This document shows positions 1-64,000 of a stretch of 64,000 bases of DNA, in pieces (the first letter of the stretch is position 1; each line of letters begins with the position of its first letter). The DNA is taken from contig JAFGMO010000055.1 of NCBI GenBank assembly GCA_016927475.1, positions 1 through 64,000 of the forward strand. The letters are read 5' to 3'. A model generated the notes under the pieces. It did not search any database, was not told the origin of the DNA, and was given only the letters and a program-made list of their open reading frames with translations. The translations under genes were made by a program, and so were the position numbers. The stretch is from Candidatus Aminicenantota bacterium (GTDB taxonomy: Bacteria > Acidobacteriota > Aminicenantia > Aminicenantales > Aminicenantaceae).

Positions 1-252
1 CTGTATTATTCACGAGCCAAGCTTGCCGCAGATGTGAGGCGTCAGCCTGTGAAGCTGTGCTTGGCACCGCGAACAGGCTGCAACAAAACAGATGCGGTAA
101 GATCGGTGAGCCCAAAGGGTAAATTTGGCCGATATTTTCTTGAAAACGGTCATGGAAAATGTTTCATTATCAATTTTTTCTAAATTCACCATTAAATGAC
201 ACATGATATTGAAATTATCTGTTGGTGTCGGCCAAATTTATGAATAATGCAG
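1..252 (-). repeat. Structured intergenic repeat element, copy 1
   Basis: Reverse-orientation copy of the dispersed element also seen at 33462, 57191 and 63714. Its ends pair: CTGTATTATTCA at base 1 and TGAATAATGCAG ending at 252. Read on the minus strand it has, in order, the left end, the left-stem motif GGCCGACACCAACAG, a variable A/T-rich loop, CGGCCAAATTTA, and the GC-rich palindromic core with AGCCTGT pairing ACAGGCT around a GTGCCAAGCAC hairpin. The 64-codon ORF on this strand is only the element read through. The left end lies 25 nt upstream of the first PD40 gene, so it occupies that gene's leader or promoter. Confidence 0.85.
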
Positions 253-276
253 ATTAGAATAACAAGGAGAAATCCT

Positions 277-1851
277 ATGAAACGTATCTTAAAGTTCTAT
301 ATCATCACACTTCCAACTATCATCCTGGTTGTATCAGGTTATCAAGGGAAGGATTTTCCTGTTATAAAAGGCCCTTATCTCGGCCTGAAGCCTCCGGGTA
401 AAACACCTGAGATATTCGCTCCCGGGATTATTACTAATCATTACTCACAGAGTTATATCGCTTTTTTGAATGAAGCGAGGGTCTGTGTGTATTCCACAAC
501 CACTGAAAGGGGACATGAAACCTATTATACCTATGAAAAAAATGGGCGCTGGACAGTACCGCAGAGAGCGCCTTTTGAAGAGCTGCAAGGACATCCTAAT
601 TACACAATGGGGCCCCTGGGCCGAAAAGTTTATTACCATTCTGGAAATCCGACGCATCTCGATGATGACAGGCCCGATGACAATATCTGGACCATCGAGT
701 GGACCGGAGCGAATTGGGCAGAACCGATAGCGCTGCCCGAACCCGCCAACTCAGAGTATGGTGAAGCTTATCCTTCGGCAACGAAGGACGGCACGGTCTA
801 TTTTTTCACCTGGCGGAGGCCGGGAACCAGGGGTGATGATATATGGTTCAGCCGCTGTATTAATGGAAATTACCAGGAAGCGGAGCGGCTTCCCTGGCCC
901 ATCAATACGGATTTTATCGAATATGATCCCTACGTTGCACCTGATGAAAGTTTTCTCATTTTCGGTTCGGATCGTCCGGGAGGATATGGAGAAAGCGATA
1001 ATTTTATCTGCTTTCGAAAGGAAGACGGAACCTGGTCATCACCGATTAATCTGGGTCGGCCGTTCAATTCTTCCAGTTGGGACCTTTGCGCCAACGGTAC
1101 CCCCGATGGAAAATATTTCTTTTTCCTCAGCGGAAGAAAAACAAATGTTGACAAAGGCGATATTGGAAAAAAATCCGGCGAAGAACCGGAGGAGGATTCG
1201 GATCTTTACTGGGTTGATTTTTCCTTTATCAATAACCTTAAAAAAGACTTGTTCGACAAAAAGAACGCCGCTGAGATCATCAAACAGGAATACAGGAAGA
1301 ATGGCGTCCAATCCGCCATTGGTACATTGAATAATCTCTACACGAATAAAAAGGACAGTATCTATTTCCCTCCCTTTGAACTTCTGTCTCTCGCAAAAGA
1401 CATGATGGCCGCTGGGAAAATCAAAGACGCCGATCTATTCTTCTCGGCCCTGGATGAAGTGATGCCGAAAGATCTTTCGATTAAAGAAGGATATGCCCGT
1501 CTTTGTGCTTTGAACGGCCATGTTTTCAAAGGTATGAAAATTTTTGAAAAACTGAAGTCCGAAGATCCGAATTTTAATCTCGATGGTGCCTTATCCTCTC
1601 TGGGATATCTCTTCACGCTTTATCCTGGAAAAACCCAGGACGCACTGTCGGTACTGCAGTTCACTGTGGAAAAGTTCCCGGAAGATCCTTGGGCTTATTT
1701 CAGTCTGGCCCGGGTTTACCGACAGCTTGGCGATCTGGAGAAGGCCATCGAAAACTGCCGAAAATCATTAGAGCTCAGACCGGATGTCGGAGATATCTCA
1801 CAACTGCTGGACCGTCTTCTTCAGGAACGGAAAGAAAAAATAAAAAAATAG
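277..1851 (+). CDS. Secreted PD40 beta-propeller protein with C-terminal TPR region
   Basis: Exported protein of 524 aa with an N-terminal hydrophobic signal segment, the family signature GPYLGLKPPGKTPEIFAPG near residue 32, then several PD40 (WD40-like, TolB-type) blades with APDESFLIFGSDRPGG and DGKYFFFLSG motifs to about residue 330. The C-terminal third is helical and ends in a TPR-like unit (WAYFSLARVYRQLGDLEKA). I start at the ATG preceded by AAGGAG, not the upstream ATG at 247, which lies inside the repeat element. It is the first member of a tandem paralogue array and is closest in architecture to the broken gene at 9634. Such propellers usually bind protein or glycan in the periplasm; the ligand is unknown. 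It lacks a lipobox Cys. Confidence 0.8.
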   Translation: MKRILKFYIITLPTIILVVSGYQGKDFPVIKGPYLGLKPPGKTPEIFAPGIITNHYSQSYIAFLNEARVCVYSTTTERGHETYYTYEKNGRWTVPQRAPFEELQGHPNYTMGPLGRKVYYHSGNPTHLDDDRPDDNIWTIEWTGANWAEPIALPEPANSEYGEAYPSATKDGTVYFFTWRRPGTRGDDIWFSRCINGNYQEAERLPWPINTDFIEYDPYVAPDESFLIFGSDRPGGYGESDNFICFRKEDGTWSSPINLGRPFNSSSWDLCANGTPDGKYFFFLSGRKTNVDKGDIGKKSGEEPEEDSDLYWVDFSFINNLKKDLFDKKNAAEIIKQEYRKNGVQSAIGTLNNLYTNKKDSIYFPPFELLSLAKDMMAAGKIKDADLFFSALDEVMPKDLSIKEGYARLCALNGHVFKGMKIFEKLKSEDPNFNLDGALSSLGYLFTLYPGKTQDALSVLQFTVEKFPEDPWAYFSLARVYRQLGDLEKAIENCRKSLELRPDVGDISQLLDRLLQERKEKIKK

Positions 1852-1871
1852 GATTCTTGGTCGACTGGAAC

Positions 1872-1948
1872 TCGGCACCGGGGATTTATTCTGTAAAAGC
1901 TCTGAAATCATTGAAGAAATAAAGATGGATGAGCTGAAAAAGAGATAA
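1872..1948 (+). pseudogene. Remnant of the C-terminus of a PD40 paralogue
   Basis: The gap between the first two PD40 genes translates in one frame as GDLFCKSSEIIEEIKMDELKKR and a TAA. This aligns with the conserved tail of the paralogues (DIYWVDAKIIERIKPEELK in the gene at 7672). No start or propeller blades remain. I read it as the last about 25 codons of a deleted array member. It is short, so the call rests on the match to the family tail. Confidence 0.55.
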
Positions 1949-1951
1949 AAA

Positions 1952-2884
1952 ATGAAACATAGAGAGATTGTTTTTGTTTGGGCATGCCTGGTACTGGTAT
2001 CCATCGGTTTTTCAAAGACAGAAAATTTTCCCGTTCTCAAAGGCCCATATCTTGGTCAGAAGCCGCCGGGTAAAACTCCTGAGATATTTGCTTCCGGGAT
2101 TATTTCCACCGACAAAAGGGAGTTAAATGCTGTTTTTTCTCCAGAAGGTGATGAATTTTACTATGCCGTTTATACTCCCGAGCCGGTTAACAAATGCACC
2201 ATCATGGTTTCCCGGCAGGTCAAGGGTTTTTGGACCAAACCTGAAACGGCTTCTTTTTCCGGAAAGTTCATTGATGTGGATATGGCCTTTTCCCCGGAAG
2301 GGAACCGGTTGTATTTCTGTTCCATCCGGCCTGACCAACCGGGATCGACACCCGGAACAAAGCATGACATCTGGTTTTGCAGCCGGAAAAAGGACAATCA
2401 TTGGTCAGAACCCGTAAAATTGAGCCCATTGATCAATTCTTCGGAGAGCGAGACATACCCTACTTTTACCCGGAAGAGGAGAATGTATTTCGCCGCGATC
2501 CGTAAGGAAGGTATGGGAGGTAAAGATATCTATTATTCTGAGCAAATTAAGGGGAAATTCCTAAAACCGGTAAATATAGGGAATGCCGTTAATACCCGGT
2601 ATGATGAAGGAGATACCTTTGTGGCTCCCGATGAAAGCTACCTGGTCATAAGCTCCAGGGGAAGACCCGACAGCATCGGAGGAAGCGATTTTTATGTCAG
2701 TTTCAAGAGAAAAGACGATCAATGGTCTACTCCAAAAAACATGGGAAAACCGATTAATACTGAAATATATGAATATTGCCCCATGGTTTCTCCTGATGGA
2801 AAATATTTCTTTTTTTCCCGCTTTTCTGAAGGCAAGTCGGATATTTATTGGGTTGATGCCCGTGTTATTGAGGAAATGAAATAA
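1952..2884 (+). CDS. Secreted PD40 beta-propeller protein
   Basis: 310-aa exported propeller protein. It has a signal peptide (about residues 1-21), the signature GPYLGQKPPGKTPEIFASG at about 31-50, then PD40 blades (FSPEGDEFYYA, FSPEGNRLYFCS, VAPDESYLVISS, VSPDGKYFFFS) and the family tail SDIYWVDARVIEEM. The start is the ATG following AAAAAGAGATAAAAA, a weak ribosome site. It has no TPR extension. The next paralogue starts 14 bp downstream, so the two are probably co-transcribed. Function beyond extracytoplasmic binding or scaffold cannot be told from sequence. Confidence 0.85.
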   Translation: MKHREIVFVWACLVLVSIGFSKTENFPVLKGPYLGQKPPGKTPEIFASGIISTDKRELNAVFSPEGDEFYYAVYTPEPVNKCTIMVSRQVKGFWTKPETASFSGKFIDVDMAFSPEGNRLYFCSIRPDQPGSTPGTKHDIWFCSRKKDNHWSEPVKLSPLINSSESETYPTFTRKRRMYFAAIRKEGMGGKDIYYSEQIKGKFLKPVNIGNAVNTRYDEGDTFVAPDESYLVISSRGRPDSIGGSDFYVSFKRKDDQWSTPKNMGKPINTEIYEYCPMVSPDGKYFFFSRFSEGKSDIYWVDARVIEEMK

Positions 2885-2898
2885 AAAGGAAGACTATC

Positions 2899-3774
2899 AT
2901 GAGGTCTAAATCAGTTTTTATAGGGATAGGATTTTTTTTTGTTTTTACACTGAGTGGTTATGCTCAGCAGGAAGATTTTCTTGGTCGTAAAGGTCCCTAT
3001 CTCGGCCAGAAGCCGCCGGGAAAAACACCTGAGCTTTTTGCCCCTGGTATTATGTCCGTCGATAAATACAGCGAATTCGTCTGTATATTCACACCCGGGG
3101 GAGAAGAATGTGTATTTGACCGATACGGTGATGACAAATACCAGAGCGGGGCCGTTTTTTTAACGAGAATACAAAATGGAAAATGGACCAAACCGGAGAT
3201 TCATCCTTTGTTTGCCAAATTTAATGATGTGTTTCTTCCGACCTTATCACCTGACGGGCAGTACTGGTTTTTTACGTCAAAATCCCTGCCCGTACCGGAA
3301 GGAATCAAAAAAATCATCCCCATGTATTTTATGAAAAAAACAAAAGCAGGCTGGACCGACCCGGAATATTTGACTCAGAGTATACATGCTTCCCTAACCT
3401 TGGATGGTACCGTGTACCTCAATTCAGGGCGGGAAATCAAGCTTCACGCAGAGTTTAAAACAATCGTTGATTTATACGGATTGTTTCCTTTCGAAGTCGG
3501 TCATCCCGTGATATCTCCTGACGGCAGTTATCTTATCTTTGATAACAGAAAACTGGCCGGTCAGCGTGAATGCAAGCTGTTTGTCAGCTTTAAAAAGGGC
3601 GAATCCTGGACCGATCCGGTATCTCTGGATAAATTTATCAAGCAACACGCCTTTTGCGCTTGGATCTCCTTTGATGGGAAATATATTTTTTACCATTCCC
3701 TGGACGGTGCCAAAGGCAACATTTACTGGATATCTACCGAGATCATTGAAGAACTAAAATCTGATTTGGAATGA
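2899..3774 (+). CDS. Secreted PD40 beta-propeller protein
   Basis: 291-aa paralogue with signal peptide (GYAQQ cleavage region about 21-24), signature GPYLGQKPPGKTPELFAPG, and PD40 blades that are more diverged than in its neighbours: only LSPDGQYWFFTSK and ISPDGSYLIFDNR are clear. The tail is NIYWISTEIIEELK. AAAAGGAAG precedes the ATG at a normal distance. It sits third in the same-strand array and overlaps the upstream reading frame of the next gene by 4 bp, although the true start of that gene is about 60 bp further on. Confidence 0.83.
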   Translation: MRSKSVFIGIGFFFVFTLSGYAQQEDFLGRKGPYLGQKPPGKTPELFAPGIMSVDKYSEFVCIFTPGGEECVFDRYGDDKYQSGAVFLTRIQNGKWTKPEIHPLFAKFNDVFLPTLSPDGQYWFFTSKSLPVPEGIKKIIPMYFMKKTKAGWTDPEYLTQSIHASLTLDGTVYLNSGREIKLHAEFKTIVDLYGLFPFEVGHPVISPDGSYLIFDNRKLAGQRECKLFVSFKKGESWTDPVSLDKFIKQHAFCAWISFDGKYIFYHSLDGAKGNIYWISTEIIEELKSDLE

Positions 3775-3833
3775 AGAAAGGATTCAGGTGGAGTGCAAGA
3801 AATATTTTTTTCATTAAAAAGGAGGATCAAATC

Positions 3834-4703
3834 ATGTCAAAGAGAATAACACTTTCTACGCTTTTTATTGCTTTCTCTTTAACGTTCACCGGCTTTGCTG
3901 CAGATGGAAAAGGTCTTGGTTTGGAACAGAGGATTAAACTAAAGTGGGCTACAAAAAATCTGTTAAAAAACCCTGAATCCGTACTCTATGATAAATTCCG
4001 TAATATATGTTATGTGGCGAACATCAACGGACAATCGACGGAAAAAGACGGGAACGGATTCATTTCAAAACTGGGATTGAACGGCGAAATTGTAACTCTC
4101 AAATGGATTACCGGACTGAATGCACCCAAAGGCATGGGGGTGTTCCAAGAAAAACTTTTCGTTACAGACATCGACCGTGTGGTTGAGATCGATATCGAAA
4201 AGGATAAAATTGTGGATGAATATTCCTCACCTAAGGCACAATTCCTGAATGATATATCCGTGCATGCATCGGGAACGGTCTATGTTTCCGACAATATCGC
4301 TAATCACATTTTTAGACTGGAAAACGGCATTCTGGAATTATGGCTGACATCAACGGATTTAAAGGAACCCAACGGTTTATATGCTGAAGAGCACCGCCTT
4401 CTCATTGGGATCAATAATGCGATTCTAAGCGCGGATTACGGAACGAATAAGGTCGAGCGGTTTATCAAGAATACGGATTATGTCGATGGGCTTGCTTCGA
4501 TGGGAAATGGAAGATATCTTGTTTCGGATTTTTTGGGTAAGATTCAAATGGTTCGGCAAGGACAAAAAAGAATAAAAATCATCGATACCTCAGCGGAAAA
4601 AATCATGGCAGCCGATATTGACTTTGTGATTGAAAAAAGACTCCTTCTGGTTCCAACCTTCATGAATAACAGGGTGATGGCTTACGAAATAATTGATGAG
4701 TGA
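3834..4703 (+). CDS. SMP-30/NHL-like secreted beta-propeller protein
   Basis: 289-aa protein with a signal peptide (MSKRITLSTLFIAFSLTFTGFAA) followed by a six-bladed propeller of the SMP-30/gluconolactonase or NHL type: NPESVLYDKFRNICYVANI, FISKLGLNGEI, APKGMGV, LFVTDIDRVVEID, FLNDISVHASGTVYVSD, LKEPNGLYAEEHRLLIG. It is not a PD40 paralogue and lacks the GPYLG signature. The start is the ATG after AAAAAGGAGGATCAAATC; the ORF-track start at 3771 adds 21 residues without a ribosome site. Enzymatic activity is not assured. It may simply be a binding propeller within this surface-protein cluster. Confidence 0.75.
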   Translation: MSKRITLSTLFIAFSLTFTGFAADGKGLGLEQRIKLKWATKNLLKNPESVLYDKFRNICYVANINGQSTEKDGNGFISKLGLNGEIVTLKWITGLNAPKGMGVFQEKLFVTDIDRVVEIDIEKDKIVDEYSSPKAQFLNDISVHASGTVYVSDNIANHIFRLENGILELWLTSTDLKEPNGLYAEEHRLLIGINNAILSADYGTNKVERFIKNTDYVDGLASMGNGRYLVSDFLGKIQMVRQGQKRIKIIDTSAEKIMAADIDFVIEKRLLLVPTFMNNRVMAYEIIDE

Positions 4704-4819
4704 AAGAGACAAAGTATGAGCAAAGTCAAATAGATATCAATGGAAAAGAAGTATATGAATAGAATCAAAACACTGATATTGCTAAAATCCTGGAAAGGAG
4801 GTTCGACAAAAAAAAATTT

Positions 4820-5344
4820 TTGTCTGAGTTTTTCCTTGAATTTCTCATAATATTTCTGGTCGCCGCAGGTATGAATGTCAGGGCGGAAGAGGCGTCCGAT
4901 TATGAGGCTGTGAAAAAAAGTATTGAGCAGACGATCGGGTGGGCCATTGAAAAGGATTTCGAAGCCATGTTCCGCTTGTGGGCCGATAACATGTTTCATT
5001 TTTGGCTTTTTTCCGACAGTCGGATCGTCGGCCTGGATAATTTTAAGAAATACTCTGAAAGATGGAAAGATCCGGATTTTCGTGGAACCCGTTACGAGTT
5101 CAAGGACCTGCGTATTGCGTTCTCCCGTTCCGGGGATGTGGCCTGGTATTCCTGCTTTCTTGATGACTGTGGTTCCTATAAAGGCAAGGAGACGTGGTTG
5201 AAAGACGTATTCCAGACCGGTGTTCTGGAGAAGAGGGACGGCCAATGGGTCCATGTGCAGATTCACGGATCCTATCCGGTCGACAAAATTTCCGAGAATT
5301 ATGTGAGGCATTTTTATTCGGATCTCTTGGAGAAAAAGGATTAG
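4820..5344 (+). CDS. SnoaL/NTF2-like domain exported protein (start uncertain)
   Basis: 174-aa ORF with an N-terminal hydrophobic stretch ending near VRAEEA, then a cone-shaped NTF2/SnoaL-type domain: a helical AVKKSIEQTIGWAIEKDFEAMFRLW segment, strands around DLRIAFSRSGDVAWYS and a basic VFQTGVLEKRDGQWVHVQIHGS. Members are often ketosteroid-isomerase-like or binding proteins. The start is odd. TTG at 4820 lies 18 nt after an AGGAGG, and an ATG-led frame (MNRIKTLILLK) runs into a nine-A tract in another frame. A one-base homopolymer slip there would join a normal positively charged signal peptide to this domain. That slip is an inference. Confidence 0.6.
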   Translation: MSEFFLEFLIIFLVAAGMNVRAEEASDYEAVKKSIEQTIGWAIEKDFEAMFRLWADNMFHFWLFSDSRIVGLDNFKKYSERWKDPDFRGTRYEFKDLRIAFSRSGDVAWYSCFLDDCGSYKGKETWLKDVFQTGVLEKRDGQWVHVQIHGSYPVDKISENYVRHFYSDLLEKKD

Positions 5345-5478
5345 AGATTATAAATATCAGTGATCCCAGCCGTATTATCCCCGTTGGGCAATATAAAAGC
5401 GATGGAGGGGGATGGGGAGTTGATGTCATTGAAAACATAAGTTATCTTGCAAGTCCTCGCAACTGGATCGAAGTTTGA
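5338..5478 (+). pseudogene. LVIVP-repeat protein fragment
   Basis: In frame from 5338 the sequence reads GLEIINISDPSRIIPVGQY followed by GWGVDVIENISYLA and stops at 5478. This is one LVIVP beta-propeller repeat (the GLxIIDISDPSxPxxVGxY / AxGVxVxGNYAYVA pattern). There is no start codon and no second repeat. It overlaps the end of the SnoaL-like gene by 7 bp. I read it as the leftover of a lost or never-complete LVIVP gene in the decaying propeller array. Confidence 0.6.
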
Positions 5479-5520
5479 GTTTCGAATAGGGGGCCGAGGA
5501 GGTAAACTTAATGATTTAAA

Positions 5521-6520
5521 ATGGTTAAATATGTATCGGTATGTTTTGTATGGATTTTGATGATGGGCTGTACAAAAAAGGCTGATTGTCCAGATCTCTC
5601 AGGTCCTTATCTGGGACAAAAACCTCCGGGTAAAACACCCGAATTATTTGCTCCCGGAATTGTTTCAAAAGGTTATGCTGAATATCAAATAGCATTCACT
5701 CCCAACGGAAAGGAGCTTTATCTCTGGTTGGGTGAGAACAAACCTTATTGCCTTATCCTCTGGATGAGTGAGGAAAACGGCAGATGGAAATCTTTTCAGG
5801 TTTGCCCATTCTCAGGAAAATATGTGGATATGAAATTTTCACTTTCTCCGGACGGGAAAAGCTTTTTATTTTCTTCAAACAGGCCGCATTTGACGAGCGG
5901 AGAACCTGCAGATCATTTGGATATCTGGTTTATGGAGAGGAGCTCAGGTGTTTGGGGTAAACCGATACGGTTTGGTCCCGCTGTGAATTCGAACAATCAT
6001 GATTATTATCCGAGTATGGCCGGGAACGGGAATGTGTACTTCATGTCCGATCGCGATGGAGGAATAGGAGAGGACGATATTTATGTTTCATACTTCAAGG
6101 ATGGGAAGCTGACAAAAGCAGAGAATATCGGCCCTACGATCAATACGGTCCTCAATGAAGGAGATCCGTTTATCGCTCTTGATGAAGGATATCTTATCTT
6201 TTGCAGCCGTGACCGTGTGGAGGGATTCGGCAACAATGACCTGTATATCAGTTAGAAGGCCGGATGGCTCCTGGACAGGGGCTGTGAATATGGGAGAAAC
6301 GATCAACACCCAGTCGGAAGAAGTCTGTCCCGTGGTGACTCACGATAGAAAATAATTCTTTTTTTCGAGCGACAGGAAAAAATTCAAATCCATACCTGAA
6401 ACACCTCTGACCTACGAACAAATCGTATCGGATCTGGCGGGACCGGGGAACGGAAGGAATGACATGTACTGGGTTGATGCCGGAATCATAGATCAACTGA
6501 AACCGAATGATTTAAAATAA
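5521..6520 (+). pseudogene. Broken PD40 propeller lipoprotein (frameshift plus nonsense codon)
   Basis: The first 244 codons encode a lipoprotein-like leader (LMMGCTKK), the signature GPYLGQKPPGKTPELFAPG and PD40 blades, stopping after NNDLYIS. The missing part continues in another frame: RRPDGSWTGAVNMGETINT, then HDRK followed by TAA, then FFFSSDRKKFKS, LTYEQIVSDLAGPGNG, DMYWVDAGIIDQLKPNDLK and a final TAA at 6520. The intact paralogue at 7672 shows that AGTTTT became AGTT (the frameshift) and that the TAT of DGKYFFF became TAA. The frameshift is in a short T run and could be a read error. The nonsense change is a clean substitution, so I call it a pseudogene. Confidence 0.85.
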
Positions 6521-6547
6521 GATAGAGAAATAAAGGAGAAAAACAAA

Positions 6548-7612
6548 ATGATTAAAAGATCTATCTTCCTCGTTATCTTAGGGTTTGGTTGTTTCTATTC
6601 AGGTCTCATAGCTGAAAAAACTCCGCTTAACCTCAAAGTGAGAAAAATCTCAGACCGGATCATGATCATTGAAACCGAATAGGGGGCTGCGTCTCAATTG
6701 GTTGTGGCGTCTAAAAAAGGTTTGGTGGTTTTTGGTTCTCATTTTTCCTTAAGTGCTGCAGAAGAGTATATTGAAGCTATAAAAAAGGAGTTGGGGAGAG
6801 ACGACATCATTTATCTGATAAACAATTCATCCCGGGCTATAAAATGCGGAGGGAATGCGGCCTATAGCCGAGCAAAAATCATTGCCAGAGAAGATGTGTT
6901 TGAAGAAATGAACAAAGACAAACAAGAACTGTATGTGGAAATAGAAAGAGAGATAGCAGGATGGAAAAATAAAATCGAGGTGACAGAAAAGCGCTTGAAA
7001 ACATTAGAAGCCGGCTCCCAAGAAGCGAAAATGAATCTGGACTGGCTTTTGTATTGTAAGAGGTTGGTTTATGATTTAACCCATGAAGAGTATCAGCGAG
7101 TACTTCCGGAACTGACATACAATGATAAAATTTCACTGCATTTAGGCGATATTTCTTTAGAAATTAACCATTTTGGCTTTACCCTGATCCCTGAAGAGGG
7201 ATTGTTATTTGCCGCCAATTTTTTTAATCCGGCCCATTTTTCAAATTACACAAAATTTGCATCCGAAGAGGGAATAGATGTTCCCGGCATGCTCAAAATG
7301 CTGGATGAAGTATTTGCAGAGGGGCATCAAATAAAAACTGTTTATTCGGGATTTGCAGGTGTTATGCCTTTGAATGAAGTGTTCATCCGTATCGATTACT
7401 TTAAAAAACTCTGGCAGGATGTTTTAGAGGCAGATTCCCAAGGACTTACTCTAGATGAAACCCTTCAGGCCCTTTCTTTAAATAATAAATTTGCTTGGAT
7501 TAAAGATTGGAAGATGTACCGGAATGCAGGGCATGATTGGGTTAATGATGAACATGAGCATAATATAAGACTCTTCTGGAATTCCATCGATTCTGAGAAA
7601 ATGATTCATTGA
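6548..7612 (+). pseudogene. Metallo-beta-lactamase-fold remnant with amber stop and lost metal site
   Basis: Starts after AAAGGAG with a signal peptide (MIKRSIFLVILGFGC) and LKVRKISDRIMIIETE, then a TAG at 6680-6682. The same frame stays open for about 310 more codons: ASQLVVASKKGLVVFGS, YLINNSSRAIKCGGNAAYS, SRAKIIAREDVFEEM and so on to 7612. The layout matches MBL-fold proteins (VISDRIW..., NTHxHxDHxGGN, AxIIxHE). Here the HxHxDH metal motif is replaced by NSSRAIKCGGN, so metal binding is lost as well. The ORF track shows only the part after the stop, from a TTG. A translated fragment from 6698 cannot be excluded, but it would lack export and metal sites. Confidence 0.75.
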
Positions 7613-7671
7613 ACATTAAGACAGATATTTTCTAACAAAGCAAAAAAGGCAGGGCTAAGGGAGCTATCAAT

Positions 7672-8652
7672 ATGAAAAAAATAATAATAGCTTTTTGTCT
7701 GTTTGCGTTTATGGCCGTCATTTCATATTCGCAGGAAAAGAATTTTCCGGAACTCAAAGGTCCTTATCTCGGCCAGAAACCGCCGGGCAAAAAACCGGAG
7801 ATATTCGCTCCGGGGATTGTATCAACCGGATTTCCCGAACTGTTCATCTATTTCACACCTGATGCAAAGGAAGTGTATTTTCAATTGTGGAAGGTTCCTT
7901 TCCCGGTCATTATTTATATGAAAGAAAAAAACGGACAGTGGACAAAACCCGCTGTTGCTCCTTTTTCAGGAAGATATTTTGCCAAATTCTGTTTATCGCC
8001 GGATGGCAATACCATCGTTTTGACGTCCAGCGAACCGCGGTCGGGCCGAGGAGAACCGACAAAAAAATACACGACCAGGATAATGAAGCGTACCAAAAAC
8101 GGATGGAGCGATCCGGTATTTATCGAACAAACATGCGGCGCTTTGGCTCCTTCCATTTCATCACAAGGAAATTTATATTTCTTTTTTGAGGTTTCTCTTC
8201 CCGACAAATCGGATATCTATGTATCCAAATATAAGGATGGCGCTTACGAATCTCCTGTTCGACTCAGTGATTCGGTTAATTCGGAATTTTATGAAGTGGA
8301 TCCTTTTATCGCGCCGGACGAAAGTTATCTAATCTTTTGCAGAGACGGAGATGGATTTGGATCAACCGATTTGTTCATCAGTTTTAGAAAGGAAGATGGT
8401 TCCTGGTCCAAGGCCAAAAATATGGGAGAAAACATCAATTCAGCTGGTATCGATCTGTGTCCGAGTATCTCCCCGGATGGAAAGTATTTTTTCTTCTCCA
8501 GTGACCGAAATGATCATAAATCTTATTCGAGGATGCCTCTAACCTATGAACAAAAAATCGAAATACTGAGCAGCCCGGGGAACGGATTATCGGATATTTA
8601 CTGGGTGGATGCGAAGATCATCGAAAGAATAAAACCGGAAGAATTGAAGTAA
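7672..8652 (+). CDS. Secreted PD40 beta-propeller protein
   Basis: 326-aa intact paralogue and the best reference for the array. It has a signal peptide ending near SYSQEK, the signature GPYLGQKPPGKKPEIFAPG, then blades FTPDAKEVYFQ, LSPDGNTIVLTSS, IAPDESYLIFC, DLFISFRKEDGSWSKAKN and ISPDGKYFFFSSDRND. A LTYEQKIEIL...PGNGLSDIYWVDAKIIE tail is shared with the broken gene at 5521. AAGGGAG lies 9 nt before the ATG. The next gene follows after 13 bp. Role unknown beyond an extracytoplasmic propeller. Confidence 0.87.
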   Translation: MKKIIIAFCLFAFMAVISYSQEKNFPELKGPYLGQKPPGKKPEIFAPGIVSTGFPELFIYFTPDAKEVYFQLWKVPFPVIIYMKEKNGQWTKPAVAPFSGRYFAKFCLSPDGNTIVLTSSEPRSGRGEPTKKYTTRIMKRTKNGWSDPVFIEQTCGALAPSISSQGNLYFFFEVSLPDKSDIYVSKYKDGAYESPVRLSDSVNSEFYEVDPFIAPDESYLIFCRDGDGFGSTDLFISFRKEDGSWSKAKNMGENINSAGIDLCPSISPDGKYFFFSSDRNDHKSYSRMPLTYEQKIEILSSPGNGLSDIYWVDAKIIERIKPEELK

Positions 8653-8665
8653 AAAGGAGAACACC

Positions 8666-9637
8666 ATGAAACATAAAGCGGTATTTTTAGGCCTTGGATT
8701 TTTTATTATTTTAATGATGGGCAGTAATGCCCAGCAGGAAAACATCCCTGTTCTCGAAACCCCCTTTTCGAGCCTGAAATCACACGTAATGACACATGAG
8801 ATTTATGCGTCGGGAAATGGACAAGGCACCAATCGAGAAAAGGGAAAAATCGTTTTCTGTTCGGACCGGGACGGCAACAGTGAAATTTACGTGATGAAAG
8901 AGGATGAGGCTGAACAGCGTCGCTTAACAAACAATAATAGCTTTGATGGATATGCGAAATTTTCTTTAGACGGAAAACTGATTGTTTTTCTTTCGGATAG
9001 AAGCGGATCCTATGAAATTTTTATCATGAATTCGGATGGGGCTGATGTGCGGCAAGTCACCTCTTCCATGCCCTATGTCCATTTTCCATCGTTTTCATCG
9101 GATGGTACAAAACTTATTTTCAATTCCAGGGAGAAAGGGGAAACGGTCTTTTTGATCTTGAACCTGTCCGATGGAGCCGCGACAAGGTATTTACCCGGCA
9201 GAACCAATGTCTATCATCCGGCCTGGTCGCCCCTGGGGGATAAAATCGCCTTTGATATCGCAGCGGATAACAATCAGGATATCTATGTTGCCAACACTGA
9301 TGGCAGTAGACTCCTACGGCTGACGGATAATCTCAAGTCGGATTTTTACCCGGCGTGGTCGCCGGATGGAAAACAAATCGCTTTTCAAAGCGGAAGGAAT
9401 CATAATCTGGATATCTGTGTGATGAAAGCGGATGGAAGCCAAAAAAAATACATCACCGAACATAGAGCACTGGATGAATTTCCATCTTGGGGACCGGATA
9501 ACAAACATATTGTTTTTGAATCGAGAAGAACCGGGAAGAAGCAGATCTTCACCATCCGCTCGGATGGAACGGGTCTGAGGCAGATTACCTTCGGTGATTA
9601 CAATAATTCTCATCCGGATTGGAGTAAAGAGCTGTGA
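8666..9637 (+). CDS. Secreted TolB-like beta-propeller protein
   Basis: 323-aa exported protein with signal peptide (about 1-22) and six regular TolB-type repeats of the form IVFCSDRDGNSEIYVM, KLIVFLSDRSGSYEIFIMN, KIAFDIAADNNQDIYVANTDGS, QIAFQSGRNHNLDICVM and HIVFESRRTGKKQIFTI. Its repeats are the canonical TolB/PD40 pattern, unlike the looser blades of its neighbours. The N-terminus (VLETPFSSLKSH...THEIYASG) still resembles a decayed GPYLGQKPPGKTPEIFAPG leader. AAAAGGAG precedes the ATG. The stop overlaps the GTG start of the next gene by 4 bp, so the two are translationally coupled. Confidence 0.85.
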   Translation: MKHKAVFLGLGFFIILMMGSNAQQENIPVLETPFSSLKSHVMTHEIYASGNGQGTNREKGKIVFCSDRDGNSEIYVMKEDEAEQRRLTNNNSFDGYAKFSLDGKLIVFLSDRSGSYEIFIMNSDGADVRQVTSSMPYVHFPSFSSDGTKLIFNSREKGETVFLILNLSDGAATRYLPGRTNVYHPAWSPLGDKIAFDIAADNNQDIYVANTDGSRLLRLTDNLKSDFYPAWSPDGKQIAFQSGRNHNLDICVMKADGSQKKYITEHRALDEFPSWGPDNKHIVFESRRTGKKQIFTIRSDGTGLRQITFGDYNNSHPDWSKEL

Positions 9638-11173
9638 AAAAATATTTTCTCTTATTTTTAATGTTGCTTTTTATATTTGTCTTTTCTATATCTGCAAAGC
9701 AGAAAAAATGGCCGGATCTCAAAAGAGCTTATTTCGGCCAGAAGTCTCCGGGGGAGAATCCGGAACTTTTTATGTTCGGGCTGATAACGACTCTGGATGT
9801 AGAATACTGCATCTCATTTCTGGATCAGGGCAGAGTGTGTGTTTTTGGACGCGACGATATCGGAGTCCAATATACATATTTAAAGGACGGCCGGTGGACG
9901 GAACCTCAAAAACTGCCGTTCGATACGGCCATAGAAGAGTGGAAGCACAATACCGGGCCGGATGATAGAACTCTTTATTTCATGTCCCCCCGTCCGGTCG
10001 GCACCAACGACACTTTTAATGACATGAATATTTATAAAATGGAATGGACGGGATCGGGATGGACCGAGCCGGCGATACTGCCGTTCCTCCCAACTCCGAG
10101 AAATTTCATGAAATCTATACATCCGTTTCATCCGATGGATCGGCCTATTTCCACGGCGGGACATTCAGAAATAAGCCGGATATGAATGACGATATATACC
10201 GAAGCCGGTGCGTGAACGGCGTTGTCCAGGATCAGGAAAGGCTCGAGGAGCCGATCAACACTTCTTATGGCGAATATGACGCCTTTGTGGCTCCCGATGA
10301 TACCTCATGTTCGGCTCAGACCGGCCGGGGGGATACGGCCGGTACGATAGTTATATATGTTTTAAAAAAGAGGATGGAACCTGGTCGCATCCGATGAACA
10401 TGGGAGACAAACTCAATTCCATACGCTGGGAAAACCGGCTGATGGTCACAAGCGATGGAAAATATATGTTTTTTGTCAGCGGCCGCCGGCACGAACTTCT
10501 TAACGATGAATTGGAAAACGGAAGGTACACGAGTGTGACCGGTTTTTACTGGGTCGATGCCGCATTTATTCAAGAACTGAAAAAAAGAATGCTGGGCAGT
10601 TTATGTGCCGCAGAAATCGTATCCAAGGAATATGAAAAATACGGTGTTGAAGCAGCCGTTTGCAAGCTGACGGAGTTGATGTCTGAAGCAGGGGACAGCT
10701 GTCATTTCTCCTATTTTGAACTTTTGATGATATGCCGGGAGATGATTAGGGAAGATAAAATCGACGATGCGGATATATTTTACCAAGCCCTGCTGGATAC
10801 GCTGGAGGAAGACTTCCGGACAACACACGGCTACGGAATGATCTGCATGAAGCACGGCCGCATCTCAAAGGGTTGGAAACTGATGAAAAAGGCCCTGTCT
10901 GAATACCCTGTTGAATTGACGGTGGCTGTCTATATATTGGGAAGTGAACTTCTTAGAATGTCCAGAACGGAAGAAGCCCTGGAAATTATGCGGCTCAATG
11001 CGGGTGAATTTCCCGGCCATTATTTATCGCATTTTGGACTGGCCAGGGCTTATGAAAAGCTTGGGAATGTTGAGCGGGCCATAAAAATCTGCGAAGAAGC
11101 GCTTCAACTCTGCCCTGATTATCATCCCGCGGAAGATTTATTAGATCATTTGAAAAAAAGACTTAACCAGTAA
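9634..11173 (+). pseudogene. Broken PD40 + TPR propeller gene (two frameshifts)
   Basis: Three overlapping frames together rebuild a protein like the one at 277. Frame 1 (GTG start, signal peptide, AYFGQKSPGENPELFMFG) ends its homology near 10085. Frame 2 carries SEKFHEIYTSVSSDGSAYF...EPINTSYGEYDAFVAPDD. Frame 3 (MFGSDRPGGYGRYDSYICF to LKKRLNQ) carries the last blades and the TPR region (LARAYEKLGNVERAIKICEEAL). The first slip is explained by one lost T before CCTCCC. The second needs about 4 missing bases between APDDT and MFGSDRP. Both relative to 277-1851, which has LPEPANSE and APDESFLIFGSD at these places. Confidence 0.82.
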
Positions 11174-11284
11174 AAGAACATTTCTTCAACAGGATACCTT
11201 GAATATGGAGAACGTGTTTTTTTCCTCTCTTTATTGAACCTTTCTTGTCAATTGCCGTAAAAATGGTTGTATAGGAGTGAGCTA

Positions 11285-13249
11285 ATGAGTCCGAAAAAAA
11301 TGATCGTCTCCATTCTAAAATGGGCTGGAAGGGTGTTTGGTATATTGTTGGGGATATTAATGCTGCTTGTTGTTATCGGAATTATCTTTACACCCGACTA
11401 TACGAAAAAAGAAAATCCTGCGGGATACCCGGTCAACAGTATGGAATATTTACCCCTTGATTCCCGGACAAAAATTTGGATCAGTGTCTGGCTGCCGACG
11501 GACCTTCAGCCGGAAGAAACCGTTCCAACGGTGATCGAAACCTCACGGTATGGAACGAAGTGGGATCCCGGCTGGCTTTATAAAGTGCTGCAGACATACG
11601 GATTGCAGCCAGTTATAAACTATGACTCTGCGGAACGGTTTCTAAAAAACGGATATGCCTTTGTTCGAATCCAATCACCGGGTTCCGGTCAATCCAGCGG
11701 ACCCCGGATGGCTGAATACCCCCCTAATGAGATTGATGCCATGGATGTGACGATTGACTGGATAGTCCGTCAGCCGTGGTCCAACAAGCGTGTCGGCGCT
11801 ATGGGCGGTTCTTACTCCGGAACGACGGCCGATGTATGTTGCGCCACCATGAACCCGGCTCTTAAGGCTGTTTATTCCAGCGCGCCTGATTTTGATCCTT
11901 ATACGGTTTTTCGGCCCGGAGGATTGGGCTCAACGGAATTTATCCATACCTGGGTTCGAATGATCCGTTTTATGGATGAAGACAATATATTAGGTTTGAT
12001 GACTCTTTACGAAGAGACCGAAACACTCCCTTTCTGGAAAAAACTTTTTTATAAATCTCTTTTCAAAGGGATAAAAAGACCGAAGGGGAAAGACCTGGCT
12101 GTTTTTAAGCAGGCCATGAAAGATCATAGGGATAATCAGAAACTTTTCGAAGTCCTCGAGGAGATAGAATACAAGGATCATAAATTACCAGGATTTGATT
12201 ATTCCGTAGAAGATATCGCTATGTATCGTTACAAGGAAAAAATTGAGAAAGCTCAGGTTAATACTTATACGCGAGGAGGATGGATGGATGCGGAAGTGGC
12301 TAAAGGGATTCTTCAAAAGTATTTGACTTTTTTAACACCTCAGAAGCTGGTTATCGGTCCGACAGGACATAATCCCGGAAATATCGTTAACCTCTATGGT
12401 GAAAAAGAGAACGAACCGAGCTTTTCTACGGCACCCAGAGAAATATACGAGGATATGTTCGACTTTTTCGACCGATATTTGAAAGAAGATACGGATCAAA
12501 AAGAGAAAAGACGGATCCTTTACTTCACTTATGGTGTAAACAAGTGGAAGGAAACCGGCACCTGGCCGCCTGAGGGGGTTGAGGAAAAGACATGGTATTT
12601 TGGGGACACTCACAGTTTGAAAACAGAATTCCCTCAAAAAAAAGATGGGAGTGATCGATACGTCATCGATTTTTCCGCTACGACCGGAGAGCAAAATCGA
12701 TGGATGACGCAAATGGGGTTGGATGCCCATTATGGAGACCGCAGGGAGGAAGACGGAAAACTTTTGACGTATACGTCAGTGCCTCTTGAAGAAAATCTCG
12801 AGATAACAGGAAGCCCGACGGTTACCTTATACATCTCCTCTACTCACAAGGACGGTGGCTTTCACGTGTATCTGGAAGATGTGTCACCGGAGGGGCGGGT
12901 AACGTATCTCACCGAAGGACTTCTGAGAGCTATTCATAGAAAGACAAAAGATCCCTCACAAGCGCCTTTTGTCCCGCTGGGTGTTTACCACACCTTCAGA
13001 AAAGAAGATGCCGAGCCGTTGATTCCCGGAGAAGTAACCGAGATAGCTTTGACTCTCCTTCCCATGTCCAATGTGTTCCGAAAAGGCCATTCGATAAGGG
13101 TGGCGATTGCCGGACATGATAAGTCCATGAAGGATCGCTGTCACAAAGAAGGCGTTCCGGAAATCACTTTCGAAAGGAATTCAGTTTGTCCTTCACGCAT
13201 CGTTCTGCCCGTCATTCATAACGCAGAGAGTCGACCGGATTGGCTGTAG
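11285..13249 (+). CDS. CocE/NonD (X-Pro dipeptidyl-peptidase S15) family hydrolase
   Basis: 654-aa alpha/beta hydrolase anchored by an N-terminal membrane helix (residues about 15-38). It carries the S15/CocE marks: oxyanion region YAFVRIQSPGSGQSSGP, nucleophile elbow MGGSYSG, later TGHNPGN with the likely catalytic His, and a C-terminal jelly-roll (LEITGSPTVTLYISSTHKDGGFHVYLEDVSP). Family members cleave acyl esters or X-Pro peptides; the substrate here is unknown. The start is the ATG after AGGAGTGAGCTA, not the TTG at 11267. The last about 12 codons (IHNAESRPDWL) run over an antisense permease-tail remnant, so the native C-terminus has probably been replaced. Confidence 0.85.
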   Translation: MSPKKMIVSILKWAGRVFGILLGILMLLVVIGIIFTPDYTKKENPAGYPVNSMEYLPLDSRTKIWISVWLPTDLQPEETVPTVIETSRYGTKWDPGWLYKVLQTYGLQPVINYDSAERFLKNGYAFVRIQSPGSGQSSGPRMAEYPPNEIDAMDVTIDWIVRQPWSNKRVGAMGGSYSGTTADVCCATMNPALKAVYSSAPDFDPYTVFRPGGLGSTEFIHTWVRMIRFMDEDNILGLMTLYEETETLPFWKKLFYKSLFKGIKRPKGKDLAVFKQAMKDHRDNQKLFEVLEEIEYKDHKLPGFDYSVEDIAMYRYKEKIEKAQVNTYTRGGWMDAEVAKGILQKYLTFLTPQKLVIGPTGHNPGNIVNLYGEKENEPSFSTAPREIYEDMFDFFDRYLKEDTDQKEKRRILYFTYGVNKWKETGTWPPEGVEEKTWYFGDTHSLKTEFPQKKDGSDRYVIDFSATTGEQNRWMTQMGLDAHYGDRREEDGKLLTYTSVPLEENLEITGSPTVTLYISSTHKDGGFHVYLEDVSPEGRVTYLTEGLLRAIHRKTKDPSQAPFVPLGVYHTFRKEDAEPLIPGEVTEIALTLLPMSNVFRKGHSIRVAIAGHDKSMKDRCHKEGVPEITFERNSVCPSRIVLPVIHNAESRPDWL

Positions 13250-13262
13250 CGGCGCGGGTCGC
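13212..13262 (-). pseudogene. Tail remnant of an FtsX-type ABC permease gene
   Basis: The minus strand reads RAATANPVDSLRYE followed by TGA. This is the invariant C-terminus of the permease genes elsewhere in the window (AALSNPVDSLRYE at 44163, RAARANPVNSLRYE at 34812). Nothing recognisable precedes it. It overlaps the end of the CocE-type gene on the other strand and marks the left edge of the GC-rich island. Only about 16 codons survive, but the match is exact in its conserved core. Confidence 0.6.
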
Positions 13263-13337
13263 AGCAGATAGTGATTTCTGGGACTGTGTCATAGCCGCCT
13301 ACAATTAACAGATGGGTAACATGGATATCACCGCAGG

Positions 13338-13551
13338 CAGGCCATCGAGTACGCAGCCGCAAAGGTCCTGGGTGTGACGGCCATGAAGAAGGTGACCGCC
13401 GGTACGGACTGGGATGAAGGTTACGTGCACATCCAGGCTCAGGCCCAAGCGGCCTACCTCTTACCTCGAGCAGCCTACCAAATTCAGCTGAAAAGCTCCA
13501 GCGCAAGCACAGGCTCAGACTCAAGCGAGAGATCGCTTACCTCTTCAGTTT
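13338..13551 (+). other. Open stretch without start, GC-rich, unrecognised
   Basis: Between the permease remnant and the methyltransferase, one plus frame stays open for about 70 codons: RQAIEYAAAKVLGVTAMKK, TAGTDWDEGYVHIQAQAQ, then low-complexity Ser-rich sequence to TAA at 13551. The first part is protein-like (helix then beta). It has no start or ribosome site, and I do not recognise the family. Base composition matches the methyltransferase rather than the surrounding genome, so it may be a fragment brought in with it. Confidence 0.25.
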
Positions 13552-14183
13552 AAAAATGAATATGGTATCGCGGGGCAGGAAGGTTTCCATCCGTTCAAGC
13601 TCGAAGCCGCTGTCCTTCATGATGTTCAGCACACTTTCCTTGGAGTAAGCCTCTACTTCCGGGTAACCCATCTTGGGACCGTCCCAGTGCACCAGTATCA
13701 GGCGGCCGCCCTCTTTGAGCGCCGGCTTGATACCGGCCAGCAGTGCCGGGGCGTCCTGGCTTTTGATGACGATATGAATGACATGCAATAAAATCACCAG
13801 GTGGCAGCTGGCGAGCGGAAGCCCGGGATCAGTGTCGCTGATCACCAGGGGGATGATATTGTCAAAGCCGGCTTCCCGGGCTTTACGGGCCAGTGTTTCC
13901 ATGCGATCGCGGCGGATATCGGTGGCATAGACGGTGCCGGTGGGTCCAACGCGTTCGGCCAGGCGCAGGGTCAGGTAACCGGTGCCCGCGCCCACGTCCG
14001 CGACGCACATACCCGGCCTGATGTTGAGCGTGTCGAGTTTTCCGGTTGCTGCCACTCGTCGCGCTTGCTGTAATCGGGCTCCCAGCCCTGCTGTTGCAGA
14101 ACCGCTGCCGGAGTGCTCGCGGCAAGCATGCTCAACAGGAGCCAGGTACTGCATAACCGGCGGTTTTTTGCTGCTGTTTTCAT
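13537..14183 (-). pseudogene. Exported class I SAM methyltransferase, frameshifted
   Basis: The main frame has the SAM-binding motif CVADVGAGTGYLTLRLAE, DIRRDRMETL, PEVEAYSKESVLNIM and ends FIFKLKR. The natural N-terminus lies in another frame: MKTAAKNRRLCSTWLLLSM (signal peptide), GWEPDYSKRDEWQQPE, joining at KLDTLNIRPG. Adding one A to the AAAA run in GAAAACTCGAC restores a single protein of about 214 aa starting at 14183 after AAGGAACAACAAC. The track's 243-aa ORF therefore has a spurious leader. The gene is visibly richer in G+C than its neighbours and is probably horizontally acquired. A sequencing slip is possible. Substrate unknown. Confidence 0.75.
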
Positions 14184-14235
14184 GTTGTTGTTCCTTGCTG
14201 CTGAATAATACGAAATGGATGGATATTGCTTGTGA

Positions 14236-14340
14236 AATAATTGGGGACACAATATCCATTACACTCATTTTTCTGCTGAAAAATCATGTTCAATATTAAT
14301 ATCAAAAATAAGGTAAATGGGTATTGTGTCCCAAATTATT
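14236..14340. mobile_element. 105-bp inverted-repeat element (MITE-like)
   Basis: Two 25-bp arms match at 23 positions when one is reverse-complemented: TTGGGGACACAATATCC on the left and GGGTATTGTGTCCCAA on the right, with outer AATAAT/ATTATT. About 55 bp of A/T-rich sequence lies between them and there is no ORF. The right arm ends on the stop codon of the response regulator. The shape is that of a miniature inverted-repeat element or of transposon ends with the transposase lost. It closes the right side of the GC-rich island. Confidence 0.6.
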
Positions 14341-15059
14341 CATTTATACAAAGGAATGATCTTTTCCAGCCCTTTTTTATAGAATCGTCCTATAGGTATT
14401 GTATCGTCCATAATATGTATTAAGTCATCCTTAATCCGCTCTATCTTTCCCAGAGATACAATATAGGATTTATGCACTCTTACAAAATGTGATTTTGTAA
14501 GCTCTTTTTCCAGGACTTTCATTTTCGCTGTGGCAAGTATGGTTTTTTTTAGGGTGTGAATCTTGACAAAATTTCCATATCCCTCAATATATTTAATATC
14601 CGATAATCTTATTCTGTGTAAATCGCTGCCGCATTTAAGAGTAAAAACATCATCTTGATCTTTTTTTGGTTTATCCTTTTCCTTTATGTCGATATCTTTT
14701 CTTTTTATTCTTTCCTGAACTCTGTTAACTGCTTTTAGAAATCGTTCAAAAGCAATCGGTTTCAAAAGATAATCCACCACTGCGTATTCATATCCTTCTA
14801 GAGCATATTCAGAATAAGCGGTTGTGATAATCACCAATGGGGGATTTGTAAGTGTTTTCAGGAATTCCATTCCGGAAAGTCCGGGCATTTTAATATCCAG
14901 GAAGATAAGATTCACGACCTGTTCATGCAGATATGAAGTTGCTTCCAGGGCATTACGGCATATGTGGGTCAGTTCCAGCGAGGGGAGTGACGCGATGTAT
15001 TTTTCCAGTACTTTTTGCGCCAGTGGTTCATCATCTACGATCATACATCGAATTTTCAT
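14340..15059 (-). CDS. LytTR-family response regulator
   Basis: 239-aa cytoplasmic regulator. The N-terminal receiver domain has acidic residues VDDEP, the phospho-acceptor Asp in LIFLDIKMPGLSG and the conserved Lys in DYLLKPIAF. A charged linker (KRKDIDIKEKDKPKKDQ) follows, then a C-terminal LytTR DNA-binding domain (IRLSDIKYIEGYGNFVKIHT, FVRVHKSYIVSLGKIERI). The start is the ATG two bases after the kinase stop (TAACCATG). The track ORF begins ten codons earlier inside the kinase. With the kinase it forms a LytS/LytR-type two-component system. A nearby target could be the serine hydrolase transcribed the other way at 16275; this is inferred from position only. Confidence 0.92.
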   Translation of the reverse strand: MKIRCMIVDDEPLAQKVLEKYIASLPSLELTHICRNALEATSYLHEQVVNLIFLDIKMPGLSGMEFLKTLTNPPLVIITTAYSEYALEGYEYAVVDYLLKPIAFERFLKAVNRVQERIKRKDIDIKEKDKPKKDQDDVFTLKCGSDLHRIRLSDIKYIEGYGNFVKIHTLKKTILATAKMKVLEKELTKSHFVRVHKSYIVSLGKIERIKDDLIHIMDDTIPIGRFYKKGLEKIIPLYK

Positions 15060-15061
15060 GG

Positions 15062-16075
15062 TTATAAGGTTAATTTCAGTTCCACACAAAAATTATTAGG
15101 ACTGTCCGAGATGTTTAATTCATGTTTGTGTGGATAGAGTAGTAATATTCTCCGTTTGACATTTTCTAGTCCCACTCCTGGCCGTTCTTTGCTCTTGCTG
15201 ATTTCATTTTGAGGTTTGCTGTTTTCAATTCGGAAATAGAGATGTTTCTTTTCCATGGTGATCTCGACATGAATATAACCGTCTTCGATCGATGAACTGA
15301 GACCATGTTTGAAGCTGTTATCTACAAAAGGTATCAGCAGCATAGGTGCGATGGAATGTGAGTTCAGATCACCTTTAACAGAGATCTGTATATCCGCGCT
15401 TTCTGGCAGCCTAAGCGTCTCTAATGAAATATAACTCTTTATGAACTGCACTTCATCTTTTAAAGGAACCCTCTTTTTATTGCTGCTTTCAAGCACATAA
15501 CGCATGAGATCGGATAATTCAATAATAACATTGGGAACTTGCTGAGATTGTTCTAAACTTAAGGAATAAAGGCTGTTCAGAGTGTTGAAAAAAAAATGGG
15601 GGTGGATTTGGGATTTCAGAAGAGCCAGTTCGGTCTGGACCTGTTTATATCTGTCCTCCTGGATGTGGTGCTGCCTTGTCAGTCCTTCCTTAAAATATTT
15701 CATTCCCATAGAGAATACGATAAAAAATATTGCTGTTCCAATACCGGAAGTGTGGGATTCCGGGTCATTGACGATAAAATTGAAAAAAAGCTCAAAACAG
15801 ACGGCTGAAAGACCCACTATGATGATCAAGGAAATCAAGTATAAAGTGTATTTTCTCTTCTCAAAGAAGTGTTTAATCGAAAAAAAATGCAGGTAAACGG
15901 GTATGGGAGCCGGAACGATTATTACTGTGGCTATTTGCAGGGCTGTGTCAAATTTATCAATAAAATAGATGGAAAAAAAGAATGCCATATAGGCCAAAAA
16001 CCAGGTGAGGAGGTGGCGGAGAACTAGAGATCTCGACCAGAGCTTTTTTACTGCCTCTCTGGGAATTTTAATCAT
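15062..16075 (-). CDS. LytS/YehU-type sensor histidine kinase
   Basis: 337-aa membrane kinase. Four hydrophobic helices cover about residues 18-135, then a short coiled segment (YKQVQTELALLKSQ), the His-kinase motif QIHPHFFFNTLNSLYSLS with the phosphorylated His, and a HATPase domain with PMLLIPFVDNSFKHG (N box) and GVGLENVKRRI (G box). There is no periplasmic sensory domain, so sensing must be through the membrane helices. It is followed after 2 bp by its LytTR response regulator. The gap to the divergent serine-hydrolase gene is about 200 bp and holds an inverted repeat AATGACA/TGTCATT. Confidence 0.92.
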   Translation of the reverse strand: MIKIPREAVKKLWSRSLVLRHLLTWFLAYMAFFFSIYFIDKFDTALQIATVIIVPAPIPVYLHFFSIKHFFEKRKYTLYLISLIIIVGLSAVCFELFFNFIVNDPESHTSGIGTAIFFIVFSMGMKYFKEGLTRQHHIQEDRYKQVQTELALLKSQIHPHFFFNTLNSLYSLSLEQSQQVPNVIIELSDLMRYVLESSNKKRVPLKDEVQFIKSYISLETLRLPESADIQISVKGDLNSHSIAPMLLIPFVDNSFKHGLSSSIEDGYIHVEITMEKKHLYFRIENSKPQNEISKSKERPGVGLENVKRRILLLYPHKHELNISDSPNNFCVELKLTL

Positions 16076-16274
16076 GAAGTTAATATATTTTCAGGGAATC
16101 GAAAAATCAAATTCTAAATGACAAATGGCGTTTACATGTTCATGAATGGAGTCTGTCATTAAATGGTGAACAGTGGTCATTCTTGGGTTTGTTTCTCGAT
16201 GCATCTGCCTTATATTATTGGATCAGAAAAAGTGAAAGCACCATGTGTGAAATGCTGCTGAAAGGAGCATAAGA

Positions 16275-17474
16275 ATGATGGGCAAAAAATATTTTATTCT
16301 GGTTTTACTGGTTCTGGCTTTACTGGTCTTTACATCTGCTGTTTATGCAGAAGGAGAGAATAACGTCACTGAGGAAATAACAAAAGAATCTTTAAATAAA
16401 CTAAGTGTTTCGCTCGTAAATAAAATGAAAGAATATCAGATTCCTGGACTTTCCGTGGTGGTTGTAAAAGAGGATAAAGTTTTAATGTGCCGGGGATTTG
16501 GATGGACTGATCTTGAAAAAAGCACTCCTGTGACGGATACAACCGTGTTCTCTATTGGTTCGAGCGCTAAGCCTTTTACAGGCACGCTTATATCTGTGTT
16601 GGTCTCGGACGGGAGCATGGGATGGGACGATCCGATTACGAAGTATCTTCCTTATTTCCATCTAAAAATAAAAAGCGATAATCCCAAAGATCAGGTTTTA
16701 ATTCGTGACCTTTTATCGCATAGAACCGGATTTTTTCATATGAGTTTGATTCAGAAAGCCATAAACTGGGAGCAGGATCCTGATTGGGATCTGAAGAGTG
16801 ATCCCATTCGTTATTCGCGCGAGGCTTTACTTAAAGCTGCCTCTGAATTCGAACCGCAGGAAAATTTCCGGTTAATACATTTATACAGCAATATCAGTAT
16901 GGTGGCAGCCGCAGAGGCATCGGCAAAAGCTGTTGGAATTGAATGGGACATTCTTATGAAAAAAAGGTTATTTGAACCACTGGGCATGACCAAGACGACT
17001 ACATCGATTACTCAGATAAAAGACTTACAGAATGTGGCCAAGGGATATCTATTAGGTGAGGAAGGATGCCTGCCTGTAATGGCCATCAATATGGATGTTG
17101 TCTCTCCCGCCGGTGGAATTAACTCATGCGCCCGGGATATGGGAAATTTTATGAAGCTTTTATTGAGTGGAGGGGTATTTAATGGAAAGCGGCTGATCAA
17201 AAAATCTGAACTGGAAGAGATGTGGACAACTCAGGTCCAAGGTGCGGATATAGGGGGATTAATGCCGGGTGCTAGCTATGGTTTAGGTTGGTTTATACGT
17301 TCTTGGAACGGAAATAAGGTGGTGGAGCATCCCGGAAATGCCCTTGGTTACACAGCAAATATCGCCCTTATACCTGAACTTGGTATCGGTTATGTGATGC
17401 TGTCTAATCTCATGCCGACCCCGATCCTGGGGGAGATAAATGTGATAGTCTGGGAAGCCCTGGGGATACAATGA
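16275..17474 (+). CDS. Class C beta-lactamase-like serine hydrolase (PF00144)
   Basis: 399-aa exported enzyme with signal peptide (about 1-25, ending SAVYAEG). Catalytic landmarks are present: SxxK as SSAK (nucleophile Ser in SIGSSAKPFTG), the YxN motif as YSN in LYSNISMVAA, and the third box as HPGN in VVEHPGNALGY. Length and spacing fit the beta-lactamase/penicillin-binding-protein-related esterase group. Members act as esterases, D-aminopeptidases or peptidoglycan hydrolases, so antibiotic resistance should not be assumed. AAAGGAG precedes ATGATG. It is divergent from the LytS/LytTR pair. Confidence 0.9.
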   Translation: MMGKKYFILVLLVLALLVFTSAVYAEGENNVTEEITKESLNKLSVSLVNKMKEYQIPGLSVVVVKEDKVLMCRGFGWTDLEKSTPVTDTTVFSIGSSAKPFTGTLISVLVSDGSMGWDDPITKYLPYFHLKIKSDNPKDQVLIRDLLSHRTGFFHMSLIQKAINWEQDPDWDLKSDPIRYSREALLKAASEFEPQENFRLIHLYSNISMVAAAEASAKAVGIEWDILMKKRLFEPLGMTKTTTSITQIKDLQNVAKGYLLGEEGCLPVMAINMDVVSPAGGINSCARDMGNFMKLLLSGGVFNGKRLIKKSELEEMWTTQVQGADIGGLMPGASYGLGWFIRSWNGNKVVEHPGNALGYTANIALIPELGIGYVMLSNLMPTPILGEINVIVWEALGIQ

Positions 17475-17654
17475 AGATTGCCAGCTTGGCTGATTTATCT
17501 TATTAAAAATTAACAAAACAAAATTTGTGTTTCCCTGAAGAGTTTTGTTTAGAATTAATTTTTAGGACCGGCTCTTCCCATGAATGTGCACAAAAAGTGG
17601 TCCCATGCCGTTATTATTTATTATCCCGGAAAGACAAAAATATCAAACGATTTT

Positions 17655-18611
17655 TTAATAACTATGCCCGGCTTGTCTGCGCAGAAAGTGTTGATACCAG
17701 TCGATCGTTCTCTTGAGACCCTGTTCCAGGTTGGTGGAAGCATTAAAGCCGAATTCCTGCTCAGCTTTTTGAGTATTCAGCATACGGCGGGGCTGCCCGT
17801 CGGTTTTTGAGCTGTCCCACACCACCCGTCCTTTATAACCCGTCATACGGCATATCAGCTTTACAAGGTCCTTGATGGAAATCTCCCTTCCTGTACCAAT
17901 ATTTACCGGATCGGATTTGTCGTATTTTTCCATGGCAAGACTAATGGCTTCAGCCGCATCCTCCACATAAAGAAATTCCCTGGATGCCTTTCCCGTTCCC
18001 CAGACCGTGATCTGAGGAATACCGTTCTCTTTGGCCTCGATACACTTTCGAATAAGAGCGGGAATGACATGGGAAGACTGCAGGTCACAGTTATCTCCCG
18101 GTCCATAGATGTTGGCGGGCATCAAAAAAATGGAATTGAATCCGTGTTCTTTCCTGTAGGCCTGGGATTGAACAAGAAGCATTTTTTTGGCCAGACCGTA
18201 TGGAGCGTTCGTCTCTTCAGGGTAGCCGTTCCATAGGTGTTCTTCCTTAAAAGGAACGGGCGTGTTTTTAGGGTAGCAACAGACCGTTCCAAGGGCGACG
18301 AATTTTTCTATTTGATGAAGAAACGCCTGATGTAAAAGGAGGATGCCCATGATAGCATTCTCGTAAAAAAACCGGCCGGGACTTTTTTGATTGGCTCCGA
18401 TTCCTCCGACGACAGCTGCCAGGTGAATAACGATATCCAGCTTTTGTTCATTATACATTCTTAAGATATCATCGAGCCGCCTGAGGTCAAAATCAGGGAG
18501 ATCGGCCGCATAAACATTCCGCCAGCCCTTTGCTTTAAGCTTACGAACAAGATGTTTACCGAGAAAGCCCCTGCCACCGGTTACTGTTATATTCTTTTCC
18601 TTAATATTCAT
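17655..18611 (-). CDS. GDP-L-fucose synthase-like NAD(P)-dependent epimerase/reductase
   Basis: 318-aa extended SDR. It has the Rossmann motif TGGRGFLGKHLV, IHLAAVVGGIGANQ, the Ser/Thr-Tyr-Lys catalytic set (GTVCCYP and YGLAKK) and the WcaG/Fcl-like NIYGPGDN plus VWGTGKASREFLYVEDAA. Fcl converts GDP-4-keto-6-deoxymannose to GDP-fucose, and homologues in heptose loci act on GDP-6-deoxy-heptose intermediates. Next to the SIS isomerase and heptose-kinase-like genes, the second role is attractive. I use the ATG at 18611; the ORF-track start at 18626 is a TTG and neither has a clear ribosome site. It is the only gene of the polysaccharide locus on this strand. Confidence 0.85.
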   Translation of the reverse strand: MNIKEKNITVTGGRGFLGKHLVRKLKAKGWRNVYAADLPDFDLRRLDDILRMYNEQKLDIVIHLAAVVGGIGANQKSPGRFFYENAIMGILLLHQAFLHQIEKFVALGTVCCYPKNTPVPFKEEHLWNGYPEETNAPYGLAKKMLLVQSQAYRKEHGFNSIFLMPANIYGPGDNCDLQSSHVIPALIRKCIEAKENGIPQITVWGTGKASREFLYVEDAAEAISLAMEKYDKSDPVNIGTGREISIKDLVKLICRMTGYKGRVVWDSSKTDGQPRRMLNTQKAEQEFGFNASTNLEQGLKRTIDWYQHFLRRQAGHSY

Positions 18612-18706
18612 GGAAAACCAAAACAATTATATTTATACCAAAAAGGAAAAAGGACAAACAACAGGAAAAGAAAGAAATCAAAAAAAAATCCTTTTATTTC
18701 CGGTAT

Positions 18707-18900
18707 TTATTGATCTTCGAACAGGTACAAACTCCAAGGAAAATTGGATATAAAGGATCTTGTGTCTTCAGAATGAAGTCCGGGTTCCATCGCTATTGAC
18801 CGCATATCTTCACTTGTGATATTTTTATTCGCGGATCTTTCCGGTCGAAATGAATATTCGATCTTGCCTTTTACTATGTCATCACCTATGAAAAACCCTG
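18707..18900 (-). pseudogene. Possible gene remnant (about 63 codons, no start)
   Basis: Upstream of the fucose-synthase-like gene, one minus frame stays open and looks coding: GDDIVKGKIEYSFRPERSAN, KNITSEDMRSIAMEPG, FISNFPWSLYLFEDQ and a TAA. Composition is protein-like with aromatic and charged patches, but there is no ATG/GTG/TTG with a ribosome site near its beginning. I do not recognise the family. It may be the 3' end of a lost polysaccharide-locus gene. The gap between 18612 and 18920 shows nothing else. Confidence 0.35.
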
Positions 18901-18920
18901 TTTAGTGTATGAGGTTTATC

Positions 18921-19523
18921 ATGTCATATATCGATAATTACTTTAAGGAGACAGCGCTGATTTTAAAGCAGATAGACCATGCCTGTATTGAGCAAATGAT
19001 CCTTTTATTGATGTCGGTCCGTGATCAGGGAGGTCGCCTTTTCTTTTTAGGTTTAGGAGGAGGAGCGGGAAATTGTTCTCATGCCGTTAATGATTTCAGA
19101 AAAATAGCAAGGTTCGAAGCATATACACCTTTGGATAATGTATCTGAGCTGACCGCACGAATGAATGATGAAGGATGGCATATTTTATTCGTGGAATGGT
19201 TAAAAAATTCCCGTTTAAGTGAAAAAGACGGCGTTTTTGTCTTTTCTGTTGGAGGCGGGAACGAGAGAAAAAATGTCAGTTCAAATCTTGTCCGTGCCTT
19301 GGAATATGCAAAGACACAAAAGGCTAAGATATTTGGTATAGTCGGATGCGACGGAGGATACACGGCGCATGTGGCTGATGCCTGTGTGGTCATTCCGGCT
19401 GTAAATCCGGATTTCATAACACCGTATACAGAATCTTTCCAATCCATCATCTGGCATTTGATCGTATCTGATCCAAGGATCATTAGGAACAAATATAAAT
19501 GGGAATCGATAGAGGAGTTATAA
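18921..19523 (+). CDS. SIS-domain sugar-phosphate isomerase (GmhA-like)
   Basis: 200-aa SIS protein. The core is FFLGLGGGAGNCSHAVNDF, then VFSVGGGNERKNVSSNLVRAL and GIVGCDGGYTAHVADACVVIP. Length and layout resemble sedoheptulose-7-phosphate isomerase (GmhA), although the GmhA loop GNGGSAADAQH is changed. The likely product is D-glycero-D-manno-heptose 7-phosphate or a similar sugar phosphate. The start is the second ATG, preceded by GAGGTTTATC; the ATG at 18909 overlaps that ribosome site. It opens a ten-gene same-strand polysaccharide cluster that also has a heptose-kinase-like gene. Confidence 0.78.
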   Translation: MSYIDNYFKETALILKQIDHACIEQMILLLMSVRDQGGRLFFLGLGGGAGNCSHAVNDFRKIARFEAYTPLDNVSELTARMNDEGWHILFVEWLKNSRLSEKDGVFVFSVGGGNERKNVSSNLVRALEYAKTQKAKIFGIVGCDGGYTAHVADACVVIPAVNPDFITPYTESFQSIIWHLIVSDPRIIRNKYKWESIEEL

Positions 19524-19551
19524 TACTCATTCGATCGCCGATATGTAATTC

Positions 19552-20502
19552 ATGAACATCATCATTACAGGAGTAGCCGGATTCATAGGTAGCAATCTGG
19601 CCGAAAGGATTTTAAACCAGAACCACATCTATGGATTAAATCATCGCGTGATCGGAATCGATGATCTTTCCTACGGCATCAGGGAGCAAATACCGGAGGG
19701 TGTTGAGTTTTATCCATTGGATGTTCGCTCAAAAGATATCTATTCCGTGTTTGAAGGCGGAGATTGTGTTTTTCATTTGGCTGCCAAAAACTGCCTGAGC
19801 GACTGTCAGAATGATCCCGTAGAAACGGCTGATATTAATGTAACGGGGACAGTCAATGTTTTTGAAGCAGCGAGAAGAGCAAGTCTAAAAAAAGTTGTTT
19901 ACGCCGAAAGCTCATCTCTATATGAGGGGAGTGATATATTCCCAACACCTGAGACAGAAGTCAAGCCTGAGAGTATTTATGGGGCCAGCAAAGCAGCCTT
20001 GGGATATTTCGCAAAAAGTTTTGGAATATTTTCCGATATACAGATTACGGGATTACGCTATTTTAACGTTTACGGACCAAGACAGGACTATCGCAGGACG
20101 ATCCCGCCTGTAATGAGTGCTTTTATCATCAAACTTTTAAAAAATGAGGCGCCGGTTATATACGGCACAGGGGAAAAACGAAGGGATTTCATCTACATAG
20201 ATGATGTCAATGATTTCCACTCCCTTTGCTTGACTGATCCCGGAACAAACGGAAAAATTTTCAACATAGGTTCGGGTAAGAATTACTCTATTCTAGAGAT
20301 TTATGATTCCATATCTGGGCTTATGAAAATAAAAATCCAGCCCACACATAAGGGCGACCTGCCTGGAGAAGCTCAGGTTACCCTCGCCGATATCAGCATG
20401 GCGAGGGGATTAGGCTGGCAGCCGAAGACGGATATAATCGAAGGTCTTGAACGAATGATCGGTTATATCAAAAATGAAATGCGAAAAGGAAACACTTTAT
20501 AA
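19552..20502 (+). CDS. NAD-dependent sugar-nucleotide epimerase/dehydratase
   Basis: 316-aa extended SDR with cofactor motif TGVAGFIGSNLAE, VFHLAAKN, catalytic SSS and YGASK (Tyr/Lys), and GLRYFNVYGPRQD plus FIYIDDV. It is closest in feel to UDP-glucose 4-epimerase or UDP-glucuronate epimerase families. The exact sugar cannot be read from sequence. It acts in the cytoplasm to supply an activated sugar for the polysaccharide made by the downstream transferases. It ends 2 bp before the next start, so they form an operon. Confidence 0.87.
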   Translation: MNIIITGVAGFIGSNLAERILNQNHIYGLNHRVIGIDDLSYGIREQIPEGVEFYPLDVRSKDIYSVFEGGDCVFHLAAKNCLSDCQNDPVETADINVTGTVNVFEAARRASLKKVVYAESSSLYEGSDIFPTPETEVKPESIYGASKAALGYFAKSFGIFSDIQITGLRYFNVYGPRQDYRRTIPPVMSAFIIKLLKNEAPVIYGTGEKRRDFIYIDDVNDFHSLCLTDPGTNGKIFNIGSGKNYSILEIYDSISGLMKIKIQPTHKGDLPGEAQVTLADISMARGLGWQPKTDIIEGLERMIGYIKNEMRKGNTL

Positions 20503-20504
20503 AT

Positions 20505-21236
20505 ATGCAAAGGTCATTTTCCGACAATATTTTTCTATCTGTTGTTGTTCCTGTCTTCAATGAAGAAAATAAAATCGACAAGGATTTAGTTCAAATCTAT
20601 GATTATTTCAACAAACAGGATTATACCTTTGAGGTTATAGTCGTCGACGACGGCAGCGAGGATAAGACATGCAAGTTGTTGAAATCATGGGAAGCGAAAT
20701 ATCAAAATTTTAAATGCCTTCATTACACGCAAAATAAAGGCAAAGGTTTTGCCGTTAGGGAAGGAATGCTGAAGGCGAAAGGTGACTTTTCGCTTTTTAT
20801 CGATGCGGGATCGTGTGTTCCCCTTGAAGAAACGGAAAAAGGAATTTCTTTGCTCTTGGACGGTGGTGATGCTGCCTTCGGCTCAAGGGCATCGGCGGGA
20901 TCAAAAATCATTCAAAAACAACCGCTATACCGTCGTATGGGTGCGTGGTTGTTCGCCTTGACCGTTAAATGGTTTATGGGAGTCGACGGAATAAAGGATA
21001 CGCAGTGCGGATTCAAGATGTTCAAGAGGCATGCAGCGCATCAAATTTTCAAAAGGAACAAGACTGAAGGCTTCATGTTTGACATTGAAACCATTTTGAA
21101 TGCGAGGAAAATGGGTCTCCAAGTCATGGAGTTTCCCATAACCTGGAAAAACGACCCGGACACACGATTCAGGTTCCTTTCGGGATCCCTCAGGAATCTC
21201 AGAGAACTTTTGAAGATAAAATTCCGGAAACCATGA
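20505..21236 (+). CDS. Family 2 glycosyltransferase (dolichyl-phosphate-sugar-synthase-like)
   Basis: 243-aa GT-A enzyme. It has VVVPVFNEENKID and VIVVDDGSEDKT (nucleotide-binding), NKGKGFAVREGM, and CGFKMFKRHAA near the end, all typical of ALG5/DPM1-like transferases that load a sugar onto a polyprenyl phosphate. One key place is odd: the usual DADLS/DxD metal motif reads IDAGSC, so the second acidic residue is gone. No membrane helices follow. It overlaps the kinase gene by 4 bp (ATGA). Activity therefore needs testing. Confidence 0.82.
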   Translation: MQRSFSDNIFLSVVVPVFNEENKIDKDLVQIYDYFNKQDYTFEVIVVDDGSEDKTCKLLKSWEAKYQNFKCLHYTQNKGKGFAVREGMLKAKGDFSLFIDAGSCVPLEETEKGISLLLDGGDAAFGSRASAGSKIIQKQPLYRRMGAWLFALTVKWFMGVDGIKDTQCGFKMFKRHAAHQIFKRNKTEGFMFDIETILNARKMGLQVMEFPITWKNDPDTRFRFLSGSLRNLRELLKIKFRKP

Positions 21237-22228
21237 CTTTAACCAGGACACCTTTTCGAATCACATTAGGGGGAGGAGGAACAGACCTGCCGGCTTACTA
21301 TTCAAGATTCGGCGGATTTGTCTTTGCAGCCGGGATAGATAAATATATGTTCATAAATGTTCGCCGTCCCGAAACCAATAACCTAGTAAGGGTTCAATAT
21401 GAAAAAACAGAGACCGTGGTCCATCGAGATAAACTGAAACATGATCTGGCCAGGGAGGCCCTGCGGATGTTGGGAATCGAGAATAATATTGATATTGTCT
21501 CGAAAGCTGATATCCCTCCGGGGACAGGACTAGGATCCTCAAGTTGTTATGCTGTTGGGATTTTAAATGCGCTCCATGCATTTCGAAAGGAATCTTTCAC
21601 CCCACAGGAATTGGCTGAGGAAGCTTGTCGTCTAGAAATAGATATTTTAAACAAACCCATCGGGAAGCAAGATCAATATATGGCTGTTTTTGGAGGATTA
21701 ACCGTATTGGAGATTGAAAAAAACGGTAAGGTAAACATCCGGAAAGCAGATATTTCTAAAAGCACGGCAGAAGATTTAAGCAAAAACTTACAGGTGTTTT
21801 ACACAAATATCAAGCGGGATTCAAACCAAATCCTTTCTGAACAAAGCCTTTTCATAAGAACAAACAAGAACTCTGTCGTTGATAAAATGCATCATATTAA
21901 AGAGATGGGATATAACATACTCCATGCAGCCGAAGGAGGGAATCTCACAGATATTGGACTTTTAATGGATCAGCATTGGGAGTATAAAAGAAAGATATCC
22001 TCGAAAATGTCTAATTCCGGTCTTGATGAGATCTACGAGATCGCTAAAGAGAATGGAGCTCTGGGAGGGAAAATAATGGGTGCAGGGGGAGGCGGCTTTT
22101 TTGTCTTTTACATTGAGAGAAGATTTGAAGAGTTCAGGAGGATATTGGAAAATCTGGGATTAAAGAGGATGGACTATCAATTTGATCATGAAGGAACAAT
22201 GGTACTTGACAAACAAAAAAAACTTTGA
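21233..22228 (+). CDS. GHMP kinase, heptose 7-phosphate kinase-like (HddA-type)
   Basis: 331-aa GHMP-family kinase. It opens with TRTPFRITLGGGGTDLPAYY, has the ATP loop PPGTGLGSSSCYAVGILNAL and ends with the C-terminal GHMP motif MGAGGGGFFVFY. The GGGTD...YYS...GG start is characteristic of D-glycero-alpha-D-manno-heptose-7-phosphate 1-kinases (HddA) and related fucokinase-like enzymes. With the SIS isomerase it gives the first two steps toward an activated heptose. A matching guanylyltransferase (HddC) and phosphatase (GmhB) are not in the window. It overlaps its upstream neighbour by 4 bp. Confidence 0.8.
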   Translation: MTLTRTPFRITLGGGGTDLPAYYSRFGGFVFAAGIDKYMFINVRRPETNNLVRVQYEKTETVVHRDKLKHDLAREALRMLGIENNIDIVSKADIPPGTGLGSSSCYAVGILNALHAFRKESFTPQELAEEACRLEIDILNKPIGKQDQYMAVFGGLTVLEIEKNGKVNIRKADISKSTAEDLSKNLQVFYTNIKRDSNQILSEQSLFIRTNKNSVVDKMHHIKEMGYNILHAAEGGNLTDIGLLMDQHWEYKRKISSKMSNSGLDEIYEIAKENGALGGKIMGAGGGGFFVFYIERRFEEFRRILENLGLKRMDYQFDHEGTMVLDKQKKL

Positions 22229-22244
22229 CGCGGTTGAAACCGGC

Positions 22245-23096
22245 ATGGGATGCTTGGATAACAAAATAATCGTTGTTACGGGAGGCAGCCGAGGCATAGG
22301 GTTTTCTGTGGCCCGGAGATGTGCCAAGGAAGGTGCGCGGCTCGTCCTTATTTCACGCGACAGGAGCAACTTGGAAAAAGCCGCTGTCAAAGTCAGCTCA
22401 GGCAGGCAAAATCATAGATGCTATGAATGTGATGTCGGCAGACCGGAGAATGTTAAGGATATTGTGAGTGCTGTCGAAAACGAATTTTCTGTTGTTCACG
22501 GGCTTGTAAATTGTGCGGGAATCTCCGGAGTCATCGGGAGAATAGATGAGATCGACCCGGCAGGATTTGTACAGACAATAAAGGTGAATTTACTGGGAAC
22601 ATTTTATATGTGCCATTATTTTATTCCGCTGCTCAAAAAAGCTGAGCGCGGAAAAATCGTGAATTTCTCAGGCGGGGGAGCCGCAGGTCCTTTTCCAAAC
22701 TATTCTGCCTATGCCGCTAGTAAAGCGGGTGTCGTGAGGCTTACGGAGAACATGGCCGTAGAACTTCAAAATGACAACCTGGATATCAATGTTGTTGCTC
22801 CGGGATTTATTGCGACAGAAATTCATCAGGAAACCATAAAGGCAGGGATGAAAGCCGGCGAGGGATATTTGAAAAAAACAATGGAACTGATTAAAAAAGG
22901 AGGAGTTTCTCCAGAAATACCGGCCCGGTTAACAGCATTTCTATTGTCCTCGCAATCTGATGGCATTACGGGAAAATTTTTGAGTGCTCCCTGGGATCCA
23001 TGGGAAGACAGGGATTTCCAAACCCTGTTGAGAAACGATAAGGATTTTGCGACAATTCGGCGAATTGACAATCGAATATTTTATAAGAGAGGTTAA
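22245..23096 (+). CDS. Short-chain dehydrogenase/reductase (SDR)
   Basis: 283-aa classical SDR with cofactor motif VTGGSRGIGFSVA, NCAGISG (NNAG equivalent), the catalytic Tyr/Lys in YSAYAASKAG and the PG motif VVAPGFIATEIH. It probably reduces or oxidises a keto-sugar or acyl substrate. The track ORF starts at 22182 within the kinase gene; I take the ATG at 22245 because classical SDRs begin close to the Gly-rich motif, though its ribosome site is weak. It lies 6 bp upstream of the Gfo/Idh gene. Confidence 0.85.
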   Translation: MGCLDNKIIVVTGGSRGIGFSVARRCAKEGARLVLISRDRSNLEKAAVKVSSGRQNHRCYECDVGRPENVKDIVSAVENEFSVVHGLVNCAGISGVIGRIDEIDPAGFVQTIKVNLLGTFYMCHYFIPLLKKAERGKIVNFSGGGAAGPFPNYSAYAASKAGVVRLTENMAVELQNDNLDINVVAPGFIATEIHQETIKAGMKAGEGYLKKTMELIKKGGVSPEIPARLTAFLLSSQSDGITGKFLSAPWDPWEDRDFQTLLRNDKDFATIRRIDNRIFYKRG

Positions 23097-23102
23097 AACC
23101 GG

Positions 23103-24110
23103 TTGACTTACAACATCGGAATTGTTGGAGCAGGATTTGCGGGGAAAAAGCGCGCATCGGTTTTAGTAAAATTCAAGAATTGCCCCTTGGTCGTTACCGC
23201 TGATATTGATAAGAGTGCCGCTTGTGACCTGGCCGAAGAGTTCGGCGGGAGAGCAGAGAAGGACTGGAAAAAAGTCGTCCGTGATCCTGATGTCCATGCC
23301 GTTATTGTGGCGACATATAACAAGTTTCTGGCCCCCATAAGCATCGCTGCCATAGAAAACCGAAAGCATGTGCTTTGCGAAAAGCCCTTGGGATGCACTG
23401 TGGAGGAATCCAGGAAAATTGTGGAGCTGGCAAAAAACAAGGAAGTTGTCATTAAAACCGGATTCAACCTCAGACATCATCCTGCTTTATCTCGAGCCAA
23501 AGGATTATATGATGAGAGGAAGATCGGCAGACTTATCTTTTTACGGTGCCGATATGGTCATGGCGGCAGACCGGGGTATGAGGAGGAGTGGCGGGGAAAA
23601 CGGAACTTATCAGGTGGAGGGGAGCTTCTTGATCAGGGAATCCATGTGGTGGATTTATTCAGATGGTTTGCCGGCGATTTTGAGGAAGTCTTCGGATATA
23701 CGTCATCCTCTTTTTGGAAGATTGAGACAGAGGATAATGCTTGGGCAATGTTAAGAAAGAGCGGTGATATCATAGCGACGATGCATACAAGCTGGACACA
23801 ATGGAAGAACATGTTTTCCTTCGAACTTTTCGGCAGTGAGGGGTACTTGATCATTGAAGGGCTGGGAGGAAGCTATGGGAAAGAGGTTTTGAAATACGGT
23901 GTGCGGAGGTCTGAAGGTGGGCCTCCAAGAGAAAGAATAATCGAGTTTCCCGGGCCCGACACGTCATGGGAGAAAGAATGGCTGGAATTTATTCGTGCTG
24001 TTGAAGGAAAGACAGAACCATTAGGCAGCGGATGGGATGGATTTCAGGCGAACAGGATGATCCATGCTGTTTACGAGGCGGCAAGGACGGGAAGGAAAGT
24101 GAAGCTGTGA
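23103..24110 (+). CDS. Gfo/Idh/MocA-family oxidoreductase
   Basis: 335-aa NAD(P)-dependent sugar oxidoreductase. An N-terminal Rossmann domain (NIGIVGAGFAGKKRA, VIVATYN, the family hallmark CEKPLGCTVEES) is followed by the C-terminal alpha/beta domain with GGELLDQGIHVVDLFRWF. It starts at TTG after AGAGAGGTTAAAACCGG. The substrate is probably a sugar nucleotide or inositol-like compound, judged by its place between the SDR and the exporter genes. It ends 16 bp before the ABC permease. Confidence 0.88.
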   Translation: MTYNIGIVGAGFAGKKRASVLVKFKNCPLVVTADIDKSAACDLAEEFGGRAEKDWKKVVRDPDVHAVIVATYNKFLAPISIAAIENRKHVLCEKPLGCTVEESRKIVELAKNKEVVIKTGFNLRHHPALSRAKGLYDERKIGRLIFLRCRYGHGGRPGYEEEWRGKRNLSGGGELLDQGIHVVDLFRWFAGDFEEVFGYTSSSFWKIETEDNAWAMLRKSGDIIATMHTSWTQWKNMFSFELFGSEGYLIIEGLGGSYGKEVLKYGVRRSEGGPPRERIIEFPGPDTSWEKEWLEFIRAVEGKTEPLGSGWDGFQANRMIHAVYEAARTGRKVKL

Positions 24111-24126
24111 GCGAGATGTTGTCATC

Positions 24127-24888
24127 ATGAAAAAGAACACATGGTTCCTGATCAGAGAGCTGGCCTGGACGGACTTCAAACTGAGATACAACAATTCTAT
24201 TCTCGGCTATATCTGGAGCCTTCTAGTTCCGCTTATGATATTCGGCGTTCTTTACCTGGTGTTTTCCGTATTCATGAGATTTGAGGGGATTGAACATTAT
24301 CAGCTTTATCTTTTGCTTGGACTTATTCTTTGGAGTTATTTCTATGAGGCTACCAATAATGGTATGCAGTCCATGCATTACAAGGCATCTCTTATATCAA
24401 AAATGAACTTTCCGAAATGGGTCATAATTGTCGCTTCGAATATGACCTCACTTTTTACCTTATGCCTGAATCTTTTCGTGTTCGCAGTTTTTTTTATGCT
24501 CTCTTCTGCTACCGCTAAAGTGACGGGGTGGATGGTTTTTTTCTACTTACTGCAATTGATCATTTTGAGTTTCGCTGTTTCCCTTTTCCTTGCTTCCTTT
24601 TATCTCAGATTTCGCGACCTGTCTCATATATGGAGTATCGTACTCCAAGTTGGTTTCTGGCTAATTCCGATAGTATATCCTGTAAGCATAATTCCTGACC
24701 ATCTAAGGCCTGTCTTTTTCCTGAATCCGCTTGCCCGAATAATCCAAGATACCCGATCAGTGCTCATTTACGGTTCCAGTCCACCACTCAGGCATACCAT
24801 CATATCTTTTGTGATGATCGTTTTTATCCTCATCCCTGGAATAGTCATTTTTTTTATACGCTCAGGTAAATTCGCTGAAGAAGTATAG
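24127..24888 (+). CDS. ABC-2 type polysaccharide export permease (Wzm/TagG-like)
   Basis: 253-aa integral membrane protein with six hydrophobic helices (first near LVPLMIFGVLYLVFSVF, last near FVMIVFILIPGIVIFF) and the ABC-2 hallmark LASFYLRFRDLSHIWSIVLQ. It has the N-terminal LAWTDFKLRYNNSILGYIWSLL seen in O-antigen and teichoic-acid exporters. With the ATPase encoded 1 bp downstream it should export an undecaprenyl-linked polysaccharide across the inner membrane. Confidence 0.9.
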   Translation: MKKNTWFLIRELAWTDFKLRYNNSILGYIWSLLVPLMIFGVLYLVFSVFMRFEGIEHYQLYLLLGLILWSYFYEATNNGMQSMHYKASLISKMNFPKWVIIVASNMTSLFTLCLNLFVFAVFFMLSSATAKVTGWMVFFYLLQLIILSFAVSLFLASFYLRFRDLSHIWSIVLQVGFWLIPIVYPVSIIPDHLRPVFFLNPLARIIQDTRSVLIYGSSPPLRHTIISFVMIVFILIPGIVIFFIRSGKFAEEV

Positions 24889-24889
24889 A

Positions 24890-25621
24890 ATGGAACCAGT
24901 AATAGAACTTCGAAAAGTTTCCAAAAAGTTTATATTACCCCATTTAAGAGAATACACCTTGAAGAACAGCATCCTGAATTTTGGGAAAAGCAGGTCATAT
25001 GAGAAATATGATGCCTTAAAAGAGATATCCTTTGCGGTGAACCGGGGAGAATTCATAGGGATCATTGGTAAAAATGGGTCAGCCAAATCACTATTATTGA
25101 AGATCATTGCAGGTATCTATAAACCGACGAAGGGGGAAGTTTTAGTCAAAGAAAAATTACTGGCTTTCCTGGAACTCGGCCTCGGCTCTAGTGCGGAACT
25201 ATCGGGCAGAGACAATATTTATCTGTATGGGGCTGTCCTAGGCCTTCGTAAGAGTGAAATAAAGAGGAAGTTTGGAGAAATCGTTGCTTTTTCCGAATTG
25301 GAAAAATTCATCGATCAAAAACTCAAGAACTATTCTTCGGGAATGCAGGTGAGATTAGCCTTCGCTGTTGCCATACAAGTGGATGCTCCGGTTCTATTGA
25401 TTGATGAAGTTTTGGCCGTTGGGGATGCAGGATTCCAGGCAAAATGTGCAGAGATATTCAAAGGATTCAAAGAGAAAGGAAAAACCGTCATCTATGTTTC
25501 ACACAATCTGGAGAGCATAGAAAGATGGTGTGATAGAACCATGTTACTGCACGAAGGTAATCTTTTGGCTTTTGGAAACACTCCGGAAGTTATCCAGGAA
25601 TATGTAAATAGAATCTTGTGA
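24890..25621 (+). CDS. Polysaccharide ABC exporter ATPase (Wzt/TagH-like)
   Basis: 243-aa ABC ATPase with signature YSSGMQVRLAFAVA, Walker B VLLIDEVLAVGDAGF, the switch His in VIYVSHNLE and a Q-loop-region LELGLGSS. The Walker A is GKNGSAKS where the family has GxNGAGKST, so the invariant Gly before the Lys is Ala and the following Thr is Leu. There is no C-terminal carbohydrate-binding domain, so it is the short Wzt/TagH form. It pairs with the permease just upstream. Its stop overlaps the GTG of the next gene by 4 bp. Confidence 0.88.
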   Translation: MEPVIELRKVSKKFILPHLREYTLKNSILNFGKSRSYEKYDALKEISFAVNRGEFIGIIGKNGSAKSLLLKIIAGIYKPTKGEVLVKEKLLAFLELGLGSSAELSGRDNIYLYGAVLGLRKSEIKRKFGEIVAFSELEKFIDQKLKNYSSGMQVRLAFAVAIQVDAPVLLIDEVLAVGDAGFQAKCAEIFKGFKEKGKTVIYVSHNLESIERWCDRTMLLHEGNLLAFGNTPEVIQEYVNRIL

Positions 25622-27639
25622 AAAAAATGACGGTCGAATCCTTTTCCTTGCAGAATTTACCACTCGTAACAATTGTCACCCCATCCTTGAACCAGAGTCG
25701 GTTTGTCGAGGAAACGATCAAATCGGTTGTGCAACAGGATTACCCCCATATCGAGTATTGGATCATCGACGGCGGAAGCGCTGACAACAGCATAGAAATC
25801 ATCCAAAAATACGCGAAAAAATATAAATTTATCAAGTGGATCTCAGAAAAAGACAAAGGTCAGAGTCATGCCATCAATAAAGGATTCAAAAGAGCAAAGG
25901 GAGAGGTCGTGGCATGGTTAAATTCCGATGACACTTATGAACCGGGAGCAATAAGGAAAACCGTAGAGGTCATGGTGTCTCATCCTGATTACAAGCTGGT
26001 ATACGGAGAGGCTTACATCATCGATGAAAAGGGCAAGAAAATTGGTGTTTTTCCGCATACAGAGAAAATATTCAACTATAAAAGGCTTGTCTTTGTTTCA
26101 GACTATATTATGCAGCCGTCAGCTTTCGTAAGAAGAGATGTTTTCAAAGAGATCGGTTATCTGAATGAGAAGCTGCATTGGTGTATGGATTGGGATTTTT
26201 GGATAAGAATAGCAAAAAGATATCCTGTGGGTTATGTTCCCTGTTTTACAGCGAACACCCGAGACTATTGTCAGACGAAAACGAGATCGGGCGGAAAAAG
26301 ACGTGTGAAGGAAATTGCTACTATGATCCGAAAACATACGGGGAGGAAATATCCTCCCGCCTACTTTATCTATGGATCGGAACTCCTTACAAATAGCACA
26401 AACAAAAATTGGCTGATGAGAAACTTGAAGAAAAGTAAATTCATTCGTTTTTTCTGGAATTTACTCATAGATAAGTTCAAATATATTTATTCTGACAGCT
26501 GGGTGTCTAAAGAGATCGAAGTCACTTTTTTTGGTTCCAAGAGCCGATTCATGCTCGAGGGTTTTCTTAATCCAAGAATATTACCTATCAGGTTTGATTT
26601 ATTCGTAAATATGCAAAAGATTCAATCTAAACACATTACGCACAAAGGTTTATTTCTGCTCAGAACAGAGATTCCAGACAGAATTACCACTCAAGGACGT
26701 AATTCTCTGCGAATAAGAAGCTCAAAAACCTTTATCCCGGGGCCGGAAGACAAAAGAAGATTGTCTTTTAGATTGATCGAATTTTCATTTGACAGAACAA
26801 AAGAGCGCAATCAATGGCCGTTAATATCCGTTATCATTGTTTCCAATAAACGAGGAGAATTCATAGAGGAAACAATAAAGTCTGTTGTCGAACAAAATTA
26901 TCCATGCAAAGAACTCATCTTAGTTTGTGGAAGCAAGGATAAAAATGTTGATATCATAAAAAAATATAACAAAGATTATCCGTTTATAAGATGGGTATTC
27001 CAAAAGAAAAAAGGACGGAGCCATTTTTTTAACAAAGGAATGAGAATGGCTGAAGGTGAGATCGTTTCCTGCTTGGGTTCTCAAGACACCTATGAACCCG
27101 GAGCATTGGAGACAGCCGCTGAATTTTTTTTGGAAAATCCGCAGGAAATGTTCATGAACGGCATAGGACATCTTATTGATGGCAAAAGAAACCCTATCAA
27201 GCAGCCCCTTAACGGCTCAACGAATAACAAAAAGTTATTCAGAGAAAACAGCATTTGCCGGCCGGCTGCTTTTTGGAAAAAAACCATCATTGACTACATA
27301 GGCGATTTTTATGAAGACTTCGACTATGCTATGGATTATGACTACTGGATCAGGGTCTCTAAATATTTCAGATTGAATTTTGTGAACAAGCATATGGCCA
27401 ACATACGGATTCAGAATAATTTGGAATCCGCCCGGATTTTAAAAGACAACCGCGAGATACTCAATGTTTTGAAAAGAAATTACGGAACGATAAGCTGGCG
27501 TAGGGCCCTGATATTTGGTGAAGTCTATGCCAAGCATAGGCTGAATTTAAGAAAAAATTCTTTTCTCGAAGATATTTTTTTTAAGACCATGGTCTTGTTG
27601 GTGGCAGTCTATAAAAAAACACATTATTTAATGACATGA
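25618..27639 (+). CDS. Tandem-domain family 2 glycosyltransferase
   Basis: 673-aa protein with two GT-A domains. Domain 1 (about 12-235) has TIVTPSLNQSRFVEETIKSV, IDGGSADNS, and DxD as LNSDDTYEPGA, plus CMDWDFWIRIAKRY. Domain 2 (about 398-620) is a clear internal copy: SVIIVSNKRGEFIEETIKSV, EPGALETAAEFF and MDYDYWIRVSKYF, but its metal motif is LGSQDTYEPGA, missing the first Asp. A beta-rich spacer of about 120 residues (around 300-390) separates them. Domain 1 is probably active; domain 2 may be structural or bind acceptor. It starts at GTG, coupled to the ATPase gene. Confidence 0.85.
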   Translation: MKKMTVESFSLQNLPLVTIVTPSLNQSRFVEETIKSVVQQDYPHIEYWIIDGGSADNSIEIIQKYAKKYKFIKWISEKDKGQSHAINKGFKRAKGEVVAWLNSDDTYEPGAIRKTVEVMVSHPDYKLVYGEAYIIDEKGKKIGVFPHTEKIFNYKRLVFVSDYIMQPSAFVRRDVFKEIGYLNEKLHWCMDWDFWIRIAKRYPVGYVPCFTANTRDYCQTKTRSGGKRRVKEIATMIRKHTGRKYPPAYFIYGSELLTNSTNKNWLMRNLKKSKFIRFFWNLLIDKFKYIYSDSWVSKEIEVTFFGSKSRFMLEGFLNPRILPIRFDLFVNMQKIQSKHITHKGLFLLRTEIPDRITTQGRNSLRIRSSKTFIPGPEDKRRLSFRLIEFSFDRTKERNQWPLISVIIVSNKRGEFIEETIKSVVEQNYPCKELILVCGSKDKNVDIIKKYNKDYPFIRWVFQKKKGRSHFFNKGMRMAEGEIVSCLGSQDTYEPGALETAAEFFLENPQEMFMNGIGHLIDGKRNPIKQPLNGSTNNKKLFRENSICRPAAFWKKTIIDYIGDFYEDFDYAMDYDYWIRVSKYFRLNFVNKHMANIRIQNNLESARILKDNREILNVLKRNYGTISWRRALIFGEVYAKHRLNLRKNSFLEDIFFKTMVLLVAVYKKTHYLMT

Positions 27640-27702
27640 TACACACCGCATCAGCGCTGAAAGCCCCCTATGGCCTGAGGTGAAACAACAGGATTTTCGG
27701 AT

Positions 27703-30468
27703 ATGATCGGAGTCATTTATGCCCTGATATCTCTTTTTTTTATGTTTGTTTCAGGCTATCCGCTTTCGTGCATACTCCTTTCAAAAAAAGAGAAGAATCT
27801 CAAGCTTGTTCTTTCGCCTCTCCTGGGATTATGTGCGGATGCTCTTCTTTTTTATGTTCTCGGATTTTATTTGAATCTTCCTTCTAAAATCAGTGCATTG
27901 ATAATTTTGATCATCGTGATGATCCTCAATTTGATTGTCTTGTTACCTTCAAAACAGTATTTGAATTTCAAGAGAATGAGATTGTATCCTCTCCTGGCAA
28001 GTTTTGTGTATCTCGTAATGCTCTCTTTCCCATTTTTCAAGGTGGGGATCAACTATATGTCCGTATGGAACGAGGACTTTTTCGGTTATGTCACAGTCGC
28101 TGACTACTTAAAAGAACATACAGTTAATGAAAAAATATCTCCGGATTTCATGGAAGATCACCCTGTCAATATCCGTGTGTCCGCCGTTGTCCAGGATCAA
28201 TTTCAACGGGGTTATTATCGAATGGGACCGGAATATTATCTTTCATTTTTTTCGGTCATTCTTGATACAGATACCCGTTATTTGTTTTTCCCCATCTTGA
28301 TCTCTTTCGCCATGCTCATGCCTCTATCATTATTTTTATTTTTAAGAATCTTTCGCGTCCCTGAAAGGCTGATCATGTTTATTGTCTTCCTGCTGCCTTT
28401 TTTTAGCTTTCATTACTATGGATTTATCGTCCAGTTATTTGCGCAGGCTGCAGGCATCCCGATTTTGCTATTCTTATACTGGTGCCTAGAACGATTGTTC
28501 GATCAAAGAGCTGCTGTCGCTGGGTACGTCTTGTCATGTATTTCTCTGATCGGATTGATCATCCTTTATGTAGAGGCCCTGCCTTTCCTTGCTCCCTATT
28601 TACTTTTTCTCATGTTCTTGTGGATAAAAAAACAGAGGAGTTTCCTTAAAGATTTGAAAGTCCTTTTTTTTGTTGTTTTTGTTCTTGCTCTGTTTTTCAA
28701 TGTGAAGGTAGTACAAATATTCAAGTACCAGGTCTCGCAGTACGGCCTCAGCCATGTTATAAGCCCTGGTAAAGGCGCAGGCGTCGGGAGGCCTATCCTG
28801 TTTCCTTCTTTTCTTATGGAGACAGCCATTCCCTCTTTATGGGGAATGGTTTCGGTTCCCTTGAGTGCCTGGCCATTCTATGGTCATTCTGTGATCTTTC
28901 TGTTTGTTGTCATAATTCTTTCGATCGTCATATCCGGTTCCTTGTTTTATTGCTTAAGGCATTTTCCTTTTAAAAATAATGCTCTCTGGAGGTCAATCGC
29001 CGTGATCCTTGCCCTCGCAGTTGCCATAACATTCTTCAGGAAGCTGGACTATTTTCTATTCAAACTGATCATGTGGTTCCAATTCTATTTTTGTTCGGTG
29101 TTTGTTATCGGTATGCATGTATTCATGAAAAGAAGCGTTCATAAGAGAACCGCACTCATGTTTTTGAGTTTTCTTGTCTTTTCCTTTTTATTTTTCAATG
29201 CTGTTAACATCATTCACCTTGGAAAAGCCAGTCTTGGCGGAAGTACGGTCTGGGTTGAATGGAGGGATGCTTCAAAGATTGACCATCTTCAAGCCTTGAA
29301 CGAGGCAAAAAAGATTATCGGGAGGGAAGAGCCTTTAACAGTCATCCTCCCGGGATTTCATTCCGCCCGATGGGCATCGTATATTCTAAAGAATAACAAG
29401 TTGCTTTATCTGGTTAACAACAACAGGCATGATTTTTATACAAAATACGAAAATGAAAGTGTCGATACAGGCTGGAAGACTCGTTATCTCCTTCTTTCAG
29501 ATCCAGGAGAAGATATCTTCAGGAATAAGATCCCAGGGGAGGCAGTCGTCTGGGATGGCTCCTATTTTCTGATTGCTGATTCATGTCAGGTCTATAACTA
29601 TATCTATCCGGTCAGCACCCGGCGAGGTTTGATCCGCCAGGCCAATCCTTATATCAAAGAAATAATCGGGTGGTATCCTTATGAAATCTATCCAAAGAGT
29701 CCCTGGATGTTTGAAAGGAATGGTTTCAGATGGGTTCAGAATAACTCGGCTTTTGTTATAAAAAACATAAAAAAGGAATCCTTGAGAATCAGGATGGACC
29801 TCGAAATCTTTCAGAAATCCGGCGGCCTGAATACAAACATTGTGTTTGATGGGAAGATGATTTTTTCTGAAAACCTATCAGGCCGGGCAAAGGTATTATC
29901 TGAAGCCTTTGTCCCTCTAAAAGATGGATTAGCTAGGATAAACTTTGAGAATACCGGAAAGCCTATTAGCGAGCATAGATTCATAAGGCTGATCAACAAA
30001 GACCTCATTACGGATGAACGGGTTGTTAATGCAAGACTATCGGCGTTGGAGATCATCCCGGAATCAGAGGTTGAAAGGGATGGCTTTTTCTTCAGCCAAG
30101 ATCGATTTACCATCAAAGATATTGAGAAAAATAATTTCTTTTTTTTCGGTCTCTTTCCGGACGGATGGGCATCGCGAACAGCAGGATTTTCCTTTGACCT
30201 GAGGAATAAAAGGGCATTGCTGTACAAGATCAGCGTGCCGTGCTCTCATCTCTGTAAAGACTTGTCCATCGACTTTATTTTCGATAAAAAGACGGTGAAA
30301 ACCATACATATTGCCGGGCCGGGGGAATATGTGGCCGAGATCCCCATCGATGTTGAATTCCAGAAGATCACGACTTTAAAGATTATAGCAGACAGAGCAT
30401 TTGAGATAGGCAAGAAGGACAAAAGAGAAGCAGCATATTTTTTCAAAGAAGGGGAGTTCATTAGATGA
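27703..30468 (+). CDS. Large polytopic membrane protein, GT-C glycosyltransferase-like
   Basis: 921-aa protein with about a dozen hydrophobic helices in residues 1-500, then a soluble, beta-rich C-terminal half. The first long loop has an acidic pair (SVWNEDFFGYVTVADYL), the usual place of the catalytic acid in GT-C enzymes that use lipid-linked sugars. No named family is certain. The C-terminal part includes a beta-sandwich-like stretch (LRIRMDLEIFQKSGGL, ARINFENTG, RLSALEIIPE) that resembles the spacer of the preceding transferase. It ends the polysaccharide cluster and is the best candidate for a membrane sugar-transfer step. Confidence 0.65.
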   Translation: MIGVIYALISLFFMFVSGYPLSCILLSKKEKNLKLVLSPLLGLCADALLFYVLGFYLNLPSKISALIILIIVMILNLIVLLPSKQYLNFKRMRLYPLLASFVYLVMLSFPFFKVGINYMSVWNEDFFGYVTVADYLKEHTVNEKISPDFMEDHPVNIRVSAVVQDQFQRGYYRMGPEYYLSFFSVILDTDTRYLFFPILISFAMLMPLSLFLFLRIFRVPERLIMFIVFLLPFFSFHYYGFIVQLFAQAAGIPILLFLYWCLERLFDQRAAVAGYVLSCISLIGLIILYVEALPFLAPYLLFLMFLWIKKQRSFLKDLKVLFFVVFVLALFFNVKVVQIFKYQVSQYGLSHVISPGKGAGVGRPILFPSFLMETAIPSLWGMVSVPLSAWPFYGHSVIFLFVVIILSIVISGSLFYCLRHFPFKNNALWRSIAVILALAVAITFFRKLDYFLFKLIMWFQFYFCSVFVIGMHVFMKRSVHKRTALMFLSFLVFSFLFFNAVNIIHLGKASLGGSTVWVEWRDASKIDHLQALNEAKKIIGREEPLTVILPGFHSARWASYILKNNKLLYLVNNNRHDFYTKYENESVDTGWKTRYLLLSDPGEDIFRNKIPGEAVVWDGSYFLIADSCQVYNYIYPVSTRRGLIRQANPYIKEIIGWYPYEIYPKSPWMFERNGFRWVQNNSAFVIKNIKKESLRIRMDLEIFQKSGGLNTNIVFDGKMIFSENLSGRAKVLSEAFVPLKDGLARINFENTGKPISEHRFIRLINKDLITDERVVNARLSALEIIPESEVERDGFFFSQDRFTIKDIEKNNFFFFGLFPDGWASRTAGFSFDLRNKRALLYKISVPCSHLCKDLSIDFIFDKKTVKTIHIAGPGEYVAEIPIDVEFQKITTLKIIADRAFEIGKKDKREAAYFFKEGEFIR

Positions 30469-30644
30469 GGATTCCGACGAATCCTCCTGGGATTCAACCT
30501 TCGCTCAGCATATTCGTGAAAAAAAACACTATCATTAGAATCCCGATACCGGATATCGGATTATCCCCCTCAAACATCCTACATTATTCAGGCTATTTTT
30601 CTGCAGATCATTCCTTCGATTTATTATCCTCGTTCTTTTTCTAG
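30465..30644 (+). CDS. Possible 59-aa ORF overlapping the end of the GT-C-like gene
   Basis: An ATG overlaps the stop of the 921-aa ORF (ATGA) and opens 59 codons, MRIPTNPPGIQPSLSIFV and on to HSFDLLSSFFF. The coupling geometry is typical for operons, but composition is not convincing and the end overlaps the small zinc-ribbon gene on the other strand. It may be the truncated start of a former next gene. Function unknown. Confidence 0.2.
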   Translation: MRIPTNPPGIQPSLSIFVKKNTIIRIPIPDIGLSPSNILHYSGYFSADHSFDLLSSFFF

Positions 30645-30766
30645 TAATCAAGACAGGCCGTATTGAAAAAATGAAGGACGTAATCCTCTCCTTCAGCATG
30701 GACAGACGCGGACTTCGGAATCATTTTCTTGCAAACATGGCAAGGAATTTTTTCTTCTTCCTTCAT
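30641..30766 (-). CDS. Small zinc-ribbon-like protein (DUF3330-like), 41 aa
   Basis: Too short for the ORF track. After a good ribosome site (AGAGGAAAATTC) it reads MKEEEKIPCHVCKKMIPKSA, then SVHAEGEDYVLHFFNTACLDY and a TAG. The PCxVCxKxIPKS...EGEDYVLHFxxxxC layout matches small DUF3330-type metal-binding proteins in which CxxC and a later Cys/His bind zinc. Here the second Cys pair is reduced to one Cys (FNTACLDY), so the end may be truncated or altered. The role is unknown; homologues are often found beside redox or metal genes. Confidence 0.6.
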   Translation of the reverse strand: MKEEEKIPCHVCKKMIPKSASVHAEGEDYVLHFFNTACLDY

Positions 30767-30909
30767 GAATTTTCCTCTTCTTTGTTTTTTTTATCAAATA
30801 TCAACATGGTGCTATTATCAAGATTTGACTTTTGATTAAGGTGAAATTATCTCATGGTATCGGCATTTTCTATGAACAACGCAGGATAATTTAAAGAAGC
30901 CGATCAGTA

Positions 30910-33450
30910 CTATTCATAGCGGAGAGCATATGCAGGATCTGTCCGGGCCGCTCTTAGTGCATAAAAACTGAAGGCACATACAGCCATAGCGTAGGCTAAA
31001 ATACCGGCCAAAAAAAAGATCCACAAACTGATGTCTGTTCGGTAAGCATAGTGGTTCAACATTCTGCGGACGAAAATGTAGCTTATCGGCCATGAGACTA
31101 TATTGGCCAAACCGATTAAGAGGAAAAATTCTTTGGATACAATGTAAACAACATTTATAATTGAAGCTCCGAGCACTTTTCTCACACCGATTTCCTTAGT
31201 CTTCCTTTCGGCCATAAAGGCTGATAATCCGAATATTCCCAGACAAGAAATGATCATGGCAATGAACGAAAAATATTTGAGAAGGCGGCCCGTTCTCTGC
31301 TCCGACGTATAATAGCTTTCAAATTTTTCATCGAGAAACGAATATCTGAAGGGATAATCCGGAGCAAAATGTTTCCATGTATCCTCGATCTCACTTAAGG
31401 CCGTTTGCACATAATCCGATTTTACCCGGATAAAAACATAGCGAAAAGCCCATTCCCGATTTTGAGTAAGGACTAAAGGTTCGATCTCTTGCTGAAGAGG
31501 CTTTAAGTGAAAATTTTTTATGACACCGATAATTTCGCCTTCGTTTTCCCATATGGAGAACATCTTTCCGACGGGTTTTTCAAGTCCCATAAATTTTACA
31601 GCCTCTTCATTGACGATGTAGTTCTGCCGGTCACTCGTTAGATCAGCCGAAAAATTCCTCCCATGAATTATTTCCATCTCAAAAGTGTTGATATAATCTT
31701 CATCCACTGTGGCAAAGCGCATGGCTTTGTATTGATCCGGCCCTCTTCCTTCCCAATACACGGGATTATAATTACTGACATAAACGGGAGAGTTCGATGC
31801 AGCCGTGACATTAACAATCGAATTTAACGTCAAAAGCTCTGCTTTAAAAGATGGGTACCTGGAATTTATCGCATCATTCACGGGAAGGGTGACGATTTGT
31901 TGTCTGTTGAATCCGAGGTCCTTATTGCGAACAAAATGCAGCTGCTTGATAACCATCAACGTGGAAATAACAAGACAGATGGTAACCGTGAAATGGAAAA
32001 CAATAAGGATTTTTCTCAACGCATGTTTGGAAGCATCAGCGGAGAGCGAACCTTTCAAAACCTTAACCGGATGGAACCGGGAAAGATACAGGGCAGGATA
32101 TCCTCCCGATATCATTGCCGTTAAAAAAAGCACGGTGGCTAATCCCACACCAAAAAACAAGAAATTTTCCGGGGGAAACGTCAGGTTTTTCTGGGAGACA
32201 TCTCTGAATAGCGGTAGAAAAAGAAAAACGAGAACAATCGCCATAAGAAAAGCCATTATCGAAAACAGGCTGGATTCCCCTAAAAACTGTTTGATGATTT
32301 GAAAACGTTTGGCTCCTACGACCTTCCGTATTCCCACTTCTTGAGCGCGTGTGCTTCCTCTTGCCGTCGACAGGTTTATAAAATTGATACAGGCAAGAAG
32401 CAGAATGAAAAAGGCGATAACGGAAAACAAAATAACATAGATAATGGGACCTCCCCCATTTAAGGAATAAAGATGGATTCGGGAAAAAGGTTGGATACCG
32501 GCAATCTTTTCTTCGTCAGTTCTTTTATCATATTTCATAATAATGCCGGATATTTTATCTTGAAATAATCCCGGGGAAGTTTGCTTATCAAGCTGAATGA
32601 AAGAGTTGGATTCAACGGCCCAACTGTTGAGTCTTTCTTCACCAAGAATTTGTACCGGGAGGAGAATATCAAAGCTTAAATGGGAATTTTCCGGAACATT
32701 TCTGATGATTCCGGTTACGGATATTGGAAATTGTCCATTGACGGTTAGAGTCTTTCCCACCGCATTCTCCCGGCCGAAATATTTTTCGGCGGTCCTTTCC
32801 GTTATGACTCCTGAAGCAAGCGTGGGAAAGGCTGAGAAAGTATCTCCCTGGAGAAAAGGAAAAGTGAACATTTTAAAAAAATCTTCATCCACCATGGCTG
32901 CTGTCTCATAATATTGTGTTTTTTCGTTGGCTATTTGAAGGGTTGTCGTCCGGTATCTCGTGAAAGCGCGCACTTCGGGAAATTCATTTTTCAACGCAGG
33001 AGCGATAGCCCATGGAGTTTCGGACGACCACTTCCCATCAAATCTCATGATAATCTTGTAGATATTTTCGGCGTTTTTATGGAACTTATCATAACTGAGT
33101 TCGTCCTGTACCCAGAGCATAATAAGGATACAACAGGCCATGCCAACGGAAAGTCCAAAAAGATTGAGGAAAGAAAAAACCTTATGCTTTTTGAAAACTC
33201 TCGCTGCTATTTTGATATGGTGGGTTATCATTTCCAAACTCCAAAAAAGTGAATTTTTTACAAAAGAAGGAACCGATAGTAATATTTGAATCCAAATCCA
33301 AACTTTTGCTCTGAAGAATCCTTTTTTTCTGGCTATATCATGGAATATTTCTTCGAAATCCCCCATGATTGTTTCCGGATGTTTGTGATTCAACAATAAT
33401 CTCAAGACCGTTTTTTCAAAAGAAGAAGGTTTATTATTCTTTCTTCTCAT
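30910..33450 (-). CDS. FtsX/MacB-type ABC transporter permease with N-terminal prefix domain
   Basis: 846-aa permease. An approximately 80-residue cytoplasmic prefix (VLRLLLNHKHPETIMGDFEEI) precedes the first helix. Two MacB-like periplasmic domains (WVQDELSYDKFHKNAENIYKI; later IVNEEAVKFMGLEKPVGKMF) are each followed by an FtsX core (INLSTARGSTRAQEVGIRKVVGAKR; AERKTKEIGVRKVLGAS). It ends with the family tail ARTDPAYALRYE. Such permeases need a separate MacB-type ATPase and drive export or mechanotransmission. None is encoded here. The padR gene lies upstream on the same strand, but repeat copy 2 sits between them, and the GCAGGA ribosome site overlaps the repeat end. Confidence 0.9.
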   Translation of the reverse strand: MRRKNNKPSSFEKTVLRLLLNHKHPETIMGDFEEIFHDIARKKGFFRAKVWIWIQILLSVPSFVKNSLFWSLEMITHHIKIAARVFKKHKVFSFLNLFGLSVGMACCILIMLWVQDELSYDKFHKNAENIYKIIMRFDGKWSSETPWAIAPALKNEFPEVRAFTRYRTTTLQIANEKTQYYETAAMVDEDFFKMFTFPFLQGDTFSAFPTLASGVITERTAEKYFGRENAVGKTLTVNGQFPISVTGIIRNVPENSHLSFDILLPVQILGEERLNSWAVESNSFIQLDKQTSPGLFQDKISGIIMKYDKRTDEEKIAGIQPFSRIHLYSLNGGGPIIYVILFSVIAFFILLLACINFINLSTARGSTRAQEVGIRKVVGAKRFQIIKQFLGESSLFSIMAFLMAIVLVFLFLPLFRDVSQKNLTFPPENFLFFGVGLATVLFLTAMISGGYPALYLSRFHPVKVLKGSLSADASKHALRKILIVFHFTVTICLVISTLMVIKQLHFVRNKDLGFNRQQIVTLPVNDAINSRYPSFKAELLTLNSIVNVTAASNSPVYVSNYNPVYWEGRGPDQYKAMRFATVDEDYINTFEMEIIHGRNFSADLTSDRQNYIVNEEAVKFMGLEKPVGKMFSIWENEGEIIGVIKNFHLKPLQQEIEPLVLTQNREWAFRYVFIRVKSDYVQTALSEIEDTWKHFAPDYPFRYSFLDEKFESYYTSEQRTGRLLKYFSFIAMIISCLGIFGLSAFMAERKTKEIGVRKVLGASIINVVYIVSKEFFLLIGLANIVSWPISYIFVRRMLNHYAYRTDISLWIFFLAGILAYAMAVCAFSFYALRAARTDPAYALRYE

Positions 33451-33461
33451 CGTTTATCTAT

Positions 33462-33688
33462 CCTGCATTATTCATAAATTTGGCCGACACCAACAGATAA
33501 TTTAAATAGTATATGTCATTTAAAAGAATTCTATGGCAACATTGATAATGAAACATCGGCCAAATTTACCTTTCAGGTAAGCCAATCTTACCGCATCTGC
33601 TTTGTTGCAGCCTGTTCGAGGTGCCAAGCACAGCTTCACAGGCTGACGCCTCCCATCTGCGGCAAGCTTGGTTTGTGAATAATACAGG
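33462..33688 (+). repeat. Structured intergenic repeat element, copy 2
   Basis: Full copy, forward orientation. Ends CCTGCATTATTCA and TGAATAATACAGG pair. Left stem AAATTTGGCCGA pairs perfectly with TCGGCCAAATTT. The GC-rich core follows: CTTACCGCA with TGCGGCAAG, AGCCTGT with ACAGGCT, and apical GTGCCAAGCAC. It is most similar to copy 1, including the loop GACACCAACAGATAATTT. It lies between a padR gene and the permease gene it normally precedes directly, so it interrupts or has become part of that operon. Confidence 0.87.
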
Positions 33689-33740
33689 CTATGAATGACA
33701 ACTTCCGCAAACATAAGAATAACTTCAAACTTTGTCATCT

Positions 33741-34061
33741 TTACTTAAGAGATAATTCCGGAAGGTCTTTCCAGAATACTTGATAAATCTTCCTGATTTC
33801 CTCAAGCTGCTTCAGACCCTCTTTGGTTAGTTCATAATAGCGCTTGCTTTTTCCCCCTCGTTCGGATGTGTATTCGGCCAGATGGGAAGAGAGAAAACCT
33901 TTGTTCTCAAGCCTGTCAAGGGGAATATAGATGGCCCCTATTGACCAGTATTTTCCCGTCATCTGAATGATGTATTTTCGAATATTGACACCATAAGGTT
34001 CCTCTTTCATTTTCCAGATGGTCAAAAGAACTAATTCTTCAGGTCTTGACAAATATTTCAT
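33741..34061 (-). CDS. PadR-family transcriptional regulator
   Basis: 106-aa winged-helix regulator: LTIWKMKEEPYGVNIRKYI (first helices), SIGAIYIPLDRLENKGFL (recognition helix and turn), then the wing KSKRYYELTKEGLKQLEEI. It regulates the adjacent permease gene in this very common PadR-permease pairing. The start at 34061 is used because AAGGAG lies 10 nt upstream; the track's ATG at 34082 would precede that site. A perfect 15-bp palindrome (TTCTATAATATAGAA) lies just upstream and suggests autoregulation. Repeat copy 2 separates it from the permease. Confidence 0.9.
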   Translation of the reverse strand: MKYLSRPEELVLLTIWKMKEEPYGVNIRKYIIQMTGKYWSIGAIYIPLDRLENKGFLSSHLAEYTSERGGKSKRYYELTKEGLKQLEEIRKIYQVFWKDLPELSLK

Positions 34062-34085
34062 TCCCCTATTTCTCCTTATCATAAT

Positions 34086-34100
34086 TTCTATAATATAGAA
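34086..34100. promoter_or_regulatory. Candidate PadR operator
   Basis: The 15-bp sequence TTCTATAATATAGAA has perfect 7-bp arms around one base and lies 25-40 nt upstream of the padR start. Its position and symmetry fit an operator for a dimeric PadR protein acting on its own promoter. Binding is inferred, not shown. Confidence 0.5.
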
Positions 34101-34227
34101 TAATTAAGCAAAAAAGTCAATTCATTTTTGCAATATTCGGGAACTTCAGCCGACTTTTTCGATGTCTAAGGGAGGAAAGGAGTGGATTCTTAATCGGAGT
34201 CATTCGGGGGAGTATGAGGAAATTGAA

Positions 34228-34750
34228 TTATTTTCTATGAACAGCCTTATGTTCATACCAGAGTGATTCAAAAAATGTCTTTCTTATAATTTCCTCGAAT
34301 CCGTCAACTGTCAGCTCCTGTTGCAAAAGAAGATGTATTTTTATTCCTATTGATAAGGAAATGATGAGATTCGCCATATAATTAGGGTCAATATCTTTTC
34401 TGATCTCATTTTTTCTCTGCCAGTATTTTATGAGATTGATAAGGGGCTCAGACAAGGTTTTAAATTCTTCCTGCATGATTATGCGGACTACATTATTTCT
34501 CGTGGCTTCACAATAAGTCTCAAGATCGATAGATCCATAAGTTCTGAAAGAAGCGCTTTTGTAAATATTGAAAAACAATTCGAATAATTTCTGGAAGCTT
34601 TCCATGGCATTTTTACACTCTTTGAGTCTATCTAAAATATCTCTTTTGTCCTTCTGTGCCTGTCTGGTTATGGCAGCAAGAATTTCTTCCTTGCTTTTAT
34701 AATAATTATAAACAGCGCCCAATATTTGGCTGTTATACCGAATATAAAAA
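34228..34750 (-). pseudogene. Truncated TetR-family regulator (HTH mostly lost)
   Basis: Recognisable TetR sequence starts only at the end of the helix-turn-helix (GAVYNYYKSKEEILAAI) and continues through a ligand-binding domain (FQKLFELFFNIYKSASF, VRIIMQEEFKTL, YMANLIISLSIGIKIH) to the stop at 34228. The first about 30 residues, holding most of the DNA-binding motif, are missing. The 245-aa track ORF reads instead through the antisense-frame remains of a permease tail (SQSGQLSAL), which is not TetR sequence. Two hairpins lie at the junction. I call it a 5'-truncated pseudogene. Confidence 0.75.
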
Positions 34751-34807
34751 TGTCTATGGCCTAGCCAAATCTCATAGACATCTAAGTGAGTCAAGCAAAG
34801 ACTTGAC
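34750..34807. repeat. Two hairpins at the TetR/permease junction
   Basis: ATGTCTATG and CATAGACAT form a perfect 9-bp stem with a 14-nt loop. Just after it GTCAAG and CTTGAC form a perfect 6-bp stem around CAAAGA. They lie exactly between the truncated TetR gene and the permease fragment. No T-tract follows, so they are not a clear terminator. They could be hairpin ends left by an IS200/IS605-like element, but no transposase is present. Confidence 0.35.
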
Positions 34808-34811
34808 CACG

Positions 34812-35075
34812 TCATTCGTAACGCAGAGAGTTGACCGGATTGGCTCTGGCAGCGCGGATGGTTTGATAGCTGACGGTGAGAAGCGCGATGCTGATCGCTA
34901 CAAAGGCCGAGGCCGTAAAAATCAAGAGGCCGATGTTTGCCCTGTAGGCGAAGTTTTGAAGCCATTTGTGCATGAAAAACCAGCCGATGGGCAGGGCTAT
35001 ACAGTTGGCCAAAAAAAACAACAGCAGAAAATTTTTCGTAAGCAAAAAAGAATATCGAAATACGCTCTGGGGATG
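34812..35075 (-). pseudogene. C-terminal fragment of an FtsX-type ABC permease
   Basis: The frame reads YSFLLTKNFLLLFFLANCIA, LPIGWFFMHKWLQNFAYRANIG, then ALLTVSYQTIRAARANPVNSLRYE and stop. This aligns with the last about 85 residues of the permease at 41569 (LISKEFVGLVLLANVIAWP...ALSNPVDSLRYE). The rest of the gene is absent. Three membrane helices could form but there is no start signal; the ORF-track ATG (35099) is inside unrelated sequence. From 35076 to 35319 I see no further gene. Confidence 0.8.
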
Positions 35076-35319
35076 GAATTTTTTACAGGTGGATTCCACA
35101 AAAGCGATGATTCCTGGAATATCGGTGGGAGATAATTTAAGCGGAAAAAGATATCTACGCTCCTCTTGAAGAATGTTTTTTATCGTTTAGAGTTTTGATC
35201 TTGCTCATATTATTAAATAATTTAATTATATTAATATATACGCTTCTTTGGAGAAAAATGTTACCAAAAAGTTTTTTGCTAGAAGGAAAGCTGAGTTATG
35301 ATAAAAATGGAATTGTGAT

Positions 35320-36618
35320 CTATTTCGTTTTTAATAAATCCTCAAACCAGCTTCCGATCTTGTCTCCTTCGGTCTTGCGTAACATTTCCAAAAAATCCGA
35401 CGTGTTATCGATGTTATTTTTCAGCATTTTTTTGCACAGAGAGAGAAAATTTTCCGTTCCGATATTTTTTTCAAGCTCGCTGAGAAGGACGGGGCCTTTG
35501 CGGTAAAAAATCTCGTGAGCGGAATCAGCACTCCTGTCGGCTTCCCATATGGGAGGAGAATTTTTACTTTCCCCTTTGTATGCTTTTAATCTTGCTTCGT
35601 ATTCTTCTTGTCCGTTCATATCTCTTAGAACCATCAAGGCGCTGTATTCGGCAAAACTCTCGTTCAGTCAGTCCTCCCAACTGCTGGTATCGGCTTTATA
35701 CCACCAGAAATGTGCAAGCTCGTGTCCGAGATATCTCTGATATCCTGCTCTGTTTTCCATGTAGCTGTTTCCGGACAATTCCGCAAGAAACAAACCTCCG
35801 ATTCGAACATAGCCCCCGCCTTTTTCCCGTTTTGACTCAACCAGGGAAATGTCCTGGTTTTTTTCGCCGTACCAGCCGCTGTAAAAACCGAAGATCTTTT
35901 CAAGATCCTGAAGGATCATATCGACGTTTTTTTTTGACAGACTGGTGTAGGCAATACGAATCGCATTTTTCTGGAGTTTCCTCTCTTCGATTTTTAAATC
36001 TTTGGAAGCACAGACAACGATCGAATTGGTGGGGATGACGGTTTCAAATAGGATTTTTTTGACGCTTGTTTTACGATGGCCCATGACAAAAACGTTATAA
36101 GCTGGGTTTATCTCAACCTTACACGTATAAGTAAAAGGTATCCTATCAGGATGATAGGGATACCATGGAAAATAACTTCCTATCTCGATCCAATCGGTTC
36201 CGATAACATTGGGACTCCAGGATGGCCAGGATGTGATGTGGCCACTGTAGGAAAAATTGATTTTTAGGTCGGGTTGTTCATTCGTATCTTTGGGAAGAAC
36301 GATGCTGTATTTCAAAGCATCCACCATATAGCGTATATCCGATTCCGATGTATCCAGCGATAAGGAACCATTCCCGTTTACGGCGAAAGACGCCATTTCG
36401 AGGTTTTTGTGAAGGTAAAATGCGAACTTATTGATGTTTTCTGTTCGAACCGGACATGTCATACGCCCTTTTACGTCTAAATAACCGTCCTCGGGATTAA
36501 TCTTTACCTCGATGTCATAATGAGGATATAGAACAGCACCTGCTTTTTTTTCAATCCGATTTTTGATGCATGAAATAAAGAAGAGTAAGAATAAAAGTAT
36601 AAAAATGGATTTTTTCAT
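35320..36618 (-). pseudogene. M1-type (gluzincin) peptidase lipoprotein broken by an in-frame TGA
   Basis: MKKSIFILLFLLFFISC is a lipoprotein-type leader. A beta-rich M1-like N-terminal domain follows, then the zinc motif HELAHFWWYKAD. After SSWED comes TGA (35668-35670), and the same frame continues LNESFAEYSALMVLRD, which supplies the third zinc ligand Glu, then a helical C-terminus to 35320. Aminopeptidases here read WLNESFAEY, so TGG (Trp) has become TGA. The two track ORFs (35668 and 35320) are halves of one 432-codon gene. The truncated product would lack a zinc ligand. TGA is used as a normal stop by other genes in the window. Confidence 0.85.
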
Positions 36619-36731
36619 GGCTCACCCTGAATACTGAATTATAAAGGGTTACTAAATTAAAGCCAAAAGATAACTTGTTTTATCCACGAGTTGATGTTGC
36701 CGCTCTCATTGTCCAGGAATAAATCATACCT

Positions 36732-38162
36732 TCAGTCCAAAGGTGGCAGATCGAAGCCCATTCGTTGGGCATCATCTTTCATGATACTTTTCAGTGCTTT
36801 GAGCGAATCGTCCGGCAGCGGTTCCGATGTATGGGAATTCATGATCCTCTCGACTTCCTCACGCGCCCGGTCCCAGGCGCTCTTTTTCCCCTGATTCTTC
36901 CAGACATCATATGTATCGCGGTCAATCACCGCACCAGCCTGATCCAGTTCCTCACGAAACCAGCGGCGTGTCTCTGCTGAGGTCAAAAAGTGTTTACTAT
37001 AGTAAATATCCCCGTTCAGATCGCCACCCAATCGATCTCCCCGGACTTCGATACCCCTGACCAGCCGAAGAGCCATGCCGCAGATCTCGTTATCCAGGAC
37101 GAGTTTTTCCAGACTCTGACAGCTCTCGAAATCCAGCATGCCCGGACCGGAGATGACGTTCGCACCCGCCTGAGCCGCAATGAGCGCTCCCATCCCAGTC
37201 TCCAACCCTGCCTGCCCGTCGACGATTTTGGCGTCGGAAAGTCCCAAGTAGGCATGGGTGGGAAGCCCCAGATGTTTCCCGATCTGGACATAAGCGGCAC
37301 CGATCATCATCGTCTCCATGGCTCCCATGGGTGTTGTTCCTTTCCGCATATCAAACGCTGAGGGAGAACCCCCAAAAATGATGGGTGATCCCGGCTGGGC
37401 TAATTGGTGAATGACAATGCCGCTCAGGTTTTCCGCCGTCAATTGCACCAATGTGCCGGCCAGCGTTACAGGGGACGTAGCACCTGTCATAGGCATAGAT
37501 ATAAGTTCGGCGGGAATCCCCGCTCTGGATGCATCGATGAGATTCTGAGAGGTCAAGTTGCTCCATTTCAGAGGCGGTGAGGGGCAGCAGTCAAAAATAG
37601 CCAGAGGTTTCTCTTTTAACGCTCTTTCACTCCCCCGGATTGCCACCAGCATATCTTTCATGACCTCAAAACTATCCATAGCAAAAGTCCCGGTCACGAC
37701 CGGTTTCTCACAGAACTGCAGTCCGATGTATAACCGGTACCTGTCCTGCATGGCTTTAGGGACATCGGTGGAAATCATCTCTGTGCTCTGTGCCGCAAGG
37801 TTGGGGAGGGCATCGGTCAATATCGCAAATCGGATGAGATCCTTGGTTACCGCCTCTCTCTCTTCCAATGTAACCGGATCCAAAATTGTCAAAGCCCCGG
37901 AGCCCGGATCGAAGTGAACCGTATCACCTTCAAGATTCATCGCCAGATCGCCACGGCGGTCATACACTGTTATGGAATGAGGAGCGCTTTTCAAGGACTC
38001 TTCGACAAGGTTTTTCTTGAAGGATACTATTTTTCCTTTGCATTCGCATCCTGCATCGGATAAGAGCCGCAGGGCTTCATCGTTTTCTACGAGCACGCCC
38101 GTTTTTCCCAGAACATCCAACGCTTCAAAAACAATCTGATCAATGAACGATTCGGACAGCAT
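36732..38162 (-). CDS. MttB-family (trimethylamine methyltransferase-like) corrinoid methyltransferase
   Basis: 476-aa TIM-barrel protein of the MttB superfamily: FIDQIVFEALDVLGKTGVLV, FDPGSGALTILDPVT, ELISMPMTGATSPVTLAGTL, IIFGGSPSAFDMRKG, KIVDGQAGLETGMGAL. It has no amber codon, so it is a non-pyrrolysine member; these demethylate betaines or similar amines and pass the methyl to a corrinoid protein. No corrinoid protein or activator gene is nearby. The start is odd: AAGGAGG sits 5 nt before an ATA (38190-38192) that would add ILATIRPKLN, a typical family N-terminus, while the first ATG (38162) has no ribosome site. Confidence 0.85.
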   Translation of the reverse strand: MLSESFIDQIVFEALDVLGKTGVLVENDEALRLLSDAGCECKGKIVSFKKNLVEESLKSAPHSITVYDRRGDLAMNLEGDTVHFDPGSGALTILDPVTLEEREAVTKDLIRFAILTDALPNLAAQSTEMISTDVPKAMQDRYRLYIGLQFCEKPVVTGTFAMDSFEVMKDMLVAIRGSERALKEKPLAIFDCCPSPPLKWSNLTSQNLIDASRAGIPAELISMPMTGATSPVTLAGTLVQLTAENLSGIVIHQLAQPGSPIIFGGSPSAFDMRKGTTPMGAMETMMIGAAYVQIGKHLGLPTHAYLGLSDAKIVDGQAGLETGMGALIAAQAGANVISGPGMLDFESCQSLEKLVLDNEICGMALRLVRGIEVRGDRLGGDLNGDIYYSKHFLTSAETRRWFREELDQAGAVIDRDTYDVWKNQGKKSAWDRAREEVERIMNSHTSEPLPDDSLKALKSIMKDDAQRMGFDLPPLD

Positions 38163-38637
38163 GTTCAGCTTTGGTCTTATCGTTGCTAATATTTTATCCT
38201 CCTTAATAATTATATATCTTACATTAGATGTATAAAAACTCTTTTACTGCGAGATGTCCAAACTGGAACGATTCATGTTTGCCTATGGGAACAAAATAAT
38301 ATCCCTGCTCTCAGAAAGTCAGCTATGTGTCCGACATGAATAATGGGAACTAATTTTTGCCTTTCATAAAATCCAACACAATTTATCCCCATTTCTTCAT
38401 TTGACGTCCTGGAATGAAGGTATCACACGGGAAACAACGAAGTCAACAGATCTGAAATCCCTGCAATTTCACCGAAATTTCCAAACCGATTGGATTAAAA
38501 TAGACGAGTCCCTCGAATCAGCAAAAGCAGCCAAAAAACCTGTTAAGCCTGGATTGCCTTAGCCATAAGCCAGGCGATTTATACATGCGTGTAATCAGAT
38601 ATTAACGATGGAAGGATTGTTTTGACAACCACAGATT
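38163..38637. other. Gap without a recognised gene
   Basis: This 475-bp stretch holds the likely ribosome site and leader of the MttB-like gene at its left end (AAGGAGG at 38198-38204) and the region after the permease stop at its right end. A weak stem GCCTGG/CCAGGC lies near 38547-38575. I see no convincing ORF, repeat copy or promoter in the rest. Confidence 0.4.
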
Positions 38638-41082
38638 TTATTCGTAGCGGAGGGAGTCGACCGGATTGGAAAGGGCGGCCCTTACGGCATACCAGCTTAT
38701 TGTCAATCCCGCTGTCAACAATGACAGAAGAGCGGCCGTAACAAACATCCAAATCCCGATATCGATCCGGTAGGCGAATTGTTCGAGCCATTTGCGGGCT
38801 GCGATAAAAGCGATGGGAAAGGCGAGAATGTTGGATAACAATACCCATTTTAAGGATTCTCTGAAAAATAGAAGAAGAATATCAGCCATGCTTGCGCCCA
38901 AAACCTTGCGAATGCCGGTTTCTTTTGTCCTTCGCATAACGGTAACGGCCGTCAATCCGAAAAGTCCCATAGCGGCAATCAAAAGGGCAAATCCCGCTGA
39001 CCATCCTGCAATCCTGCTCCAGTTTTTTTCCTGATTGTATTCCCGGGCCAGGGCATCCTCCAAAAATCTGTAGCTGAAAGGAAGATCGGGACGGATTTGG
39101 TTCCAAATATTCTCCAGGCGCTTGAGCACTTCCGTTTCTTTTCCCTGCTTGACTTTGACCAGGATGTTGCGGAACCGCTGGATAGGAGCGAATCCGTTTT
39201 GAGCAAATGCCATGGGGACAAGTTGATGGCGGAGAGAAAAAACAAAAAAGTCTTTAACAACGCCGATGATGAGGGGATCAAAGGTGTATTGAGGAGGAAG
39301 CTTGTCGACCGCAAAGTCTGAAATGTGATGCCCTACCGGATCTTCCAGTTCGAAGTCTTGTACAAAGGCTTCATTGATCACGATTCCTTCCTGAATGTCG
39401 GTCATACGATCCGAAGAAAAATCTCGGCCCTTAATTAAGGGTACATTCAAGGTTTTGAAATAATCCGCTCCAACCATAAAAAACTCTGCTGTATGCTCGA
39501 CTCCATCCTTATCGTATCGCCGTGTGATGCTACCATGAGGTGTGCCCACTGTTCCGGAATCAGCGCTGACGGCCAGCACTCTACCGTCTGTTTGAAGTTT
39601 ACTGCGGAATAAATGAAAGAGTGATTCTCCCTCCGCGGCTCGCTCTCCGGGGACCTGCGTTTCAACAAGAAGAATATGGGAGGGGTCGTATCCCAGGTTT
39701 TTTGACGCCATATAATGAACCTGATGCGTAATGACCAGGGTTCCAATAACAAAAAAGATGGAGACCGCGAATTGAAAAATGAAAAGGATCAAAGACAGCC
39801 TGCTTTTTTTCAGCTTGAGAAAACGGCCGCGGATGACATCGGCCGTTTTACTTTGGGATAACGTTAAGGCCGGAATCAATCCCAATAAAAAACATACGAA
39901 GAGAACCGCCGCCAAAACGATCCCTATTGCCGGGGAAGAAAAAAGAGCTTTTTCCGGAATGTGTTTTCCCGTCAGCGTATTAAAGGGTTTGAGAAGGAGA
40001 AAGGTCGTCGAAAGTCCCAGGACCATGGACAAAAATCCTGTCAGAAGAGATTCGGTGGAGAGCTGAACGATAAGCTGGCTCTTACGGGCCCCGATCACTT
40101 TCCTGACGCCGATCTCTTTCAGACGATTGGAGGATTGAGCGAGAGTAAGATTTACTGAGTTGACAAAGGCGAGAATCAAAATAAGGAAGGCGATCCCCGC
40201 AAGCATCCAGGAAAAAGCGGAATCCCCCGGTGAAACAAAAGTGAAACTGGAGATGTCACTGAGATGGTAATCGGGAAACCTGAGCAGATCGAATCCCTGC
40301 TTCGGCGGTTTAATATCAACACGTTCCCACATCGCGTCATAAAGCCTGTGATTGAAAGCAGGAAGTTTGGCCTTGAGAGATTCCGCTTTTCGGGAATCGG
40401 GAAGATACAGGAACGTTGTGGTAAATATGGGGAGAGTAACAAAATCGTTGTTGTTTTTGTCGATTTGGTAGGATTCAAAAACATGACTGTAGTGGAGAAG
40501 TCCGTCAAAACTCAAGCTGGAATTCCCCGGGGGGTCGTCGATGATTCCGGATACGACGAAATCCCTGAAGTTGTCTCCGATACGAATGGAGAGGGTCCGC
40601 CCAAGAGGCTCTACGCCGCTGAAAAGAACCTGGGCGGTGGATGCCGTGATGACGACATTATGAGGGTCTGAAAGGGCTAATGAGGGATTTCCTTTATTCA
40701 TCTCGAAGGAAAACAAATCAAAAAATTCCTGATCGGTGAAGGCAAAGTTCTTGACAGCGAGGCGGTCTTCTTTTCGCACGACCTGGCTATGTATAGCGTA
40801 ACGTACCGTTGATCCGGGAGGGACTTCAGGAAATTCCGACTCGAGCATCTCTGCGATAAAATGATGGACACCGCACAAAAAACGATCTCGAAACTCGCTG
40901 GTCAAAATGTAAGTTTGGGCTGCTTTTTTATGAAATTTGTCGAAGGTCAGATCATCACGCACATAAGAAACAAGAAGCGAAAAAAAGGCTAAACCGATGC
41001 CCAGGCCGATGATGTTGATGACAGCGGTGAGTTTTTGTTTTTGAAAAAGACGGAAAGCCGTTCGTAAATGGATCCAAATCAT
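38638..41082 (-). CDS. FtsX/MacB-type ABC transporter permease
   Basis: 814-aa permease without the cytoplasmic prefix domain; the first helix begins almost at the N-terminus (LTAVINIIGLGIGLAFFSLLV). Periplasmic MacB-like domain (DKFHKKAAQTYIL...PLGRTLSIRIGDNFRDFVVSG), FtsX core (SSNRLKEIGVRKVIGARKSQL), second periplasmic domain and second FtsX core (MRRTKETGIRKVLGASMAD). Tail AALSNPVDSLRYE. Its ATPase partner is not in the window. It is divergent from a padR gene, and the palindromic operators between them may control both. Confidence 0.9.
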   Translation of the reverse strand: MIWIHLRTAFRLFQKQKLTAVINIIGLGIGLAFFSLLVSYVRDDLTFDKFHKKAAQTYILTSEFRDRFLCGVHHFIAEMLESEFPEVPPGSTVRYAIHSQVVRKEDRLAVKNFAFTDQEFFDLFSFEMNKGNPSLALSDPHNVVITASTAQVLFSGVEPLGRTLSIRIGDNFRDFVVSGIIDDPPGNSSLSFDGLLHYSHVFESYQIDKNNNDFVTLPIFTTTFLYLPDSRKAESLKAKLPAFNHRLYDAMWERVDIKPPKQGFDLLRFPDYHLSDISSFTFVSPGDSAFSWMLAGIAFLILILAFVNSVNLTLAQSSNRLKEIGVRKVIGARKSQLIVQLSTESLLTGFLSMVLGLSTTFLLLKPFNTLTGKHIPEKALFSSPAIGIVLAAVLFVCFLLGLIPALTLSQSKTADVIRGRFLKLKKSRLSLILFIFQFAVSIFFVIGTLVITHQVHYMASKNLGYDPSHILLVETQVPGERAAEGESLFHLFRSKLQTDGRVLAVSADSGTVGTPHGSITRRYDKDGVEHTAEFFMVGADYFKTLNVPLIKGRDFSSDRMTDIQEGIVINEAFVQDFELEDPVGHHISDFAVDKLPPQYTFDPLIIGVVKDFFVFSLRHQLVPMAFAQNGFAPIQRFRNILVKVKQGKETEVLKRLENIWNQIRPDLPFSYRFLEDALAREYNQEKNWSRIAGWSAGFALLIAAMGLFGLTAVTVMRRTKETGIRKVLGASMADILLLFFRESLKWVLLSNILAFPIAFIAARKWLEQFAYRIDIGIWMFVTAALLSLLTAGLTISWYAVRAALSNPVDSLRYE

Positions 41083-41165
41083 ATTATTTCTCCTTAAACT
41101 TCATTTGTTAACCGCTTTCAGAATGAAAAACGTTTACCTGTTAACAGAAAATTTTCAAAACAGTC

Positions 41166-41214
41166 AACCTTTTGAAAGGTTTGTACGTCTTTATATACTG
41201 AATATCAGTATATA
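41166..41214 (+). promoter_or_regulatory. padR promoter with two palindromic operators
   Basis: Two perfect palindromes lie upstream of the padR start: AACCTTTTGAAAGGTT (41166-41181) and TATATACTGA-ATA-TCAGTATATA (41192-41214). A sigma70-like promoter overlaps both, with TTGAAA at 41172 and TATACT at 41194, 16 bp apart. PadR binding to the second palindrome would cover the -10 box and the transcription start, the classical autorepression layout. The same sites face the divergent permease gene. All inferred from sequence symmetry. Confidence 0.65.
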
Positions 41215-41224
41215 AAGGTTGGAT

Positions 41225-41557
41225 ATGAAAGAATTAACCAAGATCGAAGAAATACTTCTTCTCACCATCTGGCGGCTCAAAGAAGAAGCATACGGGGTAA
41301 AAATCAGGCGGCATATTTCCCGTCTCACAGGGAAAGAATTCACCTACGGCAATCTCTACAGCGCGCTCAGCCAGCTCACAAAAAAAAGATACGTTTTCAA
41401 ACATGAAGAAGAATCCACAAAGGCCCGAAAGGGATGGAAAAGGATGTATTATTCTCTTTCTCCCGCTGGTCTTAAAGCCTTGAAAAATGCCTGCGAAATG
41501 AATGAAAAAATTTGGCAGGGGATTTCGGTCCGCGCCTTTAAAGAAGAAATAAAATAA
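41225..41557 (+). CDS. PadR-family transcriptional regulator
   Basis: 110-aa winged-helix protein: LLLTIWRLKEEAYGVKIRRHI, FTYGNLYSALSQLTKKRYV (recognition helix), wing KGWKRMYYSLSPAGLKAL. The start is the ATG at 41225; the track start at 41219 is a TTG two codons upstream. It precedes the permease gene by only 11 bp, the normal operon for this family, and has strong palindromic operators directly upstream. The inducing ligand is unknown. Confidence 0.92.
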   Translation: MKELTKIEEILLLTIWRLKEEAYGVKIRRHISRLTGKEFTYGNLYSALSQLTKKRYVFKHEEESTKARKGWKRMYYSLSPAGLKALKNACEMNEKIWQGISVRAFKEEIK

Positions 41558-41568
41558 GGGAGATCATT

Positions 41569-44163
41569 GTGAAGTCATTCAGGCTGGGCGAATGGTTTCT
41601 CAGAATCATGGCGCGGTATTACCGCACGCCATCCCTTGTCGGCGATTACCTGGAAGAGGTCGAAGACATTGTCCGGTCCAAAGGAACCCTGAGCGCTTAC
41701 GGCTGGTTTTGGGGGCATTTTTTAAAATCCCTTCCCGTTTTTTGCAGAGATCTTATCTACTGGAGGTGGGTTATGTTCAGAAATTACCTTAAGGTTTCCT
41801 GGCGGAATATCACCAAAAGCAAAATCCATTCCCTCATCAACATTTTAGGTCTTACCGTTGGACTGGCCTGCTGTTTTTATATTTTTTTGTGGGTTAAGGA
41901 TGAATTGAGTTACGACCGGTTCAATAAAAACATGGATCAACTCTACAGAGTTTATCTCGAGTTTCCCAAGGAATCTACCAGCGCTTTTACCTCATATGCC
42001 GCCCCGGCAGCTGCGGAATGGTTGAAAACTAATATTCCCGAAATAAAGGAATCGGCCCGCTTCAGGATTGTCGCTAACAGACCGCAGATCCTTGTTAAAG
42101 CCGGTGAGAATCAGTTTTTCGAGGAGCGGTTCGGATTCGGAGATGTCTCGCTATTCAAACTTTTTACGTTCCCGCTTCTGTCCGGGGACATAAATACAAT
42201 TTTTTCCCATCCCTATTCCATCATTCTTAATGAGAGCTCGGCCCGTAAATACTTCGGAAAGGAAAATCCGGTCGGAAAGACAGTTCATGTTGAAAACCAG
42301 TTTGATTTTATCGTCACCGGAATCATGAAAGATATTCCGCAGCAATCGCATCTTCATTTTGATTTTTTGGTTCCCTTTGAGAACATCGTATCTTTTATGC
42401 CCGAATATGGGAAATTTCTTCACAGGCATAATCTGCACTTCTTTCGGACTTATATTCTTGTGGAAAAAAACGCTTCGATTCCGGCTTTAAAAGAAAAAGT
42501 GTCTAAATATTTGTCCATTAAGTTTGATGTGCAGGAATCCGAATGGAGGCATCATCTTCAGCCGGTTAAAGAGATTCATCTTCGGACGAGGGGAATAAAA
42601 GACCTTATGAAGAGAGGCGATTTTCGGTACATTTATATATTTTCATTGACCGGAATCCTCATCCTGCTTATTGCCTGCATAAATTTTATGAACCTGACCA
42701 CGGCCCGTTCGAGCATCCGGGCCAAAGAAGTCGGTATGAGAAAGGTTGCCGGAGCAGGCAGAAAAAATCTTGTCGGCCAGTTTTTGGGTGAGTCGATTCT
42801 TTCTTCCATGATCGCCATGGTTTTAGCAGGTATTTTGGTTTTCATTTCTCTTCCGGCCTTTAAACTCCTGTCGGGAAAGACGTTAAGCCTCGATATGGCT
42901 TCCAATAAGGGAACAATTCTAGGCTTGTTCCTAATAACTCTTTTTACAGGGATTCTTTCAGGGAGTTATCCGGCCGTTTATTTGTCTTCTTTCCAGCCTG
43001 TCAGAGTATTAAAAGGGAATGCCGGATTTGAAAAAGGAAAGGGTTTTTTTCGCAAAATCCTGGTGGTTTCACAGTTTGTCATCGCTGTCGGCTTGATCAT
43101 TTGTACTATTATCATCTATAACCAGTACAAATTTTTAAAGAACAAATACTTAGGTTTTAATAAGGAGCATGTTGTTTATGCCAAGCTCGATAAAAATCTC
43201 AAGGAAAAATTCGGTTCTTTGAAAAATGAAATCCTCAAGGACCACGGAGTTGTTCATGCATCCGCCTCATCCCGTTTGCTGACGGATGCTACGGATTGGA
43301 CCGGGGATTTTTACTGGGAAGGAAAAGAGGAACAGAAGGAACGGCTTTCTTTTATTTATACCACGGCCGGCTATGATTTTATCGAAACCTACAAAATGAA
43401 TATTGTTCAGGGAAGGAGCTTTTCCAAAGACATTCCCAAAAAACCGAATGAAGAGTATATCATCAACGAGGCTGCCGCCGAATTCATGAATGTGGAATCA
43501 CCTGTCGGCTTGCCCGTCAATATGTCCGGTACTAAAGGGACGATCATCGGAGTTGTCCAGGATTTTAACTATCAATCCCTTCATCAGAAAATAAAGCCTC
43601 TGGTTTTGACAAACGATCCCCAGAATTTTCAATTCCTTCATGTAAGAATCAGGCCGGACAACATTACGGCTGTAGTCGGCCGCCTTACGAAAATCTGTCA
43701 GGCGTTTGAGCCCGGATTTCCCGTTGAGTTTCACTTTGCCGATGAAGCCTTCGATATTTTATACAGGTCTGAGGAGCAGATGGGGCATTTGTTCAACTGT
43801 TTTGCGGTTTTTGCCGTATTCATAGCCTGCCTGGGGCTTTTCGGCCTTTCCATGTTTGTTGCGGAGAGCCGTTTTAGAGAGATCGGCATTCGTAAGGCCC
43901 TCGGTGCTTCCGTTTCGAGTATTATGAGGCTCATATCCAAAGAATTTGTCGGGCTCGTCCTGCTGGCCAACGTCATTGCCTGGCCGATCGTCTATTTTGC
44001 CATGAATCGCTGGCTACAAAATTTTGCCTACAGGATAAATCTCAACGCAGGAACTTTTCTTTTATCAGGATTTTTAGTCTTTGCTCTTTCTTTGATAACG
44101 GTCAGTTATCAATCCGTTAAGGCTGCCTTGTCCAACCCGGTCGACTCCCTTCGGTACGAGTAG
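41569..44163 (+). CDS. FtsX/MacB-type ABC transporter permease with N-terminal prefix domain
   Basis: 864-aa permease starting at GTG after AAGGGAGATCATT. Prefix (LGEWFLRIMARYYRTPSLVGDYLEEVEDI), first helix (INILGLTVGLACCFYIFLWVKDELSYDRF), MacB-like domain (ARKYFGKENPVGKTVHVE), FtsX core (ARSSIRAKEVGMRKVAGAGRKNL), second MacB-like domain and second FtsX core (ESRFREIGIRKALGASVSS), ending AALSNPVDSLRYE. Co-transcribed with padR. As with the others, the ATPase must come from elsewhere. Its end overlaps the convergent radical SAM gene. Confidence 0.92.
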   Translation: MKSFRLGEWFLRIMARYYRTPSLVGDYLEEVEDIVRSKGTLSAYGWFWGHFLKSLPVFCRDLIYWRWVMFRNYLKVSWRNITKSKIHSLINILGLTVGLACCFYIFLWVKDELSYDRFNKNMDQLYRVYLEFPKESTSAFTSYAAPAAAEWLKTNIPEIKESARFRIVANRPQILVKAGENQFFEERFGFGDVSLFKLFTFPLLSGDINTIFSHPYSIILNESSARKYFGKENPVGKTVHVENQFDFIVTGIMKDIPQQSHLHFDFLVPFENIVSFMPEYGKFLHRHNLHFFRTYILVEKNASIPALKEKVSKYLSIKFDVQESEWRHHLQPVKEIHLRTRGIKDLMKRGDFRYIYIFSLTGILILLIACINFMNLTTARSSIRAKEVGMRKVAGAGRKNLVGQFLGESILSSMIAMVLAGILVFISLPAFKLLSGKTLSLDMASNKGTILGLFLITLFTGILSGSYPAVYLSSFQPVRVLKGNAGFEKGKGFFRKILVVSQFVIAVGLIICTIIIYNQYKFLKNKYLGFNKEHVVYAKLDKNLKEKFGSLKNEILKDHGVVHASASSRLLTDATDWTGDFYWEGKEEQKERLSFIYTTAGYDFIETYKMNIVQGRSFSKDIPKKPNEEYIINEAAAEFMNVESPVGLPVNMSGTKGTIIGVVQDFNYQSLHQKIKPLVLTNDPQNFQFLHVRIRPDNITAVVGRLTKICQAFEPGFPVEFHFADEAFDILYRSEEQMGHLFNCFAVFAVFIACLGLFGLSMFVAESRFREIGIRKALGASVSSIMRLISKEFVGLVLLANVIAWPIVYFAMNRWLQNFAYRINLNAGTFLLSGFLVFALSLITVSYQSVKAALSNPVDSLRYE

Positions 44164-45049
44164 AGCGGAAGGAGGAAGGGATGATATCATCCCTTTTCCC
44201 AGTCGTTGTCGAATGGGAGCCATGTAACTGCTGGAGAGTCCGTATTTGTCCCTCAGCCTGTTTACCATAGCGTAAAGATTTGTTTTGTATTTTTTCGGTG
44301 CTCCGCCTGTTTGATACAAAAGTTTCAGTTTTTGATTCATTTCGGGAAATTGACGCGAAACAAAGTCAAAAAAATATTTTCGTGTTTCGCCTTCTGAGAT
44401 ACAGGGTTCCTGAAAGAACATAGCTAACGCCGGCGTCCTTCGCGGATTTTAGAATACGTTCGATGTTTTCTTCTGAATCCGAAAGGTAAGGAAGTATTGG
44501 CATGAGATGGAGGCCCCTGCTGGCATTCGTGCGGGCGAATTCTTTAAGCACACGGAATCTGTTTAGGGTAGGGGATGATCCCGGTTCCCATTTCTTGCGC
44601 AGCCGTTCGTCCATTGTTGTTACGCTTGCAGCCACATTGACATAGGTCCTTCGAGATAATTTTTCAATGAGGTCTTTATCCCTGAGGATCAGATCGGATT
44701 TTGTGGAAATGATGACGGGGTTTTGATGTTTGAGCATCACCTCAAGGATTTCCCGCATCAATCCGTACTTTTTTTCAGCGGGCTGATAACAATCCGTCAC
44801 GCCGCCGATATTGATAATCTCTCTCTTCCACGTGGTTGAGCTGAGCTCCGTATCGAGAATCCGGGCTATATTTTTTTTGACGATGATGGTACCAAAAAAA
44901 TCCTTCTCTCCCAGGAATCGATGGGAATAGCGGGCATAACAATAGGCACACCCATAACCGCATCCTCTGTAGATGTTCAAATCCCATCCATAAGGAATTT
45001 TTCGTTTGAGCTTTCTCAAGGCTGAACTTATCTCGATTTCTTTGTACAT
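44074..45049 (-). pseudogene. SplB-like radical SAM protein, frameshifted
   Basis: The upstream frame begins MYKEIEISSALRKLKRKI and has the cluster motif RGCGYGCAYCYARYSH (CxxxCxxC), INIGGVTDCYQPAEKKY and PVIISTKSDLILRDKDL, as in spore-photoproduct-lyase-like SPL family proteins. It stops after GTLYLRRRNTKIFF. The expected C-terminus continues in another frame: EGETRKYFFDFVSRQFPEM, KLLYQTGGAPKKY, VNRLRDKYGLSSSYMAP. Restoring about two bases near 44400 joins them. The rejoined frame runs to 44074 and overlaps the permease end by about 90 bp. It may be a real lesion or an assembly error. The catalytic half is complete, so partial function cannot be ruled out. Confidence 0.75.
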
Positions 45050-45177
45050 TCCGGTCCCTTTCGGTTACGTTTCCAGAAGGAAGGGTTGAGTAATATAACA
45101 TGATCTTTTGAAGAAAGTAACCGATATTGACATCTGGTCATGAAGTCTGGTAGTTTTGGATGGAATGAAGGAGATGG

Positions 45178-46041
45178 ATGATGGATAAAAAATTTCTTGA
45201 CTTGTACGAAAATTTCAGCAGCGGAGAAATCGACCGCCGTGAATTCCTCAAACGGCTGACGCTTTTAGCCGGGGGAACGGCAGCCGCCGTTTCGATGCTT
45301 CCTCTTATTGAGAGAAGCTATGCCGAAGTCCAGATGGTCGATGAAAGCGACCAGCGGCTGCAGACAAAAATGGTCACCTATCCCGCTGAAACCGGGGAAA
45401 TGTTAGCCTACCTGGTCCGCCCCAAGGGGGAAGAAAAACTGCCTGGGGTCATCGTTATTCACGAGAACAGGGGACTGGTTCCTCATATCAAGGATGTTGT
45501 TCGCCGCGTTGCCCTGGAAGGATTCCTGGCCATTGGTCCGGATGCGCTGTCACCGCTGGGCGGAACGCCGGAAGACCAGGACGAAGGACGGAGAAAGATG
45601 CGGGAACTTGACAGGGAGGCAACGGTCAAAAATTTCACAGCCGCTGTTCAGTACCTGAAAACGCATCCCCAGACGACCGGAAAAGTCGGCTGTATGGGTT
45701 TCTGCTGGGGAGGAGGCATGACCAATCAGGTAACCGTCAACTCTCCGGACCTCAATGCGGCCGTCCCATTTTATGGAAGCCAGCCTGCGGCGGAAGATGT
45801 TCCCAAGATCAAAGCCTCCCTGCTCTGCCACTACGGCAGCCTTGATGAGCGAATCAACGCGGGCATCGAAGCTTTTGAAGAAGCCTTAAAAAAAGCCTCG
45901 ATCGAGTACAAGATGTACATGTACGAAGGGGCGAAGCACGCCTTTTTCAACGACACAAATGAAGGCCGTTATCACGAGGAAGCGTCTAAGCTCGCCTGGA
46001 AAAGAACCATTGCGTTTTTTAATGAAAAATTGAAATCCTAA
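45178..46041 (+). CDS. Dienelactone-hydrolase family protein, Tat-like signal
   Basis: 287-aa alpha/beta hydrolase. The N-terminus DRREFLKRLTLLAGGTAAA resembles a twin-arginine signal, suggesting export of the folded enzyme. Catalytic triad: Cys in MGFCWGGGM, Asp in GSLDERI and His in GAKHAFFND, as in dienelactone hydrolases; also VIVIHENRGLVPHI. The natural substrate could be any small ester or lactone. AAGGAG lies just before tandem ATGs. The stop overlaps the convergent radical SAM gene by 4 bp. Confidence 0.9.
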   Translation: MMDKKFLDLYENFSSGEIDRREFLKRLTLLAGGTAAAVSMLPLIERSYAEVQMVDESDQRLQTKMVTYPAETGEMLAYLVRPKGEEKLPGVIVIHENRGLVPHIKDVVRRVALEGFLAIGPDALSPLGGTPEDQDEGRRKMRELDREATVKNFTAAVQYLKTHPQTTGKVGCMGFCWGGGMTNQVTVNSPDLNAAVPFYGSQPAAEDVPKIKASLLCHYGSLDERINAGIEAFEEALKKASIEYKMYMYEGAKHAFFNDTNEGRYHEEASKLAWKRTIAFFNEKLKS

Positions 46042-47222
46042 TCGTTTTTTGTCTTACGCCACTGGACACCGACCTCCTCTACCCAAGGCCGGCAGTGTTG
46101 AAAAAAGGATTTGTATCCTGAGCAGAGATAGTTTAGGTTTTCTTCTCCGTCCGCGGTCTTTAGAAAACGGTTCTTGGGGCAACCTCCGTTGCACATCTCC
46201 CTGACATCGCATTCCAGGCAGGCACGGGGAAGGGTTTTGAGCTTGGCAAGACCGAAAGCCCTCTGTGCCGGGCTTTCCAGCAGTTCGACGAGCGGCGTTT
46301 TTTGAATGTTTCCGAGACGGTGGCCGGGGTCGACAAAGTGGTCGCATGAATAAAAATCGCCATTGTGTTCGATGACGGGAACGTCTCCACAGGTCGGACG
46401 GAAAATACACAAAGAGTGCTCCTGGCCGAAGGCGGTCCGGGCGGCCTCCTCGAATATCTGAACTTTGATCCACCCTATATCCCTGCTGACCCATTCATCA
46501 AAAACAGTGCAAAGAAATTCTCCCCAGGCTTCAGAAGGTACCGTCCGTTCGCTTATTCCTCTTTCGGTTTCAGGTGAACGTTCTACCAGGGGTAGAAAGG
46601 TAATGTAAGACGCCTCAATATCCTTAAAAAAATGGTAGACACGCTCCGGATACTTCACATTATCGTTATGCACCACGCACAGAATGTCCCGGGAAACTCC
46701 GTGCTTTTTGAGAATTTCGTAACCGTGCATGGTTTTTTCGAAGGAGGACTTTCCCTTTTTTGTCCGGCGGTGAATGTCATGAAATTCTTTAGGGCCGTCA
46801 AGGCTCAACCCGACGTAAAAGCCTTCTTTTGCCAGGAAACGGCCCCAATTTTCATCGAGAAGAGTCCCGTTGGTCTGCATACCGTTGGCGATATGATACC
46901 CGGCAGGCCGGTGTTTTTTCTGAAGGGAAACGGCCATCCGGAAAAAATCCAGCCCCAAAACGGTCGGTTCTCCACCGTGCCAGGAGAAGCGGACCGTCTT
47001 TTCCGGAGAAGCATTGATGTGCTGAATAATGTATTCTTCGAGAAGGGCTTCGGGCATACGGAAAGATTCCATGTCCGGATAAAGCTCCTTTTTTTCCAGG
47101 TAATAGCAGTAGGAACAGTGCAGGTTGCAAAGGGAGCCGGATGGTTTAATGAAGATCATGAAGCTGCGTGCGGCCCTGGATAGCATCCGGTCAAGGTCTT
47201 CAGAAGGAATCTCTTCAGTCAC
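46038..47222 (-). CDS. Anaerobic sulfatase-maturase-type radical SAM/SPASM protein
   Basis: Radical SAM enzyme with GSLCNLHCSYCYYLEK (CxxxCxxC cluster), WHGGEPTVLGLDFF, VGLSLDGPKEFHD and a C-terminal SPASM region (CGDVPVIEHNGDFYSCDHF, ACLECDVREMCNGGCPKNR) for two extra Fe-S clusters. This is the anSME layout, which oxidises a sulfatase Ser/Cys to formylglycine. No sulfatase is encoded in the window. The start is uncertain: the track ATG at 47294 adds a hydrophobic leader that does not fit, and I use GTG at 47222 (VTEEIPSEDLDRM); ATG at 47186 is also possible. Confidence 0.85.
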   Translation of the reverse strand: MTEEIPSEDLDRMLSRAARSFMIFIKPSGSLCNLHCSYCYYLEKKELYPDMESFRMPEALLEEYIIQHINASPEKTVRFSWHGGEPTVLGLDFFRMAVSLQKKHRPAGYHIANGMQTNGTLLDENWGRFLAKEGFYVGLSLDGPKEFHDIHRRTKKGKSSFEKTMHGYEILKKHGVSRDILCVVHNDNVKYPERVYHFFKDIEASYITFLPLVERSPETERGISERTVPSEAWGEFLCTVFDEWVSRDIGWIKVQIFEEAARTAFGQEHSLCIFRPTCGDVPVIEHNGDFYSCDHFVDPGHRLGNIQKTPLVELLESPAQRAFGLAKLKTLPRACLECDVREMCNGGCPKNRFLKTADGEENLNYLCSGYKSFFQHCRPWVEEVGVQWRKTKND

Positions 47223-47398
47223 GATAAGAACCCGCTGTTTCAGAAAAGTATAGGTGAAAAAATATAGGGGGTCAAGAAAGGAGCAGAATAACATTCCTGC
47301 TTGATGTATGGTTTTTTATATGATAAATATTCTTTGCATATCATGCAGGAAAAATCCGACTGCCAATAATCTTTTGACTCTTTTAAAAGGAGAAGTGT

Positions 47399-48736
47399 AT
47401 GAACTATGAAGAAAGAATGCAAAATGTAACGGTCCTCGGTGCCGCCGGAAAAATGGGATCGGGAATACTCCTCCTCACTGCGGTAGAAATGGCCGACCTG
47501 GGGCTTCAGCCCGAGAACAAGGGAAGAACATTCACCGTTAACGCCATGGATGTCTCCTCTGAAGCGTTGAGCGGCTTGATGGAATATGTCCGGGCACAGG
47601 CAAGGCGCATTGCCGAGAAAAAAACCGTTCTGCTGAGGAAGATGTACGAGGACAGAAAAGATCTCATCGAAAATTTTGACGTTATAGACCAGTACATCTT
47701 TGAAGTTATGCAGAAAATAAGGCCGACCACCCGTTTGGAAACGGCCTATGAATCCGGATTGATCTTTGAAGCGGTCAGCGAGAATCCGGACCTCAAGGTT
47801 AAAATTTTATCCGATATTGAAAAAAACAATAAGAATGCACCCTGGTATTTCACGAATACATCTTCCATCCCCATTCATTATCTCGATGAACAAGCGGGGC
47901 TTCAAGGCCGTATTCTCGGCTTTCATTTTTACAACCCGCCCGCCGTTCAAAAGCTGGTCGAGCTTATTGTCACGGATAAAACGGATAAAGAAGCGGTGGA
48001 ATTTGCCCATAATTACGCCAAAAAACTAAGAAAGACAATCGTACCATCCAATGATTTTGCGGGCTTTATCGGAAATGGTCATTTTATGCGTGATGCCCTG
48101 CATGCGATCAGTGAAGTCGAGCGTTTGTCCAAAGACATGCCCATGGTTCAGGCCATCTATATTTTGAACAGAATCACCCAGGACTTTTTGGTACGTCCCA
48201 TGGGAATTTTTCAACTCATCGATTATGTGGGCATCGATGTATGTCAGTACATCATGCAGGTTATGAATCCCCATGTGCCCGATGAGGACCTTTACAGCTC
48301 CCTGCTGGATAAGATGATATCTTTGGGAATACGCGGCGGCCAGAATCCGGACGGGTCGCAGAAGGACGGATTTCTCCAATACGAGAAAGGCAGGCCGTCC
48401 GGTGTTTATGATATAGAGAAGCAAAAATACGTGCCTATTTCCGATTTTAAAGAAAAAGCCGACGATTTTATCAAGGAGCCGCCTGATTCCCTTCCTCCCT
48501 GGAAAAGTGTCATACGTCAGGCGGATAAAGAGACCGTATTGGAGAAAGGGTTCAAGGATTTGGCCGGGATGGACACTCAGGGCGCGAAACTGGCTTTGGA
48601 ATACGGGCGGCGGTCGAAGGAAATTGCAAAAAAATTGGTGGCTTATAACGTTGCTCAAGACGAAAAGGATGTCAATACCGTGCTTCTGACGGGTTTTTAT
48701 CATGCCTATGGACCGATAAATGACTATTTTGATTGA
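47399..48736 (+). CDS. 3-hydroxyacyl-CoA dehydrogenase family protein
   Basis: 445-aa protein. N-terminal NAD-binding domain with VTVLGAAGKMGSGILLL and IFEAVSENPDLKVKI, then TNTSSIPIHYLDEQAG, LGFHFYNPPAVQKLVELI (the HFFNPxxxMxLVE motif of the family with Tyr for one Phe) and a helical C-terminal domain. It oxidises 3-hydroxyacyl-CoA to 3-ketoacyl-CoA with NAD. The thiolase 48 bp downstream would use that product, so the pair forms a beta-oxidation-like unit. AAAAGGAG lies 6 nt before the ATG. Confidence 0.88.
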   Translation: MNYEERMQNVTVLGAAGKMGSGILLLTAVEMADLGLQPENKGRTFTVNAMDVSSEALSGLMEYVRAQARRIAEKKTVLLRKMYEDRKDLIENFDVIDQYIFEVMQKIRPTTRLETAYESGLIFEAVSENPDLKVKILSDIEKNNKNAPWYFTNTSSIPIHYLDEQAGLQGRILGFHFYNPPAVQKLVELIVTDKTDKEAVEFAHNYAKKLRKTIVPSNDFAGFIGNGHFMRDALHAISEVERLSKDMPMVQAIYILNRITQDFLVRPMGIFQLIDYVGIDVCQYIMQVMNPHVPDEDLYSSLLDKMISLGIRGGQNPDGSQKDGFLQYEKGRPSGVYDIEKQKYVPISDFKEKADDFIKEPPDSLPPWKSVIRQADKETVLEKGFKDLAGMDTQGAKLALEYGRRSKEIAKKLVAYNVAQDEKDVNTVLLTGFYHAYGPINDYFD

Positions 48737-48784
48737 TCGTCCTGAGGGCCCTCAAAAAATATCCAGTATGAAAAGGAGAAAACA

Positions 48785-50029
48785 ATGAGCAAACCTCGAA
48801 AAAAAGTATATATGAGTGCCGGATATAATACCATCTCTTTAGGAACGGGCCGCAAAGAATTTCATCCCAAAAAACCCCGGCCGGGATTGGAGCATTACAT
48901 AAAAGAGGCAGGTCAGGGAGTTCTTGGCCGGATTGGCGGCGCGAAAAACGTAGACGAAAGTGTTATCGGAAATTTTATGGCTGCCCGTTTCAACAAACAG
49001 GCTAACCTTCCGGGATTTGTGCCTATGATCGATCCCGGTTTGATGTGGAAACCGGCCTGCAGCGTTGAAGGAGCCTGCGCTTCAGGTGCCTTGGCCTTGA
49101 TGGCCGGCATCAAATCCGTATTGGCCGATACGGCGGATGTTGTCTTGGCTATCGGCGTGGAAGTGCAAAACACCGTCAAAGCCATTTACGGCGCAGATAT
49201 ATTGGCTGGAGCGGGTTGGTTTCAGGATAGGAAAAACGGGCACGCTTATTATTTTCCTGGGAAATTCAGCGACCGGGCGGGAGCCTATTTTGAAAAATAC
49301 GGCAGGGATCTGACCCGGAAAGCTTTTGCCCGATGGTACCGGAACGCCGTCGAGAACGCTCGCCTGTGCCCCACGGCTCAGGAATTCCACAATACTACCA
49401 AAGACCTGGAAGGCCTGGCCCTGACCGAACCCAATCCGAAGGTTTTTTGTGAACACCTGAATGTTTTTGACTGTTCCAAGGTTTCGGACGCAGGATCGGG
49501 GATTGCTATCCTTTCTGAAGAAGGACTGGAAAAATGCGGCATCGATAAAAAGGATGCGGTTGAGATTATTGCCTGGGGACAGACCGAATACGACCTGACC
49601 AAGGAACCCGAAGACCTGACTGTGCTTGAGACAACGAAACGCGCCGCAAGAGAAGCCCTGTTTTCGGCCGGTATCACCAAGGAAAAGCTGGGATTTGTCG
49701 AAACCCATGACTGCTTCACCATAGCGGGAATCCTGGCCACCGAAGCTATCGGGTTTGCTGAAAAAGGGAAAGGGGCTCAGTTCGTCCAGGAAGGGAACAC
49801 GGCCCGGGACGGCATCATTCCTTTCAACACCACCGGCGGATTGATCGGTTGGGGGCATCCCACAGGAGGAACGGGAGTGCATCAAGCTGTTACGGTCTGG
49901 GAACAGTTGACTTCAAAGGCCGGTGAGGCCCAGATCAAGCTGAGCGAGGAAAAACCTTACGGATTATCCATCAATATGGGTGGAGACGACAAAACTGTCG
50001 TGGCCATCGTCTACGAAAAGGGAAAGTAG
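48785..50029 (+). CDS. Thiolase-family protein (SCP2-thiolase-like)
   Basis: 414-aa thiolase with nucleophile Cys98 in CSVEGACASGALAL, ETHDCFTIAGIL and the active His in GWGHPTGGTGVHQ. The final motif, CxGGGxG with the second catalytic Cys in classical thiolases, is INMGGDDKT here, so that Cys is absent, as in some SCP2/SCP-x-like acyl transferases. It probably cleaves or forms 3-ketoacyl-CoA together with the dehydrogenase upstream. AAAAGGAG precedes the ATG. A strong terminator follows. Confidence 0.87.
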   Translation: MSKPRKKVYMSAGYNTISLGTGRKEFHPKKPRPGLEHYIKEAGQGVLGRIGGAKNVDESVIGNFMAARFNKQANLPGFVPMIDPGLMWKPACSVEGACASGALALMAGIKSVLADTADVVLAIGVEVQNTVKAIYGADILAGAGWFQDRKNGHAYYFPGKFSDRAGAYFEKYGRDLTRKAFARWYRNAVENARLCPTAQEFHNTTKDLEGLALTEPNPKVFCEHLNVFDCSKVSDAGSGIAILSEEGLEKCGIDKKDAVEIIAWGQTEYDLTKEPEDLTVLETTKRAAREALFSAGITKEKLGFVETHDCFTIAGILATEAIGFAEKGKGAQFVQEGNTARDGIIPFNTTGGLIGWGHPTGGTGVHQAVTVWEQLTSKAGEAQIKLSEEKPYGLSINMGGDDKTVVAIVYEKGK

Positions 50030-50065
50030 GGATAAAGGGAAAGGGCTTATTCGTTACATCTAAAT

Positions 50066-50099
50066 AAAAAGGGGCACTCAAAAAGAGTGCCCTTTTTTT
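50066..50099. terminator. Rho-independent terminator (bidirectional)
   Basis: GGGCACTC, a five-base A loop and GAGTGCCC, flanked by an A run on the left and seven T on the right. The perfect 8-bp stem stands between the thiolase gene and the convergent M28 peptidase gene, and can stop both transcripts. Confidence 0.92.
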
Positions 50100-50107
50100 G
50101 GTGTTTT

Positions 50108-51901
50108 TTACCGGTCAGCCAGCTCGAAGGCCGTCAGGTATGTCATGCGGATGATTCTCTCCATAAGTTTTGCATTGATTTTTTCTACTGTATCACTGGG
50201 TTGATGATAGTCTTCGGTCATGGCCGCGATGAAAAAGGCCCAAGGAATATTCTGCGTGGCAAAGGGTGCATGGTCGCTTCCTCCCGAGGCTTCTTTTGAT
50301 GCGCTTATGTGAATATGGAGGCCGACATAATCATTATTTTTTCTTATGATTTGCTCAATTTGAGGGGTGTGGGCGTCATAGGAAAGACTGACGTAGCGGT
50401 CGGCATCAATCTTGTCCAGCACCTCCTTGGACATCTGTATTCCCCATCGCCGGGCCATCATAGCCATACGCTCTTTCTCGTAGGTACGGCTGATCATGTC
50501 CAGGTTGAGGTTGACTGCGGTTTTTTCGATAAAGGGATGAGTCACATAATAGCGGGAACCGAGAAGGCCTTTTTCTTCGCCGGTCCAAAGAGCGAAAATG
50601 ATCGACCTTTTGGGTTTGATGGGATTTTTGGCAAAGGCTTCGGCGATTTCCATGACACCCACGGATCCTGAACCATTGTCGTCAGCGCCGTTATAGATAT
50701 AATCACCCCTGCGTCCAAGATGGTCCAGGTGGCCTCCGATAACGATCGCTTCCTTCTTGAGTTCGGGATCGGAACCTTCGATAATTCCCAGAACATTCAT
50801 GCTGTTGACAAGTTTTGTTTCGGCCTTGTTTTTGATATTAAGGGTCACGCCCTCAAGAACCCGGGATTGGCTTTTGAGGTCTTTTTCGATGTTATTCTTC
50901 AATGATGTTATGTCGAGGCCATTAAAACCGAGAAGATCGTCGGCCATGGCCCTGGAGATGGTGATGGTGGGAATGCGTTCCCAAGACCTGGATATATTGC
51001 CTCTTTCGTAAAGGGAAATACGGCGGAAGTGTCCGGGAATGATCGGCCGCTCATCATTGATCGCGCTCCTGTTGATGGTCCTCTGAGGGACATCCCCGTT
51101 GTTTTCAGGAGAGTTTTCCACCAAAAGGATAGCCAGGGCTCCCTGCTCCATGGCGAGCTCTGTTTTGGGTGACGAGCTTCTTCTCATGCGCCGCCGCTGG
51201 GGGTAATACTTTTCCTTGAGCTCTCCCTTATTGAAGGGGGATTCGGGATCGTCCTTTCCGGGTGTTTCCGAAAGCATCATGATGAATTTATCTTTGACGT
51301 CCAGACCTTTATATTCATCCAACTTGAGCGAGGGCTCCTGAATTCCGTATCCGACGAAAACGACGGGGGCGCTAAGGGACCGGCTTTCGGATGCATAGTA
51401 TGTATAGTCGGTGTCCTGATTGAAAGACTTTGTTTGTTTCATTCTGCCTTTTTGGTATTCGGCATAAGCCGATCCTTCGTTTCCCAGGATTTCAATCATG
51501 GGAATGTTTTGAAAATATGTTCTTTTCCCTGTTGGGCGGGGTGAAGAGTCTCTTCTCATGAAATAACGGCTCATTTGGGGACGCTCGATATCGCCGGCGG
51601 GTTTGATTCCCCAAAGCTCGAACATCGAGGCGGTGTAATGGGCGGCGATATAAAAACCCGGGCTGGCCGTATCGCGTCCTTCCAGAAGATCGGAGGTTAA
51701 AAACTTCAGATAGGCAACGGCATCTTCGGCCGTGATGGACTCGAGGCCCGTTTTTACCTTTTCAGGAGCAGGCTGAGTTTCCTTAACGAGAGAAAAATCT
51801 TTAAGAGGATCGGATTTTTCCGCGGATGTTTCCTGCTGTCCGGGAAGAATAGAAAAGAACAAAAGACAAAGAGACAAAAAAATGATAGTGTTTTTTTTCA
51901 T
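50108..51901 (-). CDS. Secreted M28-family zinc peptidase
   Basis: 597-aa exported peptidase with signal peptide (1-about 21), an N-terminal region containing a PA-like insert (VVFVGYGIQEP...ALAILLVENSP) and a C-terminal M28 catalytic domain: GGHLDHLG (Zn His), NGADDNGSG (bridging Asp), TGEEKGLLGS (catalytic Glu), GGSDHAPF and DYHQPSDT (Zn His). Aminopeptidase activity on peptides released in the periplasm or outside is likely. An unusually basic RRRMRRSSS stretch lies in the insert. It is divergent from the M14 peptidase gene. Confidence 0.93.
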   Translation of the reverse strand: MKKNTIIFLSLCLLFFSILPGQQETSAEKSDPLKDFSLVKETQPAPEKVKTGLESITAEDAVAYLKFLTSDLLEGRDTASPGFYIAAHYTASMFELWGIKPAGDIERPQMSRYFMRRDSSPRPTGKRTYFQNIPMIEILGNEGSAYAEYQKGRMKQTKSFNQDTDYTYYASESRSLSAPVVFVGYGIQEPSLKLDEYKGLDVKDKFIMMLSETPGKDDPESPFNKGELKEKYYPQRRRMRRSSSPKTELAMEQGALAILLVENSPENNGDVPQRTINRSAINDERPIIPGHFRRISLYERGNISRSWERIPTITISRAMADDLLGFNGLDITSLKNNIEKDLKSQSRVLEGVTLNIKNKAETKLVNSMNVLGIIEGSDPELKKEAIVIGGHLDHLGRRGDYIYNGADDNGSGSVGVMEIAEAFAKNPIKPKRSIIFALWTGEEKGLLGSRYYVTHPFIEKTAVNLNLDMISRTYEKERMAMMARRWGIQMSKEVLDKIDADRYVSLSYDAHTPQIEQIIRKNNDYVGLHIHISASKEASGGSDHAPFATQNIPWAFFIAAMTEDYHQPSDTVEKINAKLMERIIRMTYLTAFELADR

Positions 51902-52039
51902 GAAAAACTCCTAAGATAAGAATGTTCATGGAAAGAAAAAAAGTATACTGCAAAATACCGGTCCTCGCAATATAAAAACTGGATTTTTCATGGAGCAACC
52001 GGTATTGATATGTTAGATATGAAACCGATGGAGGTTGGT

Positions 52040-54820
52040 ATGTTCAATCATCGTATTCGGCGTTCTTTTCTTTTTGTTGTGGCTTCGGCCGTCTTTTTAT
52101 TATTTATGGGTTCGTTTGTTGTTTCAGGATTGGACCAATCACCGCAGCAGGCCTTGGATGAAGAATATACACGTTTGATCAGGGAGTCCACCACAAGGCC
52201 GGAATTCAGCAGCCCTCTTGTGAATTTTCTTCCAAAAAAGGATGGTGTGCCCACGCCCAAGGATATTCTGGGTTATATCGCAGGAGCACCCGGAAAACTG
52301 ACGTACTATGAAGCCATTCTGAAGTATATGAGCTCACTGGCTGATGCCAGTGAGCGGGTGGATGTCCTACCGATCGGAAAAACATCGGAAGGAAGAGAGA
52401 TGGTGATTGTCGTTATCTCCGAGAACGGCACCATGAAACGTTTGGACGAGCATAAAAACCTTCTCGCACGTCTGGCCGATCCGCGGATCGTGAAAACCGA
52501 AGCCGAAGCGGAAGAGATCATTTCCCGGGTGAAACCCGTCTACTGGCTTATTCAGAATCTTCATTCTTCGGAAAGCGGCTCCGCCGAGGCATGTATGGAG
52601 CTGGCCTATCGTTTGGCGGTGGAGGAAAGTCCGATGATAAAACGGATCAGGAATAATCTCATCGTATTGATTACGCCTTCCGCCGAACCGGACGGTCATG
52701 ACAAGCATACCGATTGGTATTACAAGGTTAACGCGGATGTGAAAGAGAGAGAAAAAATCACCTATGTCCCGTATTGGGGCCGGTATGATTACCATGACAA
52801 CAACCGTGACATGATCACCATGTCCCAGCCGGAAATGAAGAATATCACCGAAGCATTTTTCGAGTGGCATCCGGTCATCCTGCAGGATAATCACGAAAGC
52901 GGATTTCTTTTTTATGTTTCATCATCCAATGGACCCTCGAACTTTCATCCTAGTCTGGGAAGCGACATCAACCTGATGGCGTGGTTTGAAGTATCGCAGA
53001 TGACCGGATACGGGATGCCCGGAGTTTACACACATGATTTCGGAAACACCATGTGGAGCCCAAATTTTATGGCTTCCGTTGCCGCCAGCCATCATGCGCT
53101 TTTCCATTTTTATGAAACGCTGGGGAACGGTGTCGGCCAAACCTTTGAAAGAGAGATGCCCGAAAGAAGCCGGAAAGAAACTTGGTACAGGCCGATTGCC
53201 CCTCCGGAAAAATTTCTCTGGTCAATGCGAAACAATGTCAACTACCAGCAAACCGGGGACATCCTGGCTTTTTATGCTTTTGCCTCAAATAAGGAGCTTT
53301 TCCTGAAAAATTTCTGGAAAAGGGGTTTTGATTCATACATGGAAGGCCAAAAAAATTTTCCCTATGCCTTCATTATTCCATCCGGACAGAAAGATCCGCT
53401 GGATACGGCCGAGCTTGTAAACGTCCTTTTGGAGCAGAGAATCGAAGTTCACCAGCTTGTTTCAGACATCAAGATAAACGAAGGCGAGTTTTCTGCTGGA
53501 TCTTATATAGTACGCATGGACCAGCCCTATAGGAATCTGGCGGTGATGCTTTTGGGAATCCAGGAGTATCCGCAGGGACCCGATATTCGAAGGGTGTATG
53601 ATGATGCCGGGTGGACACTGGGACTGCACATGGATGTAAAAACCATAGAAGTCAAGGACAAAGCCGTATTTGAGGCCAAGGTGAATCCTGTGAAAAATCC
53701 GGTAAAACCGGTCGGTGGAGTAAGGGGTGGAAAAGCTGAAGGAGCCTACGTTTTTAATCACGGCACCATCAACGCTCTTCTCAGTGTCCGGATGAGATTA
53801 GGAAGTTTTCATGCCCTGGCCACAGAAGAGGCTTTTTCGGTGAAGGACAAAAAATTCGATGCCGGATCCATAATTTTTCCGGTAGAAAAAACGGATCCCG
53901 AAATCCATAAAGCCGTGGGTGAAGTTTGCCGGGAATGGGGTTTGAGTGCTTTCGCCCTGAAAAAGATGCCGGAAGTCAAAACCCATGAACTGAAAGTTCC
54001 CCGTATCGCGATTTTTCATACATGGTTCAGTACCCAGGATGACGGGTGGGTTCGTTTGGCCTTTGATCAACTGAAAGTTCCTTACGCCTATATCGATAAA
54101 GACGATTTACGCCGGGGGGATTTGAACGACAGGTTCGATGCAATTTTGTTCGGAAATTGCTTCGGCCGTACGGGCGGGGATATCATCAACGGACTTGATC
54201 CTGAGCTTCATGGGCCATTGAGTTATGTCCGTACAGATCAGTTCAAGCACCTGGGAACGCCTGATTCCAATGAAGATATCACCGGAGGGATGGGTTTGGA
54301 AGGCCTGATCCAGCTCCGTGATTTTGTTCGACAGGGTGGATTGCTTATACTGATCCAGAATCCCATAAGAGTGGTCTTGGATTTTGGTTTGGTGCGCGGC
54401 TTGCGGGAGGCCCGTCCTGAAGCTGGATTTATCAATCCAGGTTCCCTGTTGCGGGGAGAGGTCGTCAACCATGCCCATCCAGCCGTATACGGCACTAACG
54501 ATTTTCCCGTTATTTTCCACCGCCAATCAGGCCCCATTTTATCTGTTCCAAAGGACCTCGAGAAATACATCGTTCTCAAATATGCCACAAAGGAAAAATT
54601 ATGTCTCAGCGGCATGGTTGTCAAAGAAAAAACACTCAAAGGAAAGGCGGCCATTATGGATGTTCCTGTAGGTGAGGGTCATATAGTGATGTTCACCTTC
54701 AACCCGATGTGGCGTGCCACCAGTCGCGGCAATTATATGTTTGTCTTCAATACCCTTTTAAATTTCAAAAATCTGGATGTCCCTCTCCCGGAAAAAGTGG
54801 AAACTAAAAAAACGGGATAA
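52040..54820 (+). CDS. Secreted M14-family zinc carboxypeptidase
   Basis: 926-aa exported protein. After a signal anchor (FLFVVASAVFLLFMGSF) comes an M14 domain with GKTSEGREMVIVVIS, Zn motif HSSE in NLHSSESGSAE, and DNHESGFLF; its large C-terminal region (about 600-926) resembles a glutamine-amidotransferase-like fold (FDAILFGNCFG, GLIQLRDFVRQGG, GHIVMFTFNPMWRA) found in many long M14 proteins. The start is the ATG after GGAGGTTGGT; the track start ten codons upstream has no such site. With the M28 gene it suggests peptide scavenging. Confidence 0.9.
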   Translation: MFNHRIRRSFLFVVASAVFLLFMGSFVVSGLDQSPQQALDEEYTRLIRESTTRPEFSSPLVNFLPKKDGVPTPKDILGYIAGAPGKLTYYEAILKYMSSLADASERVDVLPIGKTSEGREMVIVVISENGTMKRLDEHKNLLARLADPRIVKTEAEAEEIISRVKPVYWLIQNLHSSESGSAEACMELAYRLAVEESPMIKRIRNNLIVLITPSAEPDGHDKHTDWYYKVNADVKEREKITYVPYWGRYDYHDNNRDMITMSQPEMKNITEAFFEWHPVILQDNHESGFLFYVSSSNGPSNFHPSLGSDINLMAWFEVSQMTGYGMPGVYTHDFGNTMWSPNFMASVAASHHALFHFYETLGNGVGQTFEREMPERSRKETWYRPIAPPEKFLWSMRNNVNYQQTGDILAFYAFASNKELFLKNFWKRGFDSYMEGQKNFPYAFIIPSGQKDPLDTAELVNVLLEQRIEVHQLVSDIKINEGEFSAGSYIVRMDQPYRNLAVMLLGIQEYPQGPDIRRVYDDAGWTLGLHMDVKTIEVKDKAVFEAKVNPVKNPVKPVGGVRGGKAEGAYVFNHGTINALLSVRMRLGSFHALATEEAFSVKDKKFDAGSIIFPVEKTDPEIHKAVGEVCREWGLSAFALKKMPEVKTHELKVPRIAIFHTWFSTQDDGWVRLAFDQLKVPYAYIDKDDLRRGDLNDRFDAILFGNCFGRTGGDIINGLDPELHGPLSYVRTDQFKHLGTPDSNEDITGGMGLEGLIQLRDFVRQGGLLILIQNPIRVVLDFGLVRGLREARPEAGFINPGSLLRGEVVNHAHPAVYGTNDFPVIFHRQSGPILSVPKDLEKYIVLKYATKEKLCLSGMVVKEKTLKGKAAIMDVPVGEGHIVMFTFNPMWRATSRGNYMFVFNTLLNFKNLDVPLPEKVETKKTG

Positions 54821-54965
54821 TTTCAGCGGCATGCGTCTTTTTTTCCCATATGGAATGATTTATAATAATATTTTATATATTTCTTGTTCATCGTCTTGAG
54901 ACGGGTTTCAAAGGTCTCATCCATCTGATATTACTTCCTTCCCGTCTCAAAAAGAGGAGTATGGA

Positions 54966-57194
54966 ATGAAAAAAGTCCTGACTGCCCTTCTGTGCATGGT
55001 TTTTATTTCTGCTCCGGTGTTTTCTCAGGCTGGAAACAAGATAAAAGGAACCGTTTTTAACGCGGAAGGAAAACCTCTTCCTGGTGTCAGGGTGGAGATC
55101 TTAGATACCCCCCTTTCAACCGATACTTTAATAGATGGCAGCTTCAACTTGAACAAACCAGAGAAGGGAAAAATCGTACTTCGCTTCACCCATCCGGATT
55201 ATGAAGAGCATGAAATGACGGTGGATTCGGGAATCAGACAAACGCAATATATCACCGTACAGCTTGTGCCCAAAAATCCCATGTTTCTGACTATAAAAGA
55301 GGAGATTACCGTTACCGCCAAAGCGGATTCCATTATCGACATCTCCCTTCCTTCCCATAAAACAATTCTGCCGGGAAGTGTGCTGACGGAGATGGGAACT
55401 TCCAATGTTGCCGATTCCGTGGATAAGGTTCCCGGAGTAGCAGCCATCGGAAAAGGGGGTTACTCCATGTCGCCTGCCGTACGGGGACTGGCTGAACACC
55501 GGGTGCTGCTTCTGATGGACGGAGTCAGGATTACTTCCGAAAGACGGGTCGGGGCCAGCGCCTCATTTATCAGCCTGAACGATATCGACCGGATCGAGGT
55601 CAACCGGGGGCCCTATTCCGTTTTTTATGGATCCGGTGCCGTGGCGGGGATCGTTAATGTGATCACCAAAACACCTCCTCCCGGATCTCCTTTTCAGGGA
55701 AGCGCCCAGATTTCTTACAATACGGCCAGGGAGGAGAAAGCCGGTTCGTTGAATATAGGAGGTTCCTGGGGAAAGACCGGGTACATGCTTGATATCAACG
55801 GAAAAAAGGCCGAAGATTACTCATCTCCCGAAGGCGTTGTCGAACAGTCACGGTATTCTGATGTTAATCTCCTTTTCAAGTTGAACAGGGGAGATATGGA
55901 TTCACGGTTGAACCTGACTTTTTTCCATTACAGCGGTATGGATATCGGAAAACCGAGCCCCACGGCTAGACTCAAACCGCGCTGGTATCCCCATGAAGGA
56001 AATACTTTGTTGACATTAGGTTATGAAGCAAGAAATAAGCTTTTTCTGGATACGCTGAGTGCCAGTGCTTATGTTTTTCGAAGCTCCCTGGAAACAAAAA
56101 AAGAAAACCTTAGAGAAGATTTGTCCGTGAAAAAGAGGAATCTGGCCGAAATTGAAGGCTTGAATTTCGGTTTCAAACTGAGGGCCGGGAAGGCACTGGG
56201 AAAACATCAAACGCTCAGCTTCGGATTCGATTTTTTCGGCCGTGACGGTATCAATGACAGCAATACGGAATGGGAAATTGATGAAGCCGGTGTCATAACC
56301 AGCGAGATTCAAGAAACATCTCTTAATGATGCCCGCCGGTCAAATTTTGGGGTGTATGTTGATGATAAAATTCAAGCCTTGTCACAACTCTCCTTCAATG
56401 TCGGTGTCCGCTTTGATTCCATTCATACGGCAAACAGGATGATCCCCGGGGAATCCTATCTTTCTCGGGGAGATGAATCTCTCAGCGCTTATGTCGGGGC
56501 GGTTTTAAATATAACGCCCCGGCTTTCCCTGTTGGCCAATGCCGGCCGGTCTTTTCGCTTTCCATCCGTCAGCGAGCTTTTTTACAGCGGTTTGACCGGA
56601 AGGGGAACCGTTTTCGGTAATCCGGACCTGGATCCTGAAAAAAGCTTGAACCTGGATACGGGCTTTCGGTATCTGCATGAAAGGTTTTATGCTTCCATCT
56701 ACGGTTTCAGCAACACGGTCAGCGATTTTATCGAAAAATACCAAGGGGAGACGGAGGAAGAATATTATTACAGGAACCTGATAGAAGGAAGGATCAAAGG
56801 CCTCGAAGGGGAATTCTATTTTGCCCTGCTGAAAAATGTTGAACTTTTTGTTAATTTCCATCTTATGGAGGGACGTGAAAAAGAAACGGATAATCCGCTT
56901 AACTATATTCCTCCATCACGGATAACTTTTTGGGGAAAATACTCACATAAGTTCTTCTGGTTTGAGCCGAAGCTTACCTTGACATCTGCAAAAAAAGATC
57001 CCGGGCCCCTCGAACAGGAAATCGACGGCAGTGTTGTTCTTGATACTATTCTGGGACTTTCCATCCACAAGGATATCACTATGATGATTATCTTCCAGAA
57101 CCTTCTCAACCAGACCTATTTTTCTTCAGCCGATAAAGAGGGAGTTCTGGCTCCTGGGCGGGGAGTGGTGTTGAAAGTACTGTACAGATTTTAA
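54966..57194 (+). CDS. TonB-dependent outer-membrane receptor
   Basis: 742-aa receptor with signal peptide (1-about 21), a carboxypeptidase-regulatory-like domain (IKGTVFNAEGKPLPGVRVEI), plug domain (VADSVDKVPGVAAIGKGGY, VRGLAEHRVLLLMDGVRI, NRGPYSVFYGSGAVAGIVNVI) and a 22-strand type barrel ending LKVLYRF with the terminal aromatic residue for barrel insertion. RSFRFPSVSELFYSG and NPDLDPEKSLNLDTG are typical vitamin B12/siderophore/colicin-type receptor motifs. The ligand is unknown. Its TAA stop lies in the left end of repeat copy 3. Confidence 0.93.
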   Translation: MKKVLTALLCMVFISAPVFSQAGNKIKGTVFNAEGKPLPGVRVEILDTPLSTDTLIDGSFNLNKPEKGKIVLRFTHPDYEEHEMTVDSGIRQTQYITVQLVPKNPMFLTIKEEITVTAKADSIIDISLPSHKTILPGSVLTEMGTSNVADSVDKVPGVAAIGKGGYSMSPAVRGLAEHRVLLLMDGVRITSERRVGASASFISLNDIDRIEVNRGPYSVFYGSGAVAGIVNVITKTPPPGSPFQGSAQISYNTAREEKAGSLNIGGSWGKTGYMLDINGKKAEDYSSPEGVVEQSRYSDVNLLFKLNRGDMDSRLNLTFFHYSGMDIGKPSPTARLKPRWYPHEGNTLLTLGYEARNKLFLDTLSASAYVFRSSLETKKENLREDLSVKKRNLAEIEGLNFGFKLRAGKALGKHQTLSFGFDFFGRDGINDSNTEWEIDEAGVITSEIQETSLNDARRSNFGVYVDDKIQALSQLSFNVGVRFDSIHTANRMIPGESYLSRGDESLSAYVGAVLNITPRLSLLANAGRSFRFPSVSELFYSGLTGRGTVFGNPDLDPEKSLNLDTGFRYLHERFYASIYGFSNTVSDFIEKYQGETEEEYYYRNLIEGRIKGLEGEFYFALLKNVELFVNFHLMEGREKETDNPLNYIPPSRITFWGKYSHKFFWFEPKLTLTSAKKDPGPLEQEIDGSVVLDTILGLSIHKDITMMIIFQNLLNQTYFSSADKEGVLAPGRGVVLKVLYRF

Positions 57195-57460
57195 CCTGCA
57201 TCATTCATAAAAATTGCCGATCATACATATATTTTTTTATGTTTGGAGACCATTTGAGTAATATAAAACAATAAATGAATAGTGATCGAGTAGGTGCAAT
57301 AAGGAGTGTTCTTAAACTAAATATCGGCATTTTTTACTCTACGAGCGAGCCGATCTTACCGCATCTGCTTCGTTGCGCCCCGTTCGCGGTGCCAAGCACA
57401 GCTTCACAGACCGACGCCTCGCATCTACGGCAAGCTTGACTCGTGAATGATGCATGTTAA
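57191..57460 (+). repeat. Structured intergenic repeat element, copy 3
   Basis: Full copy starting on the stop codon of the receptor gene. Ends TTAACCTGCATCATTCA and TGAATGATGCATGTTAA pair, left stem TTGCCGAT pairs with ATCGGCA, and the core (GATCTTACCGCATCTGC ... GCATCTACGGCAAGC) surrounds the GTGCCAAGCAC hairpin. Its A/T-rich loop differs completely from copies 1 and 2. Confidence 0.88.
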
Positions 57461-57538
57461 CCTGCATCATTCATAAAAATTGCCGATCATACATATATTT
57501 TTTTATGTTTGGAGACCATTTGAGTAATATAAAGCAAT
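57457..57538 (+). repeat. Direct repeat of the left arm of copy 3
   Basis: The first 77 bp of copy 3 (TTAACCTGCATCATTCATAA and onward) recur without a mismatch directly after its right end, and similarity stops abruptly near CAATGAGGG. The core does not follow. This is a second, truncated element start lying in the leader of the small exported-protein gene. Confidence 0.9.
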
Positions 57539-57599
57539 GAGGGAACTTTTTAGAAAAAAAAACGTTTATATTATAAATTACATACAAGAGGAGGTTCGT

Positions 57600-57986
57600 G
57601 TGAAAAAACAAGTTACCGTTTGCTTAACTCTGATTCTCTTTTTGGGTGCTCTTCCGTCATTCATGCTGGCTGGTGTCAACCTGACCGGAACATGGGAAGG
57701 ATCGACCTATGTTGAGGGACCCGGCATTGATTTGCTGTTGACCCTGGTTCTTGAACACAAGGGCGAAACCATCACGGGAAAAATCCATGACGATATGGGT
57801 TACATTGACTGTGAAATTAGCGAAGTTTTTCTGGACGGAAACAAATTGAACTTCAAAGCTGTCGCCATGACTCCTGATGGGGATATAGACATGACTTTCA
57901 AGATGGAAGTCGGAGAAACCGAGTTGAAAGGGGAATGGAGCGTCGGGGATATGGCACATGGTTCCTGGACAGCCGTAAAAAAATAG
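57600..57986 (+). CDS. Small exported beta-barrel-like protein
   Basis: 128-aa protein starting at GTG after AGGAGGTTCGT. Signal peptide MKKQVTVCLTLILFLGALPS, then a beta-rich domain: LTGTWEGSTYVEGPG, LLLTLVLEHKGETITGKIHD, DIDMTFKMEVGETELKGEWSV. The repeated strand-turn pattern and GTWEG opening resemble lipocalin-like or DUF-type small barrels often seen beside secreted enzymes. No lipobox. The track start at 57537 adds 21 residues over the repeat. Function unknown. Confidence 0.75.
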   Translation: MKKQVTVCLTLILFLGALPSFMLAGVNLTGTWEGSTYVEGPGIDLLLTLVLEHKGETITGKIHDDMGYIDCEISEVFLDGNKLNFKAVAMTPDGDIDMTFKMEVGETELKGEWSVGDMAHGSWTAVKK

Positions 57987-58019
57987 ACTTATTTAAACGT
58001 TTTATCAAACATTCCAGGT

Positions 58020-58243
58020 CTCGGCCAAAGCTAATCCGCTGGTCATATCGCATCTGCTTTGCTAGGCTAAAATCGCGGCAATCCTGTGATATTCGCTCAG
58101 TTCAAGGGATTGCCGCGGCCTGCGGTCTCTCAATAACAGAACAACTTCAGAGGCAATGTTTTAGACGAACCGGTCTGTCCTTTCAGCAACCAAACCGCCC
58201 TGAACTCTCAACTCGTAAATAACCTGTATTATTCAAATAAAAG
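58020..58243 (+). repeat. Degenerate relative of the intergenic element with an 11-bp hairpin
   Basis: This gene-free stretch shares CGCATCTGCTTTG with the element core and ends ACTCGTAAATAA, like the element's CTCGTGAATAA, then CCTGTATTATTCA, the left terminus of another copy. Its middle differs: CGCGGCAATCC (58074) and GGATTGCCGCG (58107) form a perfect 11-bp stem with a 22-nt loop. I see no coding potential. It is either a decayed copy or a related family. Confidence 0.5.
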
Positions 58244-58304
58244 CCTGTCATACTTGACATTATGATTCCTTTTATGGAAAAAAGGCAGACAGAGGAGCGT
58301 GAAA

Positions 58305-58484
58305 GTGAAAAAGAGGTATGAGATCAAAGAATCAAAAGATGAATCATGTCCCTACTGCCGTTCTTCCTTTGTGATGAAGACGGAAATATACGATGATGAT
58401 GAATTTGTGGGGAAAATTCCCAAAGGATGCGTGGTTTTCCGTTGTTACACCTGCAATAAGCTTTTTTACTGCAGGAAAACATGA
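58305..58484 (+). CDS. Small zinc-ribbon protein, 59 aa
   Basis: Reads MKKRYEIKESKDESCPYCRS and ends FRCYTCNKLFYCRKT. Two CxxC pairs (CPYC, CYTC) make a zinc ribbon, with one extra Cys near the end. The GTG at 58305 is 8 nt after GAGGAG and is preferred over the GTG at 58299. It precedes the Fe-S protein gene by 39 bp on the same strand and may be co-transcribed. Function unknown. Confidence 0.65.
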   Translation: MKKRYEIKESKDESCPYCRSSFVMKTEIYDDDEFVGKIPKGCVVFRCYTCNKLFYCRKT

Positions 58485-58523
58485 CTGGCGGCTGAGATTT
58501 GAATTTTATGAGGTTGTGAAGTT

Positions 58524-59666
58524 ATGGATGAGGCGCCTTATAAAAAACTGGCCCGGCATCTGGACAAAATGCCGGGAGGATATCCCTCAACGAAAAATGG
58601 TCTGGAAATTCGTCTGCTGAAACGGCTGTTCACACCCGAAGAGGCGAATCTGGCCTGCCATCTCACCCCTATTCCGGAGACTGCCGGCGTCATTGCTTTT
58701 AGAGCGCACATTGATACCCGGTCTGCCGCTGAAAAGCTGGAGGAGATGGCCCGAAAAGGCCTAATATACCGTTTTCGACGGAGAGGCCAGGAAACACGTT
58801 TTTCGGCCAATCAATTTGTTGTCGGCATCTGGGAGTTCCATGTCAATGATCTCGACCCTGAACTTATCAAGGATATGAACGAATATATCCCGACCTTGCT
58901 GGACCTGAATATCTGGAAAAAGTCGCCACAACTGCGGACCATTCCCGTCGGAAAAAGTATCGACCACAAAATGGAAATCCTTCCCCATGAAAATGCTGAG
59001 GAAATGGTCAAAAAACAGAAACGGTTTCTTGTGGCGCCCTGTATCTGCCGCCGGGAACGCCGGATGATGGGGGAAGGGTGCGATAAACCTGAGGAATCAT
59101 GTCTGATCTTCGGAAGGGGAGTGGAGTATTATCTTGAAAACGGCCTGGGACGCGAAATCACCCTGGATGAGACCCTGGAAATTCTTCACCGGGCCGAAAA
59201 AAGCGGTCTTGTTCTGCAACCGAGCAATTCCAAAAAAATAGTCAATATCTGCTGCTGTTGCGGTTGCTGCTGCCAGGTTCTCAAGAATATCAAGAGGCAT
59301 CCCCGGCCTGCGGAAATGGTTTCATCGCCTTTTAGGGTTGTCGAGGACCGCAGTCTTTGCCGGGGATGCGAGGTCTGCTTGGAACGCTGTCCCATGGAAG
59401 CGGTTACCCTTGAGGATGGGAAGGTAAAGGTAAACCAAAATCGATGCATCGGCTGCGGGCTTTGTGTTACGACCTGTCCCGAAAAGGCCCTTTCCCTTGT
59501 TCGCAAACCGCAAGCAGAGCTAAAGCCCGTTCCTTCAACATGGTTGGAGTCTCTCTACCGTTTGGGCAAGTTAAGAAGAAAAATCGGTCCGCTGAGAGTG
59601 GCTCTTATGAAATGGCGTTCCTGGAGGGATCGCCGCAGGGTGGCGCGGATGGAAGAAAGTTTATGA
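58524..59666 (+). CDS. 4Fe-4S ferredoxin-type protein with extra Cys-rich motif
   Basis: 380-aa cytoplasmic protein. The N-terminal about 110 residues look like a winged-helix domain (LKRLFTPEEANLACHL, AAEKLEEMARKGLIYRF). A middle domain has CICRRERRMMGEGCDKPEESC and the unusual run NICCCCGCCCQVL. The C-terminus has two classic 4Fe-4S motifs (CRGCEVCLERCP and CIGCGLCVTTCP) and a basic tail. Similar proteins in anaerobes are thought to take part in electron transfer, but the reaction is not known. Near the zinc-ribbon gene. Confidence 0.8.
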   Translation: MDEAPYKKLARHLDKMPGGYPSTKNGLEIRLLKRLFTPEEANLACHLTPIPETAGVIAFRAHIDTRSAAEKLEEMARKGLIYRFRRRGQETRFSANQFVVGIWEFHVNDLDPELIKDMNEYIPTLLDLNIWKKSPQLRTIPVGKSIDHKMEILPHENAEEMVKKQKRFLVAPCICRRERRMMGEGCDKPEESCLIFGRGVEYYLENGLGREITLDETLEILHRAEKSGLVLQPSNSKKIVNICCCCGCCCQVLKNIKRHPRPAEMVSSPFRVVEDRSLCRGCEVCLERCPMEAVTLEDGKVKVNQNRCIGCGLCVTTCPEKALSLVRKPQAELKPVPSTWLESLYRLGKLRRKIGPLRVALMKWRSWRDRRRVARMEESL

Positions 59667-59727
59667 TTGATTTAATTTTACGGAGTTAAGAAAACCGGGT
59701 ACGTTATTGTTTCTGGGAGGAGACATC

Positions 59728-60846
59728 TTGAACATATCGCTTTCCGGCCTGAAATCGAACCGGATAAATATCAGCGGTACAAAAAAAGCGGAACTGTCTT
59801 TCTCTCTTGAAGGGGTGGAAGCATCCGATGATATGACGATCGATTGTTATCCTGTGGAAAATCCCTCACACCCCGACAGGCATATCGGCTACTGGGTTTT
59901 TTCTTCACTCAATAAAGACAATTACACGCTCAGGGTGGACTTGACGTCCGTTCGTCGCATGTCGATACGTCTTTTTCAAAAGAACAGAGAATTATCTTCA
60001 GTGAGCTGTTGGCTTAATCCGAAGGGATTTCTCGATCCCGTTATCGATCTCCAAATGGTTATCCGGCGCGAGGATCGCATCGAAAAAATGCTTCATCTCA
60101 TCCTGAGTTTGAGAGACCCGAAAGAACTGGAACGTTTTTATAAGGAAGACGGTGAAGGAGGAGCTTATCATATCGATACGCTCAACCTTACCTTTCATAA
60201 AAGACGGATGAAAGTCCTGAAACGGTTGTTCAGAAAGTACGTTCGAGGAGGAGCCTATGTCGCCGATTTGGGGTCGGGAATAGGTTTTCTCAAGCTTCTC
60301 GGGAATCCATATAAATACCGGGTCTATTGCCTGGACTTGGATTTTCCTCATCATCCCGAACAGGCGGTGAATGACATATTCTACATTTTAGGAAATGTTT
60401 TGGACTATCCTTTTCAGGAACACAGCTTTGATGCCCTTTATTCAGGGGAAGTTGTTGAACATCTTCTTAATCCCGAAGAAGCCCTGCATTCCTGGAGGGA
60501 TTTGCTCAAAGATAAGGGAATCCTTGTCCTGACAACCCCCAATCTCAAGAGGATGATCAACCGGGCCCGGGGATATGACCTTCCCTTGTCCAAAGAACAT
60601 GTCAACGAGATGAGTCTTCAAGAATGGGAAGAAATTTTAACGAAATCGGGATTCAACATCCTGCGCAAAAGGGGAATTTATCTTGAGCTTTTGCTTACCT
60701 GGTGGCGGCGAAAAAACATCGTAGATATTCTGCAATCCCGATGGAATAAAAAAGCTTTTGTTCCCCTTATGAAATTTTTCATGATGCTGGGATACCGGCT
60801 TCCTTCGCATGCGCTGGATATGATGATTGTCGCCCAAAAAAAATGA
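59728..60846 (+). CDS. Class I SAM methyltransferase with N-terminal beta domain
   Basis: 372-aa protein starting at TTG after GGGAGGAGACATC. The first about 115 residues are beta-rich (LSGLKSNRINISGTKKAELS, FQKNRELSSVSCWLN) and unrecognised. The C-terminal half is a Methyltransf_11/23-type domain: VADLGSGIGFLKLLG (SAM site), YCLDLDF (acidic residue), LYSGEVVEHLLNPEEAL and ILVLTTPNLKRM. It is typical of methyltransferases of surface glycans or lipids. The track start at 59707 precedes the ribosome site. Convergent with the YggS gene. Confidence 0.8.
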   Translation: MNISLSGLKSNRINISGTKKAELSFSLEGVEASDDMTIDCYPVENPSHPDRHIGYWVFSSLNKDNYTLRVDLTSVRRMSIRLFQKNRELSSVSCWLNPKGFLDPVIDLQMVIRREDRIEKMLHLILSLRDPKELERFYKEDGEGGAYHIDTLNLTFHKRRMKVLKRLFRKYVRGGAYVADLGSGIGFLKLLGNPYKYRVYCLDLDFPHHPEQAVNDIFYILGNVLDYPFQEHSFDALYSGEVVEHLLNPEEALHSWRDLLKDKGILVLTTPNLKRMINRARGYDLPLSKEHVNEMSLQEWEEILTKSGFNILRKRGIYLELLLTWWRRKNIVDILQSRWNKKAFVPLMKFFMMLGYRLPSHALDMMIVAQKK

Positions 60847-60987
60847 GACCGGAAACGTTCTGGTTTTAGGGGGATCCTTTGGGAAAATATGCTGAGGGAC
60901 ATCCGTCGTAAAATACGATCGACCCGCAGGAAACGATAAGCAATTTTACCCTGTTTAGCTGAGGACGTTTTCTTTTTGTAAGCTAGT

Positions 60988-61680
60988 TCAGTCGAAGCTG
61001 CGTTCGCCGAAGAGTTTTGTCCCGATACGGACGATATTAGCCCCTTCCTCGATGGCTTGTTGATAGGTGTTGCTCATTCCCATCGAGATGTATTTCATGT
61101 CGGTGTTGGGAATATTCTCAGATTTCAGTTGATCGAAGAGGCTTTTTGTCAGTCGAAAATAAGGCCTGGCTTTTTCGGGATCTCCGAAGCGCGGCCCCAT
61201 GGTCATGAGGCCCTGAACCTTAAGATGTTTCAACTTTGCGGTCTCTCTGACCAGGGACGGGACGTCAGTGGGAAGAGCGCCCGTCTTATTAGATTCTTTT
61301 CCGCTATTGATTTCGATCAACACAGGCAAAATTTTTCCTAGGGCTTCACAGTGACTGTTGACGGTTTTGGCGATACGAGGGGAATCGATGGTTTCGATCA
61401 TATCGAATAACTGGACCGCTTTTTTGGCCTTGTTTCGCTGAAGGTGTCCGATAAGATGCCATTTCACCCGGTAAGATTTTTGTTCTTTTCCCATGCTTAA
61501 GGCTTTTTGCATGGCTTCTGCTTCTTGTACGTAGTTGTATCCTATTGCCAAAATTCCCCCCTCAATGGCGATCCTGACTTCGTCCGCCGTCCGTGTTTTC
61601 GCGGCGGCAACCAGGAGAACAGGTGGAGGAATGGTCCCTGACAGGTATTTTATGTGCGCCCTTAAATCTTCTTTATTCAT
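60988..61680 (-). CDS. yggS: YggS-family pyridoxal-phosphate-binding protein (PLPHP)
   Basis: 230-aa alanine-racemase-like TIM-barrel protein of PLP homeostasis. LLVAAAKTRTADEVRIAI carries the PLP Lys, followed by WHLIGHLQRNKAK, VLIEINSGKESNKTG, GLMTMGPRFGD and SMGMSNTYQQAIEEGANIVRIG. The normally conserved GENRVQE is GYNYVQEAE here. The protein binds PLP and buffers its pool; no enzymatic activity is established for the family. It starts within the last 8 bp of the upstream NifX-like gene. Confidence 0.93.
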   Translation of the reverse strand: MNKEDLRAHIKYLSGTIPPPVLLVAAAKTRTADEVRIAIEGGILAIGYNYVQEAEAMQKALSMGKEQKSYRVKWHLIGHLQRNKAKKAVQLFDMIETIDSPRIAKTVNSHCEALGKILPVLIEINSGKESNKTGALPTDVPSLVRETAKLKHLKVQGLMTMGPRFGDPEKARPYFRLTKSLFDQLKSENIPNTDMKYISMGMSNTYQQAIEEGANIVRIGTKLFGERSFD

Positions 61681-62266
61681 TATTTTTGTTTTCGATCTCC
61701 TCGATGCGGGCTATAATAGTTTCCATTTGTTTCCTTAGGGATTCGGCTTGTTCCTTTAAGGCCTTGATTTCTCCCTCTTTATCCGCCGCCTTCGGGAGAG
61801 AAGGAGCTGTTTGGCTCATGGGGGGAGTTTGTGCGGCATCCTGCCCCGGACCCATACCACGGCCCATGCCCATTCCTTGTCCCATTCCTCTGCCTCCACC
61901 CATTCCCATTCCGAAATGGCTTTGAACATTGGGAGCGGCGGACTCGTTTAATTTGCCGGCGTTGTAACTCTGAACTGCCTCTTTTACCTGTCCGCTGACG
62001 CCGGTGATGACCTTGACTCCGGCGGCTCCGAATGTCCTGAAGGCATTGGGCCCGCAGTTGCCGGTCAATACGGTGGATACACCTTTGTCGGCCATAAGCT
62101 GTGCCGATTGTATGCCGGCTCCGCCTCCGGCCGCAATATTGGGATTTTGAACGGATTCATATTCCATGGTTTTAGGATCGATGATCAGAAAGTAGGCACA
62201 CCGTCCGAAACGTGCTTCAACCGCATCTTCGAGCGACGGACCTGTTGATGTGACAGCTATTTTCAT
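61673..62266 (-). CDS. NifX/NifB-like Fe-Mo cofactor-type protein with Met/Gly linker and coiled coil
   Basis: 197-aa protein. Residues 1-105 form the dinitrogenase Fe-Mo cofactor biosynthesis fold (KIAVTSTGPSLEDAVEARFG, YFLIIDPKTMEYESV, VLTGNCGPNAFRTFGAAGV, VSGQVKEAVQSYNAGKL). A linker of repeated GMGMGGGRGMGQ units follows, then a C-terminal coiled coil (IKALKEQAESLRKQMETIIARIEEIE). Stand-alone proteins of this group occur in many anaerobes without nitrogenase; metal or cluster binding is the usual guess. No nif gene is near. GGAGAAAG precedes the ATG. Confidence 0.88.
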   Translation of the reverse strand: MKIAVTSTGPSLEDAVEARFGRCAYFLIIDPKTMEYESVQNPNIAAGGGAGIQSAQLMADKGVSTVLTGNCGPNAFRTFGAAGVKVITGVSGQVKEAVQSYNAGKLNESAAPNVQSHFGMGMGGGRGMGQGMGMGRGMGPGQDAAQTPPMSQTAPSLPKAADKEGEIKALKEQAESLRKQMETIIARIEEIENKNNE

Positions 62267-62451
62267 AATATCTTTCTCCTTATGACATGCTTCTCACTCA
62301 TACTATCAGATTTTGGTTGGAGATGCCAAATCCAGCGCCGAAGATAATCCTGACTGGAATTTCTGAAGGACTTCTTGTAGAATAACCTCACCATCATAGG
62401 CACGGTCCATTCAAAAAAACTTGCGGTATGGGGCAAGATGGAGTTTTGATT

Positions 62452-63717
62452 ATGAAAGGTGTCCATTATCAGGGACTGGGAGACCTGTCCCGGCACGACG
62501 TCGTAAGTATGGCTGTAAGACCGTATTCTCCCGGCGAGAATTATCAAACGGAAGACGGCCTCCTCATCCATTTGACGGTAACGGGAAGATGTTATGCCCG
62601 GTGCAAGGGTTGTATTAACACTGCCGTCACCCTTGGTTCCGACCTTCCGCGAAGCGATCTGGACATTTTCCAGGAAACCGCGCCCGAGAGGGATTGTGAG
62701 ATCATTCTTGGACTTACCCGCCGACATCCTCAAAAAACAATGACGTTGTGTTTTTATGGAGGCGAACCGTTTCTCTGCATCGAAAAAATGGTGGAAGTCT
62801 GGAAAAGGCTTAAAGACACCGACGAAGCGGAAAGAATTCGTTTTCTCGTTTATACAAACGGAGAGAAAATATCAGAGAACCTCCAGCGTTACCATGATTT
62901 TATGAAGGATATCTGGCTTTATTCCATATCTATCGATGGAGATGAAAAACAGCACAACAGCATACGGCTTGGAACCCGTTTGTCACGTATTCACAAAAAT
63001 TTGGATGACCTTTCCGGCTTTTATTCGGGTTATGTTCTTCACTGGTCAACTCTACGTGAGGAGCAATCGTTGAAAATTTGTTTTGATGAATTTATGAGGC
63101 TTTACGAACGGGGATGGGTTAACCAAATATTTTGGCATTGGGCAGAGAGCCGGGAATCCTTTATTGAGTTTTCGCGTTATGCGGAAAGATACGGAAAAGA
63201 ATTGGAAGAGATCATGAATGCCTACGTGAATGAGCTTCAAAAAGGACGGCTTCTCCCCATCATTCACATCAATGAGCTTGTTTTATACCTTATCTCAGGC
63301 CGTTCGAGGGGACATACAGCCTGCGGTGTCGAGATGAAAAAAAATTACGATGTCGTTTCCGGTGAAGTTTTTCCCTGTGCTGACCTGCCTTCATCCCATT
63401 CCATCGGAGGCCTCGATAAAAACGGAAAACTTAAACTCAAGGAATATGATTTAAAATCTCTTGTTGCCTACAAGGTCGACCTGGGCTGCGGCGACTGCGG
63501 TGTTCACGCTTACTGCGGCGGACGATGTCCTGTTCAGGTTTTGGCCGGCTCAATGGAGCGAACCCTGCAGTACTGTCAGCTTATGCGCCTTCATGTCGGG
63601 ATCGTCCAGCAGCATATCGAAAAGATTATTGAGAGTTTTCACGCACACGGGATAACGCTTCAAGATGTTTACGACCGGTCGGGCTTTTTGGCGAAGTATA
63701 CGGACGTCGTCCCTTAA
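62452..63717 (+). CDS. Radical SAM/SPASM-domain protein
   Basis: 421-aa protein with cluster motif VTGRCYARCKGCIN (CxxxCxxC), TLCFYGGEPFLCIEKM, SISIDGDEKQHNSIR and a SPASM-like C-terminus (VDLGCGDCGVHAYCGGRCPVQ plus CQL). The spacing fits peptide- or protein-modifying radical SAM enzymes. No precursor peptide was found next to it. I prefer the ATG at 62452, 8 nt after GGAG; the track start at 62428 is 8 codons earlier. Divergent from the NifX-like gene. Its TAA stop is the first base group of repeat copy 4. Confidence 0.83.
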   Translation: MKGVHYQGLGDLSRHDVVSMAVRPYSPGENYQTEDGLLIHLTVTGRCYARCKGCINTAVTLGSDLPRSDLDIFQETAPERDCEIILGLTRRHPQKTMTLCFYGGEPFLCIEKMVEVWKRLKDTDEAERIRFLVYTNGEKISENLQRYHDFMKDIWLYSISIDGDEKQHNSIRLGTRLSRIHKNLDDLSGFYSGYVLHWSTLREEQSLKICFDEFMRLYERGWVNQIFWHWAESRESFIEFSRYAERYGKELEEIMNAYVNELQKGRLLPIIHINELVLYLISGRSRGHTACGVEMKKNYDVVSGEVFPCADLPSSHSIGGLDKNGKLKLKEYDLKSLVAYKVDLGCGDCGVHAYCGGRCPVQVLAGSMERTLQYCQLMRLHVGIVQQHIEKIIESFHAHGITLQDVYDRSGFLAKYTDVVP

Positions 63718-63979
63718 CGTGGTCATTCATAAAAAATGCCGGCAACAGCAATTTATTTTGTCTTAAGCTCGATATGAAAATAGGGATCGTGGATGAAAAA
63801 AATGTGTCATCTATCAAAAAATAGACAGAATTTAGATTTTATGCCGGCATTTTTTACCCTGCGGGCGAGCCGATCTTACCGCATCTGCTTCGTTGCGTCG
63901 TGCTCGCGGTGCGGAGCACAGCTTCGCACGACGACGCCTTGCATCTACGGTAAGCTTGGCTCGTGAATAACCACGTTAA
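63714..63979 (+). repeat. Structured intergenic repeat element, copy 4
   Basis: Full copy starting on the stop codon of the radical SAM gene. Ends TTAACGTGGT and ACCACGTTAA pair perfectly, then ATTCA/TGAAT. Left stem AAAAAATGCCGGC pairs with GCCGGCATTTTTT, and core GTCGTGC pairs with GCACGAC around GTGCGGAGCAC. All three stems differ in sequence from copies 1 and 2 yet still pair. This is the clearest case of covariation. Confidence 0.88.
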
Positions 63980-64000
63980 CCGGGCCATTAAGAAAAAATG
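63978..64000 (+). repeat. Start of a further left end of the element (cut by window end)
   Basis: Immediately after copy 4 comes AACCGGGCCATTAAGAAAAAATG, similar to the element's left end (TGGTCATTCATAAAAAATG). The window ends before this can be confirmed. The same arrangement follows copy 3. Confidence 0.4.

Follow-up and report, generated by a model that had tools for sequence, protein, structure and literature searches.

A mobile miniature element in the Aminicenantes carries a covarying hairpin that recurs in several bacterial phyla

The window analysed here, a stretch of 64,000 nucleotides at the start of a contig of Candidatus Aminicenantota bacterium, contains an intergenic repeat that a preliminary description had placed at 63714-63979, as one of four full copies whose sequences differ while their base pairing is kept. 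What kind of element is this, does it move, and what maintains its fold? All four reported copies (starting at 1, 33462, 57191 and 63714) are real, and the complementary ends, the left stem, a small middle hairpin and the core hairpin are present. From left to right, the element of ~230-265 bp consists of a left terminal repeat, the stem P2 with an A/T-rich loop, the mini-hairpin P3, the core hairpin P4 and a right terminal repeat, and the two ends pair to form P1. The reported copy spans exactly 258 bp (63718-63975) with TTAA on either side; the outermost TTAA at both ends is the target duplication, so 63714-63979 overstates the element. The gene at 62428-63717 lies directly before this copy, and its TAA stop codon (63715-63717) is part of the left TTAA. 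The features of the window are as follows.

63718..63975, + strand: full element, copy 4, the reported copy (cmsearch 158.8 bits for the right part; fold z -8.3; TTAA flanks)
63714..63717: target-site duplication TTAA, left of copy 4 (sequence, ORF)
63976..63979: target-site duplication TTAA, right of copy 4 (sequence)
63718..63729, + strand: left terminal repeat, P1 5' arm, CGTGGTCATTCA, pairs with 63964-63975
63964..63975, + strand: right terminal repeat, P1 3' arm, TGAATAACCACG, pairs with 63718-63729 (fold)
63730..63743, + strand: left stem P2, 5' arm, TAAAAAATGCCGGC, pairs with 63843-63856
63744..63842, + strand: A/T-rich variable loop of P2 (fold)
63843..63856, + strand: left stem P2, 3' arm, GCCGGCATTTTTTA (fold)
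63857..63865, + strand: mini-hairpin P3, CCCTGCGGG, third pair changing jointly between C-G and T-A (pair counts)
63866..63963, + strand: core hairpin P4, ~98 nt, common to several phyla (cross-phylum alignment, pair counts)
63897..63903, + strand: covarying 7-bp stem H4, 5' arm GTCGTGC (pair counts, alignment)
63926..63932, + strand: covarying 7-bp stem H4, 3' arm GCACGAC (pair counts, alignment)
63909..63919, + strand: apical hairpin GTGC-GGA-GCAC (fold; last two pairs covary between genera)
57195..57456, + strand: full element, copy 3 (cmsearch 145.8 bits; ORF, sequence)
57461..57545, + strand: partial second copy, a neighbour element's left end and the start of P2, right after TTAA (repeat search)
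33462..33688, + strand: full element, copy 2 (cmsearch 148.4 bits; sequence)
1..253, - strand: copy 1, in reverse orientation, right end lost at the contig start (cmsearch 141.8 bits; 3' end missing)

Copy 3 is likewise flanked by TTAA (57191-57194 and 57457-57460), and its left TTAA lies at the stop codon that ends the gene at 54966-57194. Copy 2 lies between two CTAT motifs (33458-33461 and 33689-33692), which form a true direct repeat because CTAT is not palindromic. P3 follows the pattern CCCTnnGGG. The window also holds a tandem array of ~8 related genes (247-11173) with recurring similarity of 40-111 nt; these share the motif G-P-Y-L-G-Q-K-P-P-G near the start and 'GSDRPGG', and are apparently paralogous secreted proteins.

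The preliminary description had proposed that all copies be collected and a covariance model built. Our model R1, built from 29 copies of the window's genome (5 Mb, 104 contigs), gave 133 matches there, of which ~110 were complete or almost complete, and found the element in relatives as well. Matches occurred in 22 of the 41 genomes drawn as relatives (the window's genome counted), all of the same family, and the element is present in most genera of that family. A wider draw from the phylum added two carriers from another family within the order, and most other genomes had no matches. Among the relatives, G003, G006 and G021 are Candidatus Aminicenantes MAGs (JAUVXM, DAOUYU and JAUWNW records); G006 holds 51 copies and G008 at least 78. 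A left-end pattern matched 171 times, compared with 0 for the reversed control, and these matches include relatives without P4. The latter, seen in the window's genome, are palindromes of ~160 bp composed of a left end, P2 and an inverted left end (for example, L231, L235, L238 and L246), and still shorter, internally deleted forms occur beside them. Many contigs of the window's genome start or stop inside a copy (for example, C7, C45, C75, C76, C8 and C15), so the element interrupts short-read assemblies and the true copy number is probably higher.

Mobility is demonstrated by sites that are occupied in one species and vacant in its sister. G003 and G021 are collinear and ~95% identical, and two element-bearing intervals of G003 are empty in G021. 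At the first, TTAA is duplicated (G021 ATTTAATGTAAGG; G003 TTTAA, the element, then TTAAAAGG); at the second, CTAT is duplicated around the G003 element. These sites show insertion, or precise loss, after the two species diverged. Moreover, the 4-nt flanks are identical in 27 of 96 copies of the window's genome, 13 of them non-palindromic (shuffles: mean 5.8, maximum 14). Genome G336 has such flanks at 12 of its 20 copies (shuffles: mean 2.7, maximum 8). The preferred target is YTAR, duplicated as 4-bp direct repeats. Many copies in G336 have identical model scores, indicating recent spread. A joined-flank search for empty sites among the retrieved loci returned no clean one and mostly tandem partial copies, and one polymorphic interval (L200) was too rearranged to read.

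In the window's genome, 27 of the 96 scored copies begin, with their left end, immediately behind the upstream gene's stop codon, and only 3 have the right end at a stop codon, a strong bias that simple symmetric insertion does not predict. The corresponding counts in G336 are four left and four right. The targets YTAA and YTAG are at the same time stop codons, and insertions are common both there and at intergenic sites. Insertion at a stop codon would be followed by restoration of that codon through the duplication, and the gene would thereby survive. About 30 copies have a partial second left end behind them, and where the spacing is intact it consists of the same 4-nt target (CTAG in L154, TTAA in L068, and TTAA at 57457-57460 of the window). 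We had considered this second left end as a part of the element and dropped the idea once L154 displayed the order CTAG, left end to right end, CTAG, second left end. Since the same 4-nt target is reused, the tandem partial copies most plausibly reflect successive insertions into a single site, the older copy decaying.

The fold of the element is strong and its stems change jointly. The copy at 63718-63975 folds with z = -8.3 as RNA and -7.5 as DNA, and 0 shuffles were as stable. Within the window's genome, P1 arms from the same copy form 11.3 of 13 pairs, versus 10.0 when arms are swapped between copies (z 15); the arms of H4 form 6.5 versus 3.5 of 7 pairs (z 12), and those of P3 2.6 versus 2.1 of 3 pairs. 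P4 comprises the freely varying 7-bp H4, an apical hairpin and conserved mismatches. We aligned 36 P4 sequences from Aminicenantes, Acidobacteriota, Bacteroidetes, Desulfobacterota, Nitrospirota, Kiritimatiellales and one unassigned MAG. In this alignment, 26 of the 38 pairs vary at both positions and 86% of cells pair; the covariation score is 0.407, versus 0.132 for shuffled alignments and at most 0.106 with slid partners, all raw values with phylogeny not corrected for. Most sequences from non-relatives were fetched by a pattern spanning part of the 5' arm, so the conservation of that arm is by construction. The 3' arm (ACAGCTTC, CGCCTnGCATCTG) lies outside the retrieval pattern and is nevertheless conserved, and the covarying stems are outside the pattern or left free by it.

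The arm-swap test within the genome and the alignment across phyla thus bear out the coordinated stem change first noticed between the four copies. One of the examples then given has to be withdrawn, because the two apices (GTGCCAAGCAC and GTGCGGAGCAC) differ in the loop only; covariation of the apical stem is, however, seen when genera are compared (columns 59-60 with 67-68 of the P4 alignment). The short 'SYRICF...' ORF that had been likened to repeat ORFs of other phyla is a mere translation of P4, and its frame is not kept between copies because a 1-nt bulge and the loop length (3-6 nt) vary.

P4 is also multi-copy in genomes traced from its loci and labelled as other groups: 40 and 31 copies in two Bacteroidetes MAGs, 67 in one Nitrospirota MAG, 109 in one Acidobacteriota MAG, 20 in a Desulfobacterales MAG and 18 in a Desulfosarcina MAG. 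Bin_338 has at least 150, and three further genomes have 1-2. The Bacteroidetes carriers have the ends GGGCYTACTGAAAAA and 6-bp duplications (TAGTTA, CAAGTA, TAATTA). Given these other ends and this other duplication length, P4 looks like a portable module whose carriers should need different transposases. Mis-binning is possible for single contigs but is an unlikely source of tens of copies whose ends are specific to their lineage. A lone P4 between direct repeats of ~50 nt in Pseudodesulfovibrio (L201, ~7080-7224) has a setting unlike all others. Neither the element nor P4 matched an Rfam 15 family at gathering score, searches of viral contigs, phages and plasmids gave no hit to the element, and we found no description of it among open-access papers. 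The initial picture of a dispersed, structured, mobile and widespread family outside Rfam is thus supported.

What moves the element? A YTAR target with a 4-bp duplication is typical of IS5-group and IS701-family insertion sequences. However, the window's genome lacks a DDE_5 gene, and its few DDE_Tnp_1 genes (three loci) do not carry these ends, with the proviso that an assembly of 104 contigs may miss a parent. PDDEXK_2 was absent from 12 of 13 genomes tested, and the families examined (DDE_5, DDE_Tnp_1, Y1_Tnp and PDDEXK_2) yielded no mobilising enzyme. In the window's genome, neither the copies with an unlocated left end nor the solitary left ends included an autonomous form enclosing a gene, and nothing beyond ordinary paralogue families recurred among the genes beside copies. 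It is also unlikely that the copies are plain decayed ends of a known transposon, the alternative initially envisaged: the resident transposases that were checked lack these ends, and P4 covaries across phyla.

Having no gene of its own and no detected transposase partner, the element works like a MITE. It is short and gene-less, with the inverted ends of P1, target duplications and empty sites. We therefore favour a non-autonomous MITE-type element in which P4 is a cis-acting foldback and the enzyme acts in trans, a reading to which we give an even chance of being correct. The terminal repeats would supply the enzyme-specific recognition, the transposase would be provided in trans, and P4 would have to fold for efficient mobilisation, for instance as an extruded DNA hairpin to which the mobilising enzyme or some widespread host factor binds. 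This role of P4 in mobility is one that we infer purely from its retention, and the copies composed of left end, P2 and inverted left end suggest that P4 may not be strictly needed. In addition, a true MITE should share its ends with an enzyme-coding element, and none was identified among the families checked.

Alternatively, P4 may act as RNA, with transcripts folding into P1-P4 to control transposition or mRNA ends (termination, RNase sites). The strong RNA fold, the covariation and the frequent position of copies right behind stop codons, where their top strand extends the message (27 versus 3 in the window's genome), are consistent with this, and RNA effects of ERIC and NEMIS provide a precedent (PMC2229807). 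However, G336 has no orientation preference at stop codons, Rfam offers no match, and H4 exhibits no wobble bias: among its distinct alleles, a single G-T occurs 8 times versus 10 for a single A-C, and among its cells A-C outnumbers G-T by 65 to 27. We consider an RNA role possible but unlikely. Since A-C is as frequent as G-T among the single-step intermediates of H4, and a top-strand RNA should favour G-U, a DNA hairpin is slightly preferred over RNA for P4.

Joint change of paired arms need not reflect selection, and the earlier conclusion that it does is not proven, because hairpin template switching could also homogenise the arms. Palindromes are known to be corrected in this way, one arm being copied onto the other, and P4 would then be a passive part of an ordinary MITE. 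Covarying alleles that differ by several pairs together (GATGGAC versus AGCCTGT) fit such correction. However, fixed mismatches flank the changing stem in all phyla, including a TC/TC internal loop, a T-G pair (at 42/87) and a G-A by the apex, and the core is conserved in sequence too, even in 3' parts outside the retrieval pattern. Because correction should erase such mismatches, their survival speaks against it as the main cause of the joint change, although it could account for part of it; as a full explanation without selection we find it rather improbable.

Finally, a REP/REPIN-like element moved as single-stranded DNA by a Y1 (RAYT/IS200-type) transposase, an enzyme that the preliminary description had proposed to look for, agrees with the extragenic, high-copy, mismatched hairpins and with the Y1_Tnp genes in most genomes of the family, but is highly implausible for an element of ~260 bp rather than 20-40 bp with target duplications, which are not expected from Y1 transposition, and with a copy number independent of Y1_Tnp (no Y1 gene was detected in G006 and G008, both rich in copies, and the two Y1 genes of G002 go with 0 copies, all three being incomplete MAGs).

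Several known systems resemble this family in part. Correia/NEMIS, RUP, ERIC and YPAL are bacterial MITEs each tied to one genus or related group, and the 155-bp Correia form has an internal module missing from the 107-bp form (PMC2229807). Like them, the present element is small, gene-less and intergenic, with inverted ends, target duplications, long stem-loops and tens to hundreds of copies; unlike them, its covarying hairpin is common to carriers with different ends, duplication lengths and phyla. REPs are 20-40 bp long with a GTAG or CGTC tag, some families occur in several phyla, and CGTC-type REPs have no known transposase (PMC3733652, PMC3116915). Both groups are high-copy extragenic hairpins, whereas the element described here is ~230-265 bp and has terminal repeats, target duplications and no Y1 link. 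Thiomargarita nelsonii contains MITEs that are high-copy hairpins with no parent element identified, one of them inside a group I intron, and a second MITE linked to the PD-(D/E)XK family (PMC4853749). In contrast to our element, these have TATA-type ends, belong to a single lineage and have no reported cross-phylum module.

Taken together, we identified an abundant family (>100 copies in several genomes) that is absent from Rfam and for which sister genomes provide both filled and empty sites. We tentatively propose, at clearly less than an even chance, that P4 represents a new class of shape-recognised mobility hairpin, DNA or RNA, which unrelated miniature transposons carry in several phyla and on which either different transposases or a single shared factor would act. 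In the usual view, miniature elements need only the end sequences read by their transposase. A covarying hairpin that is kept across different ends, duplications and phyla suggests an unrecognised structural need or a shared mobility factor.
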